Assembly: GCF_003367395.1 (NCBI RefSeq) | Contig: NZ_CP031417.1 | Location: 3,968,001-4,032,000, forward strand | Length of the DNA: 64,000 nucleotides | Source: Pseudolabrys taiwanensis | Lineage (GTDB): Bacteria > Pseudomonadota > Alphaproteobacteria > Rhizobiales > Xanthobacteraceae | Direction: 5' to 3' | Part shown: positions 1 to 64,000 of the stretch, one piece after another | How positions within the stretch are numbered: position 1 is the first letter of the stretch | Layout of the letters: every line of letters starts with the position of its first letter | The notes under the pieces: generated by a model | Told to the model about the DNA's origin: nothing | The model's database searches: none | The model's input: the letters and a program-made list of their open reading frames with translations, nothing else | Position numbers and translations under genes: made by a program

Positions 1-124
1 TCGAACGCAGCCGCATGACCTCTTCCGAGGTCAAGGTCATCGGTGCGTCTTCACGCAAGGCGGCCCACTGATCGCGCGAATACACGCGGTAGGGCGACAG
101 GATTTCCTCGGTCCGCTGCTCCAT
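1..124 (-). CDS. coaA: Pantothenate kinase type I, N-terminal fragment (runs off window)
   Basis: Only the first 41 codons are inside the window; the gene continues beyond base 1. The fragment starts at ATG (124-122) and includes SPYRVYSRDQWAALR followed by APMTLTSEEV. This matches the start of E. coli-type CoaA, which phosphorylates pantothenate in the first step of coenzyme A synthesis. It lies 14 bases downstream of hisE on the same strand, so it is probably the last gene of the his transcript. The catalytic P-loop is outside the window, so the call rests on the N-terminus alone. Confidence 0.8.
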   Translation of the reverse strand, partial: MEQRTEEILSPYRVYSRDQWAALREDAPMTLTSEEVMRLRS

Positions 125-138
125 CGAACCCGCTCGCC

Positions 139-456
139 TCACCCCTTGCGCGATGCTTTTTCAGCGTGACCCGATTGCGCGGTCCGCCGTTCCAGTTCGG
201 CTTCGACGTCCTTAAGCACCACGCCGCGCGCCTCCATCAGCACCATCAGGTGGTAGATAAGATCGGCCGCCTCGGAAACAAAGCGGCCCTTGTCCTCCTG
301 GACCGCCGCGATGGCGGTCTCGAAGGCCTCTTCACCCATCTTCTTGGCGCAGTGGGCGATGCCCTTGTCGATCAGACTGCGCGTGTAGGATTCCGCCGCG
401 GTGGTGTGGATTCGCTCGGAAATGCGTTTTTCGAGGTCGGCGAGGGTGAAGGTCAT
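139..456 (-). CDS. hisE: Phosphoribosyl-ATP pyrophosphatase HisE
   Basis: This 105-residue protein hydrolyses PR-ATP to PR-AMP in the second step of histidine synthesis. The all-alpha MazG-like fold shows in KMGEEAFETAIAA and the later EAADLIYHLMVLM, which carry the acidic Mg-binding residues. I chose the ATG at 456 (protein MTFTLADLEKRI) over an upstream TTG because the family begins close to this point. hisF lies upstream on the same strand, separated by a family-B repeat element. Confidence 0.92.
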   Translation of the reverse strand: MTFTLADLEKRISERIHTTAAESYTRSLIDKGIAHCAKKMGEEAFETAIAAVQEDKGRFVSEAADLIYHLMVLMEARGVVLKDVEAELERRTAQSGHAEKASRKG

Positions 457-529
457 GAGGGTCAGCCTTTTCGAGGCGTTTCTTAGCACTGATCCATTCA
501 AGCGTCATTCCGCGGCATTTGCTCGGCCT

Positions 530-626
530 CATGGTGAGGAGCCGCGCGCAGCGCGGCGTCTCGAACCATGGGCCGCCCCGTCCTTCGAGACGCCGGCTTC
601 GCCGGCTCCTCAGGACGAGGGCGGCT
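530..626. repeat. Family-B inverted-repeat element (copy B1)
   Basis: It lies between hisE and hisF. The left half reads ATGGTGAGGAGCCG...GGCGTCTCGAACCATG and the right half CCTTCGAGACGCCGG...CCGGCTCCTCAGGACGAG. The two halves are inverted copies with small internal hairpins (GCCGGCTTCGCCGGC on the right). Related copies are at 9265, 19650 and 55033. Confidence 0.75.
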
Positions 627-1402
627 CACGCATCCAGCCGCATCGGCAGGCCGGCTTTGTCCATGAATTCCTTGGCTTCGCGCACCGAGTGCTCGCCGAA
701 ATGGAAGATCGAGGCCGCAAGCACCGCGGTGGCATGGCCATCGCGAATACCTTCGACCATATGCTGCAGATTGCCGACGCCGCCCGAGGCGATGACCGGC
801 ACCGTCACGGCATCGGCGATGGCGCGCGTGAGCGCGATGTCGTAGCCGACGCGGGTGCCGTCGCGGTCCATCGACGTCAGCAGGATTTCGCCGGCGCCGA
901 GCGATACGACTTCCTTGGCGTATGCGATCGCGTCGAGCCCGGTGGGATTACGGCCGCCATGGGTGAAGATCTCCCAGCGATCCGTCTCGCCGGGCTTCGA
1001 CACTTTCTTAGCGTCGATCGCCACGACGATGCACTGGTCGCCGAACTTCTCCGCCGCTTCCTTGACGAAAGCGCGCCGGTTCACCGCCGCGGTGTTGATC
1101 GACACCTTGTCGGCGCCGCAGGTGAGCAGCTTGCGGATATCATCGACCGTGCGCACGCCGCCGCCGACGGTGAGCGGCATGAAGCAGGCTTCGGCGGTCC
1201 GCGTCACCACATCGAAAATGGTGTCGCGGTTCTCGTGGCTCGCGGTGATGTCGAGGAAGCACAGCTCGTCGGCGCCGGCGGCGTCATAGGCGATCGCCGC
1301 TTCGACCGGGTCGCCGGCATCGCGCAAATCGACGAACTTGACGCCCTTCACGACACGGCCGTCCTTGACGTCGAGACAGGGAATGACGCGAACTTTGAAC
1401 AT
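626..1402 (-). CDS. hisF: Imidazole glycerol phosphate synthase, cyclase subunit HisF
   Basis: This 258-residue (beta/alpha)8 barrel uses ammonia delivered by HisH to convert PRFAR to imidazole glycerol phosphate and AICAR. The catalytic aspartates are visible: D11 in [13 protein letters not shown] and D130 in VVAIDAK. The phosphate-binding loops GGGVRT and ASGGVGN are also present. Its ATG shares one base with the TAA of hisA, which indicates translational coupling in the order hisH-hisA-hisF. Confidence 0.97.
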
Positions 1403-2142
1403 TAGGCCGCCTTGCGCGCATTGCGGATGAGCGTGAGCGCTTCCGCGGCATCGAGCCGGCCGTCGTAGAGCGCGCGGCCGGCGATGGCGCCTTCGAGCTT
1501 CTTCGCGCGCGGCTCGAGCATCGCCTTGATGTCGTCGATCGAGGCCAGCCCACCGGATGCGACCACCGGAATCGAGATCGCTTCGGCCAGCGCGATGGTG
1601 GCGTCGAGATTGAGCCCTTGGAGCATGCCGTCGCGGGCGATGTCGGTGTAGACGATCGCGGCAACGCCCGCGTCTTCAAAGCGCCGCGCAATGTCGAGCA
1701 CCGACAGTTCGGACGCCTCTGCCCAGCCTTGCACCGCCACCTTGCCGTCGCGGGCGTCGAGCCCGACAGCGACGCGGCCCGGAAATTCCTTCGCCGCCTG
1801 TTTGACGAACGCCGGATCGCGCACCGCCGCGGTGCCAATGATCACGCGCGTGACGCCTTTGCCGAGCCAGCCTTCGACCGTCGCCATGTCGCGCACGCCG
1901 CCGCCGAGCTGCACCGGAATGCCGATGGTCTCGAGGATGCGATCGACCGCGCCGGCGTTCACCGGCTTGCCGGCGAAGGCGCCATCAAGATCGACGATGT
2001 GCAAATATTCGAAGCCCTGCTGTTCGAAGGCGCGGGCCTGCGCGGCGGGATCGCGATGAAACACCGTCGCGCGCGCCATGTCGCCTTGCTGCAAACGCAC
2101 GGCGAGGCCTTCTTTGAGGTCGATAGCGGGAAAGAGAATCAT
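1402..2142 (-). CDS. hisA: ProFAR isomerase HisA
   Basis: This 246-residue barrel isomerises ProFAR to PRFAR, the substrate of HisF-HisH. D8 in FPAIDLKEG and D129 in VGLDARDG are the conserved catalytic aspartates, and the QLGGGVRD and VASGGLAS phosphate loops are intact. The reading frame is open far upstream, but the start is the ATG at 2142, which overlaps the hisH stop (ATGA, 4 bases) and gives the normal length. Confidence 0.96.
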
Positions 2143-2789
2143 GGCATCCACTTCAAGAAATTCGCGATCAGCCGCAAGCCGAGCTTCTGACTCTTCTCGG
2201 GATGGAATTGCGTGCCGACCATGTTGTCGCGGCCAACGATGGCGGTGAGCGGGCCGCCGTAATCGGCCTGCGCCACCAGGTCGTCGCGCTTGGCTGCGTT
2301 CAGTTGATAGGAGTGCACGAAGTAGGCGTGCAGCCCGTCGGGCCCGAGCGGAATGTCGTCGAGCAGCGGATGGGCTTTCAGCATGTTGAGCGTATTCCAG
2401 CCCATATGCGGAATCTTGAGGCTCGCATCGCTCGGCGCGATGCGATCGACCTCGCCGGCAATCCAACCGAGACCCGGCGTCACCTGATATTCGCGTCCGC
2501 GCTCGGCCATGAGCTGCATGCCGACGCAGATGCCGAAGAACGGCCGTCCGCGCTGCAGCACGGTTTCGTTGAGCGCTTCGACCATGCCCGGAATGGCATC
2601 GAGCCCGCTGCGGCAGTCGGCGAAAGCACCGACGCCGGGCAGCACGATACGGTCGGCCCTCGCCACGATGGCCGGATCGCTGGTCACCGCGATCGGCTGC
2701 GTGTGGCCGCTGTCACGGGCGGCACGCTCGAAGGCCTTGGCGGCCGAGTGCAGATTGCCCGACCCGTAATCGACGATAGCGACAGTCAT
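2139..2789 (-). CDS. hisH: Imidazole glycerol phosphate synthase, glutaminase subunit HisH
   Basis: This 216-residue class I glutamine amidotransferase supplies ammonia to HisF. The nucleophilic Cys is in [10 protein letters not shown] and the His-Glu pair in [10 protein letters not shown]. The N-terminal [13 protein letters not shown] is typical. Its start overlaps the end of the DUF2628 gene by four bases and its end overlaps hisA, so the genes form a tight operon. Confidence 0.97.
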
Positions 2790-3292
2790 CGCGGCCGCTC
2801 CGGCTCGGGAAACAAACCGATCACGTCATGGCCGCCCGGCGGCTCATGGCGCACCGTCGACGTGTAAGTCGGTTCCGGCGATACCGGCGCCGGCGGCGCG
2901 TCGTTCGGGCGCTTGGCCCACTCGGCGTAGAAGCGCCGCTCGGCCATTTCCTCGTCGTCGCCGACCACGAAGCCGAGTTGCCGCCAGCCGCGCCGCGACA
3001 AGGTCCAGCGCCGGATGCTCGATGCCTCGAAACCCATCGCAAGCGCGATCAACACGCCGACGAGCAACTGCACGCTCGGAGAAATGCGCAAGGAGGCAAG
3101 CCCGAAGCCGAGCGCAGCGTAGAGCACGACATAGATGACGAGCGCCAGCCACAGCCGGTGCACCAGCAGCCACAGCGGCGTCAGCAAAAACGCCCAGAAA
3201 TGGAAGCCGTCGCGCACGAAGCGAAAGCGCTCGGGAGCGCTCGTCGTGTCACCGCTTTTCGGCGGCGGGGCGTGCACGGTGTATGTGGGCAT
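2786..3292 (-). CDS. DUF2628 family membrane protein in the his operon
   Basis: This 168-residue protein matches the DUF2628 pattern: an [21 protein letters not shown] segment, then two more hydrophobic helices at about residues 50-90, and a soluble charged tail rich in Pro. The ATG at 3292 ([11 protein letters not shown]) is chosen over an upstream in-frame start that would be translated from repeat A1. It overlaps hisH by four bases. Its function is not known; the overlap suggests co-expression with histidine synthesis rather than a catalytic role in it. Confidence 0.85.
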
Positions 3293-3307
3293 TGCTACTC
3301 TCTTTAC

Positions 3308-3459
3308 GCTCCCCTTGTGGGGAGGGTCGCTTGCCGAATGACAGCGGGGCAAGCGGGGTGGGATCGGCCTTATGAAGGGTCACTCATCCAATAACGCAAC
3401 CACCCCCGCCCGCTCGCGACCTGCGGTCGCTCGCCGCCCTCCCCACAAGGGGGAGAGCG
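3308..3459. repeat. Family-A inverted-repeat element without a gene (copy A1)
   Basis: Two arms face each other: CCCCTTGTGGGGAGGG...GGGGTGGG (from about 3311) and ACCCCCGCCC...CCCTCCCCACAAGGGG (to about 3452). About 40 bases of unrelated sequence lie between them. The overall plan matches the arms around the DUF559 gene at 22894, so it looks like a short, gene-less version of that element. It lies between hisB and the DUF2628 gene. Confidence 0.75.
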
Positions 3460-3465
3460 AAACAC

Positions 3466-4059
3466 TTACCCGCCCAGCGAACCCTTGGTGGACGGCACCT
3501 CGTCCTTGGCGCGGGGATCGATCGCCACGGCTGCGCGCAGGGCCCGCGCCAGCCCCTTGAAGCACGACTCCGCAATATGGTGATCGTTGGCGCCATACAA
3601 AGTCTCGACGTGCAGCGTGATACCGGCATTCATCGCGAAAGCCTGGAACCACTCGCGCACCAGCTCGGTGTCGAAGTTGCCGACCTTCTCCCGGCCGAAC
3701 GTCGCCTTGAACACCAGAAACGGCCGGCCCGAAATATCGAGCGCCACCCGGCTGAGCGTCTCGTCCATCGGCAGATGCACGTCGGCGTAGCGAGTAATGC
3801 CTTTCATGTCGCCGAGCGCCTGCTTCACCGCCTGGCCGAGCGCGATGCCGACGTCCTCGGTGGTGTGGTGCTGGTCGATGTGCAGGTCGCCCACCGCCTT
3901 GATGGTCATGTCGATGCGCGAATGACGCGCCAGCAGATCGAGCATGTGATCGAGAAACCCGATGCCGGTCGCGATCTGCGAACAGCCGGTTCCATCGAGG
4001 TCGATCGCGACGTCGATGTCAGTTTCCTTGGTCTTCCGTTTCACGGCGCCTTTGCGCAT
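3466..4059 (-). CDS. hisB: Imidazoleglycerol-phosphate dehydratase HisB
   Basis: This 197-residue monofunctional dehydratase removes water from imidazole glycerol phosphate. The Mn-binding repeats are present: [16 protein letters not shown] and [17 protein letters not shown], plus [13 protein letters not shown]. There is no phosphatase domain, so histidinol-phosphatase must be encoded elsewhere. It is the first his gene of this transcript; the divergent gap to 4263 would hold the promoter. Confidence 0.97.
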
Positions 4060-4262
4060 AGCCAGTCCCTTGGCAAAGCCCTGAAATCCTTCGAGTCCGG
4101 CGCCTTTTATCAGGGGCTACCGGCGTTGGCCACACAAGCCGGCGGTCGCCCTTAACCGTCCGCCAAGGCGCCGACGGGAGGAACGTAATACCACATCCCT
4201 GGGTTGACTTATCTGTCGGCTACCATCTCTATTTGCTCCGGGGAAATGCCGGGGTGGGATGC

Positions 4263-4685
4263 ATGGCCGCGAGCGAACCGACCGTCGCACATCGCAAAGT
4301 GACCGCGAGTTCGGACCGCTCTTTCGGCCTCGTCTTCGCAGGGTTTTTCGGCGTGGTGGCCCTGCTGCCGCTCATCCGCGGCGGCCCGCCGCGCCTCTGG
4401 GCGCTCGCCATCGCCGCCGCTTTCGCCGCTGTGGCGATGCTGGCGCCACGCTGGCTGCAGCCGCTGAACCGGATCTGGTTCAAGCTCGGCCTGCTGCTGC
4501 ACCACATCGTCAATCCGCTGATCATGGCGCTGATGTTCTACGGCGCCATTCTGCCGATGGCCTTGTTGCTGCGCGCGCTGGGCAAGGACCTGCTGCGCCT
4601 CAAGCGCGACCCCGACGCGGCCTCCTACTGGATCGTCCGGGACCCGCCGGGCCCGGCGCCGCAATCGATGAACAAGCAGTTTTAG
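4263..4685 (+). CDS. SxtJ-like small membrane protein
   Basis: This 140-residue protein has three or four hydrophobic helices (about residues 21-38, 44-60, 75-105) and a short conserved tail. Length, the motif WLQPLNRIWFKLGLLLHHIVN and position beside a carbamoyltransferase match the SxtJ family. The ATG at 4263 follows GGGGTGGGA and is preferred over an upstream TTG. SxtJ proteins have no established function. The downstream genes at 4695, 4858 and 6703 complete a cassette related to sxtI-J-K-L. Confidence 0.8.
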   Translation: MAASEPTVAHRKVTASSDRSFGLVFAGFFGVVALLPLIRGGPPRLWALAIAAAFAAVAMLAPRWLQPLNRIWFKLGLLLHHIVNPLIMALMFYGAILPMALLLRALGKDLLRLKRDPDAASYWIVRDPPGPAPQSMNKQF

Positions 4686-4694
4686 AGGGTGGCA

Positions 4695-4844
4695 ATGTCG
4701 TTCGTGGCGGAGCTCTGGGACTTCATCCGCAGCCGCAAGAAATTCTGGCTCATGCCGATCATCGTCATGATGGTGGCATTCGGCGGCCTCATCGTGCTGA
4801 CGAAAGGCTCCGCCGTCGCGCCTTTCATCTATACGCTGTTCTGA
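4695..4844 (+). CDS. DUF5989 (SxtK-like) 49-residue membrane protein
   Basis: The ATG at 4695 follows GAGGGTGGCA. The protein begins MSFVAELWDFIRSRKKFWL, has one transmembrane helix (about residues 18-37) and ends GSAVAPFIYTLF. This start and ending are characteristic of DUF5989 proteins, which accompany SxtJ and carbamoyltransferases. It lies 9 bases after the SxtJ-like gene and 13 before the carbamoyltransferase. Function unknown; a membrane-anchoring or partner role is an inference from context. Confidence 0.85.
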   Translation: MSFVAELWDFIRSRKKFWLMPIIVMMVAFGGLIVLTKGSAVAPFIYTLF

Positions 4845-4857
4845 GCGCGGCGCCGGC

Positions 4858-6693
4858 ATGAATGTGCTCGGCATTTCCGCGTTCTACCATGACAGCGCCG
4901 CCGCGCTGGTGCACGACGGCGTCATCGTCAACGCCGCGCAGGAAGAGCGCTTCACACGCAAGAAGCACGATCCCGGCTTTCCGGCACAAGCCATCCGCTG
5001 GTGCCTCGCCGATGCCGGATTGCAGCCGCGCGATATCGATCGCATCGCGTTTTACGACAAGCCGTTCCTGAAGTTCGAACGCCTGCTCGAGACTTATCTC
5101 GCTTTCGCGCCGCGCGGCTTCCGCTCGTTCAGAACGGCGATGCCGGTCTGGCTGAGCGAGAAGCTGTTTCAGAAGGACATGCTGCTGAAGGAGCTGCGCG
5201 CCATCGATCCAGCGCTCGGCGAAGCCGAAAGGCTGCTGTTCGCCGAACACCACTTCAGTCACGCCGCTTCGGCCTTCTATCCGTCGCCGTTCGAACAGGC
5301 CGCCGTGCTCACGATGGACGGCGTCGGCGAATGGGCGACGACGTCGGCGGGCCTGGGCCACGGCAGCGGCCTCACGATCACGAAGGAAATCCACTTTCCG
5401 CATTCGCTTGGTCTGCTGTATTCCGCCTTCACCTACTACACCGGCTTCAAGGTCAATTCCGGCGAGTACAAGGTGATGGGCCTCGCGCCCTACGGCGAAC
5501 CGAAATACGCGCGGACGATCTTCGACAATCTCATCGACCTCAAAGCCGACGGCTCGTTCCGGCTCAATCTCGATTACTTCGATTATTGCACCGGGCTGAC
5601 CATGACCAACCCGCGTTTCGATGCGCTGTTCGGCGCCCCGCCGCGCCGGCCGGAAGTGTGGCTCACGCAACGCGAGATGGATCTCGCCGCATCGATCCAG
5701 GCCGTCACCGAGGAGGTCGTGCTGCGGCTGGCACGCGGCCTCGTCGCCGAGACCGGAATGCGCCACCTGTGTCTTGCAGGCGGGGTCGCGCTCAACTGCG
5801 TCGCCAACGGCAAAGTGCTACGCGACGGCATCGTCGACGACATCTGGATTCAGCCAGCGGCGGGCGATGCCGGCGGCGCCATAGGCGCGGCCTTGGCTGC
5901 CTGTCATCAGCACGAGAAGTTGCCGCGCGTATCGACCAATGGACCCGACGGCATGCGCGGTGCCTATCTCGGCCCCGCCTTCGCGCAGGCCGAGGTCGAA
6001 AGACGGCTCACCGATGCCGGCGCCCGCTTCAGCATCGCAAGCGATGACGCGCTGATCGACAGCACCGCGCGCGCGCTCAGCGACGGCCAGGCCGTAGGCT
6101 GGTTCCAGGGCCGCATGGAGTTCGGTCCGCGCGCACTCGGCGCCCGTTCCATCCTCGCCGATCCCCGGGCACCGGCGATGCAAAAGACGCTGAATCTCAA
6201 GGTGAAATATCGCGAGAGCTTCCGGCCGTTCGCGCCGGCGGTGCTGCGCGAGGATGTCGCCGACTGGTTCGACCTCGATAAAGACTCGCCCTACATGCTG
6301 CTGGTCGCGCCGGTGGCCGAACCGCACCGGCGGGGCATGAGCGCGGCGGAAGAGGCCTTGTTCGGCATCGATAAGCTCAACGTGCCGCGGTCCGATATCC
6401 CAGCCGTGACGCATGTCGATTATTCGGCGCGCATTCAGACGGTTCACGCCGCGACCAATCCGCGCTTCCACGCGCTGATCGATCGCTTCAAGGCGCTCAC
6501 CGGCTGCCCGATCTTGGTGAACACCAGCTTCAACGTCCGCGGCGAGCCGATCGTTGGTACGCCGGAAGACGCCTTCCGTTGCTTCATGGGCACCGATCTT
6601 GACCTGCTCGCCATTGGCAATTGCCTGCTGCGCAAGAGCGATCAGGACGCGGCTCTGAAGCAGGATTACCGCGACGCTTTCGAACTCGATTGA
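4858..6693 (+). CDS. NodU/CmcH-family O-carbamoyltransferase
   Basis: This 611-residue enzyme is predicted to transfer a carbamoyl group from carbamoyl phosphate, via an adenylate, to a hydroxyl on a sugar or other small molecule. The N-terminal Kae1-like domain has NVLGISAFYHDSAAAL, the metal-binding EHHFSHAASAF (about residues 129-139) and CLAGGVALNCVANGK. The C-terminal domain has MEFGPRALGARSIL and NTSFNVRGEPIV. Length matches NodU, TobZ and SxtI. The acceptor cannot be told from sequence; no glycan or toxin biosynthesis genes are adjacent. Confidence 0.93.
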   Translation: MNVLGISAFYHDSAAALVHDGVIVNAAQEERFTRKKHDPGFPAQAIRWCLADAGLQPRDIDRIAFYDKPFLKFERLLETYLAFAPRGFRSFRTAMPVWLSEKLFQKDMLLKELRAIDPALGEAERLLFAEHHFSHAASAFYPSPFEQAAVLTMDGVGEWATTSAGLGHGSGLTITKEIHFPHSLGLLYSAFTYYTGFKVNSGEYKVMGLAPYGEPKYARTIFDNLIDLKADGSFRLNLDYFDYCTGLTMTNPRFDALFGAPPRRPEVWLTQREMDLAASIQAVTEEVVLRLARGLVAETGMRHLCLAGGVALNCVANGKVLRDGIVDDIWIQPAAGDAGGAIGAALAACHQHEKLPRVSTNGPDGMRGAYLGPAFAQAEVERRLTDAGARFSIASDDALIDSTARALSDGQAVGWFQGRMEFGPRALGARSILADPRAPAMQKTLNLKVKYRESFRPFAPAVLREDVADWFDLDKDSPYMLLVAPVAEPHRRGMSAAEEALFGIDKLNVPRSDIPAVTHVDYSARIQTVHAATNPRFHALIDRFKALTGCPILVNTSFNVRGEPIVGTPEDAFRCFMGTDLDLLAIGNCLLRKSDQDAALKQDYRDAFELD

Positions 6694-6702
6694 GGACGGC
6701 CG

Positions 6703-7935
6703 ATGACACGTCCGGGCAGGCTGATCGAGTACGGCGTGGCGGCCGTGTTCGTCTGCGCTGCCCTCGCCGTCAGCCCGCAAGGCATCGCGCTGGCGACCGG
6801 CCGCGCCGACCTGTCGTTCCGCGTCACCGTCATCAGCCTGGCCTTCGTCGTGTTCCTGCTGATCATCGCGTTCGCCGCCGCGACGCAAGGGCGGCTGCGC
6901 CGCGCAACGTTCTATGCGGCGGCGCTAGCCTTTCCGTTTGTCCTCTTGGCCGGGCTCGAGGCCGGCGCGGTCGCGGTGCGGCTCGCCGATGTGGTGGCGC
7001 CGCTCGAAGATACGTCGACGCTGGCGAACCAAAAGCCGTGGCCTAAGCATCTGCTCAGCGAGACCAGCTACTACACAACGCCGGAGGGCCTCGTCCTCTA
7101 TCACCCGTGGCGCAACGGCGACATCAGCTTCAACGCGCTCGGCCTGCGCACCGCGATGCCCTCACCCAAACAACCCGGCGAATGGCGCGTGGCCGTCAGC
7201 GGCGGTTCGGCGGCCTGGGGCTGGCGCGTGATCGACGCCGACACCATTGCGGTCGTTTTACAGGGCCTTCTGCGCCGCGGCGGCCACGGCAACGTCACCG
7301 TGTACAATTTCGGCATCGGCGGCGCGACGCTGAAACGCGAACTCGCGTTGCTGCAGCATTTCCGCGCGCTCTACGAGATCGACCAGGTGCTGTTCTACAC
7401 CGGCGCCAACGACGTGTTCTCGGCCTATATGAGCGCGACCAACAGCCGCTATGGCCCCTGGGTCGGCACCACGGTCTCGTTCGAACTGATGAAGACGCTG
7501 GTGCGGCTGCAGGCGGTCGCGACAGCCCCCGCGCCGGCAACGCTGCAATGGCTTGACGACGCCGTTCTGCCCGCAGCGATCAAAGAGAACACGTTACGCG
7601 CCGGCATCGCGGCGACGGACGCCTATTGCCGCGAAGCCAAGCTCGTCTGCGACTTCGCGCTGCAGCCGATGATGTTCGACCGCCCGGTGCATCCAGGCGC
7701 TGAGGCACGCATGGCCGCGACGCTCGCGCGCATCTATCCGCGGATGGATGTCCTGGCGCGGCAAATGTATCGCGACGCCGTCGCGTCCGGTCCGCCCGGA
7801 CGCGTGTTCGATCTGTCGGACACCTTCCAGCAGGCCGCCCAGCCACTGTTTCTCGACACCGTACATCTCAACGAAGCCGGCAATCGCATCGTCGCTGAGC
7901 GCATCGCGCCGATCGTCACGGCACACGTGCCGTAA
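6703..7935 (+). CDS. SGNH/GDSL-family hydrolase with N-terminal membrane region (SxtL-like position)
   Basis: This 410-residue protein has three hydrophobic helices in the first 90 residues and then an SGNH domain outside the membrane. The nucleophile is in VSGGSAAWGW (about residue 168), the oxyanion Asn in YTGANDVFSAY (about 234), and the catalytic Asp/His in DTVHLNEAGNRIV (about 385). It starts 9 bases after the carbamoyltransferase, so it is in the same operon. It may add or remove an acyl group on the molecule that is carbamoylated. The same order occurs in sxtI-L. Confidence 0.82.
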   Translation: MTRPGRLIEYGVAAVFVCAALAVSPQGIALATGRADLSFRVTVISLAFVVFLLIIAFAAATQGRLRRATFYAAALAFPFVLLAGLEAGAVAVRLADVVAPLEDTSTLANQKPWPKHLLSETSYYTTPEGLVLYHPWRNGDISFNALGLRTAMPSPKQPGEWRVAVSGGSAAWGWRVIDADTIAVVLQGLLRRGGHGNVTVYNFGIGGATLKRELALLQHFRALYEIDQVLFYTGANDVFSAYMSATNSRYGPWVGTTVSFELMKTLVRLQAVATAPAPATLQWLDDAVLPAAIKENTLRAGIAATDAYCREAKLVCDFALQPMMFDRPVHPGAEARMAATLARIYPRMDVLARQMYRDAVASGPPGRVFDLSDTFQQAAQPLFLDTVHLNEAGNRIVAERIAPIVTAHVP

Positions 7936-7938
7936 CCG

Positions 7939-8334
7939 TCAGGAACGAACGCCAAGCACCGTCAGCGAGCGCCATCCGCCGCCCGGCGTCTGCCATTCGA
8001 TCGACTGACCGACCGACAAGCCGATCAACGCGGCGCCGACCGGCGACAACACCGACAGCTTGCCTTCCGCGAGATCGGCGTCCTCCGGATAGACCAGCGT
8101 AACGGTGCGCGTCTGATCGGTCGTGTCATCCTTGAACTCGACCTGCGAGCCCATGGTGACGACGCCATGCAACAGGAAACCGGACGGCACGATCGTCGCG
8201 CGTGCGACCTCGCGCGCGAGGAATTCCGCCGTGCGCGGAAACGTCGCGGTCGCCGCGCTCGCGAGACGGTCGAGACGTTCGCAATCGATGCCGCTCAATG
8301 TGATCGGCGGTAATTCCTTCCGTGTGAGTGTCAT
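7939..8334 (-). CDS. rnk: Rnk-type regulator with GreA/GreB C-terminal domain
   Basis: This 131-residue protein has a short N-terminal helical part and a GreA/B C-terminal FKBP-like domain: MGSQVEFKDDTT, LVYPEDADLAEGKLSVLSPVGAALIGLSVGQSI and the final WQTPGGGWRSLTVL. These features match Rnk (nucleoside diphosphate kinase regulator), which binds RNA polymerase but lacks the long coiled coil of GreA. It converges with the SGNH hydrolase gene, 3 bases apart. Confidence 0.88.
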   Translation of the reverse strand: MTLTRKELPPITLSGIDCERLDRLASAATATFPRTAEFLAREVARATIVPSGFLLHGVVTMGSQVEFKDDTTDQTRTVTLVYPEDADLAEGKLSVLSPVGAALIGLSVGQSIEWQTPGGGWRSLTVLGVRS

Positions 8335-8699
8335 GATTTGTCTGCCTTTCTTTGTACGTGTTGTGCGAGGAGCGCGACGGACGCGCCGATGAACTTTTGT
8401 GATGGACGCGGTTCCCCCCGGCTCGCATGGGCTTCGCGAGCGTCCGTGACGACGGAATGTGGGAAGACGTCAGAAGAACCCGGGACGACAGAAGTCGCCC
8501 GGGCTACCTGCCTGCTTGCAGGAGACCCGCGCGGGAAAAACGCCGTGCTGCGTAACGCGCCTGGGTAATCATGCCGCAAATCTAGACACGCAATCCGCCT
8601 TGTCAATGGAGCGGGTCCGGCGCGTCTGCGGACCGAAACCGGCCGTTTGCATACCCGATCGGGGACGCTTACATGTCCGGAACGCAGAAGGTCCTCTCA
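8335..8699. other. Intergenic region upstream of hslV
   Basis: These 365 bases hold no convincing gene. A hairpin with a bulge spans about 8479-8503 (CCCGGG arms with CGAC/GTCG inside). Promoters for hslVU and for the divergent rnk gene should lie here, but I see no clear heat-shock (sigma-32) promoter. Confidence 0.5.
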
Positions 8700-9251
8700 A
8701 TGGCATCCAACGAAATTCCCACCTGGCACGGCACCACCATCCTCACCGTCCGCAAAGGCGGCAAGGTCGTGATCGGCGGCGATGGCCAGGTTTCGATCGG
8801 CCAGACCATCATCAAGTCCAACGCCAAGAAGGTACGCAAACTCGGCAAGGGCGACGTGATCGGCGGTTTCGCCGGCGCCACAGCCGATGCCTTCACCTTG
8901 TTCGAGCGCCTGGAAGCGAAGCTCGAGCAATATCCCGGCCAGCTCACGCGCGCTGCCGTCGAGCTCGCCAAGGATTGGCGCACCGACCGCTATCTGCGCC
9001 GGCTGGAGGCCATGATGATCGTCGCGGACGCGAACGTGTCGTTGGTGCTCACCGGCACCGGCGACGTGCTCGAGCCGGAGCAGAATGTGATGGGCATCGG
9101 CTCCGGCGGCAATTACGCGCTCGCCGCCGCGCGCGCTCTGCTCGACAGCGAGCACGATGCCGAAACCATCGTGCGCCGCTCGCTCGATATCGCGGCCGAC
9201 ATCTGCGTCTACACCAACCGCAGCGTCACGATTGAAAGTTTGAAAGGTTAG
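8700..9251 (+). CDS. hslV: ATP-dependent protease subunit HslV
   Basis: This is the peptidase ring of the HslUV proteasome-like protease. The N-terminus [17 protein letters not shown] carries the conserved GTT; the Thr at residue 12 becomes the catalytic N-terminal Thr after processing. Also present are [30 protein letters not shown] and [16 protein letters not shown]. The ATG at 8700 has AGAAGG eight bases upstream; another in-frame ATG at 8673 with GGGGA upstream would add nine residues. hslU follows after a family-B repeat. Confidence 0.95.
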
Positions 9252-9264
9252 TACCACCGCCGCC

Positions 9265-9366
9265 ATCCTTCGAGGCTCGCTGACGCTCGCACCTCAGGAT
9301 GACGGCGAAAAGCCTTCGTCCCGTCACCCTGAGGTGCGAGGGCGAAGCCCGAGCCTCGAAGGGCGA
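9265..9366. repeat. Family-B inverted-repeat element inside the hslVU operon (copy B2)
   Basis: The left half CATCCTTCGAGGCTCG...CACCTCAGGATGACGG and right half CGTCACCCTGAGGTGCGAG...GAGCCTCGAAGGGCGACGG are inverted copies. The element fills most of the 141-base gap between hslV and hslU, so the operon transcript would carry a large stem-loop. Confidence 0.85.
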
Positions 9367-9392
9367 CGGCCCCAGCATCTGAAAGTCTACCG

Positions 9393-10700
9393 ATGACCGA
9401 CTTCTCCCCCCGCGAAATCGTTTCCGAACTCGACCGCTATATCGTCGGTCAGGCCGACGCCAAGCGCGCCGTCGCCATTGCGCTGCGTAACCGCTGGCGC
9501 CGTTTGCAACTCGACGACAAGCTGCGCGAAGAGGTGCTGCCGAAGAACATCCTGATGATCGGCCCCACCGGCGTCGGCAAGACCGAGATTTCGCGGCGGC
9601 TTGCCAAGCTCGCCGGCGCGCCGTTCCTCAAGGTCGAAGCCACCAAGTTCACCGAGGTCGGTTATGTCGGCCGCGACGTCGAGCAGATCGTGCGCGATCT
9701 TGTCGAGATCGGCTTGTCGCTGACGCGCGAACGAAAACGCAAGGACGTGCAGGCGCGCGCGGAGATGTCGGCCGAAGAGCGCGTTCTCAGCGCGCTGGTC
9801 GGGCCCGGCGCGAGCCCGGCGACGCGCGAAAGCTTCCGCAAGAAGCTGCGCGCGGGCGAACTGGACGACAAGGAGATCGAGATCGAGGTGCAGGCCGGCT
9901 CCAGCGGCATTCCGATGTTCGAGATCCCCGGCATGCCGGGCGCGCAATTGGGCGCGGTCAACATCGGTGACATCTTCGGCAAGCTCGGCGGCGGCCGCAC
10001 CAAGACGCGCCGCGTCACCGTGAAGGAGTCGCATCCGATCCTGGTGAACGAAGAATCGGACAAGCTGCTCGACGACGAGCAGTTGGTGATCGAGGCGATC
10101 CGGTCGGTCGAGCAGAACGGCATCGTCTTTCTCGACGAGATCGACAAGATCGCCGGCCGCGAAGGCCGCTCCGGCGCCGATGTCTCACGCGAAGGCGTGC
10201 AGCGTGATTTGCTGCCGCTGATCGAAGGCACCACCGTCAACACCAAGCATGGGCCGGTGAAGACGGATCATATCCTGTTCATCGCGTCGGGTGCATTCCA
10301 CATCTCCAAGCCGTCGGATCTGTTACCGGAGTTGCAGGGTCGCTTGCCGATCCGTGTCGAACTCAAGGCGCTCACGCGTGACGATTTCCGCCGCATCCTG
10401 ACCGAGCCGGAAGCTTCGCTGATCAAGCAATACGTCGCGCTGATGGCCACCGAAGGCGTGACGCTCGAATTCGGCGAGGATGCCATCGATGCGATCGCCG
10501 ATATCGCCGTGGCGGTGAATGCCTCGGTCGAGAACATCGGCGCGCGCCGCCTGCAGACGGTGATGGAGCGGGTGTTGGACGAAGTCTCGTTCTCGGCGCC
10601 GGACCGCAATGGCGAGACGGTCAAGGTCGATGCCGCCTTCGTGCAGAAGTACATCGGCGATCTGGCGAAGAACACGGATCTGAGCCGCTTCATTCTGTAG
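9393..10700 (+). CDS. hslU: ATP-dependent protease ATPase subunit HslU
   Basis: This 435-residue AAA+ unfoldase feeds substrates to HslV. Walker A is [13 protein letters not shown] near residue 57, Walker B is [14 protein letters not shown] near 245, and sensor 2 is in [18 protein letters not shown]. The intermediate I-domain is complete (about residues 110-230), and the C-terminus ends DLSRFIL, as required for docking into HslV. Starts at ATG 9393 just after repeat B2. Confidence 0.97.
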
Positions 10701-10880
10701 CGTCGGCGGACCGCGCGGCGCTACAACTCGTGCATAAGATTTTGCACGTTTTAGTAGAGTCCGCGCCGCGCTCCGGAGGCATTTTCGTCACGCGCGGCGG
10801 TAACCGGGCGGCGGTTCGGTGCTAACGCACTGACAATCCTTTGGATCTTTAAATACGATTATGCACTGTATTTTATCAGG

Positions 10881-10950
10881 CCGCGCTGTTCCGACCACAA
10901 CCGCGCTGTCAAACTCAGATTTACGGTGTCAAATCCAGATTTACAGCGGT
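10881..10950. promoter_or_regulatory. Direct repeats at 20-bp spacing upstream of the XRE-DCD gene
   Basis: TGTCAAACTCAGATTTAC (10907-10924) and TGTCAAATCCAGATTTAC (10927-10944) are 18-bp direct repeats with two mismatches and a 20-bp period. CCGCGCTGT is likewise repeated at 10881 and 10901. The period equals two helical turns, so bound proteins would sit on one face of the DNA. They lie about 45 bases before the start at 10989 and could be an operator for the encoded regulator. Confidence 0.5.
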
Positions 10951-10988
10951 CGCGATCTGGCAATAAATATTTGGCTGAGGAGCGTCCT

Positions 10989-11762
10989 ATGTCCGCAGAT
11001 CTCCGGGGTGCCGCGGCGGTCGCTGGCGGCGATCTGACCCCGGGCGAACATCTTCGGGCGGAAATCGAACGGCTCGGCCTCGATCAGGTCGCGGTCAGCC
11101 AAGCCACCGGCGTCTCGCGTCAGTCGATCAACAATATCGTCAACGGCCGTCAGCCGATCTCGCGGGCGATGGCCGGCAAGCTCGCGCGTCTGACCGGCCA
11201 CTCCTCCGATTACTGGCTGCGCTCCACCTTTCCACGCGCAAAGGCGCCGACGAGTTCGCGCGGCAAGCGCGCCGCGTTCGAGCCCGCCGGCCGGCCGCTC
11301 GGCGTCGGCATCCTGGTGAATCATCAGATCGTCCGCGCGGTGCATGATGGCGTGATCCGCATCGAGCCGTTCGACGAAACGCATGTGCAGATGGCGTCGA
11401 TCGATTTCACGCTCGACGATTTCGTCGTCACCGCGGACGGCGCGAAGGTCGACATCAGCGATGGACAGAGCTTCACTTTGCGCAGCGGTCAGTCCGTGAA
11501 CGTCAGCACTAGGGAGTGGCTGGAGCTTCCCTACGACTACATCGGCCACGTCGGCGCGCGAACAGCGCTCGCGCGCGCCGGCATCATGGCCTCACACGGT
11601 CTGCAGATCGGGCCAGGCTTCAAAGGCAATCTGCAATTCTGCATTTTCAACGCGAGCGCCCGGCACTTCGAACTTCGCAGCGGCGATCCGGTGATCAGCG
11701 TCGAGATCCTGCCGCTCAGCGCCACGCCGATCATAGCGCGTGCCCCCGATCGGGAAGGCTGA
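10989..11762 (+). CDS. XRE-family regulator fused to a dCTP deaminase/dUTPase-like domain
   Basis: This 257-residue protein has an N-terminal HigA-like helix-turn-helix (about residues 17-75; LDQVAVSQATGVSRQSINNI) and a C-terminal beta-rich domain resembling dCTP deaminase/dUTPase (about 95-250): GARTALARAGIMASHGL and IGPGFKGNLQFCIFN. In active dCTP deaminases the position aligned by eye with C218 is the catalytic Glu (LEFYN), so this domain may only bind nucleotides. ATG 10989 follows GGCTGAGGAGCG. No HigB-type toxin is adjacent. Confidence 0.8.
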   Translation: MSADLRGAAAVAGGDLTPGEHLRAEIERLGLDQVAVSQATGVSRQSINNIVNGRQPISRAMAGKLARLTGHSSDYWLRSTFPRAKAPTSSRGKRAAFEPAGRPLGVGILVNHQIVRAVHDGVIRIEPFDETHVQMASIDFTLDDFVVTADGAKVDISDGQSFTLRSGQSVNVSTREWLELPYDYIGHVGARTALARAGIMASHGLQIGPGFKGNLQFCIFNASARHFELRSGDPVISVEILPLSATPIIARAPDREG

Positions 11763-11820
11763 AGAGTGCGCCTAGACGGCCGTCGTCGTCTCCGTTTGAC
11801 TAATCGATGATAAATAAAAT

Positions 11821-11848
11821 TTGACAGCACCGTCCCGCCCAGTATCCT
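11821..11848 (+). promoter_or_regulatory. Sigma-70-type promoter candidate
   Basis: TTGACA at 11821-11826 and TATCCT at 11843-11848 are 16 bases apart. They lie about 55 bases before the small gene starting at 11902. Confidence 0.45.
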
Positions 11849-11901
11849 TGGTTGTAGAGACGCGCGGATGAAACCGCTTTTTCCAAGGTGGAGGGCGACA
11901 C

Positions 11902-12349
<448 letters not shown>

Positions 12350-12361
12350 TTACCGCGTTCG

Positions 12362-12919
12362 CTAATCGCGCGAGCGCCGAAGCCGCACATAGAGCGCGCC
12401 TTCGCCGCCATGAGCGATGTGCGCATTTTCGAAGCCAATCACAAGGGCGCGGAATTCCGGCAAGGCCAGCCAATGCGGCACCTGACGCTTGAGCACGCCG
12501 CGTTCGCCTTCGCCGTCACGCCGGCCCTTCCCGGTGATCACCAGCACCAAACGCGCATCGCGCGCGACCGCCGCCCGCAAAAAACGCAACAAAGCGCCGT
12601 GCGCCTCGCTTTGCGTGAGACCGTGCAGATCGAGCCGTCCGTCGATCGAGTCCTTGCCGCGCACCACGCGTTGCTTCATGCGCCGGCCGAGCGGCGCCAG
12701 CGGCGGCGGCGCTCGCATCTCCACGCGGGGCGGTGCGGCGATCGGTTGCGGCTTCACACTGTTGATGCGTGTCGCAGACGCGGGCGGCGGGGCGGCTTCG
12801 CTTTCGTCGTCGATCTCGGTCGGCTGGCGGCGCGGCACGATCGACTGTGTCACCGCCTTCCACAACACCCGCTCCTCGCGCGACAAGGGTCGGCGCCTGT
12901 TGCCGTCGCGCGTGCTCAT
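12362..12919 (-). CDS. Smr domain protein
   Basis: This 185-residue protein has a disordered N-terminal half (about residues 1-90) and a C-terminal Smr (small MutS-related) domain: RLDLHGLTQSEAHGAL, VITGKGRRDGEGERGVLK and HGGEGALYVRLRR. Stand-alone Smr proteins are nicking nucleases or RNA/ribosome-associated endonucleases; the substrate here is unknown. Its start is four bases after the stop of mltA, so they are co-transcribed. Confidence 0.92.
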   Translation of the reverse strand: MSTRDGNRRRPLSREERVLWKAVTQSIVPRRQPTEIDDESEAAPPPASATRINSVKPQPIAAPPRVEMRAPPPLAPLGRRMKQRVVRGKDSIDGRLDLHGLTQSEAHGALLRFLRAAVARDARLVLVITGKGRRDGEGERGVLKRQVPHWLALPEFRALVIGFENAHIAHGGEGALYVRLRRSRD

Positions 12920-12922
12920 GAC

Positions 12923-14170
12923 TTACCGGCGTGATTTGGCCGAGGCCGCGGTCGATCCCGTGCCCGCGTCGGCAATGACATCCTTCGGCCGCGCCTTCGG
13001 CAACGGCACGTCCGGCGCATTGTTGCCTTTCGTCGCGACGGTGCGCGGCACCAGCATGACGAAGTTGCCGAACTGCTTGATGCGGCCGGCGATGCTGCCG
13101 ATCTCCTCGCCGGCGCCGAAATAGATGTCGGCGCGCGCCGGTCCGACGATGGCCGAGCCGGTATCCTGGGCGATCAGCAGGCGTTGGAATTTCGTCTCGG
13201 GCTTTTCGCTCTCGATCGGCAGTTCGGCATCGATCCAGATCGGCGTGCCGTAGACATGCAGCTTTTTGTCGACGGCGAGCGAACGCAACGGCGTCAGCGG
13301 CACGCCTTGTGCGCCGATGCATTCCTCATGCGCCGCCAGCGACGTCTCGGTGAAGAATACGAAGGATTTGTTCTTGCGCCGTAACGCCTGGGCTTCTTCC
13401 GGATTGGCTTCCATCCAGGCGCGGATCTTGTCCATCGACATGTCGTCTTTGGCGATGATGCCGCGGTCGACGAGATCGCGCCCGACCGGGTAATATTTCA
13501 TGCCGTTCGACGCGACATAATTGAGGCGCAGCAGCTTGCCGTCTTCGAGCTTCACGCGCGTCGAGCCCTGAATCTGCGCAAAGAAAGCGTCGATCGGATT
13601 CTTCACCCAGCAGATTTCCAGGCCTTTGCCCTTGAGCGCACCCTCCTCGATCTGCGTACGATCGAGATTGGCGAACACCTTGCTCTGCTTCTTGCGCACC
13701 GTCGCTTCCGGCGCGGCATAAAGCGGCACGCTGTATTCCGCCGTCGGAACGCGCGAGCCGTGCATCTCGGTTTCGTAGTAGCCGGTGAAGAAGCCCTGCG
13801 TCTCGCCCGGTTGCGCCAGCCGCACGGGCTTGAAGTTATGTTCGAAGAAGACGCGCGCCTTGTCGCGGTCGAGCGCGCCGGCGGCTTTGGCGCGTTCGCA
13901 GACGTCGAACAGTCCGCCATAAACCGGCCGCGCCTTGCGCATCGCCTTGGTGCCGTTGAGGATGGCCCGGCAGCTCATCAGGAAGGCGGCGTAAGCCTCC
14001 GCGTGATTGTCGTCCTTCCAGCCCGGCAGCTTGTCGAACGACAATGTGTCGATCTGTGCGCTGCGGATCTTGGGCGGCAACTCTCGCGCCATCGCCAGTG
14101 TGTTCGTGGCGGCCAAAAGGCCGAAAGCGACACTCAGGTGGACGGCACGACGAGAGCTGCGCCCCAGCAT
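12923..14170 (-). CDS. mltA: Membrane-bound lytic murein transglycosylase A
   Basis: This 415-residue protein starts at ATG 14170 and has a signal peptide ending near AATNTLAMA. The MltA domain covers about residues 100-290 (GFFTGYYETEMHGSR, PLYAAPEAT) and the C-terminal 3D domain carries the catalytic Asp region AQDTGSAIVGPARADIYFG and GNFVMLVPR. It cleaves peptidoglycan to 1,6-anhydromuropeptides. I see no lipobox Cys, so it may be periplasmic rather than a lipoprotein. It follows the Tim44-like gene by four bases. Confidence 0.93.
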   Translation of the reverse strand: MLGRSSRRAVHLSVAFGLLAATNTLAMARELPPKIRSAQIDTLSFDKLPGWKDDNHAEAYAAFLMSCRAILNGTKAMRKARPVYGGLFDVCERAKAAGALDRDKARVFFEHNFKPVRLAQPGETQGFFTGYYETEMHGSRVPTAEYSVPLYAAPEATVRKKQSKVFANLDRTQIEEGALKGKGLEICWVKNPIDAFFAQIQGSTRVKLEDGKLLRLNYVASNGMKYYPVGRDLVDRGIIAKDDMSMDKIRAWMEANPEEAQALRRKNKSFVFFTETSLAAHEECIGAQGVPLTPLRSLAVDKKLHVYGTPIWIDAELPIESEKPETKFQRLLIAQDTGSAIVGPARADIYFGAGEEIGSIAGRIKQFGNFVMLVPRTVATKGNNAPDVPLPKARPKDVIADAGTGSTAASAKSRR

Positions 14171-14174
14171 CCGT

Positions 14175-14894
14175 TCACTGCCCCGCTTCGGTGGCGACCA
14201 GTTTCCAGTTGGGATCACGCGACGAAACGTCGCGCGCGAAAGTCCACACGTCGGTGACATCCGTCACGCTGTCGGCGCTGCCTTCGATGACGTTGCCGTT
14301 CTTGTCGCGCGTGGCGGTGATCAGCTTCGAAAGGAAGCGTACGGTGATCTGGGCGCTGCGGCCGCGCATCTCGGCGGCCGTGATCTCGGCCTTGTCGATC
14401 GAGACGAACCGCGTCTCCACCTTGTCGCCGCGTGTCTCACGGGCGCTAATGGCGCCATCGAAGCCGTCATACACCTCCCGCGACAACAGATTCTTCAGCG
14501 AACGGCGGTCGCCCTCGGCAAAAGCCGTGACGATCATCTCGTAAGCTGCGCGGGCACCAGTGAGGAAGTTCTTCGGCTCGAAAGAAGAATCGGCCGCCAC
14601 CACGGCATCGAGGCCGTTGGCGATCGCGGAGCCGGGCTCGGCGATTCCCTTCCAGCGGACACCGCTCTCCGCAGGCTCGACCGGCTCGTTCACCTTCGGT
14701 GTGCTGGCCTCGGCCTGCCGGTTCGGCAGCGGCACGACATTCTCCGGCGCCGGCCGCACGGGCTCACGCGAATAAGGATCGTAAGGCGGGCGCTCCCGGC
14801 CGGTGCGTTGACCGAGCACGCTGCGCAGACGCAGGAAAATGAATACTGCGAGTGCCAGGAAGATGATGGTGTAGATGTCGAACACGTCTCGCAT
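14175..14894 (-). CDS. Tim44/TimA family protein
   Basis: This 239-residue protein has one N-terminal membrane helix (IYTIIFLALAVFIFLRL, residues 8-24), a Pro-rich linker, and a C-terminal Tim44-like domain (about 100-235) with KNLLSREVYDGFDGAI and VTDVWTFARDV. Bacterial TimA/Tim44 proteins are inner-membrane proteins with the fold of the mitochondrial import motor subunit. The position next to mltA and near secB is common in Rhizobiales. Confidence 0.9.
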   Translation of the reverse strand: MRDVFDIYTIIFLALAVFIFLRLRSVLGQRTGRERPPYDPYSREPVRPAPENVVPLPNRQAEASTPKVNEPVEPAESGVRWKGIAEPGSAIANGLDAVVAADSSFEPKNFLTGARAAYEMIVTAFAEGDRRSLKNLLSREVYDGFDGAISARETRGDKVETRFVSIDKAEITAAEMRGRSAQITVRFLSKLITATRDKNGNVIEGSADSVTDVTDVWTFARDVSSRDPNWKLVATEAGQ

Positions 14895-15196
14895 GCTTTC
14901 GGCTACTGTGACAGCGGATCGGCCAGGACCGCCGCCCGGTCGCGGATGGAATCGGCGTGGCGGCCGGGTTCACGCATACTATTTATGCCTATGTAAGCGG
15001 GTAGCCGCGCCGATCCATAGGACAAATGCGCCAAATATGCAGGCGCTATCGGCCTGCCGAAGCTTAGACGATCCGGGCCACCGACGCCAACCACACACCT
15101 GCCGGCGCCAGGTACCGAAATACGCACGGTTACGGCCGTATTCCAGCCGCTCTCTGCGATTTGAGGCAACGGGAGCGCCGATGTGAGTAAGACGCG
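14895..15196. other. Divergent intergenic region, Tim44-like / fxsA
   Basis: These 302 bases separate divergent genes and should hold promoters for both. I see no convincing gene, repeat or recognisable operator. Confidence 0.5.
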
Positions 15197-15643
15197 ATGA
15201 ATGTGGCGAAAGTCCTGCTTTGGGTTGTGCTGGCGCTGCCAGTGCTCGAGCTGCTGGCCTTCGGCGCCGTGGCGGCGACGATCGGCTTCGGCTGGGCGCT
15301 GATCCTGCTGCTGGCGGGGTCATTCGCCGGCGCGCTGGTGCTGCGCCATGCCGGCGGCAACCACATCGCCCGCATGCGGGTGGCGATGGCCGAAGGCAGT
15401 ATCTCCTCCCTGGCGGCGGACACGACCGGCGGCCTTGTGATTCTCGCGGGGATTCTACTGTTAGTTCCAGGGTTTATCACCGACGTGGTGGCGTTGGGCG
15501 TCCTGTTGTCGACCCTCTTCAGGGCCCGCCGCGATCCGCCGCCGCGCGCCGACGGGGTCGTCGACCTCGACCCCGAGCAATGGCACCGGGTCCCCGAACC
15601 TGCCTTGCGCGACGACCGCGATCCCGGGCGCCGACCCGGTTAA
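15197..15643 (+). CDS. fxsA: FxsA family membrane protein
   Basis: This 148-residue protein has the FxsA plan: helices at about residues 5-22, 24-46 and 78-102, the motif GGLVILAGILLLVPGFITDVVAL and a soluble acidic tail. E. coli FxsA limits exclusion of phage T7 by F plasmid when overproduced; its normal role is unclear. secB follows on the same strand after 142 bases. Confidence 0.92.
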   Translation: MNVAKVLLWVVLALPVLELLAFGAVAATIGFGWALILLLAGSFAGALVLRHAGGNHIARMRVAMAEGSISSLAADTTGGLVILAGILLLVPGFITDVVALGVLLSTLFRARRDPPPRADGVVDLDPEQWHRVPEPALRDDRDPGRRPG

Positions 15644-15785
15644 CCGGCCCCGGCGGTGGGCACCGCGCATCCTTGTTCGCCTCAGGGCCCTATGTTAGCC
15701 AACCGCCGCGCGCATTCCGCAGCATGCGGGGGCGCCGACCCTTCCTTAAACGTCCGGGCGCCCTGCCGCCACGCGAGGAGAATTC

Positions 15786-16262
15786 ATGTCGACGACCAAT
15801 GGCGGCCCGAGCCAGGACAATCAGCCGCAGCTCAACGTTGTGGCTCAGTACATCAAGGATTTTTCGTTCGAAAACCCGAACGCGCCGCGCTCGCTGCAGG
15901 GCGGCACCGAGCCGCCGCAAATCGGCATCCAGATCAATGTCGAGGCGCAGCCGCTCTCCGACACTGACATCGAGGTGTCGCTCAAGCTCGAAGGCAAGGC
16001 TGAGCTCCAGGGCAGCCTGATGTTCGGCTTCGAACTGGATTTCGCCGGCGTCTTTCGCATCGTCAATGTGCCGCAGGAAAGTCTGAACGCGATCGTGCTG
16101 ATCGAGTGCCCGCGTCTGTTGTTCCCATTCGCGCGCGAGATCATCGCGACGGCGGTGCGCAACGGCGGCTTCCCGCCACTGCTGCTCGATCCGGTCGACT
16201 TCGTCGCGCTGTATCGTCAGAAGATGGCACAGCTGCAGCCGAGCGAGTTCCCGCAGGCATAA
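15786..16262 (+). CDS. secB: Protein-export chaperone SecB
   Basis: This 158-residue tetrameric chaperone holds precursor proteins unfolded and passes them to SecA. Typical segments are [52 protein letters not shown] (here [17 protein letters not shown]) and [20 protein letters not shown] 15786 follows GAGGAGAATTC, a good ribosome-binding site. Confidence 0.97.
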
Positions 16263-16294
16263 GCCGCGTACGTCCTCGAGCGCTATCGTTTGTC

Positions 16295-16325
16295 ATGGCC
16301 GGGATACGTCCCGGCCATTTTTTTG
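16295..16325 (+). terminator. Rho-independent terminator after secB
   Basis: Perfect 10-bp stem ATGGCCGGGA / TCCCGGCCAT with loop TACG, followed directly by a run of seven T. Confidence 0.9.
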
Positions 16326-16444
16326 TGCCTTGTGCGCGCTCGTTTTCCGATCGACGCATAGACAATTGCACGCAAAACAATCGCGATAAACGCGACGTCC
16401 CGCAATACTCCATTAACTGCAATTCCTTATCTGTGAATAGCCGG

Positions 16445-16816
16445 ATGACGTGTTGGTCCGTCTTGAGCCGCCCATACAGCCTCCTTCACAAACTCATTGA
16501 TGTAAGCGTCTTGGCCTGCCTTTCACTCGGCGGTCTTTACCTTGGCGCGCGGATCGGTCTGGCACCGCGCGATCCGAGCGCAAGTGTCGCCGTCATCTTC
16601 CCACCGTGGACGAGCGCGGCCGACACCGTGGCACAGTCCGTCGCGCATCGTGGACGGTTCATGCGTTTCGGCGGCGTACCGTTCATTGCCGTGGTCATGC
16701 CCGACGACGATCATTACGCCGATGAAACTCTCGCCACCGGCGCCTGGCTCGTTCTCGATTCACGCCTGCTCGCGGCATGCGCCGGCGTGTTCTCACCTTT
16801 GGCGTCGGCCACATGA
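16445..16816 (+). CDS. Small membrane-anchored protein coupled to a chemoreceptor
   Basis: This 123-residue protein has one N-terminal membrane helix (about residues 15-33; [19 protein letters not shown]) and a soluble domain with [28 protein letters not shown] and [18 protein letters not shown]. Its stop overlaps the next start (ATGA at 16813), so both are translated together. Similar proteins occur in Bradyrhizobium as hypothetical proteins; I know no function. Confidence 0.7.
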
Positions 16817-18318
16817 AAAGCCTTGCTGCCTTTCAACACGCGGTGGCGCAAACGCTGACGGTATTGGCACTCGCGCACGTACCGCTGCTCGGCCTGTTCG
16901 CCGCCGCCATCGGCAGGCCGGTCTGGCCGAATGTTTTCATTGCTGCCGCGCTTGCCACCGCGCCGGTCCTGGCAATGTTGCTGAAGCGGCCCACCATCGT
17001 CGTCGCCATTGCGCTCTGTATCGCTCTGATCGGACAGACCTCGCTGCTGGTTTTCATCTTCGACGGCCATCCCTGGCAGGTCGAGATGCACTTTTACTAT
17101 TTCACGGTGTTGGCGCTGCTGTCCGGCTTCTGCGAGTGGCCGGTGCTGGTGGTGGCCGCCGGCTTGATTGCGCTGCACCACCTGAGCCTGAACTTTTTGC
17201 TACCGTCGGCGATCTATCCGGGCGGCGCGGACCTGTTTCGCGTCGGCTTTCACGCCGCCGTCGTTATCGTCGAGACCGCCATGCTGATCCGGATCAGCAT
17301 CGCTATCCGCGGGGCCTTCACGGGCGCCGATGCGGCGCAACGTCAGGTGCAGGAAGCGGCGGAGGCTCTCGCGGCGAATGCGCGCGAACGCGAACGTGAA
17401 CTCGCCGCCACGACCTACCGCGCCGATCGATTGGCGCAACTTCTCGCGCGCTTTCAGCACGAGATCACGGAATCGACCGATCTGCTCTACGAGGCCGCCC
17501 AGCAGTTGCAGCACGATGCCGACGGCCTCGACAAGACGGCGGCGCAGACCAACACGCAGTCCGCCACCGTCGTCACGGCATCCGAACAAACCGCCGAAAA
17601 GGTCCAATCAGCGGCAAATGCCGGCGACGAACTGGCGCAAACGATTGCCGCCATCGGCTCGAACGCGGCGCGCTCCTCTCAGGTTGCAACGGCGACCGTC
17701 ACCGAGGCGGCCCATACCACCGCCACGATCGACGAACTCGCGGCGGTCGCTGGCGAGATCGGCAAGGTCACCGACCTCATCAGTTCCATCGCCAGGCAGA
17801 CCAATCTCTTGGCGTTGAACGCCACGATCGAGGCGGCGCGCGCCGGCGCCGCCGGCCGCGGTTTCGCGGTCGTCGCGCAGGAAGTGAAGATACTCGCGGC
17901 GCAGACAGCCAGCGCAACCGACGAGATCGAACAACGCATCAACGCCATGCAGGTGGTGACCACGCGCTCGGTCACGGCGATTCAAAAGATATCAGCGACA
18001 ATCCGGGAACTGCACCAGTTCTCCTCGGTCATTGCCGATACGGTCGATCAGCAGATCGACGCAACCCACGCTATTGCCGCCAACGTCAATGCCGCCGCGG
18101 CAAGCGTGGTGCAGATCGGCGGCGCCATTGGCAAAATCGAAAACATGGCCAATGAAGCCTCGCGCTCGGCCAACAAGTTGAACGACGCCGCTGCCGGCGT
18201 GACGCAACAGGCCCAACGCATCCGCGAGCAGATGCGGATACTGACAAACGAAATGAACGCAGTGCCGGATTGTCCGTCGCAGGCGCTGTCCCTCGGCGCG
18301 AGCGCGGCCGCAGCCTGA
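16813..18318 (+). CDS. Methyl-accepting chemotaxis-type receptor with polytopic membrane sensor
   Basis: This 501-residue protein has about six membrane helices in residues 1-165, with His-rich segments [14 protein letters not shown] and [12 protein letters not shown] resembling a sensor seen in other signal proteins. A coiled coil (about 175-215) leads to the MCP signalling domain, whose hairpin tip is [18 protein letters not shown] (about residues 328-345). There is no large periplasmic domain, so the signal is probably sensed within the membrane. The start ATG 16813 overlaps the upstream gene. It ends tail to tail with dnaQ: the two stop codons abut as TGATCA. Confidence 0.88.
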
Positions 18319-19023
18319 TCAGCCGCCACTTTCCGGCAGATAAGCGCGCCAGATCGGGCTTTCGCCCAGCGTTGCGATAAAAGCGCGGTGCGCTTCGCGC
18401 TCCGCATCGGACACGCGGGGCGTGAGAGGCACCGGACGCTGTCGCACGACAATGACGCCATCGACGCCGACCGGCTGTTCGACTCCGACATCCGCAAGGC
18501 CGAGCGAAGCCTGGCGGCCGCCGATCAACTCGAGATAGACCTCGGCCAGAATCTCGGCGTCGAGCAAAGCGCCGTGCTTGGTGCGACGCGAGTTATCGAT
18601 GCCGTAACGCGAGCAGAGGGCGTCGAGATTGTAGGGTCCTGCCGAATGCCTGCGGCGGGCTAGCATCAAGGTATCGACCAGCCGGTCACGCGACAGGATC
18701 GCGCGGTTGGCGCGCTTGAGTTCGTGGCAGATGAAGCCGTAGTCGAAGTTCGCATTGTGGGCGACGAGCGGCGCATCGCCGATGAAGGCGAGGAAGTCGT
18801 CGACGACCTCGTGGAACCGCTTGTGGCCGCGCAGAAACTCTTCCGACAAGCCGTGCACCGCGAAGGCCTCGGCCGGCATGTCGCGCTCCGGATTGACGTA
18901 GACGTGGAACGTCGCGCCGGTCGGAATACGGTTGAGCAGCTCGACGCAGCCGAGCTCGACCAGGCGATGGCCCTGGTTGGGATCGAGGCCGGTGGTTTCG
19001 GTGTCGAGGACGATCTCGCGCAT
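18319..19023 (-). CDS. dnaQ: DNA polymerase III epsilon subunit (3'-5' proofreading exonuclease)
   Basis: This 234-residue DEDDh exonuclease proofreads replication. Exo I is VLDTETTGLDP, Exo II is VAHNANFDYGF, and Exo III is RRTKHGALLDAEILAEVY, which holds the catalytic His and Asp. A C-terminal tail after about residue 180 would bind the polymerase alpha subunit. coaE lies five bases upstream, giving the order maf, coaE, dnaQ common in alphaproteobacteria. Confidence 0.96.
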   Translation of the reverse strand: MREIVLDTETTGLDPNQGHRLVELGCVELLNRIPTGATFHVYVNPERDMPAEAFAVHGLSEEFLRGHKRFHEVVDDFLAFIGDAPLVAHNANFDYGFICHELKRANRAILSRDRLVDTLMLARRRHSAGPYNLDALCSRYGIDNSRRTKHGALLDAEILAEVYLELIGGRQASLGLADVGVEQPVGVDGVIVVRQRPVPLTPRVSDAEREAHRAFIATLGESPIWRAYLPESGG

Positions 19024-19028
19024 GGCTG

Positions 19029-19637
19029 TCAGCTCTTTCGATTCGCCATCTTAGCGATGCGCGCGAGAATTTCACGCACCTGCTGGTGCGCCGCCTCATA
19101 GCCCTGCGACGTATCCACGACGAAATCGGCGCGGGCGCGTTTCTCCGCGTCGGGCATCTGTTTGCCCAGAATGGCCGCGAACTTTTCCTCGGTCATGCCA
19201 GGGCGCTCGAAAGCCCGGGCGCGTTGCACGTCGGCCGGCGCCGACACCACCACCACCGCGTCGCACCGCGCGTCGCCGCCGGTTTCGTACAACAACGGGA
19301 TGTCGAGCACCGCCACTTCGGCGCCAGCCTGCTCGGCCTCGCGCAGGAACCGCTCGCGCACCTCGGCGACGAGTGGATGCACGATCGCCTCGAGCCGCTG
19401 GATAGCGGCGGCGTTGACGAGCACCTGCTTGGCGAGCTTCTCACGGTCGACCTTGCCGTTCGCGGTCGTGCCCGGAAACGCCGCTTCGATCAGCGGCACC
19501 GCCTCGCCCTCGTAGAGCTTGTGCACGGAGGCATCGGCGTCGTGCACCGGCACGCCCTCCTCGGCGAAGAACTTCGCCGTGGTCGATTTCCCCATGCCGA
19601 GGGAGCCGGTGAGTCCGAGGACGAACATGTTGCTCAT
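19029..19637 (-). CDS. coaE: Dephospho-CoA kinase
   Basis: This 202-residue P-loop kinase makes coenzyme A from dephospho-CoA. Walker A is [22 protein letters not shown] and [11 protein letters not shown] bind substrate. The ATG at 19637 ([11 protein letters not shown]) is chosen; an ATG at 19628 is possible, and an upstream one at 19658 reads out of repeat B3. Ends with RKS five bases before dnaQ. Confidence 0.95.
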
Positions 19638-19649
19638 TGTCTTGCTTCG

Positions 19650-19757
19650 ACCCGTCACTCCGAGGTGCTCGGCCGAAGGTCGAGCCTCGAAGGGCGACGG
19701 CCCCGACAGTGCCCGTCATCCTTCGAGGCGCGCAAGGACGCGCACCTCAGGATGACG
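19650..19757. repeat. Family-B inverted-repeat element (copy B3)
   Basis: The halves CGTCACTCCGAGGTGC...GAGCCTCGAAGGGCGACGG and CGTCATCCTTCGAGGCGCG...CGCACCTCAGGATGACG are inverted copies, as in B2. It lies between maf and coaE. Confidence 0.85.
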
Positions 19758-19781
19758 ATGCGCGCGCGGAAAAAGCACAGA

Positions 19782-20390
19782 TCACCCATCGACGAAGCCG
19801 TGCTCGCGCAGATATTCCAGGAACTGCAACAGCGGCAGGCCGAGGATCGTGAAGTAGTCGCCTTCGACCTTCTCGAACAGATGGATACCGATGCCCTCGA
19901 GCTGATAGGCGCCGACGCTTGTCAGCGCCGCGTTGCCAGCCATATCGAGATACTCTTCGAGGAAGCGGTCGGAGAAGTCGCGCATCGTCAGCCGTGCGGT
20001 CTCGATGCAGGAAAACAACAGCGTGCCATCGCGCACGAGCGCGAGCGCCGAATGCAGCTCGTGCGTCCGCCCGCGCAATGCACGCAATTGCTCGGCAGCA
20101 GCGGCGGCGTCCACCGGCTTGCTCAGGCGCATGTCGCCGCAGGCGAGCGTCTGATCGGCACCCAGCACCGGCCGGCCCGGCACCGTCGCCGCGATGGCGT
20201 CAGCCTTGGCGCGTGCGAGCACACGGGCCGCAGCGGCGGCATCGCTGACGCCAGCCTCGGCTTCCACCGCCCGTTCGTCGATGTGCGCCGGCCGTATTTC
20301 AAAGCGCAGCCCCGCGGCGGCGAGGATCTTGCCGCGAATATCGCTTTTTGAAGCGAGCACCAAAGGCTGACGTGAAAGCCAAAGCGGCAT
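19782..20390 (-). CDS. maf: Maf-like nucleotide pyrophosphatase
   Basis: This 202-residue protein hydrolyses non-canonical or modified nucleoside triphosphates. The family start LVLASKSDIRGKILAAAG, the active-site VLGADQTL and the later ALTSVGAYQLEGIGIHLFEKVEGDYFTILGLP are present. The first motif has KSDIR where many members have SSSPRR, as often in alphaproteobacterial members. ATG 20390 has GAGAG at a suitable distance; ATG 20396 is also possible. Confidence 0.92.
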   Translation of the reverse strand: MPLWLSRQPLVLASKSDIRGKILAAAGLRFEIRPAHIDERAVEAEAGVSDAAAAARVLARAKADAIAATVPGRPVLGADQTLACGDMRLSKPVDAAAAAEQLRALRGRTHELHSALALVRDGTLLFSCIETARLTMRDFSDRFLEEYLDMAGNAALTSVGAYQLEGIGIHLFEKVEGDYFTILGLPLLQFLEYLREHGFVDG

Positions 20391-20402
20391 GAACATCTCT
20401 CT

Positions 20403-20584
20403 CTTGATCCCTCCCCCGGAAGGAGAAGGTTGTCGCGCACCCGAAGTCGGATACATCCGACTTCGCTCAGATTAAAGGGCCGAGCTCGGCTATGGCCGAG
20501 TTCGGGTGCACGACGGGGTGGGGTTATCGCGCCGCAATCGACAAAAAACCACCCCCACCCACCACCTGGGCGACGACCCCCAAA
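20403..20584. repeat. Family-A inverted-repeat element with nested hairpins (copy A2)
   Basis: An outer plan like A1 (CCCTCCCCCGGAAGGAG at the left, GGGGTGGGG and CCACCCCCACCC at the right) is interrupted by an insert bounded by GCACCCGAA / TTCGGGTGC. Inside that insert lie a perfect hairpin with arms CGAAGTCGGAT / ATCCGACTTCG and a second with arms CTCGGC / GCCGAG. It fills the maf-PPSR gap. Confidence 0.7.
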
Positions 20585-20596
20585 CGGGGAACGGAT

Positions 20597-21430
20597 TCAA
20601 GAGATCGGGGCGCGCCGACGCTCGCTGAGGAGCCGCATCACCGCCGCGGCGGTTTCCTCGATCGAGCGGCGCGTCACGTCGATGGTCGGCCAGTTGTGCT
20701 TCGCGCAGAGCCGCCGCGAATACTGGAGCTCTTCGGTGACCGCGGTCTTGTCGATGTACTGATCGTCGTCGCGATGCGCCTTGAGGCCGAGCAGCCGGTT
20801 TTCCCGGATTTGCACGATGCGCTCAGGACTGGCGTAGAGGCCGACGACCAGCGGCCGCGTCAGCTTCTCCACCGATGGCGGCAACGGCACGCGCGGCACC
20901 AGCGGCACGTTTCCGGTCTTGACGCCACGATTGGCGAGATAGATCGACGTTGGCGTCTTCGAGGTGCGCGACACGCCGATCAACACGACATCGGCTTCCT
21001 CCAGCCCCTCCACCTGCTGCCCATCGTCGTGCATCATCGTGTAGTTCAGCGCCTCGATGCGCTGGAAATATTCAGCGTTGAGCACGTGCTGCGCGCCGAC
21101 GCGATGAATGGTCTCGGCGCCGAGATAGGATTGAAACAGCCGCAAGACCGGCCCCAGCACAGACATGCACGGCAGGCCGAGCTCGCGGCATTTGTCCTCA
21201 AGGCTCTGGATCAGGTCTTCCTCGAGCAAAGTATAGAGGACGAGCCCCGGTGCTTCGCTGATCTCGGCGAGGCAATGGTCGAGCTGCTTCTTCGACCGCA
21301 CCATGGGGTAGAGATGCTCGACCGGCTGCACGTTCGCGTATTGCGCCGCGGCGGCGCGCGCCACTGTGATCAGGGTTTCTCCGGTCGCGTCCGAAACGAG
21401 ATGAAGATGAAAGTAGCCAGTGTCGGGCAT
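20597..21430 (-). CDS. ppsR: PPDK/PEP synthase regulatory protein (DUF299 kinase-pyrophosphorylase)
   Basis: This 277-residue bifunctional enzyme uses ADP to phosphorylate and phosphate to dephosphorylate an active-site Thr of pyruvate phosphate dikinase or PEP synthase. The P-loop is [19 protein letters not shown] (about residues 147-165), and [13 protein letters not shown] starts the domain. The target kinase is not in this window. The gene faces away from hemE, the same pairing as Rickettsia RP001-hemE at the replication origin. Confidence 0.92.
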
Positions 21431-21804
21431 AGGGACAGGCGCCGGATGAAGTGTGAATTATTGGGGAGGAGGCCATGCCTTTTGGGGATAGGCAAGCCGC
21501 CGGGGCGGATTCATTCAATAACCGTCCACATCGCTCGTTGCGGGACGACGGTTTGGCAAAGCCTGCCGGATCGCCTATCCCATGTGGACAACGGTCTGGG
21601 GAAAGCGGGGGATAGCGGTCGAAATCAGCCGTAAATGGCCCTGTACGAGTGTGGACGGTAACCGGACCGATAGCGCGGGATTCTTGATCGCCATTTCATG
21701 CCCGGTGGACAGGCTGTTGAGCCATAAGCATGAGTCAAATCAACCGTTTAATAACCACTAAACCTAAGATTCTAAGATTCTAGAGAGATGGAGCCTGATC
21801 GGCC
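21431..21804. other. Candidate chromosomal replication origin (oriC) between ppsR and hemE
   Basis: This 374-base gap has no gene. DnaA-box-like 9-mers (consensus TGTGGATAA) are TGTGGACAA at 21583, TGTGGACGG at 21650, GGTGGACAG at 21704, and CCGTCCACA (reverse) at 21522. A CtrA-like site TTAA-N7-TAAA lies at 21748-21762. An AT-rich part with tandem TAAGATTC (21765-21780) follows. GGGATAGGC (21484) and GCCTATCCC (21573) are inverted copies. The position beside hemE and a DUF299 gene matches known alphaproteobacterial origins. No box is a perfect match. Confidence 0.6.
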
Positions 21805-22833
21805 GTGCATGTGGGTAAAAAGTTTCTTAACGTGCTCTCCGGTCATCGCGAGGCAGTGCCGCCGGTCTGGCTCATGCGACAGGCGGGGCGCTACCTGCCC
21901 GAGTATCGCGCTGTCCGTGAGAAGGCCGGCGGGTTTCTCGATCTCTGCTTCAATCCCGAACTTGCGGCCGAAGTAACGCTGCAGCCGGTCCGTCGGTTCG
22001 GCTTCGACGCCGCGATTTTGTTTTCCGACATCCTGGTGGTGCCGCTGGCGCTCGGACGGAAGGTCGAGTTCCTTGTCGGCGAGGGACCAAAGCTCGAGCC
22101 GCTCACCGACGCGGCCGGACTGGGAACACTGCGGACGGAAATCGATCAGGCGGTGGTCGGCAAAGTCTACGAGACCGTGACGCGCGTGAAGTCCGCGCTC
22201 GACGATAAGACCACCCTCATTGGTTTTTGCGGTGCACCGTGGACGGTCGCCACCTACATGGTGGCCGGCGAAGGCACACCCGATCAGGCGCCGGCCCGGA
22301 TGTTCGCTTACCGCGATCCGGATACGTTTGCGCGATTGATCGATCGCCTGGCGGACGCTTCGATCGACTATCTCACGGGTCAGCTCAAAGCCGGGGCCGA
22401 ATGCGTGCAGCTCTTCGACACCTGGGCCGGTGTCTTGTCGCAAGCCGAGTTCGATCGCTGGTGTCTGATGCCGACGAAAAAGATCGTCGATGGCGTCCGC
22501 GCGCGCGTGCCGGGTGCGAAAATCATCGGCTTTCCGCGCGGCGTCGGCAGCAAGCTCTGGCGTTACGTCAAGGATACCGGCGTTGATGCGGTCGGTCTCG
22601 ATTGGATGCAGGGGCTGACTTACGCGCGCGAGCACATCCAGACGCTCAAACCGGTGCAAGGCAATCTGGATCCTTTGGCCTTGCTGGCTGGCGGCGATGC
22701 GCTCGATCGCGAGATCGATGCGGTGATGCAGGCGCTGGCCGGCGGCCCGTTCATCTTCAATCTTGGCCACGGCATTCTGCCGCCAACGCCGATCGCTCAT
22801 GTCGAGCGGATGCTGAAAAGGGTGAGGGGTTAG
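21805..22833 (+). CDS. hemE: Uroporphyrinogen decarboxylase
   Basis: This 342-residue enzyme decarboxylates uroporphyrinogen III to coproporphyrinogen III in heme synthesis. The substrate-binding [17 protein letters not shown] and [12 protein letters not shown] (catalytic Asp) are present, with [13 protein letters not shown] and the C-terminal [11 protein letters not shown]. The start is GTG 21805, the only suitable start before the conserved [13 protein letters not shown] lies upstream. Confidence 0.97.
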
Positions 22834-22843
22834 TGCTTCTTGA

Positions 22844-22893
22844 TCCCTCCCCCGCAGGGGGAGGGTGGCCGCTGTAAGCGGCCGGGTGGGGGA
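22844..22893. repeat. Family-A terminal inverted repeat, left arm (A3)
   Basis: A 50-bp arm matching the reverse complement of 23231-23280 at 46 of 50 positions by eye. It contains two hairpins, CCCTCCCCC/GGGGGAGGG and GGCCGCT/AGCGGCC. It ends directly at the ATG of the DUF559 gene. Confidence 0.9.
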
Positions 22894-23283
22894 ATGGCCA
22901 ACGAGATCGCCAGACGTCTCCGCAAAACTATGACGCCGCAGGAAGTGAAGGTGTGGAACCACCTTCGCACGTGGCGAAGCCACGGATTCCATTTTCGGCG
23001 GCAAGCGCCGCGGGCTGGCTATGTCGTCGATTTTCTTTGCTTGAAGCATCGACTTGTCGTCGAACTCGACGGCGGTCAACACAATTACGATGGCATGCAG
23101 GCAAGCGATCGGGAACGTGATGACAAGTTGACCGTGGGCGGCTTTCTCGTGCTCCGCTTTTGGAATAGCGATGTCGATCAGAACCTGTCGGGTGTGCTGG
23201 AAACCATCCACGCGGCTCTGCGGGAAAGACACCCCCACCCGGCCGCCTGCGGCGGCCACCCTCCCCCTGCGGGGGAGGGATAG
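22894..23283 (+). CDS. DUF559 (Vsr/PD-(D/E)XK-like) nuclease-like protein carried between inverted repeats
   Basis: This 129-residue protein has the DUF559 layout: NEIARRLRKTMTPQEVKVWN, then the putative catalytic D46 in VVDFLCL and E57/D59 in VVELDGGQH, then DRERDDKLTVGGFLVLRFWNSDV. DUF559 is related to very-short-patch repair endonucleases. The ATG follows the left repeat arm, and the right arm encodes the last 16 or so residues (PHPAACGGHPPPAGEG) before the TAG. The gene therefore fits exactly between the arms and lies between hemE and hemJ. It may be a small mobile unit. Confidence 0.85.
   Translation: MANEIARRLRKTMTPQEVKVWNHLRTWRSHGFHFRRQAPRAGYVVDFLCLKHRLVVELDGGQHNYDGMQASDRERDDKLTVGGFLVLRFWNSDVDQNLSGVLETIHAALRERHPHPAACGGHPPPAGEG
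23231..23280. repeat. Family-A terminal inverted repeat, right arm (A3)
   Basis: Inverted copy of 22844-22893; it lies within the 3' end of the DUF559 reading frame. No clear target-site duplication is visible outside the two arms. Confidence 0.9.
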
Positions 23284-23292
23284 AGGCTCATC

Positions 23293-23715
23293 ATGTACGA
23301 GTGGCTCAAAGCGCTGCACATCATCGCGGTCATCTCCTGGATGGCCGGACTGCTTTATCTGCCGCGCCTGTTCGTCTACCACGCTGCTGCCGAGCCCGGT
23401 TCGGCACAGTCCGAGACCTTCAAGGTGATGGAGCGGCGGCTGCTCAAGGCCATCATGGGCCCGGCCATGGGCGTGACCTGGGTGCTCGGCATCGTCCTGG
23501 CGATTCAGGGCCACTGGTTCGTCGCCGGCTGGCTTCACGCCAAGATCGCCTTGGTCGTGGCGATGTCGGTCATGCACGGGCTGTTCGGGCGCTGGGCCAA
23601 CGATTTCGCCGCCGACCGTAACCGCCGGAGCCAGAAATTCTACCGCATTGCCAATGAGATACCGACGGTTCTGATGATCCTGATCGTCATTTTGGTGGTG
23701 GTGAAGCCGTTCTGA
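23293..23715 (+). CDS. hemJ: Protoporphyrinogen IX oxidase HemJ
   Basis: This 140-residue, four-helix membrane protein oxidises protoporphyrinogen IX to protoporphyrin IX. Conserved residues include His9 in YEWLKALHIIAVISWMAGL and the segment LLYLPRLFVYHA, with AKIALVVAMSVMHG further on. It is next to hemE in many alphaproteobacteria; here the DUF559 element separates them. ATG 23293 has GAGG six bases upstream. Confidence 0.95.
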   Translation: MYEWLKALHIIAVISWMAGLLYLPRLFVYHAAAEPGSAQSETFKVMERRLLKAIMGPAMGVTWVLGIVLAIQGHWFVAGWLHAKIALVVAMSVMHGLFGRWANDFAADRNRRSQKFYRIANEIPTVLMILIVILVVVKPF

Positions 23716-23988
23716 CCCCGGCCCGGAAACCAAAATTTCACGGCACGGTTGCCGGGCCCTTGCGGAAAATCGCGGCTCAACTTATGTTGACGGCATCCCA
23801 CCGAACGCAGGCGGATGCGATCGCGTTCCGGCACCGAGCCTTTCGGACCGGATGCAGCATCGGGCCCTAGGGACTTCCCAAAGCGCGCCCTCAAGTCAAT
23901 CCAAACCTGCGAACTACCCTTATCTAGCCGCGGCAGTTCTCCCTTTTTTCAGACGCCGCCACTTCCGCTCTACAGGACCAATGCCCCT

Positions 23989-25254
23989 ATGCGGGAAATG
24001 AAGCTCCAGGACCTTAAGTCCAAGACGCCAGCCGAACTCCTAGCCTTCGCCGAAGAGCACCAGGTCGAGAACGCCTCCACCCTGCGTAAGCAGGAGTTGA
24101 TGTTCGCCATCCTGAAGCAGCTCGCGACGCAGGAAGTGGACATCATCGGCGAGGGCGTGGTCGAGGTCCTCCCCGACGGTTTCGGCTTTCTCCGGTCGCC
24201 GGAGTCGAACTACCTCTCCGGACCGGACGATATCTACGTCTCGCCCTCGCAGATCCGCCGTTTCGGCCTGCGCACCGGCGACACCGTGGAAGGCCACATC
24301 CGTTCGCCGAAAGAAGGCGAGCGGTATTTCGCGCTCCTCAAGGTCAACACGATCAACTTCGAAGACCCCGATAAGGCGCGTCATAAGATCAACTTCGACA
24401 ACCTGACGCCGCTCTATCCCGACGAGCGGCTGAAGATGGAGCACGACGATCCGACCAAGAAGGATCTGTCGGCCCGCGTCATCGACATCGTCGCGCCGAT
24501 CGGCAAGGGCCAGCGCGCCCTGGTGGTCGCGCCGCCGCGCACCGGTAAGACGGTGCTGCTGCAGAACATCGCGCACTCCATCACCGCCAACCATCCCGAG
24601 TGCTATCTGATCGTGCTGCTCATCGACGAGCGGCCGGAAGAAGTTACCGACATGCAGCGCTCGGTGAAGGGCGAGGTCATTTCCTCGACCTTCGACGAGC
24701 CGGCCTCGCGCCATGTGCAGGTCGCCGAGATGGTCATCGAGAAGGCCAAGCGCCTGGTCGAGCATCAGCGCGACGTGGTGATCCTGCTCGACTCGATCAC
24801 CCGCCTCGGCCGCGCCTACAACACGGTGGTGCCGTCCTCCGGTAAGGTGCTGACCGGTGGTGTCGACGCCAACGCCCTGCAGCGCCCGAAGCGCTTCTTC
24901 GGCGCCGCCCGTAACATCGAGGAAGGCGGCTCGCTGACCATCATCGCCACGGCGCTGATCGATACCGGCAGCCGCATGGACGAAGTCATCTTCGAAGAGT
25001 TCAAGGGCACCGGTAACTCCGAACTCATCCTCGACCGCAAGGTCGCGGACAAGCGCACCTTCCCGGCGATCGACATCACGCGCTCCGGCACGCGCAAGGA
25101 AGAGCTGCTCACGGAAAAGGATGTGCTCAAGAAGATGTACGTCCTGCGCCGCATCCTCAATCCGATGGGCACGATGGACGCCATCGACTTCCTGTTGGAC
25201 AAGCTGCGCAACACCAAGACGAACAGCGAGTTCTTCGACTCGATGAATACGTAA
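23989..25254 (+). CDS. rho: Transcription termination factor Rho
   Basis: This 421-residue hexameric RNA helicase ends transcription. It has the N-terminal [20 protein letters not shown], the cold-shock RNA-binding domain with [13 protein letters not shown], Walker [14 protein letters not shown], Walker [16 protein letters not shown] and the Q-loop/R-loop region. The frame is open upstream, but ATG 23989 (MREMKLQ) matches the start of rhizobial Rho proteins. The 5' leader (23716-23988) has no gene. Confidence 0.97.
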
Positions 25255-25280
25255 GGCGCCCGGCGCCGTTGCGGTTTAGT

Positions 25281-25307
25281 GGCCGGGCCTCAAGCCCGGC
25301 CATTTTT
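25281..25307 (+). terminator. Rho-independent terminator after rho
   Basis: Perfect 8-bp stem GGCCGGGC / GCCCGGCC with loop CTCAA, followed by ATTTTTT. Its core resembles the secB terminator. Confidence 0.9.
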
Positions 25308-25318
25308 TATGCCGGACG

Positions 25319-26482
25319 TCACGTCGGTTCGGCGACGACTGCGCCGCGGACCGCACGCGGACGCTGGCTCCAGGCCCAGGTGCGGCCGTAGCGGGTGATC
25401 GGTTCCTCGACCCATTTGGTCAGCAACCAGCCGGCAAGCACGCACACCGGCAAGGCCGCGATCGTCACCAGCCACTGCGATACGCTGGCTATATCCGGCC
25501 GTTCGTTGAGGATGAGCCCATGCATCAGGCCGAGGATCGGCAGATGCGTGAGATAGACGGCATAGGAGGTTCGCCCGAAGAAGCGCAGCACTGGCGAGCG
25601 GAAGCGTGCGGCTTCCGGCGCATTGCGCACGATCGCGAGCAGGAACAAGGCGCAGGCGGTCGCACTGAGCAACGGGCTGAAGATGACGAAGATCGCGTTG
25701 GTGCGGCCGGCGAAAAACCCGAGATAGGACACCGTCAGCAGCAATACGACCGGTGCGACCCGAAACGCGTAATCGAAGCGGCCGGAGCGCACTGCTTTCG
25801 ACTTCGCCGCCAGCGCGGCGAGCAAGCCGGCGACGAGGATATCGGCAATGCCCGGCAACAACACGTTCACCGCGATTGGGTTGCCGACGTTCGCGAATTG
25901 CACGGCCGCGCGGGCCAACACGGCGCCGATCGCGACGGCGATCAGCACCTTGGCGAGATGGCGCCGCGGCACCAGAAGAAACGTCAGGGGCGCCAGCAAA
26001 TAGAAGTGCTCTTCCACCGCGAGCGTCCAGGTCGGCGCCAGCCAATGTGCGCCCAGCGTTTGCGTGTTCGCCATGAAGAACGTCTGAGTGAAAGTCAGAT
26101 AGCCCCAGATCGGAAATGTCGTCGGATCTTGCGCCCAGGCCGCGTGACATGCGCCCAGGATGGCCGACACGAGCAGCACCGAAACGAAATAGATCGGCAG
26201 CGTCCGGCAGATGCGGCGGACATAGAACACGAGAAAAAAGTTGTCGTTGTGCAGCTTGTCGAGAATGAGCGTGCCGACCAGGAAGCCGCTCAACACGAAA
26301 AACATCTCGACGGCGAGCCGGCCGAGCATCAGCGCGGTGAGGCCGCTCGGCACCTCGGCGAAATAGTGCGACAGGACCACCAGGATGGTCATCAGGCCGC
26401 GCATGCCGTCGAGGGCGACGATGCGCCGGTCGACGCCGTAAGGCGATTGGGGCGGCAAAGCAGGATGTGTCTGGGGTGGCAA
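25319..26482 (-). CDS. Acyltransferase-3 (OafA/YrhL) family membrane protein
   Basis: This 387-residue protein has about ten membrane helices and the family start RIVALDGMRGLMTILVVLSHYF with the conserved His, then VEMFFVLSGFLVG. YVRRICRTLPIYF and the C-terminal LRFFGRTSYAVYLTHLPIL fit the family. Such enzymes O-acylate cell-surface polysaccharides or other envelope molecules; the target here is unknown. No glycan genes are beside it. Confidence 0.9.
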   Translation of the reverse strand: MPPQTHPALPPQSPYGVDRRIVALDGMRGLMTILVVLSHYFAEVPSGLTALMLGRLAVEMFFVLSGFLVGTLILDKLHNDNFFLVFYVRRICRTLPIYFVSVLLVSAILGACHAAWAQDPTTFPIWGYLTFTQTFFMANTQTLGAHWLAPTWTLAVEEHFYLLAPLTFLLVPRRHLAKVLIAVAIGAVLARAAVQFANVGNPIAVNVLLPGIADILVAGLLAALAAKSKAVRSGRFDYAFRVAPVVLLLTVSYLGFFAGRTNAIFVIFSPLLSATACALFLLAIVRNAPEAARFRSPVLRFFGRTSYAVYLTHLPILGLMHGLILNERPDIASVSQWLVTIAALPVCVLAGWLLTKWVEEPITRYGRTWAWSQRPRAVRGAVVAEPT

Positions 26483-26723
26483 AGGCGCGGCCTCCTCGAC
26501 CGGATGACGCAGGGCCGGGCGTATCAGGATGCCGCTGAACGAACGCTTACCCCGGTATGTGAGAACCTCGCCTATCCCGCGCTTTCGCCCGGACGGTTAA
26601 GAAGGCCGCCTAAAGTTTGAGCGCATTTGCCCTTATTTCATGCGGGTTTTTGCACGTGCGAGAAAGAATTTCGAAACCATCTTCTGGCGAATTGGAACTC
26701 GCTAATACCTCTGCGGGAATCCG

Positions 26724-29063
26724 ATGCCACAGCACAATCGCCTGCGATTGCCCCGTCCGGCGCTGTGGATCGCCATCCCGGTATTCGGCGTCGCCTTGAT
26801 CGTTGCCGGGCTCTTCAGCCTCGGTGCATCGACGTTTGTCGCGGTTGGCTTCGGCGCCTTCGGTGCGCTCGCCATCGGCTGCTTTGCGGAGTACCGGCTG
26901 CACCACATCACCGCGTCGATCAGCAAGATCGCCAGCGGCGACCGCTATACCAGTCTGCCGCAGGTAGTCGGCGACGGCGCCCTCCAATCCTTCAACGCGA
27001 CCGCCGAGAGCATTCGGAGCGCGCTCATCGCCGCCGATACGCTCGCCGTCGATCAGCGCCGGCGCGAGACCGAAGCGCGGCTGCATCACGCCGGCCGCGT
27101 GTTCTTCACCGGCAATTTCCGCCGCGCCATCGACGATGTCGTCAACGCCTTCACCAGCGCCGGCGAGCGTATCCGTGGCACGGCGGTCGATCTGACGCAG
27201 AGCAACCGGCTGATGGCGAAGCAGGTGGCGCAGTCCTCGGACACGGCCGCGCAAGCGGCGGAAGACGTCGCCGGCGTCGCCGCCGCGGCGCGCGACGTCC
27301 AGACGCTCGCGGTGACGTCCGGCCGTCACGTCGAGGAGGCCCGCGCCGCCACCAAGCGCACCGTCACGGAGCTGGCGCGCGCCGACGAGACCATGCGCAA
27401 CCTCGGCGCCGTCGCCGGCCGTATCGAGCAGGTGATCAAACTCATCCAGTCGATCGCCGGGCAGACGTCGCTGCTCGCCCTCAACGCCACCATTGAAGCC
27501 GCGCGCGCGGGCGAGGCCGGCCGTGGCTTCGCGGTGGTGGCCGCCGAGGTCAAGGAGCTGTCGCGCCGCACAGAACTGGCCACCAAGGAGATCAGCGACC
27601 AGATTCACGGTATCCAGGATGCCGTGAACGAGACCGCCGAGGCGATTGCCGCGGTCGACCGCAGCGTCGCGGATATGGGCACGGTGAACGAAAACATCAC
27701 CCGGCTCATGGAGCAGCAGATCGAGCAGCTCGACGTCATCGGCACCGAGGCGATGAAAGTCGCCGCCGCCGTCAGCGAGACGCTGCCCGGCATCCGTGCC
27801 GTCGTCACCGACGTGACGATGGCGGGCGATGCCGTGCTCTCGACCGCCGACGATCTCATCGCCAGCGCGCAATCGCTCACCGCCTCCGTGACGCGCTATT
27901 TCTCCGACCTCGATCACGGCTCCATCAAGGTCGGCATTCTGCATTCGTTGTCAGGGACGCTGACGGCGAGCGAGCGGCCGTTGCAGCAGTTGCTGGTGAT
28001 GCTGATCGAGCAGCTCAACCAGGCCGGCGGCCTGCTCGGGCGGCCGGTGGAGGCGGCGATCATGGATCCGCGCTCCGATAACGACGCCTATGCCGCCCAG
28101 GCCGAAACCCTGCTGCGCGAGCACAAGGTCGCGGCCATTTTCGGCTGCTGGAGCTCGGCCTCGCGCAAGCGGGTGCTGCCGATCCTGTCGCAGCAGGACG
28201 GGTTGCTGTTCTATCCCAGCCAGTACGAAGGGCAGGAGCAGTCGTCGCACATCGTCTATACCGGTGCGACGCCAGCGCAGCAGGCGCTGCCTGCGGTCGA
28301 TCACCTCATCGGCATGGGCCGTCGGCGCTTCTTCCTGATCGGCACCGACTACATCTATCCGCGCACCACCAACGCCATCATCCGCAACTACCTGCAGTCC
28401 AAGGGCATCGGCCCGGATGCAGTGGACGAGCTCTATGTGCCGTTCGGCGAGCGCGCGTTCAGCGAGACGGTGCTGCGCATCAGCCGCTTTGCCGGCCGCA
28501 ACGGCGCCGTCGTTGCAACGCTCTCCGGCGACTCCAATGTGCACTTCTTCCGCGAGCGCGCCCGCCAGGGCTTGGACGCCGACATTCTACCGGTGATGAG
28601 CCTGTCGCTGGGCGAGGCCGAGCTGCCGGCACTCGCCGAGCGCCGGCTGATCGGCCACATGGTGGCGTGGAGCTATCTGCATACGCTCGACACGCCGGAG
28701 AACCACGCCTTCGTTGCCGAATGGCGTGATTTCGTCGGCGATCCAACGGCGACCACCAACGATCCGATGGAAGCGACCTGGATCGGCTTCAAGCTCTGGA
28801 CGCAGGCGGTGGCCGCCGCCGGCACCACCGAGACCCAGGCGGTGCGGCGGGCGCTTGCAGGCCGCAGTATCCGCGCGCCGTCTGGCTTCGACGTCAGGTT
28901 CGATGCCGAGACGCAGCATTTGCACAAGCCGGCCATCATCGGCCGTTTCGGCGCGCACAACATCATCCAGCCGGTGTGGATGAGCGACGACGTGATCGCA
29001 CCGGAGCCCTGGAGCCGCTGGCGGCCGCAGAACGGCGAAGTGCCGCTGCGCAAGGCGGGATAA
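26724..29063 (+). CDS. Chemoreceptor fused to a urea-binding (UrtA/FmdD-like) domain
   Basis: This 779-residue protein has two closely spaced membrane helices (about 13-33 and 36-56), a HAMP-like part, and an MCP signalling domain with tip [17 protein letters not shown] (about 246-262). The C-terminal type-1 periplasmic-binding fold (about 401-765) closely resembles urea ABC transporter binding protein UrtA: IKVGILHSLSGT, AIFGCWSSASRKRVLPI, LLFYPSQYEGQEQS and TNDPMEATWIGF. The binding domain follows the signalling domain with no membrane helix between, so it should be cytoplasmic. This order is the reverse of a normal receptor. Confidence 0.88.
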   Translation: MPQHNRLRLPRPALWIAIPVFGVALIVAGLFSLGASTFVAVGFGAFGALAIGCFAEYRLHHITASISKIASGDRYTSLPQVVGDGALQSFNATAESIRSALIAADTLAVDQRRRETEARLHHAGRVFFTGNFRRAIDDVVNAFTSAGERIRGTAVDLTQSNRLMAKQVAQSSDTAAQAAEDVAGVAAAARDVQTLAVTSGRHVEEARAATKRTVTELARADETMRNLGAVAGRIEQVIKLIQSIAGQTSLLALNATIEAARAGEAGRGFAVVAAEVKELSRRTELATKEISDQIHGIQDAVNETAEAIAAVDRSVADMGTVNENITRLMEQQIEQLDVIGTEAMKVAAAVSETLPGIRAVVTDVTMAGDAVLSTADDLIASAQSLTASVTRYFSDLDHGSIKVGILHSLSGTLTASERPLQQLLVMLIEQLNQAGGLLGRPVEAAIMDPRSDNDAYAAQAETLLREHKVAAIFGCWSSASRKRVLPILSQQDGLLFYPSQYEGQEQSSHIVYTGATPAQQALPAVDHLIGMGRRRFFLIGTDYIYPRTTNAIIRNYLQSKGIGPDAVDELYVPFGERAFSETVLRISRFAGRNGAVVATLSGDSNVHFFRERARQGLDADILPVMSLSLGEAELPALAERRLIGHMVAWSYLHTLDTPENHAFVAEWRDFVGDPTATTNDPMEATWIGFKLWTQAVAAAGTTETQAVRRALAGRSIRAPSGFDVRFDAETQHLHKPAIIGRFGAHNIIQPVWMSDDVIAPEPWSRWRPQNGEVPLRKAG

Positions 29064-29087
29064 CATCGATGGTCATCGTCCGCGTAA

Positions 29088-29160
29088 GCGGACAATCCAG
29101 TAATCACGATACTCGCTATTGGAATACTGGATGCCCCGCTTTCGCGGGGCATCCAGTTTT
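29088..29160 (+). terminator. Hairpin terminator / family-C related repeat after the receptor gene (C7)
   Basis: A perfect 13-bp stem CTGGATGCCCCGC (29127-29139) and GCGGGGCATCCAG (29144-29156), loop TTTC, followed by TTTT. Upstream half-copies (AATCCAGTAATCACGA, ATACTGGATG) link it to the family-C elements. It could end both converging transcripts. Confidence 0.7.
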
Positions 29161-29174
29161 GCTGATCGGTTCGA

Positions 29175-30008
29175 TCAGTTCCGATACCGCGTGTAATCGA
29201 TGCGGAACATCGACGGGTCCACCTTCTTGGTGGGATCGAGATTGAACACCGCGACCGTGGTGTCGTAGCCCTGCGGATCGGTGACGGTCCACTGCTTGAG
29301 CTGCATGTCCTTGGCCGAGAACATGATCATCAGCCGGCTGGTGCCGACGAGGCCGTTCCGTTCCTCGACCACGACGGTGACGAACACGTCGTCGGAGTAC
29401 ACCGCGACGAGGTTCGTATCCTTCATCAGGTCGACACGGTCGGACAGCAGGAAGCGCAATGGCGTCTGCGATAGCGGATAGACGTCCTGCGTCGCCAGCT
29501 TGCGATCGCGCACCACGACGGACTGACCGTCGGCCACCAGTTCGATCGGGCTCGGATCGTCATACTCGAAGCGGATCTTGCCCGGCTTCGACATGTAGAA
29601 GTCGCCTTTGGTGCGGCCGCCGTCGGGACCGACCTGCACGAAATTGCCGGTCAGGGTCTGCACGCTCGACAGATATGCATTGACCTTGTCGACGATGGCC
29701 TTCTGCTCGGGTGTGAGCGCGCCTTTGCTGGCGCCGGATTGCCCCAGCAAAGCGGCGAAGGGATTGGTGACGGGGCCCGAGGTCGCTTGTGCGCGGGCGA
29801 CGAGCGCTTCCGGCGGGATGGACGGCCTGGATGCGATCGAGCCTGTGGTAAGAGTCCGCTGGACAGGTGTGGCCGCCGCCATATGCTTGACCGGACGCGG
29901 CTTCGGCAGCGGCACGCGTTCGGCAAAGGCCGGCGCCGCCGTAAGGCTCAGGCACAAAGCTGCCCAGGCCACGCCGCGGGCCAATCGCGCCTTCCTCGGT
30001 TTCGCCAT
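29175..30008 (-). CDS. lolA: LolA-like outer-membrane lipoprotein carrier
   Basis: This 277-residue periplasmic protein starts at ATG 30008, with GGCGGAG six bases upstream, and has a signal peptide ending APAFAE. A low-complexity Pro/Ala linker (about 25-80) precedes the LolA half-barrel (about 95-277): LTGNFVQVGPDGGRTKGDFYMSKPGKI and ELVADGQSVVVRDRKL. LolA carries lipoproteins from LolCDE to LolB. ftsK follows upstream on the same strand, a common arrangement. Confidence 0.9.
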   Translation of the reverse strand: MAKPRKARLARGVAWAALCLSLTAAPAFAERVPLPKPRPVKHMAAATPVQRTLTTGSIASRPSIPPEALVARAQATSGPVTNPFAALLGQSGASKGALTPEQKAIVDKVNAYLSSVQTLTGNFVQVGPDGGRTKGDFYMSKPGKIRFEYDDPSPIELVADGQSVVVRDRKLATQDVYPLSQTPLRFLLSDRVDLMKDTNLVAVYSDDVFVTVVVEERNGLVGTSRLMIMFSAKDMQLKQWTVTDPQGYDTTVAVFNLDPTKKVDPSMFRIDYTRYRN

Positions 30009-30128
30009 TTCGCTCTCCGCCTTACCCATACAATCACCAACGCCCATACGGCGCCGCTGTGGCTATTTCGCGACCCGTCGTCCGCTGTCACTCCGGCCGT
30101 CGCGATGCGCGGCTCGAAATGACAACCG

Positions 30129-32609
30129 TCACCTTTCGAAATCCCCTTCTTCGGGGATCAGAATCTCACGTTTGCCGGCATGGTTGGCTTGGCCGACGAT
30201 GCCTTCCTGCTCCATGCGCTCCATCAGCGTGGCGGCCCGGTTGTAACCGATCTGCAGCCGGCGCTGGATGTAGGAGGTAGAAGCCTTGCGATCGCGCTTC
30301 ACGATGGCGACGGCCTGGCTGTAGAGATCGCCGCCTTCGGACATGCCCATGCCGGTGGAATCGAACACGGCACCGTCTTCGCCCTCTTCGGCGAGATCGC
30401 CGGCGGTCACTTCTTCCAGATATTCCGGCATGCCCTGCGCCTTGAGATGGCGCACGACCTTCTCGACTTCTTCGTCGGAGCAGAACGGGCCGTGGACGCG
30501 GCTGATGCGTCCGCCGCCGGCCATGTAGAGCATGTCGCCCTGGCCGAGCAGTTGCTCGGCGCCCTGCTCGCCCAGGATGGTGCGGCTGTCGATCTTCGAC
30601 GTGACCTGGAAGGAGATGCGCGTCGGGAAGTTGGCTTTGATCGTGCCGGTGATGACGTCGACCGACGGACGTTGCGTGGCGAGCACGACGTGCAGGCCCG
30701 CGGCGCGCGCCATCTGCGCCAGACGCTGCACGGCGCCTTCGATGTCCTTGCCGGCGACCATCATCAGGTCGGCCATTTCGTCGACGATGATGACGATATA
30801 GGGCAACGGTTCGAGATCGAGCTCTTCCTTCTCGTAGATGGCCTCGCCCGATTCCTTGTCGTAGCCGGTGTGCACCGTGCGCGAGAGCGTCTCGCCCTTG
30901 GCCTTCGCTTCGGCGACGCGCGCGTTGTAGCCGTCGATGTTGCGCACGCCGAGTTTCGACATCTTCTTGTAGCGGCCCTCCATCTCGCGCACCGCCCACT
31001 TGAGCGCGACCACCGCCTTCTTCGGATCGGTGACGACCGGGGTGAGCAGATGCGGGATGCCGTCATAGACCGACAGTTCGAGCATCTTCGGATCGACCAT
31101 GATCAGGCGGCACTGCTCCGGCTTGAGCCGGTAGACCAGCGACAGGATCATGGTGTTGATGGCGACCGATTTGCCGGAGCCGGTGGTGCCGGCGATCAGC
31201 AAGTGCGGCATGCGCGCGAGGTCGACGATGACGCTCTCGCCGCCGATGGTTTTGCCGAGGCAGAGCGGGAGCTTCGCGGCGCTCTCGTTGTATTCCTTGG
31301 TCGTGAGCAGCTCGCGCAGATAAACCTTCTCGCGCGTCGCGTTCGGCAGCTCGATGCCGATAGCGTTGCGGCCGGAGACGACGGCAACGCGTGCCGACAC
31401 CGCGCTCATCGAGCGGGCGATGTCGTCGGCAAGGCCGATGACGCGCGACGACTTGATGCCGGGCGCCGGCTCGAGCTCGTACAGCGTGACCACCGGGCCG
31501 GGGCGCGCATTGATGATCTCGCCGCGCACGCCGAAGTCTTGCAACACGCTTTCCAGCGCCGTGGCGTTGGCTTCGATGACGTCCTTCGGCATCGTCGTGC
31601 GCTCGGACGCCTTCGGCGCGGAGAGGAGATTGTGCGAGGGCAGCGTGAAGCCGCCGTTGCGCTTATTCGCTTTGGCCGCCGGCTTGGCCGGTGCCGCCGC
31701 GCGGCGCCGCGGCGCCTGTTCTTCTTCTTCCTCCTCGACTTCCTCTTCTTCGTATTCCTCGTCGGTCGGCGCCGTTGCGGGGGCGGCGACGCGGCCGAGC
31801 GTATCGAAGCGCGGCTCCTGCCGTTCGCCGGGACGCGGCGGCCGCGGACCCGAGGCGGCGGCACGCAGCGCATTGCTCGAGGCGCCGCGGATGAGACGGC
31901 CAATGCGCGCCTTCCAGCTCAGGAGCGCGTGCACGATCATGCCCAGCCAAGGATTGGCGCGATCCGGCGTGTCGTCCTCTTCGTCCTCGTCGGTTTCGGC
32001 GACCTCTTCCTCTTCGTCGTCGTCCTCCTCGGCGCGCACGGGCACACGGAAGCCGACGGCGAGCGTGATCGTCACCAACGTGGCGGCGCCGTAGATGACG
32101 GCGAGGACGGTCATGAGTATGCCTTCGGCCGCGCCGCCGAAGACCATCATCGGCAGGCGCACGAAGGCATCGCCGGCGACGCCGCCGAGGCCGGTCGGTA
32201 GCGGCCATTTAGCCGTCACGGGCAATGTGGAGGCGAAGGCGGCGGCGCAGAACGTCACCGCGATCCACATCAGGCCGCGCCAGCGTTCGCCCAGCGGCTT
32301 GTGCGACAGGAGCCGCCAGCCGAGTAGCGTCTCCGGGGCCAGGAGGAACACCGCTGCGAGCCCCAGGAGCTGCATGGCGATGTCGGAGAAGATGGCGCCC
32401 GGGAAGCCGAGCAGGTTCTCGATCGGCTTCTTGGTTGCGTGACTGAGCGAGGGGTCCTGCACCGACCAGGTGGCCAGTGCGATGGCGCCGAGCAGTGCCA
32501 GACCCAGGAGGGCTAGGCCGGCGAGCTCGCGCAGCCGACGGCGCACGATCTCACGGAAGTGATCCGTGACGAAAGCGACGACGTCGACGCTGCGATCCGC
32601 TGAAGCCAT
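30129..32609 (-). CDS. ftsK: DNA translocase FtsK
   Basis: This 826-residue protein couples chromosome segregation to division. About four membrane helices lie in residues 20-190, followed by an acidic disordered linker (two Glu/Asp-rich runs). The motor domain starts near residue 330, with Walker [18 protein letters not shown] and Walker [18 protein letters not shown]. The C-terminal gamma winged helix (about 755-826; [21 protein letters not shown]) reads KOPS polarity. The whole protein is intact. Confidence 0.96.
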
Positions 32610-32636
32610 TCCTTAGTCCTGCGAACTTCTCATACG

Positions 32637-33854
32637 TTAGCCGAGCACGGCGACGAGGCGATGCAACGCCTCGGCCGTGCTTGCCTTGTCCTGCACCATG
32701 GCGACGCGGATGTAGTCCGCGCCGGGATTGGAGCCGTCGGCCTGGTCGCGCGCGAGATAGCGCCCGGGGACGACGCGCACGCCGGCCTCCTGCCACAGCC
32801 GCTTGGTCACGATTTCGCTGCCGCCATATTTCGATACATCGAGCCACAGAAAGAAGCCGCCGGCTGGACGCTTGTAGCCGTAGCGGTCGCCGATGATTTG
32901 GTCGGCGAGATCGAACTTTGCGGTGTAAAGCTTACGGTTCTCTTCCACATGCGCGTCGTCTTCGTAGCAAGCGACGGCAACGTGTTGCGCCGGCACCGGC
33001 ACTTGCGGCGCGGCGACATTGCGCAATTCGAGGAAGGCGGCGAGGAACTTCTTGTCGCCGGCGGCGAAGCCGACGCGCATGCCCGGCAGATTCGAGCGCT
33101 TCGACAGCGAGTGGAACACGACGACATTGGTGAAGTCGGGTCCCGAGGCCTCCAGCATGCCGGCCGGCCGCTGATGGCTGTACAGCTCGCCGTAGCACTC
33201 GTCGGCGAAGACGAGGAAGCCGTAACGCCGCGCGAGACCCGCGAGCTTCTCGAGATAAGCAAGGCTCGCGACGGCGCCCTGCGGGTTTGACGGCGATGCC
33301 AGATAGAACGCGACGGTGCGCTTGAGCAGCGTCTCGTCGAGCGCGTCGAGATCGGGCAGGAAGCCGGTTTCCCGCGTCGTCGGCATGAACACCGCTTCGC
33401 AGCCGGCGGCGAGCGCACCGGCGGAGTAAGCGGCATAAAACGGATTGGGAATCAGCATCGCCGGTTTGCCGGCGCGCGCTTCGACATAGCGCGTGGCGGC
33501 GATGGCCGCGAGGAAGAGTCCTTCGCGCGTGCCGTTGAGCACCAGCACTTCGTTTTCCGGATCGACCGCGCGCGGCAGTTTGAAATATCGGCCGAGCCAG
33601 CTGGCGACCGCCTTGCGGAACGGCTCGATGCCTTTGTTCGCCGGATATTTGCCGAAGTCGGCGATGTGTTTGGCAAGCACCGGACCGACGAAGGCGGGCA
33701 CGCCGTGCTGCGGCTCGCCCACCGACAGATTGATGACGGGCATAGCCGGCTCGATACCGGCAATCAGTTCGGTCAGGCGCACGAAGGGCGAGCGCGATTC
33801 AGCCGCTTGAGCGGAGGTCGGTTGAGGCGCGCGCTGGGCGGTCATCTGAGACAT
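32637..33854 (-). CDS. Class I/II pyridoxal-phosphate aminotransferase (DapC-like)
   Basis: This 405-residue fold-type I aminotransferase has the PLP Lys in FHSLSKRSNLPGMRVGF, the Asp/Tyr pair in VFADECYGELY and the substrate Arg near DYIRVAM. Close relatives beside ftsK are annotated as N-succinyldiaminopimelate aminotransferase (DapC) in lysine and peptidoglycan synthesis; the substrate is not provable here. An in-frame ATG at 33845 is a second possible start. Confidence 0.85.
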   Translation of the reverse strand: MSQMTAQRAPQPTSAQAAESRSPFVRLTELIAGIEPAMPVINLSVGEPQHGVPAFVGPVLAKHIADFGKYPANKGIEPFRKAVASWLGRYFKLPRAVDPENEVLVLNGTREGLFLAAIAATRYVEARAGKPAMLIPNPFYAAYSAGALAAGCEAVFMPTTRETGFLPDLDALDETLLKRTVAFYLASPSNPQGAVASLAYLEKLAGLARRYGFLVFADECYGELYSHQRPAGMLEASGPDFTNVVVFHSLSKRSNLPGMRVGFAAGDKKFLAAFLELRNVAAPQVPVPAQHVAVACYEDDAHVEENRKLYTAKFDLADQIIGDRYGYKRPAGGFFLWLDVSKYGGSEIVTKRLWQEAGVRVVPGRYLARDQADGSNPGADYIRVAMVQDKASTAEALHRLVAVLG

Positions 33855-34065
33855 GCGGTTACGAGGCGGGTTTCGAGGCCCGCCGCCTTATGGTTAGCCA
33901 CATTACGGAGTGCGAGGTTAAGACCCGATTAACCATCGGGCCCCGGTGGCATCAAGAGCGCAGATTTCGCGGCGCCTCGGCCAGTAAGGCTCTGCCGTTG
34001 CTGGCGTTTTCCGCTTATCCCCAGACGCCGGCGAATGTGCGGCGGTGTCTGCCTGCCGTGTCGCG

Positions 34066-34827
34066 CTACACCGTGCCCTTGAGGCCGAGATCGAGGATCG
34101 TCTGGGAGGTCAGGGTCCGTGCGGCGGCGCGTGCCGCCGCGACATCGCCCGCCCCGATCGCATCGATGAGGTCATAGATCAGCGCGCGGCTTTTGCGGCT
34201 ATGGGCGCGGACGAAGGACGCGTTCACGTAGATCAGCGTCTGCTGCATGGTCTTGTCCCAGACCTCGTGCAGCGCCTTGTTGCCTGCCGCGGTCAGCAGC
34301 CATTGCGACAGCCGGCCGTTGAAGGACGGATGACCGCCGGTGCCGTCGAGCCGGTCGAAGGCGGCATCCATATCGCGTTTGATCGCTTTGACGCTCTCGG
34401 CCTGTGCCGGCGAGTGGTTGCGCGCCGCGAGCTCGGCCGCGTATTCGAGGAGCGCCAGACGCACCTGGAACAGTTCGAGCAGCTCCTGTTCGCTCAGCGT
34501 CTTGATGCGGACGCCGTGCCACGGCGCGCGCTCGGCGAGGCCGTCGGCAACGATCGCTTGTAACGCTTCGCGGATCGGCCCGTTCGAGAAACCGAACTCG
34601 GTGCGAAGCTGCACCTCGCGAATGCGTTCGCCGGGCTTATAGGTGCCGTTGAGAATGCGTTCGCGCAGGATGCCGGCAAGCCAGCCGGTGCGCGAGAAGC
34701 GTTGCGGGTCCTGCGTCTCCGCCGGAAGCGCGACATCTTCGGCCTCGGCAGATGGCGGCCGCGCCGGCTTTGATTTCGGGCGGTCTTGCTTAACATTCTT
34801 CGTCGCCCGCGTCATCGATTGAGGCAT
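34066..34827 (-). CDS. GntR-family regulator (FadR/FCD subfamily)
   Basis: This 253-residue regulator has a disordered basic start, a winged helix-turn-helix (about 48-110; LRERILNGTYKPGERI, FGFSNGPIREALQAIVADGL) and an all-helical FCD ligand domain (about 120-245). It neighbours the deacetylase and, beyond it, a divergent promoter holding an 18-bp AT palindrome at 35816, which is a plausible operator. The ligand is unknown. Confidence 0.9.
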   Translation of the reverse strand: MPQSMTRATKNVKQDRPKSKPARPPSAEAEDVALPAETQDPQRFSRTGWLAGILRERILNGTYKPGERIREVQLRTEFGFSNGPIREALQAIVADGLAERAPWHGVRIKTLSEQELLELFQVRLALLEYAAELAARNHSPAQAESVKAIKRDMDAAFDRLDGTGGHPSFNGRLSQWLLTAAGNKALHEVWDKTMQQTLIYVNASFVRAHSRKSRALIYDLIDAIGAGDVAAARAAARTLTSQTILDLGLKGTV

Positions 34828-34887
34828 TCCGGAAAGTGTAGCCGTGGCGGCGATAAAAGCACGGTGGTCGCCACCACGGCAACCGGG

Positions 34888-35739
34888 TCAGAAGAAGCGG
34901 CTCTGGTAGCTGTGCGGGTCCTTCTGCGCGAGAGCCCACTGGCCGAGCTCTTCATGGCGCGCGAACCACACGTCCGGATGCTGCTTGATGTAGCCGATGA
35001 CCTCCTCGAACACCGACGTGATCATCGGTCGGCCGCCGAAATGCGTGTGCAGCGTCAGCACCAACAACGACATCGGCTCGTTCTGGTAGAGATAGTCGAA
35101 CGTGCCTTTGTAGACGTCCCACAGATCGCGGGGGCTCGAGCGCAGCACGCGATTATCGGTGAAGTCGCTGTTGGGAACGGCGGCGATGGCGCCGTGCTTG
35201 GTGTCGAGCTTGATCGGCAGGTCGGTGTAGGTGACGTCGGCGTGGAACGACAGCTTCTGCTCGGCGAGGAAGTCGACGGTATGCTCGGTGAAGGCGAGCA
35301 CCGAGCTCAGCCAACCGGTCGGCCGCTTGCCGCTCACGTCGCCGAGGATGTCGATGCACTTCTTGATCGTCGCGCGCTCTTCCTCCGGCTCCATGTAAGC
35401 CAGCAGCGCATCTTGCGTGTAGTTGTGGCCGCCGACGTCGTGGCCGGACTTCACGATCTGCTTCACCGTATCGGGATGAAGTTCGGCAAGCCGCGCATTG
35501 GTGAAGAACGTGCCCGGGATCTGCAGCCGGTCGAGCGTGCGGATGACGCGCCACACGCCGACGCGCGCGCCGTAAGTCGACCAGGCGCGGCCGGCGAGAT
35601 CGACGGTGCCGGGCTTCAGATGCGTCGTCTGCACCGAGTAGTTCGGCGCTTTTCCTTCGGCCCAGGTCTCGTACATCACCGTGACGGCGACGGCGACGCG
35701 TTTTCCGTTCGGCCACGCCAGCGTTTTTTGTTGGGTCAT
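34888..35739 (-). CDS. Polysaccharide deacetylase (NodB-like) family protein
   Basis: This 283-residue protein has the NodB-homology barrel: VAVTVMYETWAEG at the first strand (Glu instead of the usual Asp pair), IPGTFFTNARLAELHPD, and the metal-binding SGHDVGGHNYTQD. Members of this branch often act on small amides such as allantoin or N-acyl compounds rather than chitin. No signal peptide, so cytoplasmic. GAGGAGGAGAG precedes the ATG. It diverges from the solute-binding gene at 35907. Confidence 0.85.
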   Translation of the reverse strand: MTQQKTLAWPNGKRVAVAVTVMYETWAEGKAPNYSVQTTHLKPGTVDLAGRAWSTYGARVGVWRVIRTLDRLQIPGTFFTNARLAELHPDTVKQIVKSGHDVGGHNYTQDALLAYMEPEEERATIKKCIDILGDVSGKRPTGWLSSVLAFTEHTVDFLAEQKLSFHADVTYTDLPIKLDTKHGAIAAVPNSDFTDNRVLRSSPRDLWDVYKGTFDYLYQNEPMSLLVLTLHTHFGGRPMITSVFEEVIGYIKQHPDVWFARHEELGQWALAQKDPHSYQSRFF

Positions 35740-35815
35740 CTCTCCTCCTCGTTTCCTCGATAAAGGCGCCCGCGTGCAAAGGCCGCGCGGAAGGGGCTTG
35801 CCTGATGTTGAATGA

Positions 35816-35833
35816 TTAATTATTAATAATTAA
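35816..35833. promoter_or_regulatory. 18-bp perfect AT palindrome, operator candidate
   Basis: TTAATTATTAATAATTAA reads the same on both strands. It lies in the divergent promoter gap between the deacetylase and the solute-binding protein, near a GntR gene, and stands out in GC-rich DNA. Confidence 0.55.
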
Positions 35834-35906
35834 GAGGTCAAGGACGGCGAAGGATGCCGTCAGCCGCAGAGCCGCAAAAAATGCGGCCAATACGGGAGAG
35901 GAAACG

Positions 35907-36890
35907 ATGCGCTTCACGCGACGCTCGACTTTGACTGCCCTTGTGCCGGCGGCTCTGATGCTGGCGACGGCTCACACGGCTGTGGCCCAGGACGCCTGGC
36001 CGGATCGGCCCATCCGCTTCATCGTCACGTCGGCCGCGGGCGGCGGCATCGATCTGATGGCGCGCATTCTGGCCGACGGGCTCAGCCGGCAATTGCCCAA
36101 GCCGGTGGTGATCGAGAATGTCGGCGGCGCCGGCGGACTGGTGGCCACCCGTCTCGTCGCCAAAGGCGACGCCGATGGCTACACCTTCCTGTTCCAGGGA
36201 CCCGGCCATGCCGCGCTCCCTTACATCCATCGCAATCCCGGCTACGACGTGAACAAGGACTTCGCGTCCGTATCGTTGGTCGCGACCTATCCGCTGGTGC
36301 TCACCACCAATCCGAAGCTCGGCGTGAAGACGCTGCCCGAGTTCATCGCCATGGTGAAGGCCAAGCCCGGCAAGTACACCTTCGGCTCGAGCGGCGTCGG
36401 CGGCGCCTCGCATATCCCGCTGGAGGCCATCAAGGAGCAGGCCGGTCTCGACATGGTGCACGTGCCTTACCGCGGCAGCGGCGCGACCAGCGCCGCGCTG
36501 TTGGCGGGAGAAATCGATCTGACGATCGACGGGCTCGCGCCACAGATCGGCAACATCCAGTCCGGCCGCGTCGTGCCGCTGGCCGTGTCAACGCGTGAGC
36601 GCGCGCCGCAGATGAAGAACATCCCGACCATCGGCGAGACGCTGAAAGGCTTCGAATATCCGATGTGGGTCGCGGTGTTCGCGCCGGCCAAGACGCCCAA
36701 GCCGATCGTCGACAAGTTGGCCGCGGCCATTGGCAAAGCGGTGCAGGATCCCGCCATCAAGAAGCGCTTCGACGAGCTCATTGTCCAAGGCGTCGGATCG
36801 ACCCCCGCCGAGCTGGACAAGTTCGTTCATGAGCAGCTGGCGTTTAATAAGAAGATCATCGAAACCGCGAACATCAAGGTCGGCGACTGA
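35907..36890 (+). CDS. Tripartite tricarboxylate transporter (Bug/TctC) solute-binding protein
   Basis: This 327-residue periplasmic protein has a signal peptide ending AHTAVAQDAWPDRPIR and the Bug fold: IVTSAAGGGIDLMARILADGLS, VENVGGAGGLVATR, HVPYRGSGATSAALLAGEIDL. Bug proteins bind carboxylates or similar molecules. No TctA/TctB membrane genes are nearby, which is usual for this expanded family; it would serve a transporter elsewhere or act as a sensor. Confidence 0.92.
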   Translation: MRFTRRSTLTALVPAALMLATAHTAVAQDAWPDRPIRFIVTSAAGGGIDLMARILADGLSRQLPKPVVIENVGGAGGLVATRLVAKGDADGYTFLFQGPGHAALPYIHRNPGYDVNKDFASVSLVATYPLVLTTNPKLGVKTLPEFIAMVKAKPGKYTFGSSGVGGASHIPLEAIKEQAGLDMVHVPYRGSGATSAALLAGEIDLTIDGLAPQIGNIQSGRVVPLAVSTRERAPQMKNIPTIGETLKGFEYPMWVAVFAPAKTPKPIVDKLAAAIGKAVQDPAIKKRFDELIVQGVGSTPAELDKFVHEQLAFNKKIIETANIKVGD

Positions 36891-36911
36891 CGCGGCAGAG
36901 GAAGAGCAGCG

Positions 36912-37376
36912 ATGGCACAAGAACTCTCGCGTCCGGCCGATCTCGCCGCGCTGACGACGCTGACCGCCTTCGTGGTCGACTATTGGTACGAAGTCGACCG
37001 CAACTGGGGGCGCAACGCACAGGACTTCTATGTCGATGACGGCGAGTTCGTCATCGGCGACAAGGTCATGCGCGGCAAAGAGGGTGTGGCGGGCTTCTAT
37101 CGTTGGCGGGAATCGCGCGGCGAGCGCACCGCGCGTCACCTCGTCAGCAATTGCCGGCTCTCCGCCCTCGACGGCGACCGCGCCACGTTAGAATGCGTCA
37201 TGTGCCTCTATGCGGCGGACGGCAGGCCAGTGCTGCCGTCGCTGCCCGCTATCATGATCGCGGATGTCGTTGCCGTGTGCGAACGCGGCGCGGACGGCCG
37301 CTGGCGTTTCCGGTCGCACCGGCTGCTGCCGGTGTTCGAAGGCGGCGTGCCGGCAACAATTCCGCCTGACGCTTGA
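36912..37376 (+). CDS. SnoaL/NTF2-like protein
   Basis: This 154-residue protein has a cone-shaped NTF2-like pattern: a first helix ALTTLTAFVVDYWYEVDRN, DFYVDDGEFVIGDKVMRGKEGVAGFYRWR, and C-terminal strands GRWRFRSHRLLPVFEGG. Family members are small isomerases, dehydratases or binding proteins. It follows the solute-binding gene by 21 bases, so it belongs to the same operon. Substrate unknown. Confidence 0.8.
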   Translation: MAQELSRPADLAALTTLTAFVVDYWYEVDRNWGRNAQDFYVDDGEFVIGDKVMRGKEGVAGFYRWRESRGERTARHLVSNCRLSALDGDRATLECVMCLYAADGRPVLPSLPAIMIADVVAVCERGADGRWRFRSHRLLPVFEGGVPATIPPDA

Positions 37377-37435
37377 GGCAAAGCAGTCAGCGCATCAAAG
37401 CGCGAGCGCAGGTTGTGATCTGTTGAACTAGAGCC

Positions 37436-37524
37436 GCTCATTCCCGCGAAAGCGGGAATCCAGCGCGGCACATGAAACGTTCGCCCGTTTGGCCCTGGGT
37501 CCCGCTTTCGCGCTGGCGAACGGA
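37436..37524. repeat. Family-C inverted-repeat element (C1)
   Basis: CATTCCCGCGAAAGCGGGAATCCAG on the left is mirrored by CTGGGTCCCGCTTTCGCGCTGG on the right, with copies of CGTTCGCC/GGCGAACG. It lies between convergent genes. Confidence 0.7.
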
Positions 37525-37613
37525 GCATTGGGCAATTCAACCAAACGAACGATGATACGCGTTAGCGCGCGCTTCGTGGTGCCCATCGAGGCCGACGCAA
37601 GTGTGGACGAGAC

Positions 37614-38072
37614 TTACGTCTCTTTCTTCAAAGCCCGGCGCACCTTGTCCAAGTCCTGCGTCCAGGTATCGACGCGCGCGGCGAGCAGATCGCGCAGGCG
37701 CTGGGCGGCGGCGGGATAACCTTCGAGCGTTTTACGGAATAGATTGCGTGGGACGCGCACGACCGTCGTCGGCTCGCGGGCGATAGCGGTGGCCGGCGCG
37801 ACAGTGTCGGTCAGCAGGGCCAGTTCGCCGATCAGCGCGCCCGGGCCGGCGACGTGCTCCTCGCGTTCGGTGAATGTGCCGGGCTCCAGCAGCAGCGAGC
37901 CTTCCTGCACCAGATAGGCGGCATCGGCGAGTTCGCCCGCGTAGAACAGCACGGACCCGCTTTGCAGATGGCGGGCCTCGGCGCCAATGGCGAGCACCTG
38001 CAGAGCCTGCCGGCCAAGCGCCGCAAACGTCGGAACCTGCTCGAAAAAAGCGATGTCGTCTTCGAGAGCCAT
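37614..38072 (-). CDS. Stand-alone cyclic nucleotide-binding domain protein
   Basis: This 152-residue protein is a CAP-like beta-roll (about residues 12-130): ARHLQSGSVLFYAGELADAAYLVQEG, AGPGALIGELALLTD (phosphate-binding-cassette position) and PTTVVRVPRNLFRKTLEGYP. There is no DNA-binding domain or membrane part; it ends after a helix with KKET. The usual Arg of the cAMP-binding cassette is not obvious, so the ligand is uncertain. Confidence 0.85.
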   Translation of the reverse strand: MALEDDIAFFEQVPTFAALGRQALQVLAIGAEARHLQSGSVLFYAGELADAAYLVQEGSLLLEPGTFTEREEHVAGPGALIGELALLTDTVAPATAIAREPTTVVRVPRNLFRKTLEGYPAAAQRLRDLLAARVDTWTQDLDKVRRALKKET

Positions 38073-38202
38073 CTTACTCCGTCACACCGGGCGTCCGCCG
38101 ACGCGAGGCGGCGGGCGAAACCCGAAAGCCAGACATACTATGAAGTGTATGGGTTTGGCTTCTGGATTCCGGGCGCGGCGCACACCGGAATGACATGGTC
38201 GA

Positions 38203-38889
38203 TCAGGGCACGAGCTTGTAGCCGCCGGCTTCCGTGACCAGGATCTGCGGCGTCGCCGCGTCATTTTCCACTTTCTGGCGCAGACGATAGATGTGCGTTT
38301 CCAGCGTGTGGGTGGTGACGCCGGAATTGTAGCCCCAGACCTCCTGCAGCAGGGTCTCGCGCGACACCGGCTTCTGGCCGGCCCGGTAGAGATAGCGCAG
38401 GATTGCCGTTTCCTTTTCGGTCAGCCGAACCTTGCTGCCTTTCGGATTGAGCAGCAGCTTCGAGGACGGGCGGAAGCTGTACGGGCCGATGTTGAAGACG
38501 GCGTCTTCGCTCGCTTCATGCTGCCGCAGTTGCGCCCGGATCCGGGCGAGCAGGACGGCGAAGCGGAACGGCTTGGTGATGTAGTCATTGGCCCCGGATT
38601 CGAGGCCGAGGATGGTGTCCGAATCCGTGTCGTGGCCCGTGAGCATGATGATCGGCGCCTTGAAGCCCGACTTGCGCAGCATGCGCACGGCTTCACGGCC
38701 GTCGACGTCAGGCAGGCCGACGTCCATGATCACGAGGTCGACCTGGCCGTTCTTGGCGGACTGGACGCCCTTGGTCGCCGTTTCGACGGCCTGCGGCTCG
38801 AATTCCTCGTGCAACGCCAATTGCTCGACCAGCGCCTCGCGCATGTCGGCATCGTCGTCGACGATCAGGATTGTCCGTTTGTTGGGCAT
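38203..38889 (-). CDS. OmpR/PhoB-family response regulator
   Basis: This 228-residue regulator has a receiver domain (DDD acidic pocket in ILIVDDDADMRE, phospho-Asp in LVIMDVGLPD, Lys in YITKPFRFAVLL) and a winged-helix output (about 130-228; VRLTEKETAILRYLYRAG, TLETHIYRLRQKVE, GGYKLVP). ATG 38889 is preferred over an upstream TTG. No histidine kinase is adjacent, so its partner must be elsewhere. Confidence 0.93.
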   Translation of the reverse strand: MPNKRTILIVDDDADMREALVEQLALHEEFEPQAVETATKGVQSAKNGQVDLVIMDVGLPDVDGREAVRMLRKSGFKAPIIMLTGHDTDSDTILGLESGANDYITKPFRFAVLLARIRAQLRQHEASEDAVFNIGPYSFRPSSKLLLNPKGSKVRLTEKETAILRYLYRAGQKPVSRETLLQEVWGYNSGVTTHTLETHIYRLRQKVENDAATPQILVTEAGGYKLVP

Positions 38890-39008
38890 TGGGCCCCTAA
38901 AATATTGGATATTGCTGGTCAATCGCGAAGTAGAGCATTCGGGGGTAAAAGAGCAAGGGTGATCGGCCTTTAGAACTACGTCCTACCCTCACGAATTTGC
39001 GTTATTTT

Positions 39009-39539
39009 ATGCGAAATCGCACATTTTCTCGTTTGATCGTCCGCCGCAAGCCGGGTCACCCCAGCCGTGGATGGCTCACGGCAGGACCATTGTCCCTGCC
39101 TGTGGCGCTCGGTCGTGGCAGCATCAAGGCCAATAAGTTCGAGGGCGACGGGGGCACCCCGCGCGGTCGTTTCCGCCCGCTGCGGCTGTGGTGGCGGGCC
39201 GACAAATTCCCCCGCCCGGCGACCCGCCTGCCGGTGAAGCCGATCCGCCCGGACGATGGCTGGTGCGAGGATCCCGGCGATCGTCATTACAACCGGCCCG
39301 TGAAGGTGCCGGCCGGCAGCAGCGCCGACCGCCTCACCCGCGATGACGGACTTTATGACTTCATTGTCGAGATCGACCACAACACGCGGCCACGTGTTGC
39401 CCGGCGCGGCAGCGCCGTGTTCATCCATGTGGCGCGTCCCGGCTTCAAACCGACCGCCGGCTGCGTCGCGTTGACGACGCCGGCGCTGCGCCGGCTGCTG
39501 GCGCAGCTCGGCCCGCGCACGGAGATCGTGATCGAGTAG
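39009..39539 (+). CDS. L,D-transpeptidase (YkuD) family protein
   Basis: This 176-residue protein has the L,D-transpeptidase core: SIKANKFEGDGGTPRGRF, the substrate region DDGWCEDPGDRHYN and the catalytic His...Cys motif FIHVARPGFKPTAGCVAL. It has no signal peptide or membrane helix that I can see; a Tat-like RLIVRR start is also not convincing. It may make 3-3 peptidoglycan crosslinks or modify related peptides. The first ATG is 39009; a TTG at 38997 is possible. Confidence 0.85.
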   Translation: MRNRTFSRLIVRRKPGHPSRGWLTAGPLSLPVALGRGSIKANKFEGDGGTPRGRFRPLRLWWRADKFPRPATRLPVKPIRPDDGWCEDPGDRHYNRPVKVPAGSSADRLTRDDGLYDFIVEIDHNTRPRVARRGSAVFIHVARPGFKPTAGCVALTTPALRRLLAQLGPRTEIVIE

Positions 39540-39542
39540 CAA

Positions 39543-39650
39543 TCGTCATTCCGGGGCGCGAGCACTTGCGAGCGAACCCGGAATCCAGCCATGAGGTCCG
39601 TGTTCGCTTCTGGATTCCGGATCGCCGCTTATGCGGCGTCCGGAATGACA
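39543..39650. repeat. Family-C inverted-repeat element (C2)
   Basis: GTCATTCCGGGGCGCGAG...ACCCGGAATCCAG and CTGGATTCCGGATCGCC...GGCGTCCGGAATGAC are inverted halves around TCATGAGGTCC-like spacer. It separates convergent genes. Confidence 0.85.
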
Positions 39651-39651
39651 C

Positions 39652-40953
39652 TCAACTCGGATTATCGAGGCTGAACGTGTGCGAGCGGTCGTCGTAGGCG
39701 AAGGCTTCGGCGAAGCGCGCCCAGGCCACCACCGCGCGCATCGTCCGCTCGGCATCTTCTTCCGCCATATGATCTTCCAGCTCGTCGATGAACCGGCGGC
39801 GCGGCGCGACGTGGTGCGCGCGTTCCGTCAGCACGCGCTTGATATGCGCCGCCAGCGGCACGTGCGCGAGAAGCTGCGCCTGAAAGAGCTTCTTGCGGTC
39901 GTCGACGCCCGCCTCGGCGAACTGCTTGCCGTACTCGGTCAGCTTGATATCGCCGCCTTCGATGTCGGCAAAACGCAGGAGCTGCAGCGCCTCGGCGACC
40001 GGAAACAGATCGTCGACTTCCATCTGCAAAGTGCTGGCGATCACCGGCAGGTCGGCCTGGCCGTTATAGGGCGCGCCGGCCACCGCCTCCATGAGGCCGG
40101 ACATCGTGTTGGGCGATACCCGCGGCAACACCATGTCGATGCCCATGCCGGGGAAGCCGCCGGCCACGACGCGCGGCGGCTGTTCGACCGGCCGCGCGGT
40201 GAGCGCGACGTAAATGCGCTCGACCAGATCGCGGAAGGCCGGTTCGAGCCGGCTGCGCGGATGCGGCAGATCGACCTTGATCTCTTCGATGATGTGACCC
40301 GGGTTGCGCGAGAACACGAGCACGCGGTCGCACATCAGCACCGCCTCCTCGATATTGTGCGTGACCAGCACGACGCCTTTGATCGGCAGCCGGCCTTCCA
40401 ACCACAGATCGAGGAAGTCGGTGCGTAACGTCTCAGCCGTCAGCACGTCGAGGGCCGAGAACGGTTCGTCCATCAGCAGAATGTTGGGATGCACGACGAG
40501 GGCGCGCGCGAAGCCGACGCGTTGGCGCATGCCGCCCGACAGTTCGCGCGGATAAGCGGACTCGTAACCGTCGAGGCCGATGAGATCGATGCCGGCGAGC
40601 GCGCGCCGGCGGATCTCCGCTTCGGGCAGGCCGAGCGCTTCCAGGCCGAGTTGCACGTTCTCGAGCACCGTCAGCCACGGAAACAGCGCGAAGGTCTGAA
40701 ACACCATGGCGATGCCGGGCGCGGGGCCGCGCACCGGCTGTCCGTGATAGAGCACCTGGCCGGACACCGGCTGCGCGAGGCCCGAGATCAGCCGCAGCAA
40801 GGTCGACTTGCCCGAGCCGGAGCGGCCGAGCAGGCCGACAATCTCGCCTTCCTTCAGCGTGAGATTGATGTCGTTGAGCACCAGCAGGCTTTCGCCGTCC
40901 GGCTTGGGGAAGGCCTGGCAGCACGATTGGATTTGCAGCAATGCGTTGTTCAT
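39652..40953 (-). CDS. NitT/TauT-type ABC transporter ATPase with AAA-associated C-terminal domain
   Basis: This 433-residue protein has a complete ABC domain (residues 1-260): Walker [17 protein letters not shown]-loop [11 protein letters not shown], signature [15 protein letters not shown] and Walker [13 protein letters not shown]. The extra region (about 285-430) matches the AAA-associated C-terminal domain, a winged-helix-like module that may regulate transport ([25 protein letters not shown]). It follows its permease by 13 bases. The substrate is unknown. Confidence 0.9.
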
Positions 40954-40966
40954 GGCGGCTTTCCTT

Positions 40967-42694
40967 TCAGTCGAGCCGGAACTTGCGTTCGGCGTACCAA
41001 TAGAGCGGACGCCAGAACAGGCGATTGACGAGGACCACGTAGAGACTCATCACGGCGATGCCGAGCACGATGCGCGGATAGTCGCCGGCCTCGGTTGCTT
41101 GCGCGATGTAGGCGCCGACGCCGCTCGCTTGCAGTTTGGTCGAGCCCCAGCTTGCGACTTCGGCGACGATGCTGGCGTTCCAGGAGCCGCCCGACGCGGT
41201 GATGGCGCCCGTGACGTAGTAGGGAAACACGGCCGGCAGCGCGATCTTCTTCCACCACAGCCAGCCGCGCACCTGCAGGTTGGTGCCGACGTCGCGCATC
41301 TCCGACGGGATCGCCGAGGCGCCGGCCACGACGTTGAACAGGATGTACCACTGCGTGCCGAGGATCATCAGCGGGCTCAGCCAGATATTGGGATCGAGGC
41401 TGAAGTAGACAATCGCCGAGACCGCGACCGGGAACAGCACGTTGGCCGGAAACGCCGCGAGGAACTGGGCGACCGGTTGAATGAATTGCGCGAGCCGCGG
41501 CCGCGTGCCGACCATGACGCCGAGCGGCACCCAGACTACGGTCGCCAGCGCGATAAGGACGATGACGCGGACGAGCGTGAAGAAACCGAGGAGCAGTGCC
41601 GTGCCCGCATCGGCCCAGGCGATGCTGGTGAACACGAAGTGCGCCACCTGCCATAGGAGCGCGAGCGTCACGACGATGACGAAGCCGTTCCAGAGACGGT
41701 CGGCCCAAGGACCGGTCTTGCGGACAGGCGCCGGCTTTTCATCGCTCCGGCCGGCAAGCGACCACTGAAAGGTACGCCGCCAGACACTGGCCAACGGCGC
41801 GATCAGCAGCGCGACCACGCGCGAGCGGCGCAGCACGTCGAGCACCCATGAGCGTGGCGGCATGACGCCGGCCTGTTGTTCGACACGAAAGCGGTCGGCC
41901 CAGGCGACCAGCGGCCGGAACAGAAGCTGGTCGTAGAGCAGGATCACCGCCAGCATGGCGACGATGGCCCATGTCACCGCCGCGAGGTTCTCTTCTTTGA
42001 TGGCGAGCGCGATGTAGGAGCCGACGCCGGGCAAGGTGACGGTGGTGTCGCCGACGCTGATCGCCTCGGACGCGACGACGAAGAACCAGCTGCCGGACAT
42101 GGACATCATCATGTTCCAGATGAGCTGCGGCATGCCGAAAGGCACCTCGACGCGCCAGAACTGCATCCACCGCGACAGGCGGAACACGCGCGAGGCTTCG
42201 GTGAGCTCGACCGGCACGGTGCGCAGCGACTGGTAGAACGAGAAGGCCATGTTCCAGGCCTGGCTGGTGAAGATCGCGAACACCGCCGCGAACTCCGCGC
42301 CGAGTACGCGGCCGGGCGCGAGCGACATGAAGAAGACGACCGTCACCGAGATGAAGCCGAGGATCGGCACCGACTGCAGGATGTCGAGCAGCGGCACCAG
42401 GATGACCTCGGCGCGGCGGCTCTTGGCCGCCAAGGTCGCGTAGGTGAAGGTGAAGACCAGCGACAGGACCAGCGCGACCAGCATGCGCAAGGTCGTGCGC
42501 GCCGCGTATTCCGGCAGATTTTCCGGGGCCAGCGACAGCGGTGCGGTCTGCAGCTCGGCCAGCGGCTGCAGCAGATGCCGGCTCGCTTCGGAGATGAAGA
42601 CGAGCATGGCCAAGGTGATCAGCACGGCCAGTGCGTCCCATCGCGTGAAGCGCCGGTCGGCCTGTGTAACGGAAATTGGAATGGCGCCGCGCAT
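40967..42694 (-). CDS. Fused (double) ABC transporter permease
   Basis: This 575-residue protein contains two BPD-type permease domains in tandem (about 70-280 and 355-565), each with an EAA-like loop: [21 protein letters not shown] and [23 protein letters not shown]. One chain therefore supplies the whole membrane channel. No solute-binding protein lies nearby, although this class is an importer. [23 protein letters not shown] marks the first helix region. Confidence 0.9.
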
Positions 42695-42718
42695 TTGTCC
42701 GGGGCTCCGGCTGCAGTG

Positions 42719-43066
42719 TTAACGACCGCGATCGGGCGCGCGGCGAGCGCGCCCGGCATTGATCGCGGGCAACACCCCACGATTATGTATCCGCTGTGTG
42801 ACGGTGGCCGCCGCGCCGCCGCGCCGGCCATAGCAGGGGCTGCGACTTATCGGCTCGTCGGCGACATCGGCCTCCATCGACCACGCGCAGACGAGCCGCT
42901 GCGTCCGCGGATCGAGGTGCCATGCGGCGGCGAGCCGCAGCGGCACGGGCCGGGGAACGATCGTGAATGCTGGGGCGCGGGCGTGTGTTGGCCGCCGCGG
43001 GTGGCGGACCTCACGGCGGGAATCGTCGTTGCGGACGACGACAAATGGCGTGCGTGCGAGCTTCAT
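42719..43066 (-). CDS. Small basic hypothetical protein
   Basis: This 115-residue frame starts at ATG 43066 with GGGAGGTGA four bases upstream, an almost ideal ribosome-binding site. The protein begins MKLARTPFVVVRNDD and has PRPVPLRLAAAWHLDPRTQRLVCAW in two stretches I associate with small Bradyrhizobium proteins; the C-terminal third is Arg/Ala-rich. Function unknown. The region overlaps the promoter zone of the permease gene. Confidence 0.55.
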   Translation of the reverse strand: MKLARTPFVVVRNDDSRREVRHPRRPTHARAPAFTIVPRPVPLRLAAAWHLDPRTQRLVCAWSMEADVADEPISRSPCYGRRGGAAATVTQRIHNRGVLPAINAGRARRAPDRGR

Positions 43067-43377
43067 GGCTCACCTCCCGTCCGGTCCCGATTGACCGCGG
43101 AGGTGAGCGAGCGGCGGGTGCTTAGACCCGACTCCCGTTCAGCCGGAGCGATCGTCCGAGAACGACGTGCTTGATGTGGCTGGACGCCCCGAAGACCGGC
43201 ATGCCGATCGTCGTGGCGCGACTAGGGTAGCTGTCCATTTTGTCCTGACATGAGTTGTTCGAAGAGCCTTCGAACAAAGTGGCCGTACGCCCGCGGTTAA
43301 AGGCTGTCAAGAAAAGATAGCGTATCGCGCCGGTCGACGACGCGCGCGGCGCGCATCGCACGCGCATCGTCGTCCGA
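43067..43377. other. Intergenic region with a perfect inverted repeat
   Basis: These 311 bases hold no convincing gene. TTGTTCGAAG (43255-43264) and CTTCGAACAA (43268-43277) form a perfect 10-bp inverted repeat with a 3-base centre and no T-run, so an operator or a mobile-element remnant is more likely than a terminator. Confidence 0.5.
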
Positions 43378-44745
43378 TCACTTGGTGAGGCGGGCCGACT
43401 GCACGGCTTTCTGAAACAGCGCCGTCATGGCGTCCGCGATTCCCTGCGTCGGGCTGACCTCGAAATAAAGCCCGGGCGAGGCGCAGCTCTGCATGTTCTG
43501 CGCGATCTTGCTGTTCGGCGACGGACCGTACGGGCCTTTGTTGAACGGATCGATCCAGCTCATGTACCAGCCGTTCGTGGGCAGCGCCAAATACGTCGTG
43601 TAGAGCACGGCGATCTTGATGCCGCGCTTCTTGATGGACGTGCAGAGAGAGGGATTCAGCGGCTCCTGGCACCGCGTATATTTTTTGTTGGTCTGCGGAT
43701 CCTGTCCGGCCGTCGTCGGCTGCGTGCAGGCGCCGTTGTCGGCGTCGGCGACTCCGTCGGAGACGAAGAACAGCACCTTTTGCGGCGCGCCCGACGTCGC
43801 GCCGTCGCCGGGCGAGGTGATTTCGCTGTTCATCTGGGTGAGCACGCTGAAATCGGTGTCCGTATCGCTGGCATAGTTTTGATACGGCACGGTCATCAGG
43901 TCGATATTGTTGGCGGCAGTCTTGGCGCTCGACAGGCTCGACGACAGGGAGAATATCCGCGTCAGCCCGGCCTGCTGTGCGGCCGCGCCGAAGGTGTAGA
44001 TCGCCATGCGAAACTGGTTGGATACCGTCTGGCTGGTGCTGGCGGTGTCCATGAGTTGTTGGGTCGCGCTGCGCACCACGTCGACGCGCATCGTCACACC
44101 GAGTTTTTTAGCCAGCCCGTAATAATCGTTCGGCGCCGCATCCATCTGGTGGCAGGCGAAGGCGCATTTGTCCGACGTGTTGGACACCATCTTGGAGACA
44201 TCGGAGGGCGTCGCGCCGACGCCCATCGACGGCGTGTTGTCGAGCAGCAGATAGAAGTCGATGTAGCTCGGCAAGGCCGACGCGGCGGTCGACGAGCCCC
44301 TGACGTCGAGCGAATTGATGTTGGCGATGCTCATGAACGACGTGGGCACGGCGGCCTCGTAGTTCACGATGGAGTTGCGGCCGAGCGAGCTGTCGCTGAC
44401 GGACACCGATACGGTGCTGCCGGTGACGCCGGCCAGCGACGCGACCTGTGCCTTGAAGAAATTGATCGCATTCGTCTGCGCCGTTGTTGCCGACACCGAC
44501 AGCGACGCTTTGTTGACGGCCAAGAGCGCCGCCGCGTCGGCATAGGCATCCAATGCCGCTTTGGTTCGGTTGGCGACGCTGTAGTCGATGGCGGCGCCGA
44601 CCGCGAACGCAAGCGGCAGCAGCGCGAGCCCGAATATGATGGCCACGTTGCCGCGCCGGTCGCGACCGAAACGGCGCGTGTGACGGCGTAGCAATCTCAG
44701 GACGGTATGCGGGAGTGATATGTCGGGAAAGTAGCGGCGAGGCAT
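43378..44745 (-). CDS. TadG-like protein with von Willebrand factor A domain
   Basis: This 455-residue protein has an N-terminal Flp-pilus TadE/G-type helix (RDRRGNVAIIFGLALLPLAFAVGAAIDYSV, in two parts) and a vWA domain from about residue 160 with a MIDAS-like DNTPSMG, where Thr replaces the usual first Ser. Four Cys in the later half may form disulfides. No other tad or cpa genes are nearby. ATG 44745 begins MPRRYFPDISL; an upstream start is less likely. Confidence 0.85.
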   Translation of the reverse strand: MPRRYFPDISLPHTVLRLLRRHTRRFGRDRRGNVAIIFGLALLPLAFAVGAAIDYSVANRTKAALDAYADAAALLAVNKASLSVSATTAQTNAINFFKAQVASLAGVTGSTVSVSVSDSSLGRNSIVNYEAAVPTSFMSIANINSLDVRGSSTAASALPSYIDFYLLLDNTPSMGVGATPSDVSKMVSNTSDKCAFACHQMDAAPNDYYGLAKKLGVTMRVDVVRSATQQLMDTASTSQTVSNQFRMAIYTFGAAAQQAGLTRIFSLSSSLSSAKTAANNIDLMTVPYQNYASDTDTDFSVLTQMNSEITSPGDGATSGAPQKVLFFVSDGVADADNGACTQPTTAGQDPQTNKKYTRCQEPLNPSLCTSIKKRGIKIAVLYTTYLALPTNGWYMSWIDPFNKGPYGPSPNSKIAQNMQSCASPGLYFEVSPTQGIADAMTALFQKAVQSARLTK

Positions 44746-44996
44746 TGTCTTACACGGGCGGGACGCGTCGTCGCGGCCGTGTATCACAGTAAGACCTAAG
44801 GCAATGTTAGGCGCCGGTCGGGCCGCGTCGGGTCCGAACGCCTCGGCGGCAGGCAAATGTTACCGCAGCGTAATCCTTATTTAAGCCTGATGTGACGAAG
44901 GGTACGGCGTAATAACCACGTAAACTGTTCGGACATTGCTTGAGCGCAAGTTTGCCCCCGCACTGTCACGCGACACTTCGCCGCCGAGAACCGCAC

Positions 44997-46865
44997 ATGG
45001 ATATGAGACCGCCACTGGGCCCGCAGTCCTCGCTGTCAGTGCCGGAGCAGATCGGGCGTGTGGTCGCCGTCAACGGCGCGACCGCCACCGTCGAGCTGAC
45101 GATGCGGCCGGGCGCGGGCGAGTTGCCGACGGTCGGCAAGTTCATGGGCCTTGCCACATCCAAGGCGTTGATTCTGGGTATGGTCACCGAGGTCAGCGAA
45201 GGGCCTGCCCCCGCCGGCGGTTTTCGTAAGGTCGCGCATCTCGATTTGATGGGCGAACTGCCGGCCGGCGGACGATTTCAGCGCGGCGTGACCGAGTATC
45301 CCAATATCGGCGATAGCGCGCACACGTTGGGCGAACGCGAACTGCGCCAAGTGTATGGCGCGGCCGACGGCGACCACGCCTCGATCGGCGATCTGCAGCA
45401 GAATACCGATATCGGCGTCCATATCGACATCGACTCGCTGGTGAGCCGGCATTTCGCCGTGCTGGGCGCCACCGGCGTCGGCAAGTCGAGCGGCGTCGCC
45501 ATCATCCTGCAGAAAATTCTCGATCGCCGGCCGAACCTGCGCATCTTTTTGGTCGATCCGCACAATGAGTACGGCCGCTGTTTCGGCGACCGCGCGCAGG
45601 TGATGACGCCGCGTAATCTGCGGCTGCCGTTCTGGCTGTTTAACTTCGAAGAGACGGTGGATGCGTTCTTCGGCGGCCGCCCGGGCGTCGAGGAGGAAGT
45701 CGAGATCTTGTCGGAGGTCATTCCTCTCGCCAAGGCCGCGTACCTTCAGTACCGCAACAACAACAACAGCATGCTCGCCAAGCGACGCGATCCGCGCGAT
45801 GCCGGCTTCACCGCCGACACGCCGGTGCCCTACCGCATCGAGGATCTGATCAACCTTCTCGATGAGCGCATGGGCAAGCTCGAGAACCGCTCGCGCGCAG
45901 CCGTCTATCACAAGCTGATCGGCCGCATTCAAACCTTCCGCAATCATCCGCGCTACGCGTTCATGTTCGAGAACGCGAATATCGGCGGTGATACCATGGC
46001 GGAGATCATCTCGTCGCTCTTCCGCCTGCCGGCGGACGGCAAGCCGATGACCATCATGCAGCTCGCCGGCTTCCCGGCGGAGGTCGTCGACTCGGTGGTG
46101 TCGGTGCTGTGCCGCATGGCCTTCGACTTCGGCCTGTGGAGCGATGGCGCCGCGCCGCTTCTGTTCGTCTGCGAAGAAGCGCATCGCTACGCGCCGGCCG
46201 ACAAGGCCATCGGTTTTGGTCCGACCCGCCGCGCGCTCTCGCGCATCGCCAAGGAGGGCCGCAAATACGGCGTGTTCCTTGGCCTCATCACGCAGCGCCC
46301 GGCCGAGATCGACCCGACCATCATCTCGCAGTGCTCGACCTTGTTCGTCATGCGATTGTCGAACGACCGCGACCAGACCCTGATCCGCTCGGCGGTCTCG
46401 GACGCGGCGGCGAACCTGTTGTCGTTCATCCCCTCGCTCGGCACGCGCGAAGTGTTCGCCTTCGGCTACGGCGTCGCGCTGCCGACGCGCATGCGCTTCA
46501 AGGAATTGCCGCCTGCGCTGCGGCCGGCGAGCGAAGCCTCCGGGAATACGCGGACGGATGCGAGCGCCAATATCGGCCGGGACATGATTTCCTCGGTGAT
46601 CGACCGCTGGCGCAGCGCGACGATGAGTCATCGCATGGCCGGCGACGAGTATGCGGACTACGACGCGCCGCCGGTGCAGCCGCAGATGCAGCCGGCCTAC
46701 GCGCCGCAAGCGCCGGCCTATCAGCCGCCAGCACCCGCGTATCCGTCGCCGCCTGCGCCGCAGCCGAGCGCGCTGCGCTCGAGTCTGTTGAAGAAGCCGC
46801 TCGATGCTGGCTTCGGCGGTTCGTCGAACCCGCCGCCGCCCGGTTTTCCGTCGCGGTATAGGTAG
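44997..46865 (+). CDS. HerA-like ATPase (DUF87)
   Basis: This 622-residue protein has an N-terminal HAS-barrel (about 15-110; GRVVAVNGATATVEL), an FtsK/HerA ATPase (Walker A LGATGVGKSSGVAI near residue 156, Walker B LLFVCEEAHRYAP near 387) and VMRLSNDRDQTLIRSA. The last 70 residues are Pro/Gln/Ala-rich. HerA normally works with NurA nuclease in DNA end processing, but no NurA gene is here. ATG 44997; ATG 45003 is possible. Confidence 0.9.
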   Translation: MDMRPPLGPQSSLSVPEQIGRVVAVNGATATVELTMRPGAGELPTVGKFMGLATSKALILGMVTEVSEGPAPAGGFRKVAHLDLMGELPAGGRFQRGVTEYPNIGDSAHTLGERELRQVYGAADGDHASIGDLQQNTDIGVHIDIDSLVSRHFAVLGATGVGKSSGVAIILQKILDRRPNLRIFLVDPHNEYGRCFGDRAQVMTPRNLRLPFWLFNFEETVDAFFGGRPGVEEEVEILSEVIPLAKAAYLQYRNNNNSMLAKRRDPRDAGFTADTPVPYRIEDLINLLDERMGKLENRSRAAVYHKLIGRIQTFRNHPRYAFMFENANIGGDTMAEIISSLFRLPADGKPMTIMQLAGFPAEVVDSVVSVLCRMAFDFGLWSDGAAPLLFVCEEAHRYAPADKAIGFGPTRRALSRIAKEGRKYGVFLGLITQRPAEIDPTIISQCSTLFVMRLSNDRDQTLIRSAVSDAAANLLSFIPSLGTREVFAFGYGVALPTRMRFKELPPALRPASEASGNTRTDASANIGRDMISSVIDRWRSATMSHRMAGDEYADYDAPPVQPQMQPAYAPQAPAYQPPAPAYPSPPAPQPSALRSSLLKKPLDAGFGGSSNPPPPGFPSRYR

Positions 46866-46911
46866 CGCTTCAACCGTTTGAGCTCAGCGACATGGGAGAG
46901 CGGCGCCACGC

Positions 46912-47082
46912 GCTCTCTTCCCCCTCTCCCCTTGCGGGAGAGGGTGGCGAGCGCGAAGCGCGAGCCGGGTGAGGGGTCAACGCTTCAATTGAAACCTTGA
47001 CCCCTCACCCGCCCTCGCTCGGCTTCGCCTCCGCTCGGGCACCCTCTCCCGCAAGGGGAGAGGGGAGCGCGCAAGCGGCAGC
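46912..47082. repeat. Family-A inverted-repeat element without a gene (A4)
   Basis: Arms CCCTCTCCCCTTGCGGGAG and CTCCCGCAAGGGGAGAGGG, with inner GGGTGAGGGGTCAA / TTGACCCCTCACCC, face each other around a short centre with CTTCAATTGAAACC. No coding frame is present, in contrast to A3. Confidence 0.85.
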
Positions 47083-47091
47083 GCTTTAAGA

Positions 47092-47703
47092 CTACTTCAC
47101 CGCCACGACATCGATCAGAGCCGACATGCCGCCATGGCCGGCGCCTTCGTGGATCTCGGCGTCGTATTCGCGGATGTCGAGCGACGAGAAATCGCTGAAT
47201 GCCTTCTCCAGCATGTCGCGGGTGTAGAGGTTTTCGATCTTCGACGGGCCGCCGGTTTTGTATTCGAGTTGTTTCGGCGTGTAGCCCTCGAGCAGAAGCA
47301 GCCCGCCTTTCTTCAGTGTGCGTTTGATGCCGGCGAAAATCTTCTCCCGCTCGTCCGGCGTCGCGAACTGGAAGAAGATCGCAGCCACCACGTCGAAGCT
47401 GTCGGCTGGATAAGACCAGTTGATTACGTCGGCCTGTTCGACGCGCAAGGTGACGCCACGGTCGGCGGCGAGCTTGCGCGCCTTTGCCTGAGCGTTCGGC
47501 GAGAAGTCGAGCGAGAGGACATCAAGCCCCTGTTCTGCGATAAACACGCCGTTGCGGCCTTCGCCGTCGGCGATCGCCAGCGCCGTCTGTCCTTTGCGGA
47601 GAAGATGGGCCTGCTGCTTGACGAAGGCGTTCGGCGCGGTGCCGAACAAATAGCCCGGTGCGCCGTAGCGCTCTTGCCAGCGGTCGTGTTCAGCTTGGCT
47701 CAT
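47092..47703 (-). CDS. SAM-dependent methyltransferase (TehB-like class I)
   Basis: This 203-residue methyltransferase has motif I ALAIADGEGRNGVFIAEQG, the acidic end of strand 2 in VLSLDFSPNAQAKAR, and motif IV YPADSFDVVAAIFFQF. KRTLKKGGLLLLEGY is motif VI. It resembles TehB/thiol methyltransferase-like proteins that act on small molecules. The ATG at 47703 lies just before repeat C3; an upstream open frame reads through the repeat. Confidence 0.88.
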   Translation of the reverse strand: MSQAEHDRWQERYGAPGYLFGTAPNAFVKQQAHLLRKGQTALAIADGEGRNGVFIAEQGLDVLSLDFSPNAQAKARKLAADRGVTLRVEQADVINWSYPADSFDVVAAIFFQFATPDEREKIFAGIKRTLKKGGLLLLEGYTPKQLEYKTGGPSKIENLYTRDMLEKAFSDFSSLDIREYDAEIHEGAGHGGMSALIDVVAVK

Positions 47704-47719
47704 GGTCGTCCCTGTTCTT

Positions 47720-47852
47720 CCGTCATCCCCGCGAAAGCGGGGATCCAGTACGCCGCAGTCTATCGATAGCACACAGCGTCCTGGATCCCGGGTTTCGCGG
47801 AGCCTGTCATCGGGCCGCGCTTTGCGCGGACCCGTTGGCTCGCCCGGGATGA
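47720..47852. repeat. Family-C inverted-repeat element (C3)
   Basis: CGTCATCCCCGCGAAAGCGG...GATCCAG and CTGGATCCCGGGTTTCGCGG...CCCGGGATGACG are inverted halves. It separates the methyltransferase and yggS. Confidence 0.8.
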
Positions 47853-47858
47853 CGAATA

Positions 47859-48530
47859 CTAATGCCTTCCGCCGAAGATCGCGCTGCCCACGCGCACATG
47901 AGTTGCGCCCATGGCGATCGCTGTGGCGAAATCCGCGCTCATGCCCATGGACAGCAGCTCGAGGCCGTTGCGCCGGGCGATCTGCGCCGTGAGCGCGAAA
48001 TGCGGACCCGGCGCTTCGTCCACCGGCGGAATGCACATGAGGCCCGCGACCGTCAGCCCGTACGAGTCGCGGCAGGCTTTGAGAAAATCATCGGCGGCTT
48101 CGGGCAGAATGCCTGCCTTCTGCGGTTCGGCGCCGGTGTTGATCTGCACGAACAGCAGGGGTGACCGGCCCTGCTTGGCGATCTCTTTGGCCAGCGCCTC
48201 GCAGAGACTCGCGCGGTCGACCGAATGGATGGCGTCGAACAGCGCTACCGCCTCTTTCGCCTTGTTCGATTGCAGTGGTCCGATGAGGTGCAACGACAGG
48301 TCGGGATTCTTCGCCAGCAGCGGCGGCCATTTGGCCTTGGCTTCCTGCACGCGGTTCTCGCCAAAAACGCGCTGCCCGGCCGCGATCGCCGGCTCGATCG
48401 CTTCGGCGCCGAAGGTTTTGGACACGGCGATGAGCGTCACGCTCGCCGGATCGCGGCCGGCGTCGCGGCAGGCGCGCGCGATGTCCGCGCGGACGGCGTC
48501 GAGGCCTGTGGTGGGCGTAACCGTGTTCAT
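47859..48530 (-). CDS. yggS: YggS-family pyridoxal-phosphate homeostasis protein
   Basis: This 223-residue PLP-binding barrel has the Lys in VTLIAVSKTFGAEAI, the conserved FGENRVQEAKAKWP, HLIGPLQSNKAKEAV and C-terminal MGMSADFATAIAMGATHVRVGSAIFG. It keeps free PLP balanced and has no known enzymatic reaction. A single gene here. Confidence 0.96.
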   Translation of the reverse strand: MNTVTPTTGLDAVRADIARACRDAGRDPASVTLIAVSKTFGAEAIEPAIAAGQRVFGENRVQEAKAKWPPLLAKNPDLSLHLIGPLQSNKAKEAVALFDAIHSVDRASLCEALAKEIAKQGRSPLLFVQINTGAEPQKAGILPEAADDFLKACRDSYGLTVAGLMCIPPVDEAPGPHFALTAQIARRNGLELLSMGMSADFATAIAMGATHVRVGSAIFGGRH

Positions 48531-48706
48531 GCCTGTCGTTGCCGGCTCGTTCTATGAGGCACCGTGCCTACAAAAGTGCCGCGATGGGCGCAACTCACGG
48601 CCGCGCCGGCCTGGCCCCTCCAATCCTGTTGCATTGCAGCATCATGCGACGAAATACTGATGAATTGACGCTTTCCCGATACCGCATTGCATCATAATTG
48701 CCGGTC

Positions 48707-49909
48707 ATGGACGTCTCGCCACCTGTCTCGCCAGTTCCCACCCGGCTTCCTTTGCTCGCGCTTGCGTTGGCGTCGTTCGGCATCGGCACGACCGAATTCG
48801 TCATCATGGGCCTGTTGCCGGATGTCGCCGCCGATCTTGGCGTGACCATCCCGACGGCGGGCCTGCTCGTCACCGGCTATGCCCTCAGCGTCGCCTTCGG
48901 TTCGCCCTTCCTGGCAGTGGCCACCGCGAAGATGGATCGCCGCAAGGCGCTGCTGGTGCTGACCGGCGTGTTCATCCTCGGCAACATCCTGTGCGCCCTG
49001 GCGCCGAACTATTGGCTGCTGATGGGCGCGCGCATCGTCACGGCGCTGTGTCACGGCGCCTTCTTTGGCCTCGGTTCGGTCGTCGCGGCCTCCCTGGTTC
49101 CGCCTCAGAAGAAAGCGCAAGCGATCGCCATGATGTTCGCCGGCTTGACGGTGGCGAACATCCTCGGCGTGCCATTCGGAACGGGTCTCGGTCATGCGCT
49201 CGGTTGGCGCACGACCTTCTGGGCGGTCGCCGTCATCGGCGCCGCCGCCGCGCTCGCGCTGGCGGCATGGCTGCCGCGCGCCATTCCGGTGCCGCGGATG
49301 CAGCTCGCGCAGGAGGCGCGCTCGCTCGGGAGCACGCAGGTCATCCTCGCGATGGCGATCAGCGTGCTCGCCTCGGCCAGCCTGTTCAGCGTGTTCACCT
49401 ATATCGCGCCGATTCTGCTCAACGTGACGGGGCTGTCGCCGCACGCCGTGACGTTGATGCTGCTGTTGTTCGGCGCCGGCCTCACGCTCGGCAATTTCAT
49501 CGGCGGCCGGCTCGGCGACTGGCGGTTGATGCCGACGGTGATCGGCGTCTTCGTGCTGCTCGCACCGACGGTCGCGCTGTTCGCCTTTACCAGCGCCTGG
49601 GCCTGGGCGGCAGCGGCGACCATTTTCGTGTGGGGCATCCTTGCGTTTGCGCTGGTGCCGCCGTTGCAGATGCGCGTGGTGATCGAGGCCGCGCGCGCGC
49701 CCAATCTCGCTTCGACTCTCAATCAAGGCGCCTTCAATCTGGGGAATGCGACCGGCGCGTGGATCGGCGAGGTGGTGCTGACGGCGGGTCTGCCTTATGC
49801 CCAGCTGCCCTGGATCGGCACGGCGCTCGCCGCTGCGGCGCTGGTGCTGGCGATCGTGTCGCACCGGCTCGATGCGCGCACGGGCGTCGCGGCGTTGGCG
49901 GAATCGTAG
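48707..49909 (+). CDS. MFS transporter, AraJ/YdhP-like efflux family
   Basis: This 400-residue protein has twelve membrane helices and the DHA1-type start LPLLALALASFGIGTTEFVIMGLLP with the loop motif TAKMDRRKALL between helices 2 and 3. LNQGAFNLGNATGAWIG is typical of the AraJ/YdhP branch, which exports sugars or drugs; the substrate is unknown. ATG 48707 is preferred over a TTG at 48698. Upstream, GCATTGCA...ATCAT occurs twice. Confidence 0.9.
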   Translation: MDVSPPVSPVPTRLPLLALALASFGIGTTEFVIMGLLPDVAADLGVTIPTAGLLVTGYALSVAFGSPFLAVATAKMDRRKALLVLTGVFILGNILCALAPNYWLLMGARIVTALCHGAFFGLGSVVAASLVPPQKKAQAIAMMFAGLTVANILGVPFGTGLGHALGWRTTFWAVAVIGAAAALALAAWLPRAIPVPRMQLAQEARSLGSTQVILAMAISVLASASLFSVFTYIAPILLNVTGLSPHAVTLMLLLFGAGLTLGNFIGGRLGDWRLMPTVIGVFVLLAPTVALFAFTSAWAWAAAATIFVWGILAFALVPPLQMRVVIEAARAPNLASTLNQGAFNLGNATGAWIGEVVLTAGLPYAQLPWIGTALAAAALVLAIVSHRLDARTGVAALAES

Positions 49910-49935
49910 GCGATCGGCTCGCGGTCGCCGGGCCG

Positions 49936-50694
49936 TCAGATGAACGGCCGCGGCCTGTTTTCGGCCATGTCCTCGCCGGCGATCTCGACCAGGAGCTTGC
50001 GGTTGATGATTTCAAACATGCGATTGTGCCAGCGCACCGACTGCGAGGCGAGCAGACGCTTGAGCGTCTTGTTGGTGTGCACCAACGACATGCCGAGCGT
50101 GTCGGCGAGATGCTGCTGCGTGAAGGGAAACTGGATCGCGTTGTTCTTGGCGAGGCCGGCTTCCTCGGCACGCACATAAAGATGCAGCAGCAGATAGGCC
50201 GTGCGCTCGAGCGCCGTGCGGCGGCCGAGGCTGACGAGATGCGAGTCGATGAGCTGCTCCTCGCGCGCGGCGAGCCAGGTGATGTCGAAGGCGAGCGAGG
50301 GGAAGCGGGAATAAAGGTCCCACAATTTGCTGCGCGGGAAGACACACAAAGTCAGCGGCGTCAGCGCCTCGACTGAGTGCTCCATCTCACGCATGACCGT
50401 GCCCTGCAGGCCGACCATGTCGGCCGGCAACGCGTAATTGAGGATCTGCCGCCGGCCGTCATCGAGCATCTTGTAGCGGAACGCCCAGCCCGACAGCACG
50501 GTGTACAGATACTCGCTCTGTGTGCCTTCGCGCAGGAAGCTCTCGCCCGGCTCGATGCGCAACTCGTCGCTCTTGAACGTTTTGACGAACGCCAGTTCGT
50601 CCGGCGTGAACGGCCGCAGGTTCGGTCTGCGACGCAGCGGGCAAAATTCACACGGCGTCGCCTGCCCGTTTGTCCGCCCCGGCCCCAATGCCAT
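49936..50694 (-). CDS. Crp/Fnr-family transcriptional regulator
   Basis: This 252-residue regulator has a cNMP-like sensor (about 25-145; ESFLREGTQSEYLYTVLSGWAFRY, LPADMVGLQGTVM) and a Crp-type helix-turn-helix (about 165-235; FPFTQQHLADTLGMSLVHTNKTL). C15 and C18 are close together near the N-terminus (PCEFCPL) but lack the full Fnr [4Fe-4S] set. Effector unknown. It diverges from a receiver-only protein. Confidence 0.92.
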   Translation of the reverse strand: MALGPGRTNGQATPCEFCPLRRRPNLRPFTPDELAFVKTFKSDELRIEPGESFLREGTQSEYLYTVLSGWAFRYKMLDDGRRQILNYALPADMVGLQGTVMREMEHSVEALTPLTLCVFPRSKLWDLYSRFPSLAFDITWLAAREEQLIDSHLVSLGRRTALERTAYLLLHLYVRAEEAGLAKNNAIQFPFTQQHLADTLGMSLVHTNKTLKRLLASQSVRWHNRMFEIINRKLLVEIAGEDMAENRPRPFI

Positions 50695-50856
50695 CGTATG
50701 TCGATGCCTCTGCTGTTGAGTGGCAGCCGCATATCATACGGCAATGTGCCGGTGTTGCGCCATTTCACGCCCGGTATGTCATTTTTAAATGCCGCCCTCC
50801 GAAATTCGTAGGAGAAGGACCCCGCCCCGCTTGGACGGGGTCGCACGAGAATCCCG

Positions 50857-51243
50857 ATGTCACAATCTGACGTGGTGCTGAACGGCAAGCGCTGTCTTGT
50901 GCTTGACGACGAGTTTCTGATTGCGCTCGATATTCAACAAATCCTCGAAGCGGCGGGTGCCGGCGACGTGGTCTGCGCGGGCAACGTCACCGATGCGCTT
51001 GCGGCCCTGGAGCGCACCCCATTCGACATCGCCGTGCTCGATCTCAAGCTGAGCGGCACGCCGCCGACCAGCTTGGTCGTCGCCGACGCGCTGGCCAAAC
51101 GCGGCACGCCGATCGTCTTTCTCACCGGCGTGCGCGGCGACGACGTGCACACGGCACGATTTCCGCACGCGCCGGTGGTGAGCAAGCCGTACGAAACGGC
51201 GTTGCTGATACAAGCCGTCGCACGTGCTCTTCTAAGCAAGTGA
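50857..51243 (+). CDS. Single-domain response regulator
   Basis: This 128-residue receiver has the acidic pair in CLVLDDEFLIALDIQ, phospho-Asp in DIAVLDLKLSG and the switch Thr/Lys in VFLTGVRGDD and VVSKPYE. It has no output domain, like DivK- or CheY-type proteins. No kinase is adjacent. A short hairpin (GACCCCG/CGGGGTC) lies directly upstream. Confidence 0.9.
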   Translation: MSQSDVVLNGKRCLVLDDEFLIALDIQQILEAAGAGDVVCAGNVTDALAALERTPFDIAVLDLKLSGTPPTSLVVADALAKRGTPIVFLTGVRGDDVHTARFPHAPVVSKPYETALLIQAVARALLSK

Positions 51244-51252
51244 TCGCGCCGG

Positions 51253-51486
51253 TCAGGCCGCCGCCTGCCATTGGGCCATCGCATCCTTGGCCGATTTCTT
51301 CAGATGCACTTTCTCGTCGATCTCATCGACCCAGTCGACCGGGATCAGATGATGCTTGCCGCCCGACTTTGGATCGTCCTTCGTCAGCTTGATGCGAGCG
51401 CCGTCGAGGTGGTCGACCGTACCGACATGCGCGCCGTCGGATCCGCAGACTTCCATATGTTCCTTGATCTGTTGCGTATTGACCAT
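51253..51486 (-). CDS. DUF2171 protein
   Basis: This 77-residue protein has the family pattern IKEHMEVCGSDGAHVGTVDHLDG, LTKDDPKSGGKHHLIPVDWVD and KVHLKKSAKDAMAQW. It resembles PRC-barrel-like small domains. Function unknown. Convergent with the receiver gene, nine bases apart. Confidence 0.9.
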   Translation of the reverse strand: MVNTQQIKEHMEVCGSDGAHVGTVDHLDGARIKLTKDDPKSGGKHHLIPVDWVDEIDEKVHLKKSAKDAMAQWQAAA

Positions 51487-51671
51487 TGAATGGCTCCCTG
51501 GGTTGCTGCGGAGTCAACCCAGGTGGGGCGGGACCGTTCCTCGTCTGATGGCGCAGCGCCTGCCGAGGCCCGCGGCGGCCTCCCGGCCGGCGCCCCCGGG
51601 GGGAGGGCATGTCCCCGTTGACCCAGCGCTGCTTCCATGCGACCACCCCGGCGCCGCAAAAAGAGCCGGAA

Positions 51672-54329
51672 ATGACTGCCGATTCGAGCAAAAACGAGCG
51701 CGCCGACCGCTATAACGCCCGCGAGGCGGAGACCCGTTGGCAGAAGGCCTGGGACGCCCAGGGCATCTTCGCCACCAAGAACGACGATCCGCGCCCGAAA
51801 TATTATGTCCTGGAGATGTTCCCCTACCCGTCGGGGCGCATCCACATGGGCCACGTCCGCAACTACACGATGGGCGACGTGGTCGCGCGCTTCAAGCGCG
51901 CCATGGGCAACGCCGTGCTGCACCCGATGGGCTGGGACGCCTTCGGCATGCCGGCGGAGAACGCCGCCATCGACCGCAAGGTGCATCCGAAGGAATGGAC
52001 CTACGCCAACATCGCGGCGATGAAGAAACAGCTCCAGTCGATGGGGCTGTCGCTTGACTGGGCGCGCGAGGTCGCGACCTGCGATCCGACTTATTACAAG
52101 CACCAGCAGCGCATGTTCCTCGACTTCCTCAAGGCGGGGCTGGTCGCGCGCGAATATCGCAAGGTGAACTGGGACCCGGTCGACCACACCGTGCTCGCCA
52201 ACGAGCAGGTGATCGATGGCCGCGGTTGGCGCTCGGGCGCCCTGGTCGAGCAGCGCGATCTCTATCAGTGGGTCTTCAAGATCAGCGACTACGCGCAGGA
52301 CCTGCTCGAGGCGCTCGACACGCTCGACCGCTGGCCGGACAAGGTTCGGCTGATGCAGAAGAACTGGATCGGTCGGTCGGAAGGCCTGCTCGTCCGCTTC
52401 ATGCTCGATACGGCGACGACGCCGTCAGGCGAGACCGAACTCGAGATCTTCACCACGCGGCCGGACACCTTGTTCGGCGCCAAGTTCATGGCCATTGCGC
52501 CGGATCATCCGCTGGCGCAGGCAGCGGCAGCGAAGAATCCAAAGCTTGCCGAATTCATCGCCGAGGCCAAGCAGATCGGCACCGCGCAGGAAGCGATCGA
52601 TACTGCCGAGAAGATGGGCTTCGACACCGGCATTCGCGCCGTGCATCCGTTCGATCCGAATTGGAAACTGCCGGTCTATGTCGCCAACTTCATCCTGATG
52701 GACTACGGCACAGGCGCCATCTTCGGCTGCCCGGCGCACGACCAGCGCGACCTCGATTTCGTCAACAAGTACGGTCTCGGTAATACGCCGGTGGTGCTGC
52801 CGCCAGGCCAGGACCCGAAGACTTTCGCCGTCACCGATGTCGCGTATGACGGCGACGGCACGATGTTCAATTCGAAGAACGATGTCGTCGACCTCAACGG
52901 CATGACGCCGCAGAAGGCTTTCGACACGGTGGCCAATACGCTAGCCGCGACGACGCGCGGCAATCGACCGGTGGCGCAGCGCCAGGTGAACTATCGCCTG
53001 CGCGACTGGGGCATTTCGCGTCAGCGATACTGGGGCTGCCCGATCCCGATCATTCACTGCGAGCAGTGCGGCGTCGTGCCGGTGCCGGTCGCCGACCTGC
53101 CGGTGAAGCTCCCGGACGATGTGACGTTCGACAAGCCGGGCAATCCGCTCGACCGGCATCCGACCTGGAAGCACGTGAAGTGTCCGTCCTGCGGGGGCGA
53201 GGCGCGGCGCGAGACCGATACCATGGACACCTTTGTCGACTCGTCCTGGTACTTCACGCGCTTCACCGATCCGTGGAACGAAGCCGAGCCGACGACGCCG
53301 GCTGTCGCCAATCGCTGGCTGCCGGTCGATCAATATATCGGCGGCATCGAGCACGCGATTTTGCATCTTCTCTATTCGCGCTTCTTCACCCGCGCGATGC
53401 ACAAGACCGGCCACGTGAATATCGACGAGCCCTTTGCCGGCTTGTTCACGCAAGGCATGGTCGTGCACGAGACCTATCGCGACAAGGCCGGCAACTGGGT
53501 CGAGCCGGCCAATGTCACCATCGAGGGCATGGGTGACGCGCGCACGGCCAAGCTGACGGCGACCGGCGAACCGATCGAGATCGGCTCGATCGAAAAGATG
53601 TCGAAGTCGAAAAAGAACACGGTCGACCCCGACGACATCATCGGCGCTTACGGTGCCGACACCGCGCGCTGGTTCATGCTGTCGGATTCCCCGCCCGAGC
53701 GCGACGTGATCTGGACCGAGGAAGGCGCGCAAGGCGCCTGGCGCTTCGTGCAGCGGCTCTGGCGCCTCGTCGGCGAGATCGCCAATGTGCCGGTGGTCGC
53801 CGCGCGGCCCGCGCAGTTCTCGGAGCAGGCGCTGGCGTTGCGCAAGGCGGCGCACCGCGCGCTCAACAATGTCACCGACGACATCGCCCGCCTGCGCTTC
53901 AACCGCTGCGTCGCCCACATCTACGAATTCGCCAACGCGCTGTCGGAGGGGATCGGCTCGGTCGAGACCGCCCCTGCCGATGACCTTGCCTGGGCGCTGC
54001 GCGAGGCCGGCGACATCCTGGTGCGGCTCTTCCACCCGATGATGCCCCACCTCGCCGAGGAGTGCTGGGCCACGCTCGGCCACAAGACCCTGGTCGCGAC
54101 CGAGGCCTGGCCGCAGGTCGAGGGCGACCTCCTGGTCGAGAACACCATCACCCTGCCCGTGCAGATCAACGGCAAGAAGCGCGCCGATGTGACCGTGCCG
54201 CGGGAGGCCGGGAAGGACGAGATTGAGGCTGCCGTTCTGGCGCTCGATGCGGTACAAAAGGCCCTGGACGGCAAAAGCCCGAAAAAGGTCATCGTTGTCC
54301 CGCAGAGGATCGTGAATGTGGTCGCTTAA
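51672..54329 (+). CDS. leuS: Leucyl-tRNA synthetase
   Basis: This 885-residue class I synthetase charges tRNA-Leu. The HIGH-type motif is in [23 protein letters not shown] is in [17 protein letters not shown], and the editing domain (about 225-430; [21 protein letters not shown]) is intact. The ATG at 51672 follows GAGCCGGAA; an open frame begins at 51609. The stop overlaps the head of an upstream-extended lptE frame, as these genes are adjacent. Confidence 0.97.
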
Positions 54330-54337
54330 CCATCTGC

Positions 54338-54461
54338 TGTCATTCCGGGGCGTCTGCCGCAGCGAAGCGAAGGCGGACGAACCCGGAATCCAGACGCAGC
54401 CGTCTGACCCTCGTTCTGGATTCCGGCTCTCGCGGCGTTGCCGCTCGGCCGGAATGACAAT
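54338..54461. repeat. Family-C inverted-repeat element overlapping the lptE start (C4)
   Basis: GTCATTCCGGGGCGTCTGCC...ACCCGGAATCCAG and CTGGATTCCGGCTCTCGCGG...CGGCCGGAATGAC-type halves face each other. The right end (GGAATGACAATG) contains the start codons of lptE. Confidence 0.85.
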
Positions 54462-54996
54462 GAGATTGATTGTCGTCATTGGCCTCGCGGGCCTGACCGC
54501 CGGCTGCTTCCAGCCGATGTATGCGGAGCAGACCGCCGTCGGCAGCGCCGTCGCGCCGGGCATCAAGACCCAGATGGATTCGGTCGAAGTGCCGGACATC
54601 AAGGCGCCGTCCGGCTCGCGCCTGGCGCGCATCTCGAACGAGGTGCGCAACAATCTGATCTTCGATCTCACCGGTGGTAGCGGTGGGTCGGCGCCGCTGT
54701 ATCGCCTGAACGTGAATTTGTCGTCGAGCCTGCAGCAGGTCATCGTCGACATCACCAGCGGCCGTCCGGACATTCAGAACTACGGTCTCGACGCTTATTA
54801 CACGCTGACTGAAATCGCGACGGGCAAGACGGTGGTCACGAGCCAGACCTTTGCGCGCGTGTCCTACAACATCCCGGGTCAGATGCAGCGCTTCGCCGGC
54901 GACCGCGGCATGCGCGACGCCGAAAACCGCGCCGCCAAGGTGATCTCGGAGAATATCCGCAATCGCCTCGCCTCGTATTTCACGGCGGGGACATAA
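54454..54996 (+). CDS. lptE: LPS-assembly lipoprotein LptE
   Basis: This 180-residue outer-membrane lipoprotein plugs the LptD barrel for LPS export. The N-terminal MTMRLIVVIGLAGLTAGCFQPMY (in two parts: signal helix, then lipobox TAGC with Cys18) and the later YRLNVNLSSSLQQV fit alphaproteobacterial LptE between leuS and holA. ATG 54454 or 54460 lies in repeat C4; a frame from 54316 would translate the whole repeat. Confidence 0.85.
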   Translation: MTMRLIVVIGLAGLTAGCFQPMYAEQTAVGSAVAPGIKTQMDSVEVPDIKAPSGSRLARISNEVRNNLIFDLTGGSGGSAPLYRLNVNLSSSLQQVIVDITSGRPDIQNYGLDAYYTLTEIATGKTVVTSQTFARVSYNIPGQMQRFAGDRGMRDAENRAAKVISENIRNRLASYFTAGT

Positions 54997-55032
54997 GACC
55001 GTGCAATACGCACGGCGCACACAACCTCTCCC

Positions 55033-55166
55033 GTCACCCTGAGGTGCTTGGCGCGGAACGCGCCAAGCCTCGAAGGGTCTGAGCATCTCGGTTGCTCTCG
55101 TTTCCGGGAGTCAGAGCCCCTTCGAGCCTCGCGTGCTCACGCACGCTCGCTCCTCAGGGTGACGGA
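55033..55166. repeat. Family-B inverted-repeat element (B4)
   Basis: CGTCACCCTGAGGTGCTTGG...GCCTCGAAGGGTCTGAG and CCTTCGAGCCTCGCGTGC...CTCCTCAGGGTGACGG are inverted halves, in the gap between lptE and the next gene. Confidence 0.85.
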
Positions 55167-55194
55167 AAGCGGAGTGGTGCCACTGTCGACCCAC

Positions 55195-56208
55195 ATGGCA
55201 AACAACAACGGTCTTCCGCCGCGCCCCCTCCTCACCGCCGCCACGCGTGACGGCCTCGTGCTGCCGGTACTCGACCTCACCGATCCGCGCTTCACGGTGC
55301 CGGACGATGCGGCAAGCCTTGAACGCTTGTTCGGCACGGTGATCGAGGAGGAACGTCGCCGGCGCCACGTTCCGAAATTCATCCTGCGTTGGATGCTGCG
55401 CCGCGCGGCGAAGCGCTCGCGGTTGTTGCGGGCGCTGTTCGGTGAGAACACGTCGTTCCTCGACGCTATCAGCACTTATGTGATGAAGCTCGGGCCGGAC
55501 AATTTGCCGCCGTCCTACGACAGTCCCGCGGACAGGCGCATCGCAGCCTCCCCCAACCTTACGCTGTTGCGGTTGCGGACCCAGCAGGTCGCCGGACTTC
55601 TGGCCGATGCGCTGGTCCCCGCACTCGAGCGCGCGCCGTCCGCGCCGCTGCGCCTCGTCAACATCGCCGGTGGCACTACGATCGACAGTTTGAATGCCCT
55701 GATGATGCTACGCCGGCGCAACGACGCCCTGTTGCGCCGGCCGATCGTCATTCACGTGCTCGATCAGCAAGATGCCGGCCCTTTCTTCGGCCGCAACGCG
55801 CTCGCGGCGCTGAGGCAACCCGGCGCGCCTTTGGCCGAACTGGATATCACCTTCGACCACCGTCTCTACGATTGGACCGATACCGCCACGCTCGAAGCGC
55901 TGTTGCGCGAGGTCACGGCAGCCAATGCCGTCGCCGCGGCGTCGAGCGAGGGTGGCCTGTTCGAGTACGGAACGGACGAGGCCATCATCGCGAACCTGCG
56001 CGCCCTGCATGCCGGCGGCGTAATGGCTGTCGCCGGTTCGGTGACGGCCAGCCATGCCGCGCGCCGGCGCATGTTGAAGCTCAGCCGCTTCAAGCTGTTC
56101 CCGCGCGGCCTCGAAGGATTTGCGCCCTTGGCGGCGCAGGCCGGCTACCGGATCGCCCGCGCCGAAACCAACCACTCCAGCGAGCAGGTGCTGCTCGCGC
56201 CGGCATGA
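55195..56208 (+). CDS. Methyltransferase-like protein of unknown function
   Basis: This 337-residue protein has a helical N-terminal part (about 1-130) and a Rossmann-like part: APLRLVNIAGGTTIDSLNALMML, an acidic end IVIHVLDQQDAG, and VAAASSEGGLFEYGTDEAI. This resembles class I SAM-dependent methyltransferases, but the glycine motif I is degenerate (NIAGGTT). ATG 55195; the upstream frame reads through B4. It lies between lptE and holA. Confidence 0.55.
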   Translation: MANNNGLPPRPLLTAATRDGLVLPVLDLTDPRFTVPDDAASLERLFGTVIEEERRRRHVPKFILRWMLRRAAKRSRLLRALFGENTSFLDAISTYVMKLGPDNLPPSYDSPADRRIAASPNLTLLRLRTQQVAGLLADALVPALERAPSAPLRLVNIAGGTTIDSLNALMMLRRRNDALLRRPIVIHVLDQQDAGPFFGRNALAALRQPGAPLAELDITFDHRLYDWTDTATLEALLREVTAANAVAAASSEGGLFEYGTDEAIIANLRALHAGGVMAVAGSVTASHAARRRMLKLSRFKLFPRGLEGFAPLAAQAGYRIARAETNHSSEQVLLAPA

Positions 56209-56263
56209 GACGTCAGGCGCGGCCGCGTTGCGCTCGCCTGCCGCGGCGATTAGCTTGCGGCCG

Positions 56264-57292
56264 ATGACCGCCGTCAAAGCCGCCGATATCGACCGTTTCA
56301 TTGCCAAGCCAGATCCGGCGCTGCCGATCGTGCTGGTCTACGGGCCCGACGCCGGCCTGGTGCGCGAGCGCGTTGACGCGCTGGTCAAGGTGTCGGTCGA
56401 CGACCCCAACGATCCGTTTGCCTTCGTGCGCATCGAGGGCGAGGACCTGTCCGGCAATCCGTCGCGGCTGGTCGAAGAGGCGCACACGGTGCCGCTGTTC
56501 GGCGGCCGCCGCGCCGTGCTGGTGAAGGCCGGCTCGCGCAACATCGCCGCGGCGGTCGAGATGGTGGTCAACGCACCGTCGCCGGAATGCCGCGTCATCA
56601 TCGAGGCCGGCGACCTGCGTAAGTCGTCGCCGCTGCGCGCGATGTGCGAGAAAGCGAAGGTTGCGGCGGCGCTGCCCTGTTACGTCGACAACGAGCGCGA
56701 TCTGGCGCGGCTGATCGACGACGAGATGCGCGCGGCCGGTCTTTCGATCGCGCCGGATGCACGCGCCACGCTGTTGTCGCTGTTGGGCGGCGATCGCCTC
56801 GCGTCGCGCAACGAGATCCGCAAGCTGGCGCTCTATGCGCAGGGTCAAAGTCGGATCGAGGTCGCGGACGTGATGGCGGTGGTGGCCGACGCCTCGGCGC
56901 TGGCGCTCGACGGCGTGATCGATGCCGCCTTTGCCGGCAAGACGGCCGATGTCGATGGCGAGTTCTTCAAGGCGCGCGCCGGAGGCTCGTCGCCGGCGGC
57001 GATTATCTCAGCGGCGATCCGGCATATCGCCAGCCTGCACAAGATGAAGCTGGCAGTGGATGGCGGTGACTCGGTCGACTTCGCCATGCAGCGGGGCGCG
57101 CCGCCAGTGCATTTCAGCCGCCAGAAGCTGGTCGGCGATGCCTTGCGTCTGTGGACCGCGCCGCGTCTTGTCCGCGCCATGCAGCAGCTCGCCGAGGCCT
57201 CGCTCGATGCCCGCCGCAACGCCGTGCTGGCGGAGGCGATCGCACAGCGCACGCTGCTATCGCTCGCGGTGAACGCCCGCAAACGCGGCTGA
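56264..57292 (+). CDS. holA: DNA polymerase III delta subunit
   Basis: This 342-residue clamp-loader subunit opens the sliding clamp. The start MTAVKAADIDRFIAKPD, the ATPase-fold VLVYGPDAGLVRERVDALVK, the LASRNEIRKLALYA helix and the C-terminal helical part (AIIRHIASLHKMK-like) fit HolA. ATG 56264 is chosen; the frame is open upstream from 56120, overlapping the previous gene. Confidence 0.92.
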   Translation: MTAVKAADIDRFIAKPDPALPIVLVYGPDAGLVRERVDALVKVSVDDPNDPFAFVRIEGEDLSGNPSRLVEEAHTVPLFGGRRAVLVKAGSRNIAAAVEMVVNAPSPECRVIIEAGDLRKSSPLRAMCEKAKVAAALPCYVDNERDLARLIDDEMRAAGLSIAPDARATLLSLLGGDRLASRNEIRKLALYAQGQSRIEVADVMAVVADASALALDGVIDAAFAGKTADVDGEFFKARAGGSSPAAIISAAIRHIASLHKMKLAVDGGDSVDFAMQRGAPPVHFSRQKLVGDALRLWTAPRLVRAMQQLAEASLDARRNAVLAEAIAQRTLLSLAVNARKRG

Positions 57293-57389
57293 TCCGCCGT
57301 TCAAACGTTAGCTTTTGCTTGCTCGAACCGCGCGAATTGCCGGGCGCCGCTGGGCGTTGCGGTAAAGCTTTCTGCGGTAGCAAAGTAGG

Positions 57390-57806
57390 ATGCAGGCGAA
57401 CCCAAAAGATCTGCGCGGGTGGCGAGGGGCCCTACAACGGGCGGGCCTGGCGTATGGCGGCCGGGTCGATCCACGCCACCTCTATGGATACATCGGCGCG
57501 GTCACCGCCGCGCTGCTCGTTCTGATCGGCGCCGCGCTGGTCTTCGGCCGCTCGATGCTGGTCCCGCCGCCGCTGCATATCGATGCGGCCGCGCCAGCCG
57601 GTGTCCGTCCGTCCGGACAGTTCTTGCGGCGGCTGCCCGACGGCCACACCTGCCGCTACACCGTTTTCGACAACAACCTCGGCCAGGCGTCGCAAGACAA
57701 GCTCGGCCGCTGCGAAGAGGTGCTGCCACAGCCGGCTGGGCCCGGCGAGACCGCCGCCTCCAAGCTCGACATCCGCCCGCACAGATTCTCCTGGGGCGGG
57801 CGCTGA
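57390..57806 (+). CDS. Small single-pass membrane protein
   Basis: This 138-residue protein has a basic start, one membrane helix (about residues 33-53; LYGYIGAVTAALLVLIGAALVFG) split by a Gly, and a periplasmic tail with LRRLPDGHTCRYTVFDNNLGQ containing two Cys. I know similar hypothetical proteins from Bradyrhizobiaceae; no function. It follows holA by 97 bases. Confidence 0.65.
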   Translation: MQANPKDLRGWRGALQRAGLAYGGRVDPRHLYGYIGAVTAALLVLIGAALVFGRSMLVPPPLHIDAAAPAGVRPSGQFLRRLPDGHTCRYTVFDNNLGQASQDKLGRCEEVLPQPAGPGETAASKLDIRPHRFSWGGR

Positions 57807-57817
57807 GCGCCTGAGGC

Positions 57818-58723
57818 CTAGAGATTGAGCTGATAGCTGTGCGGCACCCAGCGATAGCCGCCCTGGGCGCGATCGATCCAGCCCAGCGACGGGAACGGCA
57901 TGTGGAAGCTGGCCACCATCAGCCGGTCCGTCGCCAGCATGTCGAGGATGCGCTTGCGCGTCGCGACGGCCTTGTCCTTGTCGTCATCCATGTCGAAGAA
58001 CCAGTCCGGCCGCTGCACGCCCATGACGAAATGCGTGAAGGTGTCGGCGGTGATCATGAAGCGCTTGCCGTCGCTTTCGATGTGGAACGCCATCAGTCCC
58101 GGCGAATGGCCGAATGCGTCGACCGCGGTGATGCCCGCGGCCACTTGATCGCCGGGCTTGATGAAGGTCGCGCGGTCGGCGAGCGGTGTGCAGATCTTGA
58201 CGAACAGCTCGCGATTGAACTTGCGCGCCTCGCGCACACCCTCGTTCTTCTGCCAGAAATCGTACTCCGTCGCGCCGAAGACGTAGCGCGCATTCTTGAA
58301 CACCGGCTGGCCGCCTTCGGTGAGGCCGCCGATGTGATCGGGGTGGCCGTGCGTGGTGACGATGACGTCGATGTCCTCGGGCTTGTGGCCGAGCTCGGCG
58401 AGCCGCGCGATCAGATTGCCCGCCGGCATGCGCGTCTTGAGCTGTTCGTATTCGCGGGGCAGCGCGCCGTTGCCGGTGTCGAACAGCACGAGCTCCTTGC
58501 CGGTGTTCACCAGCGTCGGCACGTTCGGATGCTCGAGGCGCGCCGGGTCGATGTTGTTGGCCCGGGCGAGAGCCTCGACCTCACCGGCCGAGGCGTTGGC
58601 GCCGTACAACGGATGCACGCCCTCGCGCACCGACTTGGAATCCAGGATGGTGGCGATCTCGAAGCCGCCGAGCTTGAAGCGGTAGACACCCGGCTGCAGC
58701 GGGCCTTGCATTGAAGCGGGCAT
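57818..58723 (-). CDS. Metallo-beta-lactamase-fold hydrolase
   Basis: This 301-residue protein has the metal motif TTHGHPDHIGGL, the bridging Asp in LVLFDTGNGALPR, later His in FGHSPGLMAFHI and ITADTFTHFVMG. It resembles the quorum-quenching lactonase/AttM-like branch, but the substrate is not determined. ATG 58723 has GGGGAGAACGAGGA before it; a longer frame is open upstream. Convergent with the gene at 57390. Confidence 0.88.
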   Translation of the reverse strand: MPASMQGPLQPGVYRFKLGGFEIATILDSKSVREGVHPLYGANASAGEVEALARANNIDPARLEHPNVPTLVNTGKELVLFDTGNGALPREYEQLKTRMPAGNLIARLAELGHKPEDIDVIVTTHGHPDHIGGLTEGGQPVFKNARYVFGATEYDFWQKNEGVREARKFNRELFVKICTPLADRATFIKPGDQVAAGITAVDAFGHSPGLMAFHIESDGKRFMITADTFTHFVMGVQRPDWFFDMDDDKDKAVATRKRILDMLATDRLMVASFHMPFPSLGWIDRAQGGYRWVPHSYQLNL

Positions 58724-58884
58724 TCCTCGTTCTCCCCGACCTTGTTGGTCTGTTGTCTCGCTCTTTAGCAGCGGTGCGCCCCTTCGATCCAGCCCGTTGA
58801 CGAGAGTCAAAGTGGCCGCCGCCGCCCTGGCGCCTAATATCGCCCGGTTCTATGGTTGATGTTCCACAACAGAGGGGGCTGACG

Positions 58885-59163
58885 ATGGCGAAGAAACGGA
58901 AGAAGGCCAAGAAGGCAAAAAAGACGAAGGCGAAAGCGAAGACGGTCAAGCGGGCGGCGGCAAAACGCCGGACCTCTTCGAAGGCGCGAAAAGTCGCTGC
59001 GAAGACCAAACGCAAAACGGTGAAGAAGGCCAAGCGCCGCACGAAGCCGAAGACACTTGGCCAGCGCGTCGCCGGCGTGTTCGGCGTGTTCACCGATACG
59101 ATCCGCGACACCGGCAAGTTGCGCGACAAGCTCGAGCCGCCAGCGACCTCCGAGACGGAGTAG
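58885..59163 (+). CDS. Lysine-rich histone H1-like protein
   Basis: This 92-residue protein is strongly basic: its first 60 residues are mostly Lys, Ala and Arg (AKKRKKAKKAKK, KARKVAAKTKRK, TVKKAKRR), followed by a short hydrophobic C-terminal helix GQRVAGVFGVFTDTIR. Such proteins resemble histone H1 tails and are thought to bind nucleic acid. ATG 58885 follows AGAGGGGG. Confidence 0.75.
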   Translation: MAKKRKKAKKAKKTKAKAKTVKRAAAKRRTSSKARKVAAKTKRKTVKKAKRRTKPKTLGQRVAGVFGVFTDTIRDTGKLRDKLEPPATSETE

Positions 59164-59327
59164 CAACCGCGACCGCTCCGGGACGCGGGCGTCAGCGCCC
59201 GCGCACCGGAGGGGAGCCGGTATTTGCCTAAAATTATCGGCACAATTTGCGACCGCGTTTTACGCGAGTTTTAGCGCCGGTATCGGAAGCTACCGCCAGG
59301 ACTGGGGGGCACCAGCCGGCGGTTTAG

Positions 59328-60140
59328 ATGTCATCGGAAGCATCGTCGTCACGGCGTTATTCTCGCGCATTCGTCACGCTCTGCCGCCGGGCAGCACTGT
59401 CCGGTCTTCTTGCTGTCGCGCTCGCGGGCGGCGTCTTTTGGTCCGAAGCCGGCGACAGCGCCGCGATGGCTGTCGCTGCCATTCCGCAAGAGGCGCGGCC
59501 GGAGGTGGTGATCGTGTCGCTCGCGACGGCGGCCTCATGGCCTGAGACATCGGCGCCGGCCGTGGCCGCGCCCTCCCCCGCTCCCGCGGCTGCGGAGAAT
59601 CTCGCCTCGCTGCTCAAGGCAAGTGCCGTCGTCGACCATCGCATGGCGACGCGACCGACGTTCGCCGCCGAGTATCGCTCGCTGCGCCGGCTCGCGGCCC
59701 TGATCGACCTGCCGCGCTTGCGCGACGGCGCCTCCATCACCGGCATCGCTTCCACCTACAATCCCTATCGCGATGGCCCGACCGAAGGCGGTGTGCAGAC
59801 GGCCTCCGGGGAGTTCTACGATCCGACCGGCTGGACCGCCGCCATCCAGACGAGCCTGCGCGTGCAGTTCGGCGGCGTGCGTTATGGCCGCCTCTACCGG
59901 CCGGCTTACGTTCTGGTTGAGTGCGACGATAGGCAGGCGATCGTGAAGATCAACGATGTCGGTCCGTTGAAGCCCGGCCGCGTCATCGATCTGAATGAGC
60001 GCGCGATGCGCTACTTCGATCCGTTCCTGCGCCGCGGCTTGCTCGCCGACGTGCGCGTGACGTTGTTGCCGGGCGAGGACTGGCTGCCGGGCCCGGTCGG
60101 CGGCGCCGGTCTCATTCAATACGCGCTCGCGGCGCGCTAA
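59328..60140 (+). CDS. rlpA: RlpA-family septal ring protein
   Basis: This 270-residue protein has an N-terminal membrane helix/signal (about 20-40), a low-complexity Ala/Pro linker and a C-terminal double-psi beta-barrel (about 140-230) with ASTYNPYRDGPT, TASGEFYDPTGWTAAIQ and VKINDVGPLKPGRVIDLNERAM. RlpA-type proteins cleave denuded glycans; the catalytic Asp is in INDVGP. No SPOR domain is present. It overlaps the end of the DUF3309 gene. Confidence 0.85.
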   Translation: MSSEASSSRRYSRAFVTLCRRAALSGLLAVALAGGVFWSEAGDSAAMAVAAIPQEARPEVVIVSLATAASWPETSAPAVAAPSPAPAAAENLASLLKASAVVDHRMATRPTFAAEYRSLRRLAALIDLPRLRDGASITGIASTYNPYRDGPTEGGVQTASGEFYDPTGWTAAIQTSLRVQFGGVRYGRLYRPAYVLVECDDRQAIVKINDVGPLKPGRVIDLNERAMRYFDPFLRRGLLADVRVTLLPGEDWLPGPVGGAGLIQYALAAR

Positions 60141-60304
60141 CGCGCGATGCGTTCGATGATCAGCAGGCCGATCATCGCGATCAACAACAGGCCGAAGAAG
60201 CTCGCCGGCAAATAGCCCCAGCGGCGGCTATGGGACCAGCGCGGCAAACAGGCGACCGCCGCCACGGCAAGGACAAGCAGCAACAGCAGAGCCATTGGCG
60301 TCAT
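60137..60304 (-). CDS. DUF3309 small membrane protein
   Basis: This 55-residue protein has two membrane helices around the DUF3309 signature LPRWSHSRRWGYLPAS. ATG 60304 overlaps the upstream stop (ATGA); ATG 60295 with AAGGAG ten bases upstream is also possible. Function unknown. Confidence 0.75.
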   Translation of the reverse strand: MTPMALLLLLVLAVAAVACLPRWSHSRRWGYLPASFFGLLLIAMIGLLIIERIAR

Positions 60305-60495
60305 TGCTCCTTGAGCAGTCTGTAGACGGCGCCGCCAAGGCCGATGAGGCAGCCGATCAAGAATACATATTGCATGACCATCAATGCACCGCTTGGCGCC
60401 TCGGTCTGCGTGCTGATCGTATAGATCAGCCACAGCACGACCGCCGCGCTCACGATCGCCATCAATCGCCAGTGGCTGCCAGATCGTTCGGTCAT
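60301..60495 (-). CDS. Small two-helix membrane protein
   Basis: This 64-residue protein starts at ATG 60495 with GGGAG upstream and has helices at about residues 12-30 (AIVSAAVVLWLIYTIS) and 38-58 (VMQYVFLIGCLIGLGGAVY). Its stop overlaps the DUF3309 start, so both are made together. I do not recognise the family. Confidence 0.65.
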   Translation of the reverse strand: MTERSGSHWRLMAIVSAAVVLWLIYTISTQTEAPSGALMVMQYVFLIGCLIGLGGAVYRLLKEQ

Positions 60496-60746
60496 CGCAT
60501 GCTCCCAGGACCTCGAGGTGTCGCGGAGGTTAGTTGTGTTTTCGGCGTCGGGCTTGGGCTGGACGGCGCGGGCGCATGGCATGGGAGGAGAGCAGGGACG
60601 GGATCACGGCGCCGGACATGGGGGAGCTCGCATCAAGATACCGCTGCGCCGCCGGCATGGTCGGCATGCGAAATTTCGCGGCTGCGCCATGTGTTTTTGC
60701 GGCCGGATTAACCGGCGTTACAGCCCTGCCGGCTAGTGTCGCGTCC

Positions 60747-61034
60747 ATGCAGGACGAGCAACGCCAACACGAACGCCGACCGATCGATCTCGTTGTCGAG
60801 GTTCAAGCACCGATCAAATGCGTGCTGAGCGACGTCTCGGCGCTCGGCGCGCGCCTGACGGTCGACTGTGCGACCGTACTGCCGAACGAGTTCATGCTCG
60901 TTCTGAATAATGAGTTGCGCCGCTGGTGCCGCGTCAAGTGGCGCTCCGACGACCAAGTCGGTGTCGAATTCGTCGCCATGCCGGAAGCGCATGTGCGGTC
61001 GGAAGACAGCGACGTCAGCCGGCGCGTGGCCTGA
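60747..61034 (+). CDS. PilZ domain protein
   Basis: This 95-residue protein is a single PilZ domain. The c-di-GMP-binding RxxxR is in RQHERRPIDL, followed by CVLSDVSALGARLTV (matching the D/NxSxxG motif as DVSALG) and WCRVKWRSDDQVGVEFV. It would respond to the second messenger c-di-GMP. ATG 60747; the frame is open upstream. Confidence 0.85.
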   Translation: MQDEQRQHERRPIDLVVEVQAPIKCVLSDVSALGARLTVDCATVLPNEFMLVLNNELRRWCRVKWRSDDQVGVEFVAMPEAHVRSEDSDVSRRVA

Positions 61035-61135
61035 TCTCAAACACGGCTGACGTCGTGCGCTGATGCCAATGTCGTTCGGCTATTGCTGACGCGACGTTAG
61101 AGCGTATCTCGTTTAGTTGGAATCGGCTCACATTC

Positions 61136-61166
61136 CGCTCGCCCCCGCGAAAGCGCGGGCCCAGGG
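61136..61166. repeat. Partial family-C element (C5)
   Basis: CCCCCGCGAAAGCGCGGGCCCAGGG resembles one half of the family-C element without its partner. It precedes the tandem hairpin array. Confidence 0.5.
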
Positions 61167-61200
61167 CCAAAAGCACCGATATTCAGATGCCGCGCTGGAT

Positions 61201-61380
61201 GTCCATCGCAAGTCGGCTGTAGCCGACTTGCGTACTATAGGTGATGGACATCGGGTAAACCCGATGTCCATCGCAAGTCGGCTGTAGCCGACTTGCGTAC
61301 TATAGGTGGTGGACATCGGGTAAACCCGATGTCCATCGCAAGTCGGCTGTAGCGCGACTTGCGCACGATAGGTGGCGGGA
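61201..61380. repeat. 65-bp tandem array of alternating perfect hairpins
   Basis: The unit starts at 61201, 61266 and 61331. Each unit has a hairpin with arms GCAAGTCGGCT / AGCCGACTTGC (loop GT) and one with arms GATGGACATCGGGT / ACCCGATGTCCATC (loop AA). The third unit has diverged (AGCGCGACTTGC). They are back to back, between PilZ and the 3' end of parB. It encodes nothing I recognise. Confidence 0.85.
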
Positions 61381-61418
61381 ATGAACGGTGCGTGTTTCAC
61401 ACCTGACTATAAACTGAT

Positions 61419-62333
61419 CTAGCCGCCGAGCTTACGAAGCACAGCGTCGAGCTGATCGAGATCCGTGTACTTGATGTGCAGGGTGCCGCCGTCACCTTGA
61501 TGGTCGACGGATACGTCGAGACCGAGGATGTCCGACATGCGGCGCTCCAGCGCCAGCGTATCGGGATCCTTTTTCGGCGCTTCAGCCTTGCCAAGCTTCT
61601 GCTCGATCTTCTTCTTGATGCCGTCGAAGGTCTTGTCGCCGGGCTGGCCTTGTTCTTCCTGGCGCACCCACTCTTCGAGCTGACGCACGCTGTAGCCTTC
61701 CTCGATCGCCATGCTGGCGAAGAGTTCGGCGTTCGGGTGGCCGACGAGCAGACGCGCGTGGCCGGCCGATAGCTTGCCCTCGCGTACCCAGCGCTTCACC
61801 TGATCGGGCAGCTTGAGCAGACGCACGAGGTTGGCGATGTACGGCCGGCTCTTGCCGATGATCTGCGCCACCTGCTCCTGCGTGTGGTTGCACTGCTCCA
61901 TCAGCGCGACATAGCCGGCCGCTTCCTCGATCGGGTTGAGGTCGGCGCGCTGCACGTTCTCGATGATGGCGAACTCGAGCGACTGCGTGTCGGTGGCGTC
62001 GACGATGGCGATCGGCACTTCATGCAGACCGGCGCGCTGTGCGGCGCGCCAGCGCCGCTCGCCGGCGATGATCTCGTAAGAGTCGCGCTCGTTCGGCACT
62101 TCGCGCACGACGATCGGCTGGATGATGCCGCGCTCCTTGATCGAGTCGGAAAGCTCGGCGAGTTCCGCCTCGGTGAATGTGCGGCGCGGGTTGCGCGGGT
62201 TCGGCTTGAGCGTCTCGATGGGGGCTCGACGCGGCTTGCGCGAGGCCTCAGGCGTCGCAGCGGTGTTCGATTCCTCGCCGACGTCACCGATCAGCGCCGC
62301 GAGACCGCGCCCCAATCGTGAATGATCCGCCAT
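61419..62333 (-). CDS. parB: Chromosome-partitioning protein ParB
   Basis: This 304-residue CTPase clamp binds parS and partitions the chromosome with ParA. The CTP-binding GERRWRAAQRAG, the N-terminal LGRGLAALIGD and a helix-turn-helix (TQEQVAQIIGKSRPYIANLV) are present, with a C-terminal dimerisation part. ATG 62333 has AGGAG eight bases before. parA is 269 bases upstream, separated by repeat A5. Confidence 0.95.
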   Translation of the reverse strand: MADHSRLGRGLAALIGDVGEESNTAATPEASRKPRRAPIETLKPNPRNPRRTFTEAELAELSDSIKERGIIQPIVVREVPNERDSYEIIAGERRWRAAQRAGLHEVPIAIVDATDTQSLEFAIIENVQRADLNPIEEAAGYVALMEQCNHTQEQVAQIIGKSRPYIANLVRLLKLPDQVKRWVREGKLSAGHARLLVGHPNAELFASMAIEEGYSVRQLEEWVRQEEQGQPGDKTFDGIKKKIEQKLGKAEAPKKDPDTLALERRMSDILGLDVSVDHQGDGGTLHIKYTDLDQLDAVLRKLGG

Positions 62334-62411
62334 GGCCGCCGCTCCTGGTCTGCCCGACACGCTACTTTCCTTTTTTCGTTGACGCTATCACGGAGCGTTG
62401 CGCTGCTCTCT

Positions 62412-62600
62412 TCTTCATCCCTCCCCTGAAAGGGGAGGGTCGATCCGAGCAAAGCGAGGATCGGGGTGGGGCTTACTCTCGTTGCGAAGCGACCTCACCC
62501 GGCTCGCTGCGCTCGCCACCCTCCCCGCGCCGAAGTCGGATGTTTCCGACTTCGGCCACTTTAATTCCGAACTCGGGTAAACCCGAGTTCGGTGGGGAGG
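62412..62600. repeat. Family-A element with nested hairpins (A5)
   Basis: CCCTCCCCTGAAAGGGGAGGG...GGGGTGGGG on the left and CCTCACCCGG...CCACCCTCCCC on the right face each other. The right loop is expanded with two perfect hairpins: arms GCCGAAGTCGGA / TCCGACTTCGGC and GAACTCGGGT / ACCCGAGTTC. It lies between parB and parA. Confidence 0.8.
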
Positions 62601-62602
62601 GA

Positions 62603-63490
62603 TTAGCCCGCGGCCTTCATCGCGCGCTCGCGCTGGATGATCTCGGTGGCGAGCCGCAAGTAAGCTTCGCTGCCGACGCATTTGAGGTCGTACACCAGCA
62701 CCGGCTTACCGTAGGACGGCGCCTCCGAGATGCGCACGTTGCGTGGGATCACAGTCTCGTAGACCTGCTTGCCCATGAACTGGCGGACGTCGGCCACGAC
62801 CTGGTTGGCAAGGTTGTTGCGCGAGTCGAACATCGTCATGACGATGCCGTGGATCGACAGGTTCGGATTGAGGTTCTTCTTCACCTCGTCGACCGTCTTC
62901 AAAAGCTGCGACAGGCCTTCCAGCGCGAAGAACTCGCACTGCATCGGCACCAGGATCGAATTGGCCGCGGCCATCGCGTTGACGGTGATGAGGTTGAGTG
63001 ACGGTGGGCAGTCCACCAGCACGTAGGTGAAGTTGAAGGCCGGCGTGCCGTTGTTGATGTTGTGAAGCGCGGTGCGCAGGCGGAAAGCGCGGTCGCGCTC
63101 GCGCCCGATCTCGAGCTCGAGGCCCGAGAGGTCCATGGTCGACGGCGCGAGGTGAAGCTGCGGCACGGCGGTCGGGATCACGGCATCGCGCATCGGGGCG
63201 TGGCCGGTGAGCACGTCGTAGGTCGAGGTGCGGCGCTGCTTGCGCTCGATGCCGAGGCCGGTCGAGGCGTTACCCTGCGGGTCGAGATCGACGATCAGCA
63301 CGTGTTCGCCGATGGCGGCGAGCGCGGTGCCGAGGTTGATGGCCGTGGTGGTCTTGCCGACGCCGCCCTTCTGGTTGGCGATGGCGATCACGCGCGGCGC
63401 GCTGGCAGGCGCCGTGGCCACGGGCTTGGTGAAGGGCACGACCTGCGGTTCGGCGGGCGCTGCTTCGGGCGGATCGATCGTGTCGGTCAT
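62603..63490 (-). CDS. parA: Chromosome-partitioning ATPase ParA
   Basis: This 295-residue deviant Walker-A ATPase binds DNA non-specifically and is displaced by ParB. It has IANQKGGVGKTTTAINLGTAL, the switch LLIVDLDPQGN-like VLIVDLDPQGNASTG, and CPPSLNLITVNAMAA. A 45-residue Pro/Ala-rich N-terminal extension precedes the core. ATG 63490 (MTDTIDPPE) is preferred over an upstream start reading through repeat C6. Confidence 0.95.
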   Translation of the reverse strand: MTDTIDPPEAAPAEPQVVPFTKPVATAPASAPRVIAIANQKGGVGKTTTAINLGTALAAIGEHVLIVDLDPQGNASTGLGIERKQRRTSTYDVLTGHAPMRDAVIPTAVPQLHLAPSTMDLSGLELEIGRERDRAFRLRTALHNINNGTPAFNFTYVLVDCPPSLNLITVNAMAAANSILVPMQCEFFALEGLSQLLKTVDEVKKNLNPNLSIHGIVMTMFDSRNNLANQVVADVRQFMGKQVYETVIPRNVRISEAPSYGKPVLVYDLKCVGSEAYLRLATEIIQRERAMKAAG

Positions 63491-63546
63491 TGGCTTAGTC
63501 CTCGGCTTTCCACCGTGTTGGCTCTCTGTGTGCCTGCCGGCGCCCC

Positions 63547-63651
63547 ACACTCCGTTCGTTCCCGCGCAAGCGGGAACCCAGGGTCACACAGCACAGCCTC
63601 TCCGCTTCTGGCCCTGGGTCCCCGCTTGCGCGGGGACGAACGGCCTCAATT
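63547..63651. repeat. Family-C inverted-repeat element (C6)
   Basis: CCGTTCGTTCCCGCGCAAGCGGGAACCCAGG and CCTGGGTCCCCGCTTGCGCGGGGACGAACGG, written here in shorter terms as inverted halves, separate parA and rsmG. The overall length is about 105 bases. Confidence 0.8.
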
Positions 63652-63654
63652 CTC

Positions 63655-64000
63655 TCAAGCCTGCCGCCGCGACAGCCCCCGGACCACCACGATACAGCCT
63701 TCGGGACTCGTCTTGCTGGGCACCTTCTCAACCGCAAGTGTCCAATATTTAGCGGCTTCGGTCAATTCGGCATCTACATCTTGTCCCTTCGGGAACAGGC
63801 CGATGGCGCCGCGTTCAATCAGGGGATGCGCTTGATCGCACAACAGTTTCAGCGGCGCCAAGGCCCGGGCGGTGACCACATCGACCCTATCCCCAAAGCT
63901 ATCCCCAGTATCCTCGATTCGCTTGGCGTGTACGATCGCGGGCACGCCGGTGACGCGGATAGCCTCGCGCAAAAACGCGGCTTTTTTTCCGTTGCTCTCC
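63655..64000 (-). CDS. rsmG: 16S rRNA (guanine527-N7)-methyltransferase RsmG, C-terminal part (runs off window)
   Basis: The last 115 residues of RsmG are present; the gene continues beyond base 64000, so the 5' end is missing. ESNGKKAAFLREAIRVTGVPA, VVTARALAPLKLLCDQAHPLI and KTSPEGCIVVVRG match RsmG, which methylates G527 of 16S rRNA. It lies directly before parA, the usual rsmG-parA-parB order. Confidence 0.9.
   Translation of the reverse strand, partial: ESNGKKAAFLREAIRVTGVPAIVHAKRIEDTGDSFGDRVDVVTARALAPLKLLCDQAHPLIERGAIGLFPKGQDVDAELTEAAKYWTLAVEKVPSKTSPEGCIVVVRGLSRRQA

Follow-up and report, generated by a model that had tools for sequence, protein, structure and literature searches.

DUF559 genes adjoin Box C/PIT/TM repeats and encode a candidate enzyme for this bacterial repeat class

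In the window under analysis, a stretch of 64,000 nucleotides from the genome of Pseudolabrys taiwanensis, a gene for a putative DUF559 nuclease is enclosed by two inverted arms which, judged by their sequence, are copies of the published repeat known as Box C, PIT or triplex motif (TM). With slightly better than even confidence, we regard this unit as a gene-carrying copy of the Box C/PIT/TM repeat, whose nuclease would be the cognate enzyme that cuts the folded TM, with recombination or copying to follow. The anatomy of the unit, the linkage of gene and repeat in multiple phyla, the co-occurrence of the gene with repeat load, the constraint on both gene and arm DNA, and presence or absence at orthologous sites are directly supported by the data. 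The identity of the repeat, missed in the initial annotation of this DNA, was recognised through a literature search with the stem string, which led to Holder 2015 (PMC4666352). According to this source, the repeats, known from E. coli since the 1990s and named Box C, then PIT and then TM, are present in over 260 genomes and have been linked to instability without an enzyme being assigned to them. The E. coli motif is described there as forming an intrastrand triplex in vitro, and strain MG1655 as carrying 23 TMs, of which five sites are inverted pairs that vary between strains; the passages on TM sites report no mobility activities around them (Holder 2015, PMC4666352). The words 'nuclease' and 'DUF' are absent from the text of PMC4666352. 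Entry 9 of its Table 1 is a TM (1351204–1351239) with fabI on one side and ycjD, which is a DUF559 gene, on the other; the 3' end of ycjD is overlapped by a degenerate TM (by eye), as in the window. No literature link between DUF559 and TM repeats was found in open-licence papers, so one may exist elsewhere.

The two 50-nt arms (22843–22892 and 23232–23281) are complementary at 47 of 50 positions (94%), lie 339 nt apart and form the longest, first-listed inverted pair of the whole 64-kb window. The arms proposed in the initial annotation are themselves confirmed, while their coordinates were one base off and their match had been given as 46 of 50. Each arm follows the same plan, i.e. a C/T-rich hairpin, a second hairpin and then an unpaired G-rich third strand that matches the purine strand of the C/T-rich stem. 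On the forward strand, the left arm (22843–22893) comprises the TM hairpin (22845–22865), the second hairpin (22867–22883) and the third strand (22884–22892), while the inverted right arm (23232–23281, reverse strand) comprises the third strand (23232–23240), the second hairpin (23241–23257) and the TM hairpin (23259–23279). As single-stranded DNA, both arms fold into two hairpins (z values of −4.1 and −3.1, equalled by none of 200 shuffles). The DUF559 ORF (22894–23283, forward strand) encodes 129 aa and, as had been claimed, its ATG directly follows the left arm (start at 22894, arm end at 22892, agreeing within one base), while the right arm encodes its C-terminus (about the last 16 residues), since the stop codon TAG occupies 23281–23283. 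The upstream ORF stops at 22833 and the downstream ORF starts at 23293; we take these to be hemE and hemJ, respectively. The usual closeness of these two genes, also proposed previously, was borne out by their adjacency in 26 of 29 fetched relatives.

The third strand of the left arm, GGGTGGGGG, stops one base upstream of the ATG and overlaps the ribosome-binding region, and the arm is conserved as DNA (see below), features which would suit arms that regulate the gene's expression and take no part in mobility. Against this stand the gene-less copies of the same plan (113 hairpin matches and ten pairs in this genome), the occurrence of motifs 3' of the gene and up to 200 bp away from it, and the reported lack of promoter or terminator activity of PIT elements (PMC4666352); a purely regulatory role is thus considered very improbable.

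DUF559 is a common domain without an assigned function, a match to which is carried by 112 of the 299 sampled Pseudomonadota genomes. In the protein encoded by the window, the Pfam match (PF04480, E=1.4e-35) spans residues 3–109. The alignment of 104 rows shows E57 in every row and E17, Q37, D46, D59 and H63 in 101–103 of them, a residue set that corresponds to the pattern of a putative PD-(D/E)XK/Vsr-like nuclease, and we presume that the fold is of the PD-(D/E)XK type and Vsr-like. Pfam searches of this protein up to E=1 identified no transposase and no PF03852 (Vsr) domain, the two further matches both being below their cut-offs, and PF03852 has no match in the genome. The nearest solved chains are 3hrl ('Endonuclease-Like Protein', E=2.4e-37) and 3r3p ('Mobile intron protein', E=7.9e-5), the latter presumably being I-Bth0305I; PDB matches weaker than 3r3p were taken as chance, as was the single Rfam match to positions 22600–23500, which was below its cut-off. 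PADLOC returned two weak matches.

Six PF04480 matches are present in the P. taiwanensis genome. All four small stand-alone genes (L001–L004, that of the window being L003) have TM arms on both sides, while the two DUF559 domains within larger proteins (L005 and L006) lack any inverted pair that scores higher than shuffled sequence (22 and 23, against a shuffle maximum of 31), and the translation of L005 has lost the catalytic residues. The TM hairpin pattern has 113 matches in this genome compared to one for the reversed-pattern control. Gene-less inverted pairs were identified by eye in nine of 20 fetched stretches, which had been chosen from the list of TM matches partly for visible pairs; with that of the window, ten such pairs of 116–145 bp were available, in which the arms are alike, the spacers unlike, and TTCTTAT/ATAAGAA is often located just outside. 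The conservation of arms but not of spacers in these gene-less copies fits slow constraint as well as amplification. A linker stem of at least 5 bp, variable in sequence yet complementary, is present in 22 of 41 distinct arms, compared to 81 of 820 shuffled linkers.

Within the window, the assertion that four further elements share the arm plan without the gene did not hold: there is one intact gene-less pair (46922–47064, 143 bp, with inverted arms and inward third strands as in the DUF559 unit), and two elements are damaged. The latter, assigned by eye, are a pair at 62419–62601, in which the right hairpin is split with a second repeat, termed family B, in its loop, and an arm at 20409–20523, in which family B occupies the loop of the second hairpin (about 20442–20505). 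The palindromes at 9260–9373, 19645–19757 and 63552–63643 differ in sequence from the TM arms.

Family B is a repeat of about 66 bp composed of two palindromes (CCGAACTCGG..CCGAGTTCGG plus GAAGTCGGAT..ATCCGACTTC), with sites at about 20442–20505 and 62530–62590 in the window, at 1855–1923 of L001, and in L289–L308. All three copies in the window and L001 are located in loops of TM-arm hairpins (by eye). Among the matches listed, 20 further copies were inspected (19 congeneric and one from the same genome), of which 17 are framed by TM stem halves (by eye); of the other three, one has its left half only, being truncated by a contig end, another is doubtful and the last lies outside a TM, and the automatic stem score exceeded the 95% value of the null in 14 of the 20. 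These observations suggest that family B is a repeat that targets hairpin tips, and insertion at such tips in turn suggests that TM arms fold in cells. Other palindromic sequences were also observed. A second paired family, CATCCTTCGAGGC...CTCAGGATGACG, occurs in the window at 9260–9373, 19645–19757 and 55120–55164, and similar-looking sequences of this type fill the hemE–hemJ gap in several congeners. A third family (TCATTCCCGCGAAAGCGGGAATCCAG and variants) occurs at 37434–37520, 47719–47850 and 63552–63643, and a similar element, CATTCCGG..CCGGAATCCAGT, fills the site orthologous to that of L001 in L271 and L272. Lastly, a tandem array at 61198–61390 has a 65-bp unit with two palindromes (GATGTCCATC and CGCAAGTCGGCTGTAGCCGACTTGCG), present as two full copies that are 98% alike and a partial third.

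To place the unit among its relatives, 138 DUF559 loci were assembled, which represent the best-scoring genes and not a random draw: four from P. taiwanensis (its two domain-in-larger-protein matches being left out), 25 from a family sample, the best 80 of 174 loci retrieved from species genomes by means of conserved peptides (the named loci), and 29 from a phylum sample of 299 genomes. The family sample consisted of 119 genomes, from which 30 loci were fetched and five dropped for truncated contigs (L011, L021, L026, L028 and L029); one of these five had an inverted-pair score above the shuffle maximum. TM-type hairpins are located within about 200 bp of the gene on both sides in 84 of the 138 loci, on one side in 48 and on neither in six. 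Among 307 control ORFs (at least 90 aa, from the flanks of the 80 named loci), none has hairpins on both sides and 22 have them on one. The absence of arms around other DUF559 genes had been named beforehand as an argument against the proposed relation; TM-type hairpins are located near 132 of the 138 loci examined. Under a stricter hairpin definition, the 80 named loci divide into 38 with hairpins on both sides, 39 with one and three with none, and in two of these three (L037 and L042) arms are visible by eye. Hairpin density is 3.2–9.6 per kb within 150 bp of DUF559 and 0–0.14 per kb beyond 500 bp. The motifs are also oriented: the third strand of the nearest left motif points toward the gene in 83 loci and away in seven (23 undecided, 25 without motif), and that of the nearest right motif toward the gene in 81 and away in 11 (14 undecided, 32 without motif). 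Scores were also high in a null for which the flanks of different loci had been swapped, probably owing to shared arms and to loci not all being oriented, and this null was set aside.

The 80 named loci include records titled Chloroflexi, Armatimonadetes, Prevotellaceae and Aminicenantes, some of them binned metagenome contigs. Nine further loci examined by eye, from Neisseria, Deinococcus, Picosynechococcus, Sinorhizobium, Azospirillum (three) and Klebsiella, also have TM motifs beside the gene, with one-sided motifs in Azospirillum, one Sinorhizobium and Klebsiella, and direct orientation in Neisseria. Another architecture has a whole TM pair on one side of DUF559 only, and in two Bacteroidota-like loci (L105 and L114) the third strands face away from the gene. 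In L225 (S. meliloti Ak57 pSymB), DUF559 has an entire TM pair on either side, the two copies being inverted and having the same spacer, and an ISRm16 transposase gene adjoins this arrangement. Chance or base composition as the source of the pattern, which a G+C-rich genome with many repeats might invite, can be practically dismissed in view of the reversed pattern (1 versus 113 matches), the shuffled flanks and neighbouring ORFs, and the presence of loci in several phyla by record title. That DUF559 is nearly always beside a TM in the sampled genomes suggests that the nuclease spreads or maintains TM repeats.

A repair function was also considered, in which a Vsr-like DUF559 protein would resolve the trouble caused by triplexes and hairpins, or T:G mismatches as proposed for Caulobacter VsrA. 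The latter is described as a DUF559, Vsr-like protein that causes the DNA damage response seen in Caulobacter without the methylase ScmA (PMC12907096). Such a function would agree with the reported instability of TM loci (Holder 2015, PMC4666352) and with the purifying selection on DUF559 that is described below, but repair does not require that the gene be placed between repeats. In the Vsr (PF03852) control, for which 30 loci were fetched, three were too short and 27 readable, no hairpin was located within 400 bp of the domain in any of the 27, while 28 of the 29 DUF559 loci of that phylum sample had one within this distance. We consider a repair role to be decidedly unlikely.

The presence of the gene also tracks the number of repeats. 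Among the 299 Pseudomonadota genomes, all at least 90% complete, five or more TMs were present in 74 of 83 genomes with strong DUF559 (E<1e-20, a cut picked after viewing the table) and in 20 of 216 others, an odds ratio of 81 that is inflated because genomes are related. A permutation within families retained the association (observed 241.9 versus 175.1, sd 8.5; none of 20,000 as high, p=5e-5); gene-less copies are commoner in genomes with DUF559. The association has exceptions in both directions, as at least ten TM matches occur in 14 of 216 genomes without strong DUF559 and fewer than five in nine of 83 genomes with it. A renewed search of eight of those 14 yielded a gene fragment in one (G397), only weak matches inside large open frames in three, and nothing in four; G397 has 166 TM matches and no intact DUF559, and its truncated 3' gene fragment (L236) abuts TM sequence. 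In the family sample, DUF559 is absent in ten of 119 genomes, yet these have 2–104 TM matches, and the repeats can therefore outlive, or do without, the gene.

Agreement between the type of arm and the type of repeat is indicated in a few cases. In G211, matches of the CCCTC type number three and those of the ATCTCCCC type 196, and the arms of its locus L216 are likewise of the ATCTCCCC type; arm and repeat type also agree in G311 (152) and its locus L207. Mismatches were observed in the sampled loci L210 (G207) and L217 (G375), where the arms are CTTCTCCC-like although the genomes contain 90 and 35 ATCTCCCC repeats, respectively, and in G325, with ATCTCCCC-like arms (L201) and only three exact repeats; G393 has 53 ATCTCCCC repeats and no DUF559 match. 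Similarity of arm stems and of proteins is weakly correlated (rho 0.16, p 0.0075, 57 named loci). Third strands fit their own stem better than exchanged stems (0.946 versus 0.852, sd 0.0045; 224 motifs, not all independent).

The persistence of TMs in genomes without DUF559 (the 14 of 216 with at least ten) bears on a further explanation, whereby TMs spread or persist by other means and TM islands are safe landing places for free-standing DUF559 genes of the homing type. It would also accommodate the other palindromic sequences held by the same intergenic spot in congeners, the distant relationship of DUF559 to a mobile-intron protein and the assignment of a cyanobacterial DUF559 gene to the EDxHD homing family in the cited report (PMC9403480). 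The gene as a passenger on TM islands is less readily reconciled with the finding that none of 307 other ORFs in those stretches has a TM on both sides, or with the orientation of the motifs, the within-family co-occurrence and the partial matching of arm types, and is therefore judged unlikely, albeit credible.

Regarding the age of the unit, its fixation between hemE and hemJ in all relatives had been named as counter-evidence, and it is not fixed: it is absent in 18 of 18 readable congeners. Of 37 genomes that matched, 29 relatives were fetched among the matches listed, and both genes were present in 26 (18 of them congeneric), with a gap of 9–188 bp that leaves no room for the unit in any; in nine of the 18 congeners the gap is 9–24 bp. 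A lone degenerate left arm is located at this site in L134 and L155. The unit is present at apparently the same place (by eye) in L037 (metagenome-assembled), where the gene has an in-frame stop, and in L038 (Rhodoplanes piscinae by title), and is old because it is common to these two; some units are vertically inherited. The dN/dS ratio between the window and L038 is 0.19 for the whole gene and 0.11 for the domain (NG86; dS of 1.2 and 2.3, near saturation), L037 being left out because of its in-frame stop, and that between L001 and L270 is 0.12 (148 codons, some upstream of the domain). Such values indicate purifying selection on DUF559 genes. Over the final 17 codons, third positions are identical to those of the window in 17/17 (L037) and 16/17 (L038) cases, compared to 56/112 and 52/112 for the earlier codons; the arm is conserved as DNA, because third positions are kept in the arm-coded tail and in only about half of the gene body.

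At the site of L001, 12 of 19 congener loci were readable. One (L270) is filled with both arms, four are short and empty (35–37 bp), five have other, mostly palindromic sequence of 82–158 bp, and one has 917 bp. In another (L282, from G139), a single TM hairpin is present, similar to a collapsed pair in E. coli EH2252, where 64 bp were lost between two stems and one hairpin is left; the hairpin in L282 may likewise be what such a loss left behind. Gene-less TM pairs of E. coli are present or absent depending on the strain: at fepB–entC 186 bp are absent in 23CRST027 and at hrpB–mrcB about 115 bp are absent in 20AR0192, with no target duplication readable at either site, the junctions being diverged. 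These presence/absence sites could be deletions. The flgF–flgG region of BL21 was rejected as an empty site, as it has different intergenic DNA, including a palindrome that we take to be REP-like. A fabI–ycjD–sapF query was covered over at least 80% of its length in 3334 of 5426 E. coli genomes; of the others, the two fetched as candidate empty sites for ycjD (O157 and ST131) were rejected, having efflux genes beside sapF. The query for the S. meliloti Ak57 surroundings was covered to at least 80% by four records, and among the matches listed (40 of 139) Ak57 itself was the sole one seen. In Azospirillum, the DUF559 site is filled in seven of seven records holding the site, one with about 1 kb of extra DNA; A. 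lipoferum, the eighth record with DUF559, is outside those seven. At the sites compared, the data consist of presence and absence, and not of direction or junction chemistry: comparison of close strains revealed no movement of a copy with the gene, and no insertion with target duplication was resolved. The DUF559 unit has inverted ends, and a target duplication was not readable at any junction compared.

Returning to the reading of DUF559 as the cognate enzyme of the repeat, the following course of events may be envisaged. The protein would act in trans on TM copies of its type, recognising the folded arm (hairpin and third strand) when single-stranded or in cruciform form, for example at replication, and would cut at the folded arm, upon which repair or copying from another element would spread or homogenise the repeats and, occasionally, spread the gene itself. 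In this reading, the nuclease would bind and cut TMs, thereby moving or converting them. The REP/RAYT-like relation between repeat and Vsr-like nuclease put forward in the initial annotation is partly supported, namely as regards linkage, co-occurrence, the arms around other DUF559 genes and the unit's absence in congeners, while its components of recent gene movement and target duplication found no support. If DUF559 and TM do explain each other, an old question becomes testable and a class of bacterial repeats gains a mechanism.

Comparison with known systems places the unit in context. In REPtrons, a RAYT gene is flanked by repeats, and gene-less inverted pairs constitute the REPINs. Palindromic repeats accompanied by a small cognate enzyme that cuts DNA would be common to both systems, and both share the placement of the enzyme gene between repeats with gene-less copies elsewhere. 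They differ in that the REPtron enzyme is of the HuH superfamily and unrelated by family to DUF559, and in that a GTAG-type tag is present there and a third-strand segment here. Homing endonucleases of the EDxHD family (I-Bth0305I) are distantly related in sequence (3r3p, E=7.9e-5), whereas DUF559 is located outside any intron or intein and is flanked by palindromic repeats that are numerous in the genome. RIME elements are paired palindromes of rhizobia for which, to our knowledge, no enzyme has been described, and we assume that the ATCTCCCC-type pairs may be RIME. Vsr genes (PF03852) differ in being without TM flanks in 27 of 27 readable loci. The TM as published (Holder 2015, PMC4666352) shares its plan of stem, linker and third strand with the window arms, which differ in that the pair holds a nuclease gene and that the linker often has an extra hairpin. 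For REPtrons, groups of REP enzymes are reported to have co-evolved with their repeats, and TnpA-REP of the HuH superfamily to process single-stranded, folded REP (PMC8266576). In the evolution of Legionella, segments that carry a DUF559 gene together with a transposase are described as recombination hotspots (PMC12308824), which is compatible with DUF559-driven recombination and silent on TMs. We give an even chance to the broader proposal that the enzymes missing for Box C/PIT/TM repeats are DUF559 proteins such as YcjD and its relatives, which would form a second, independently evolved REPtron-like system, based on a Vsr-like nuclease that recognises a folded hairpin/triplex and not one fixed sequence; its range would comprise Alpha- and Gammaproteobacteria and, as judged by the loci examined, also Cyanobacteria, Deinococcota and Bacteroidota. 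If this is true, pairs of repeat and nuclease comparable to REP/RAYT have originated more than a single time, and from enzymes that are not related to each other.
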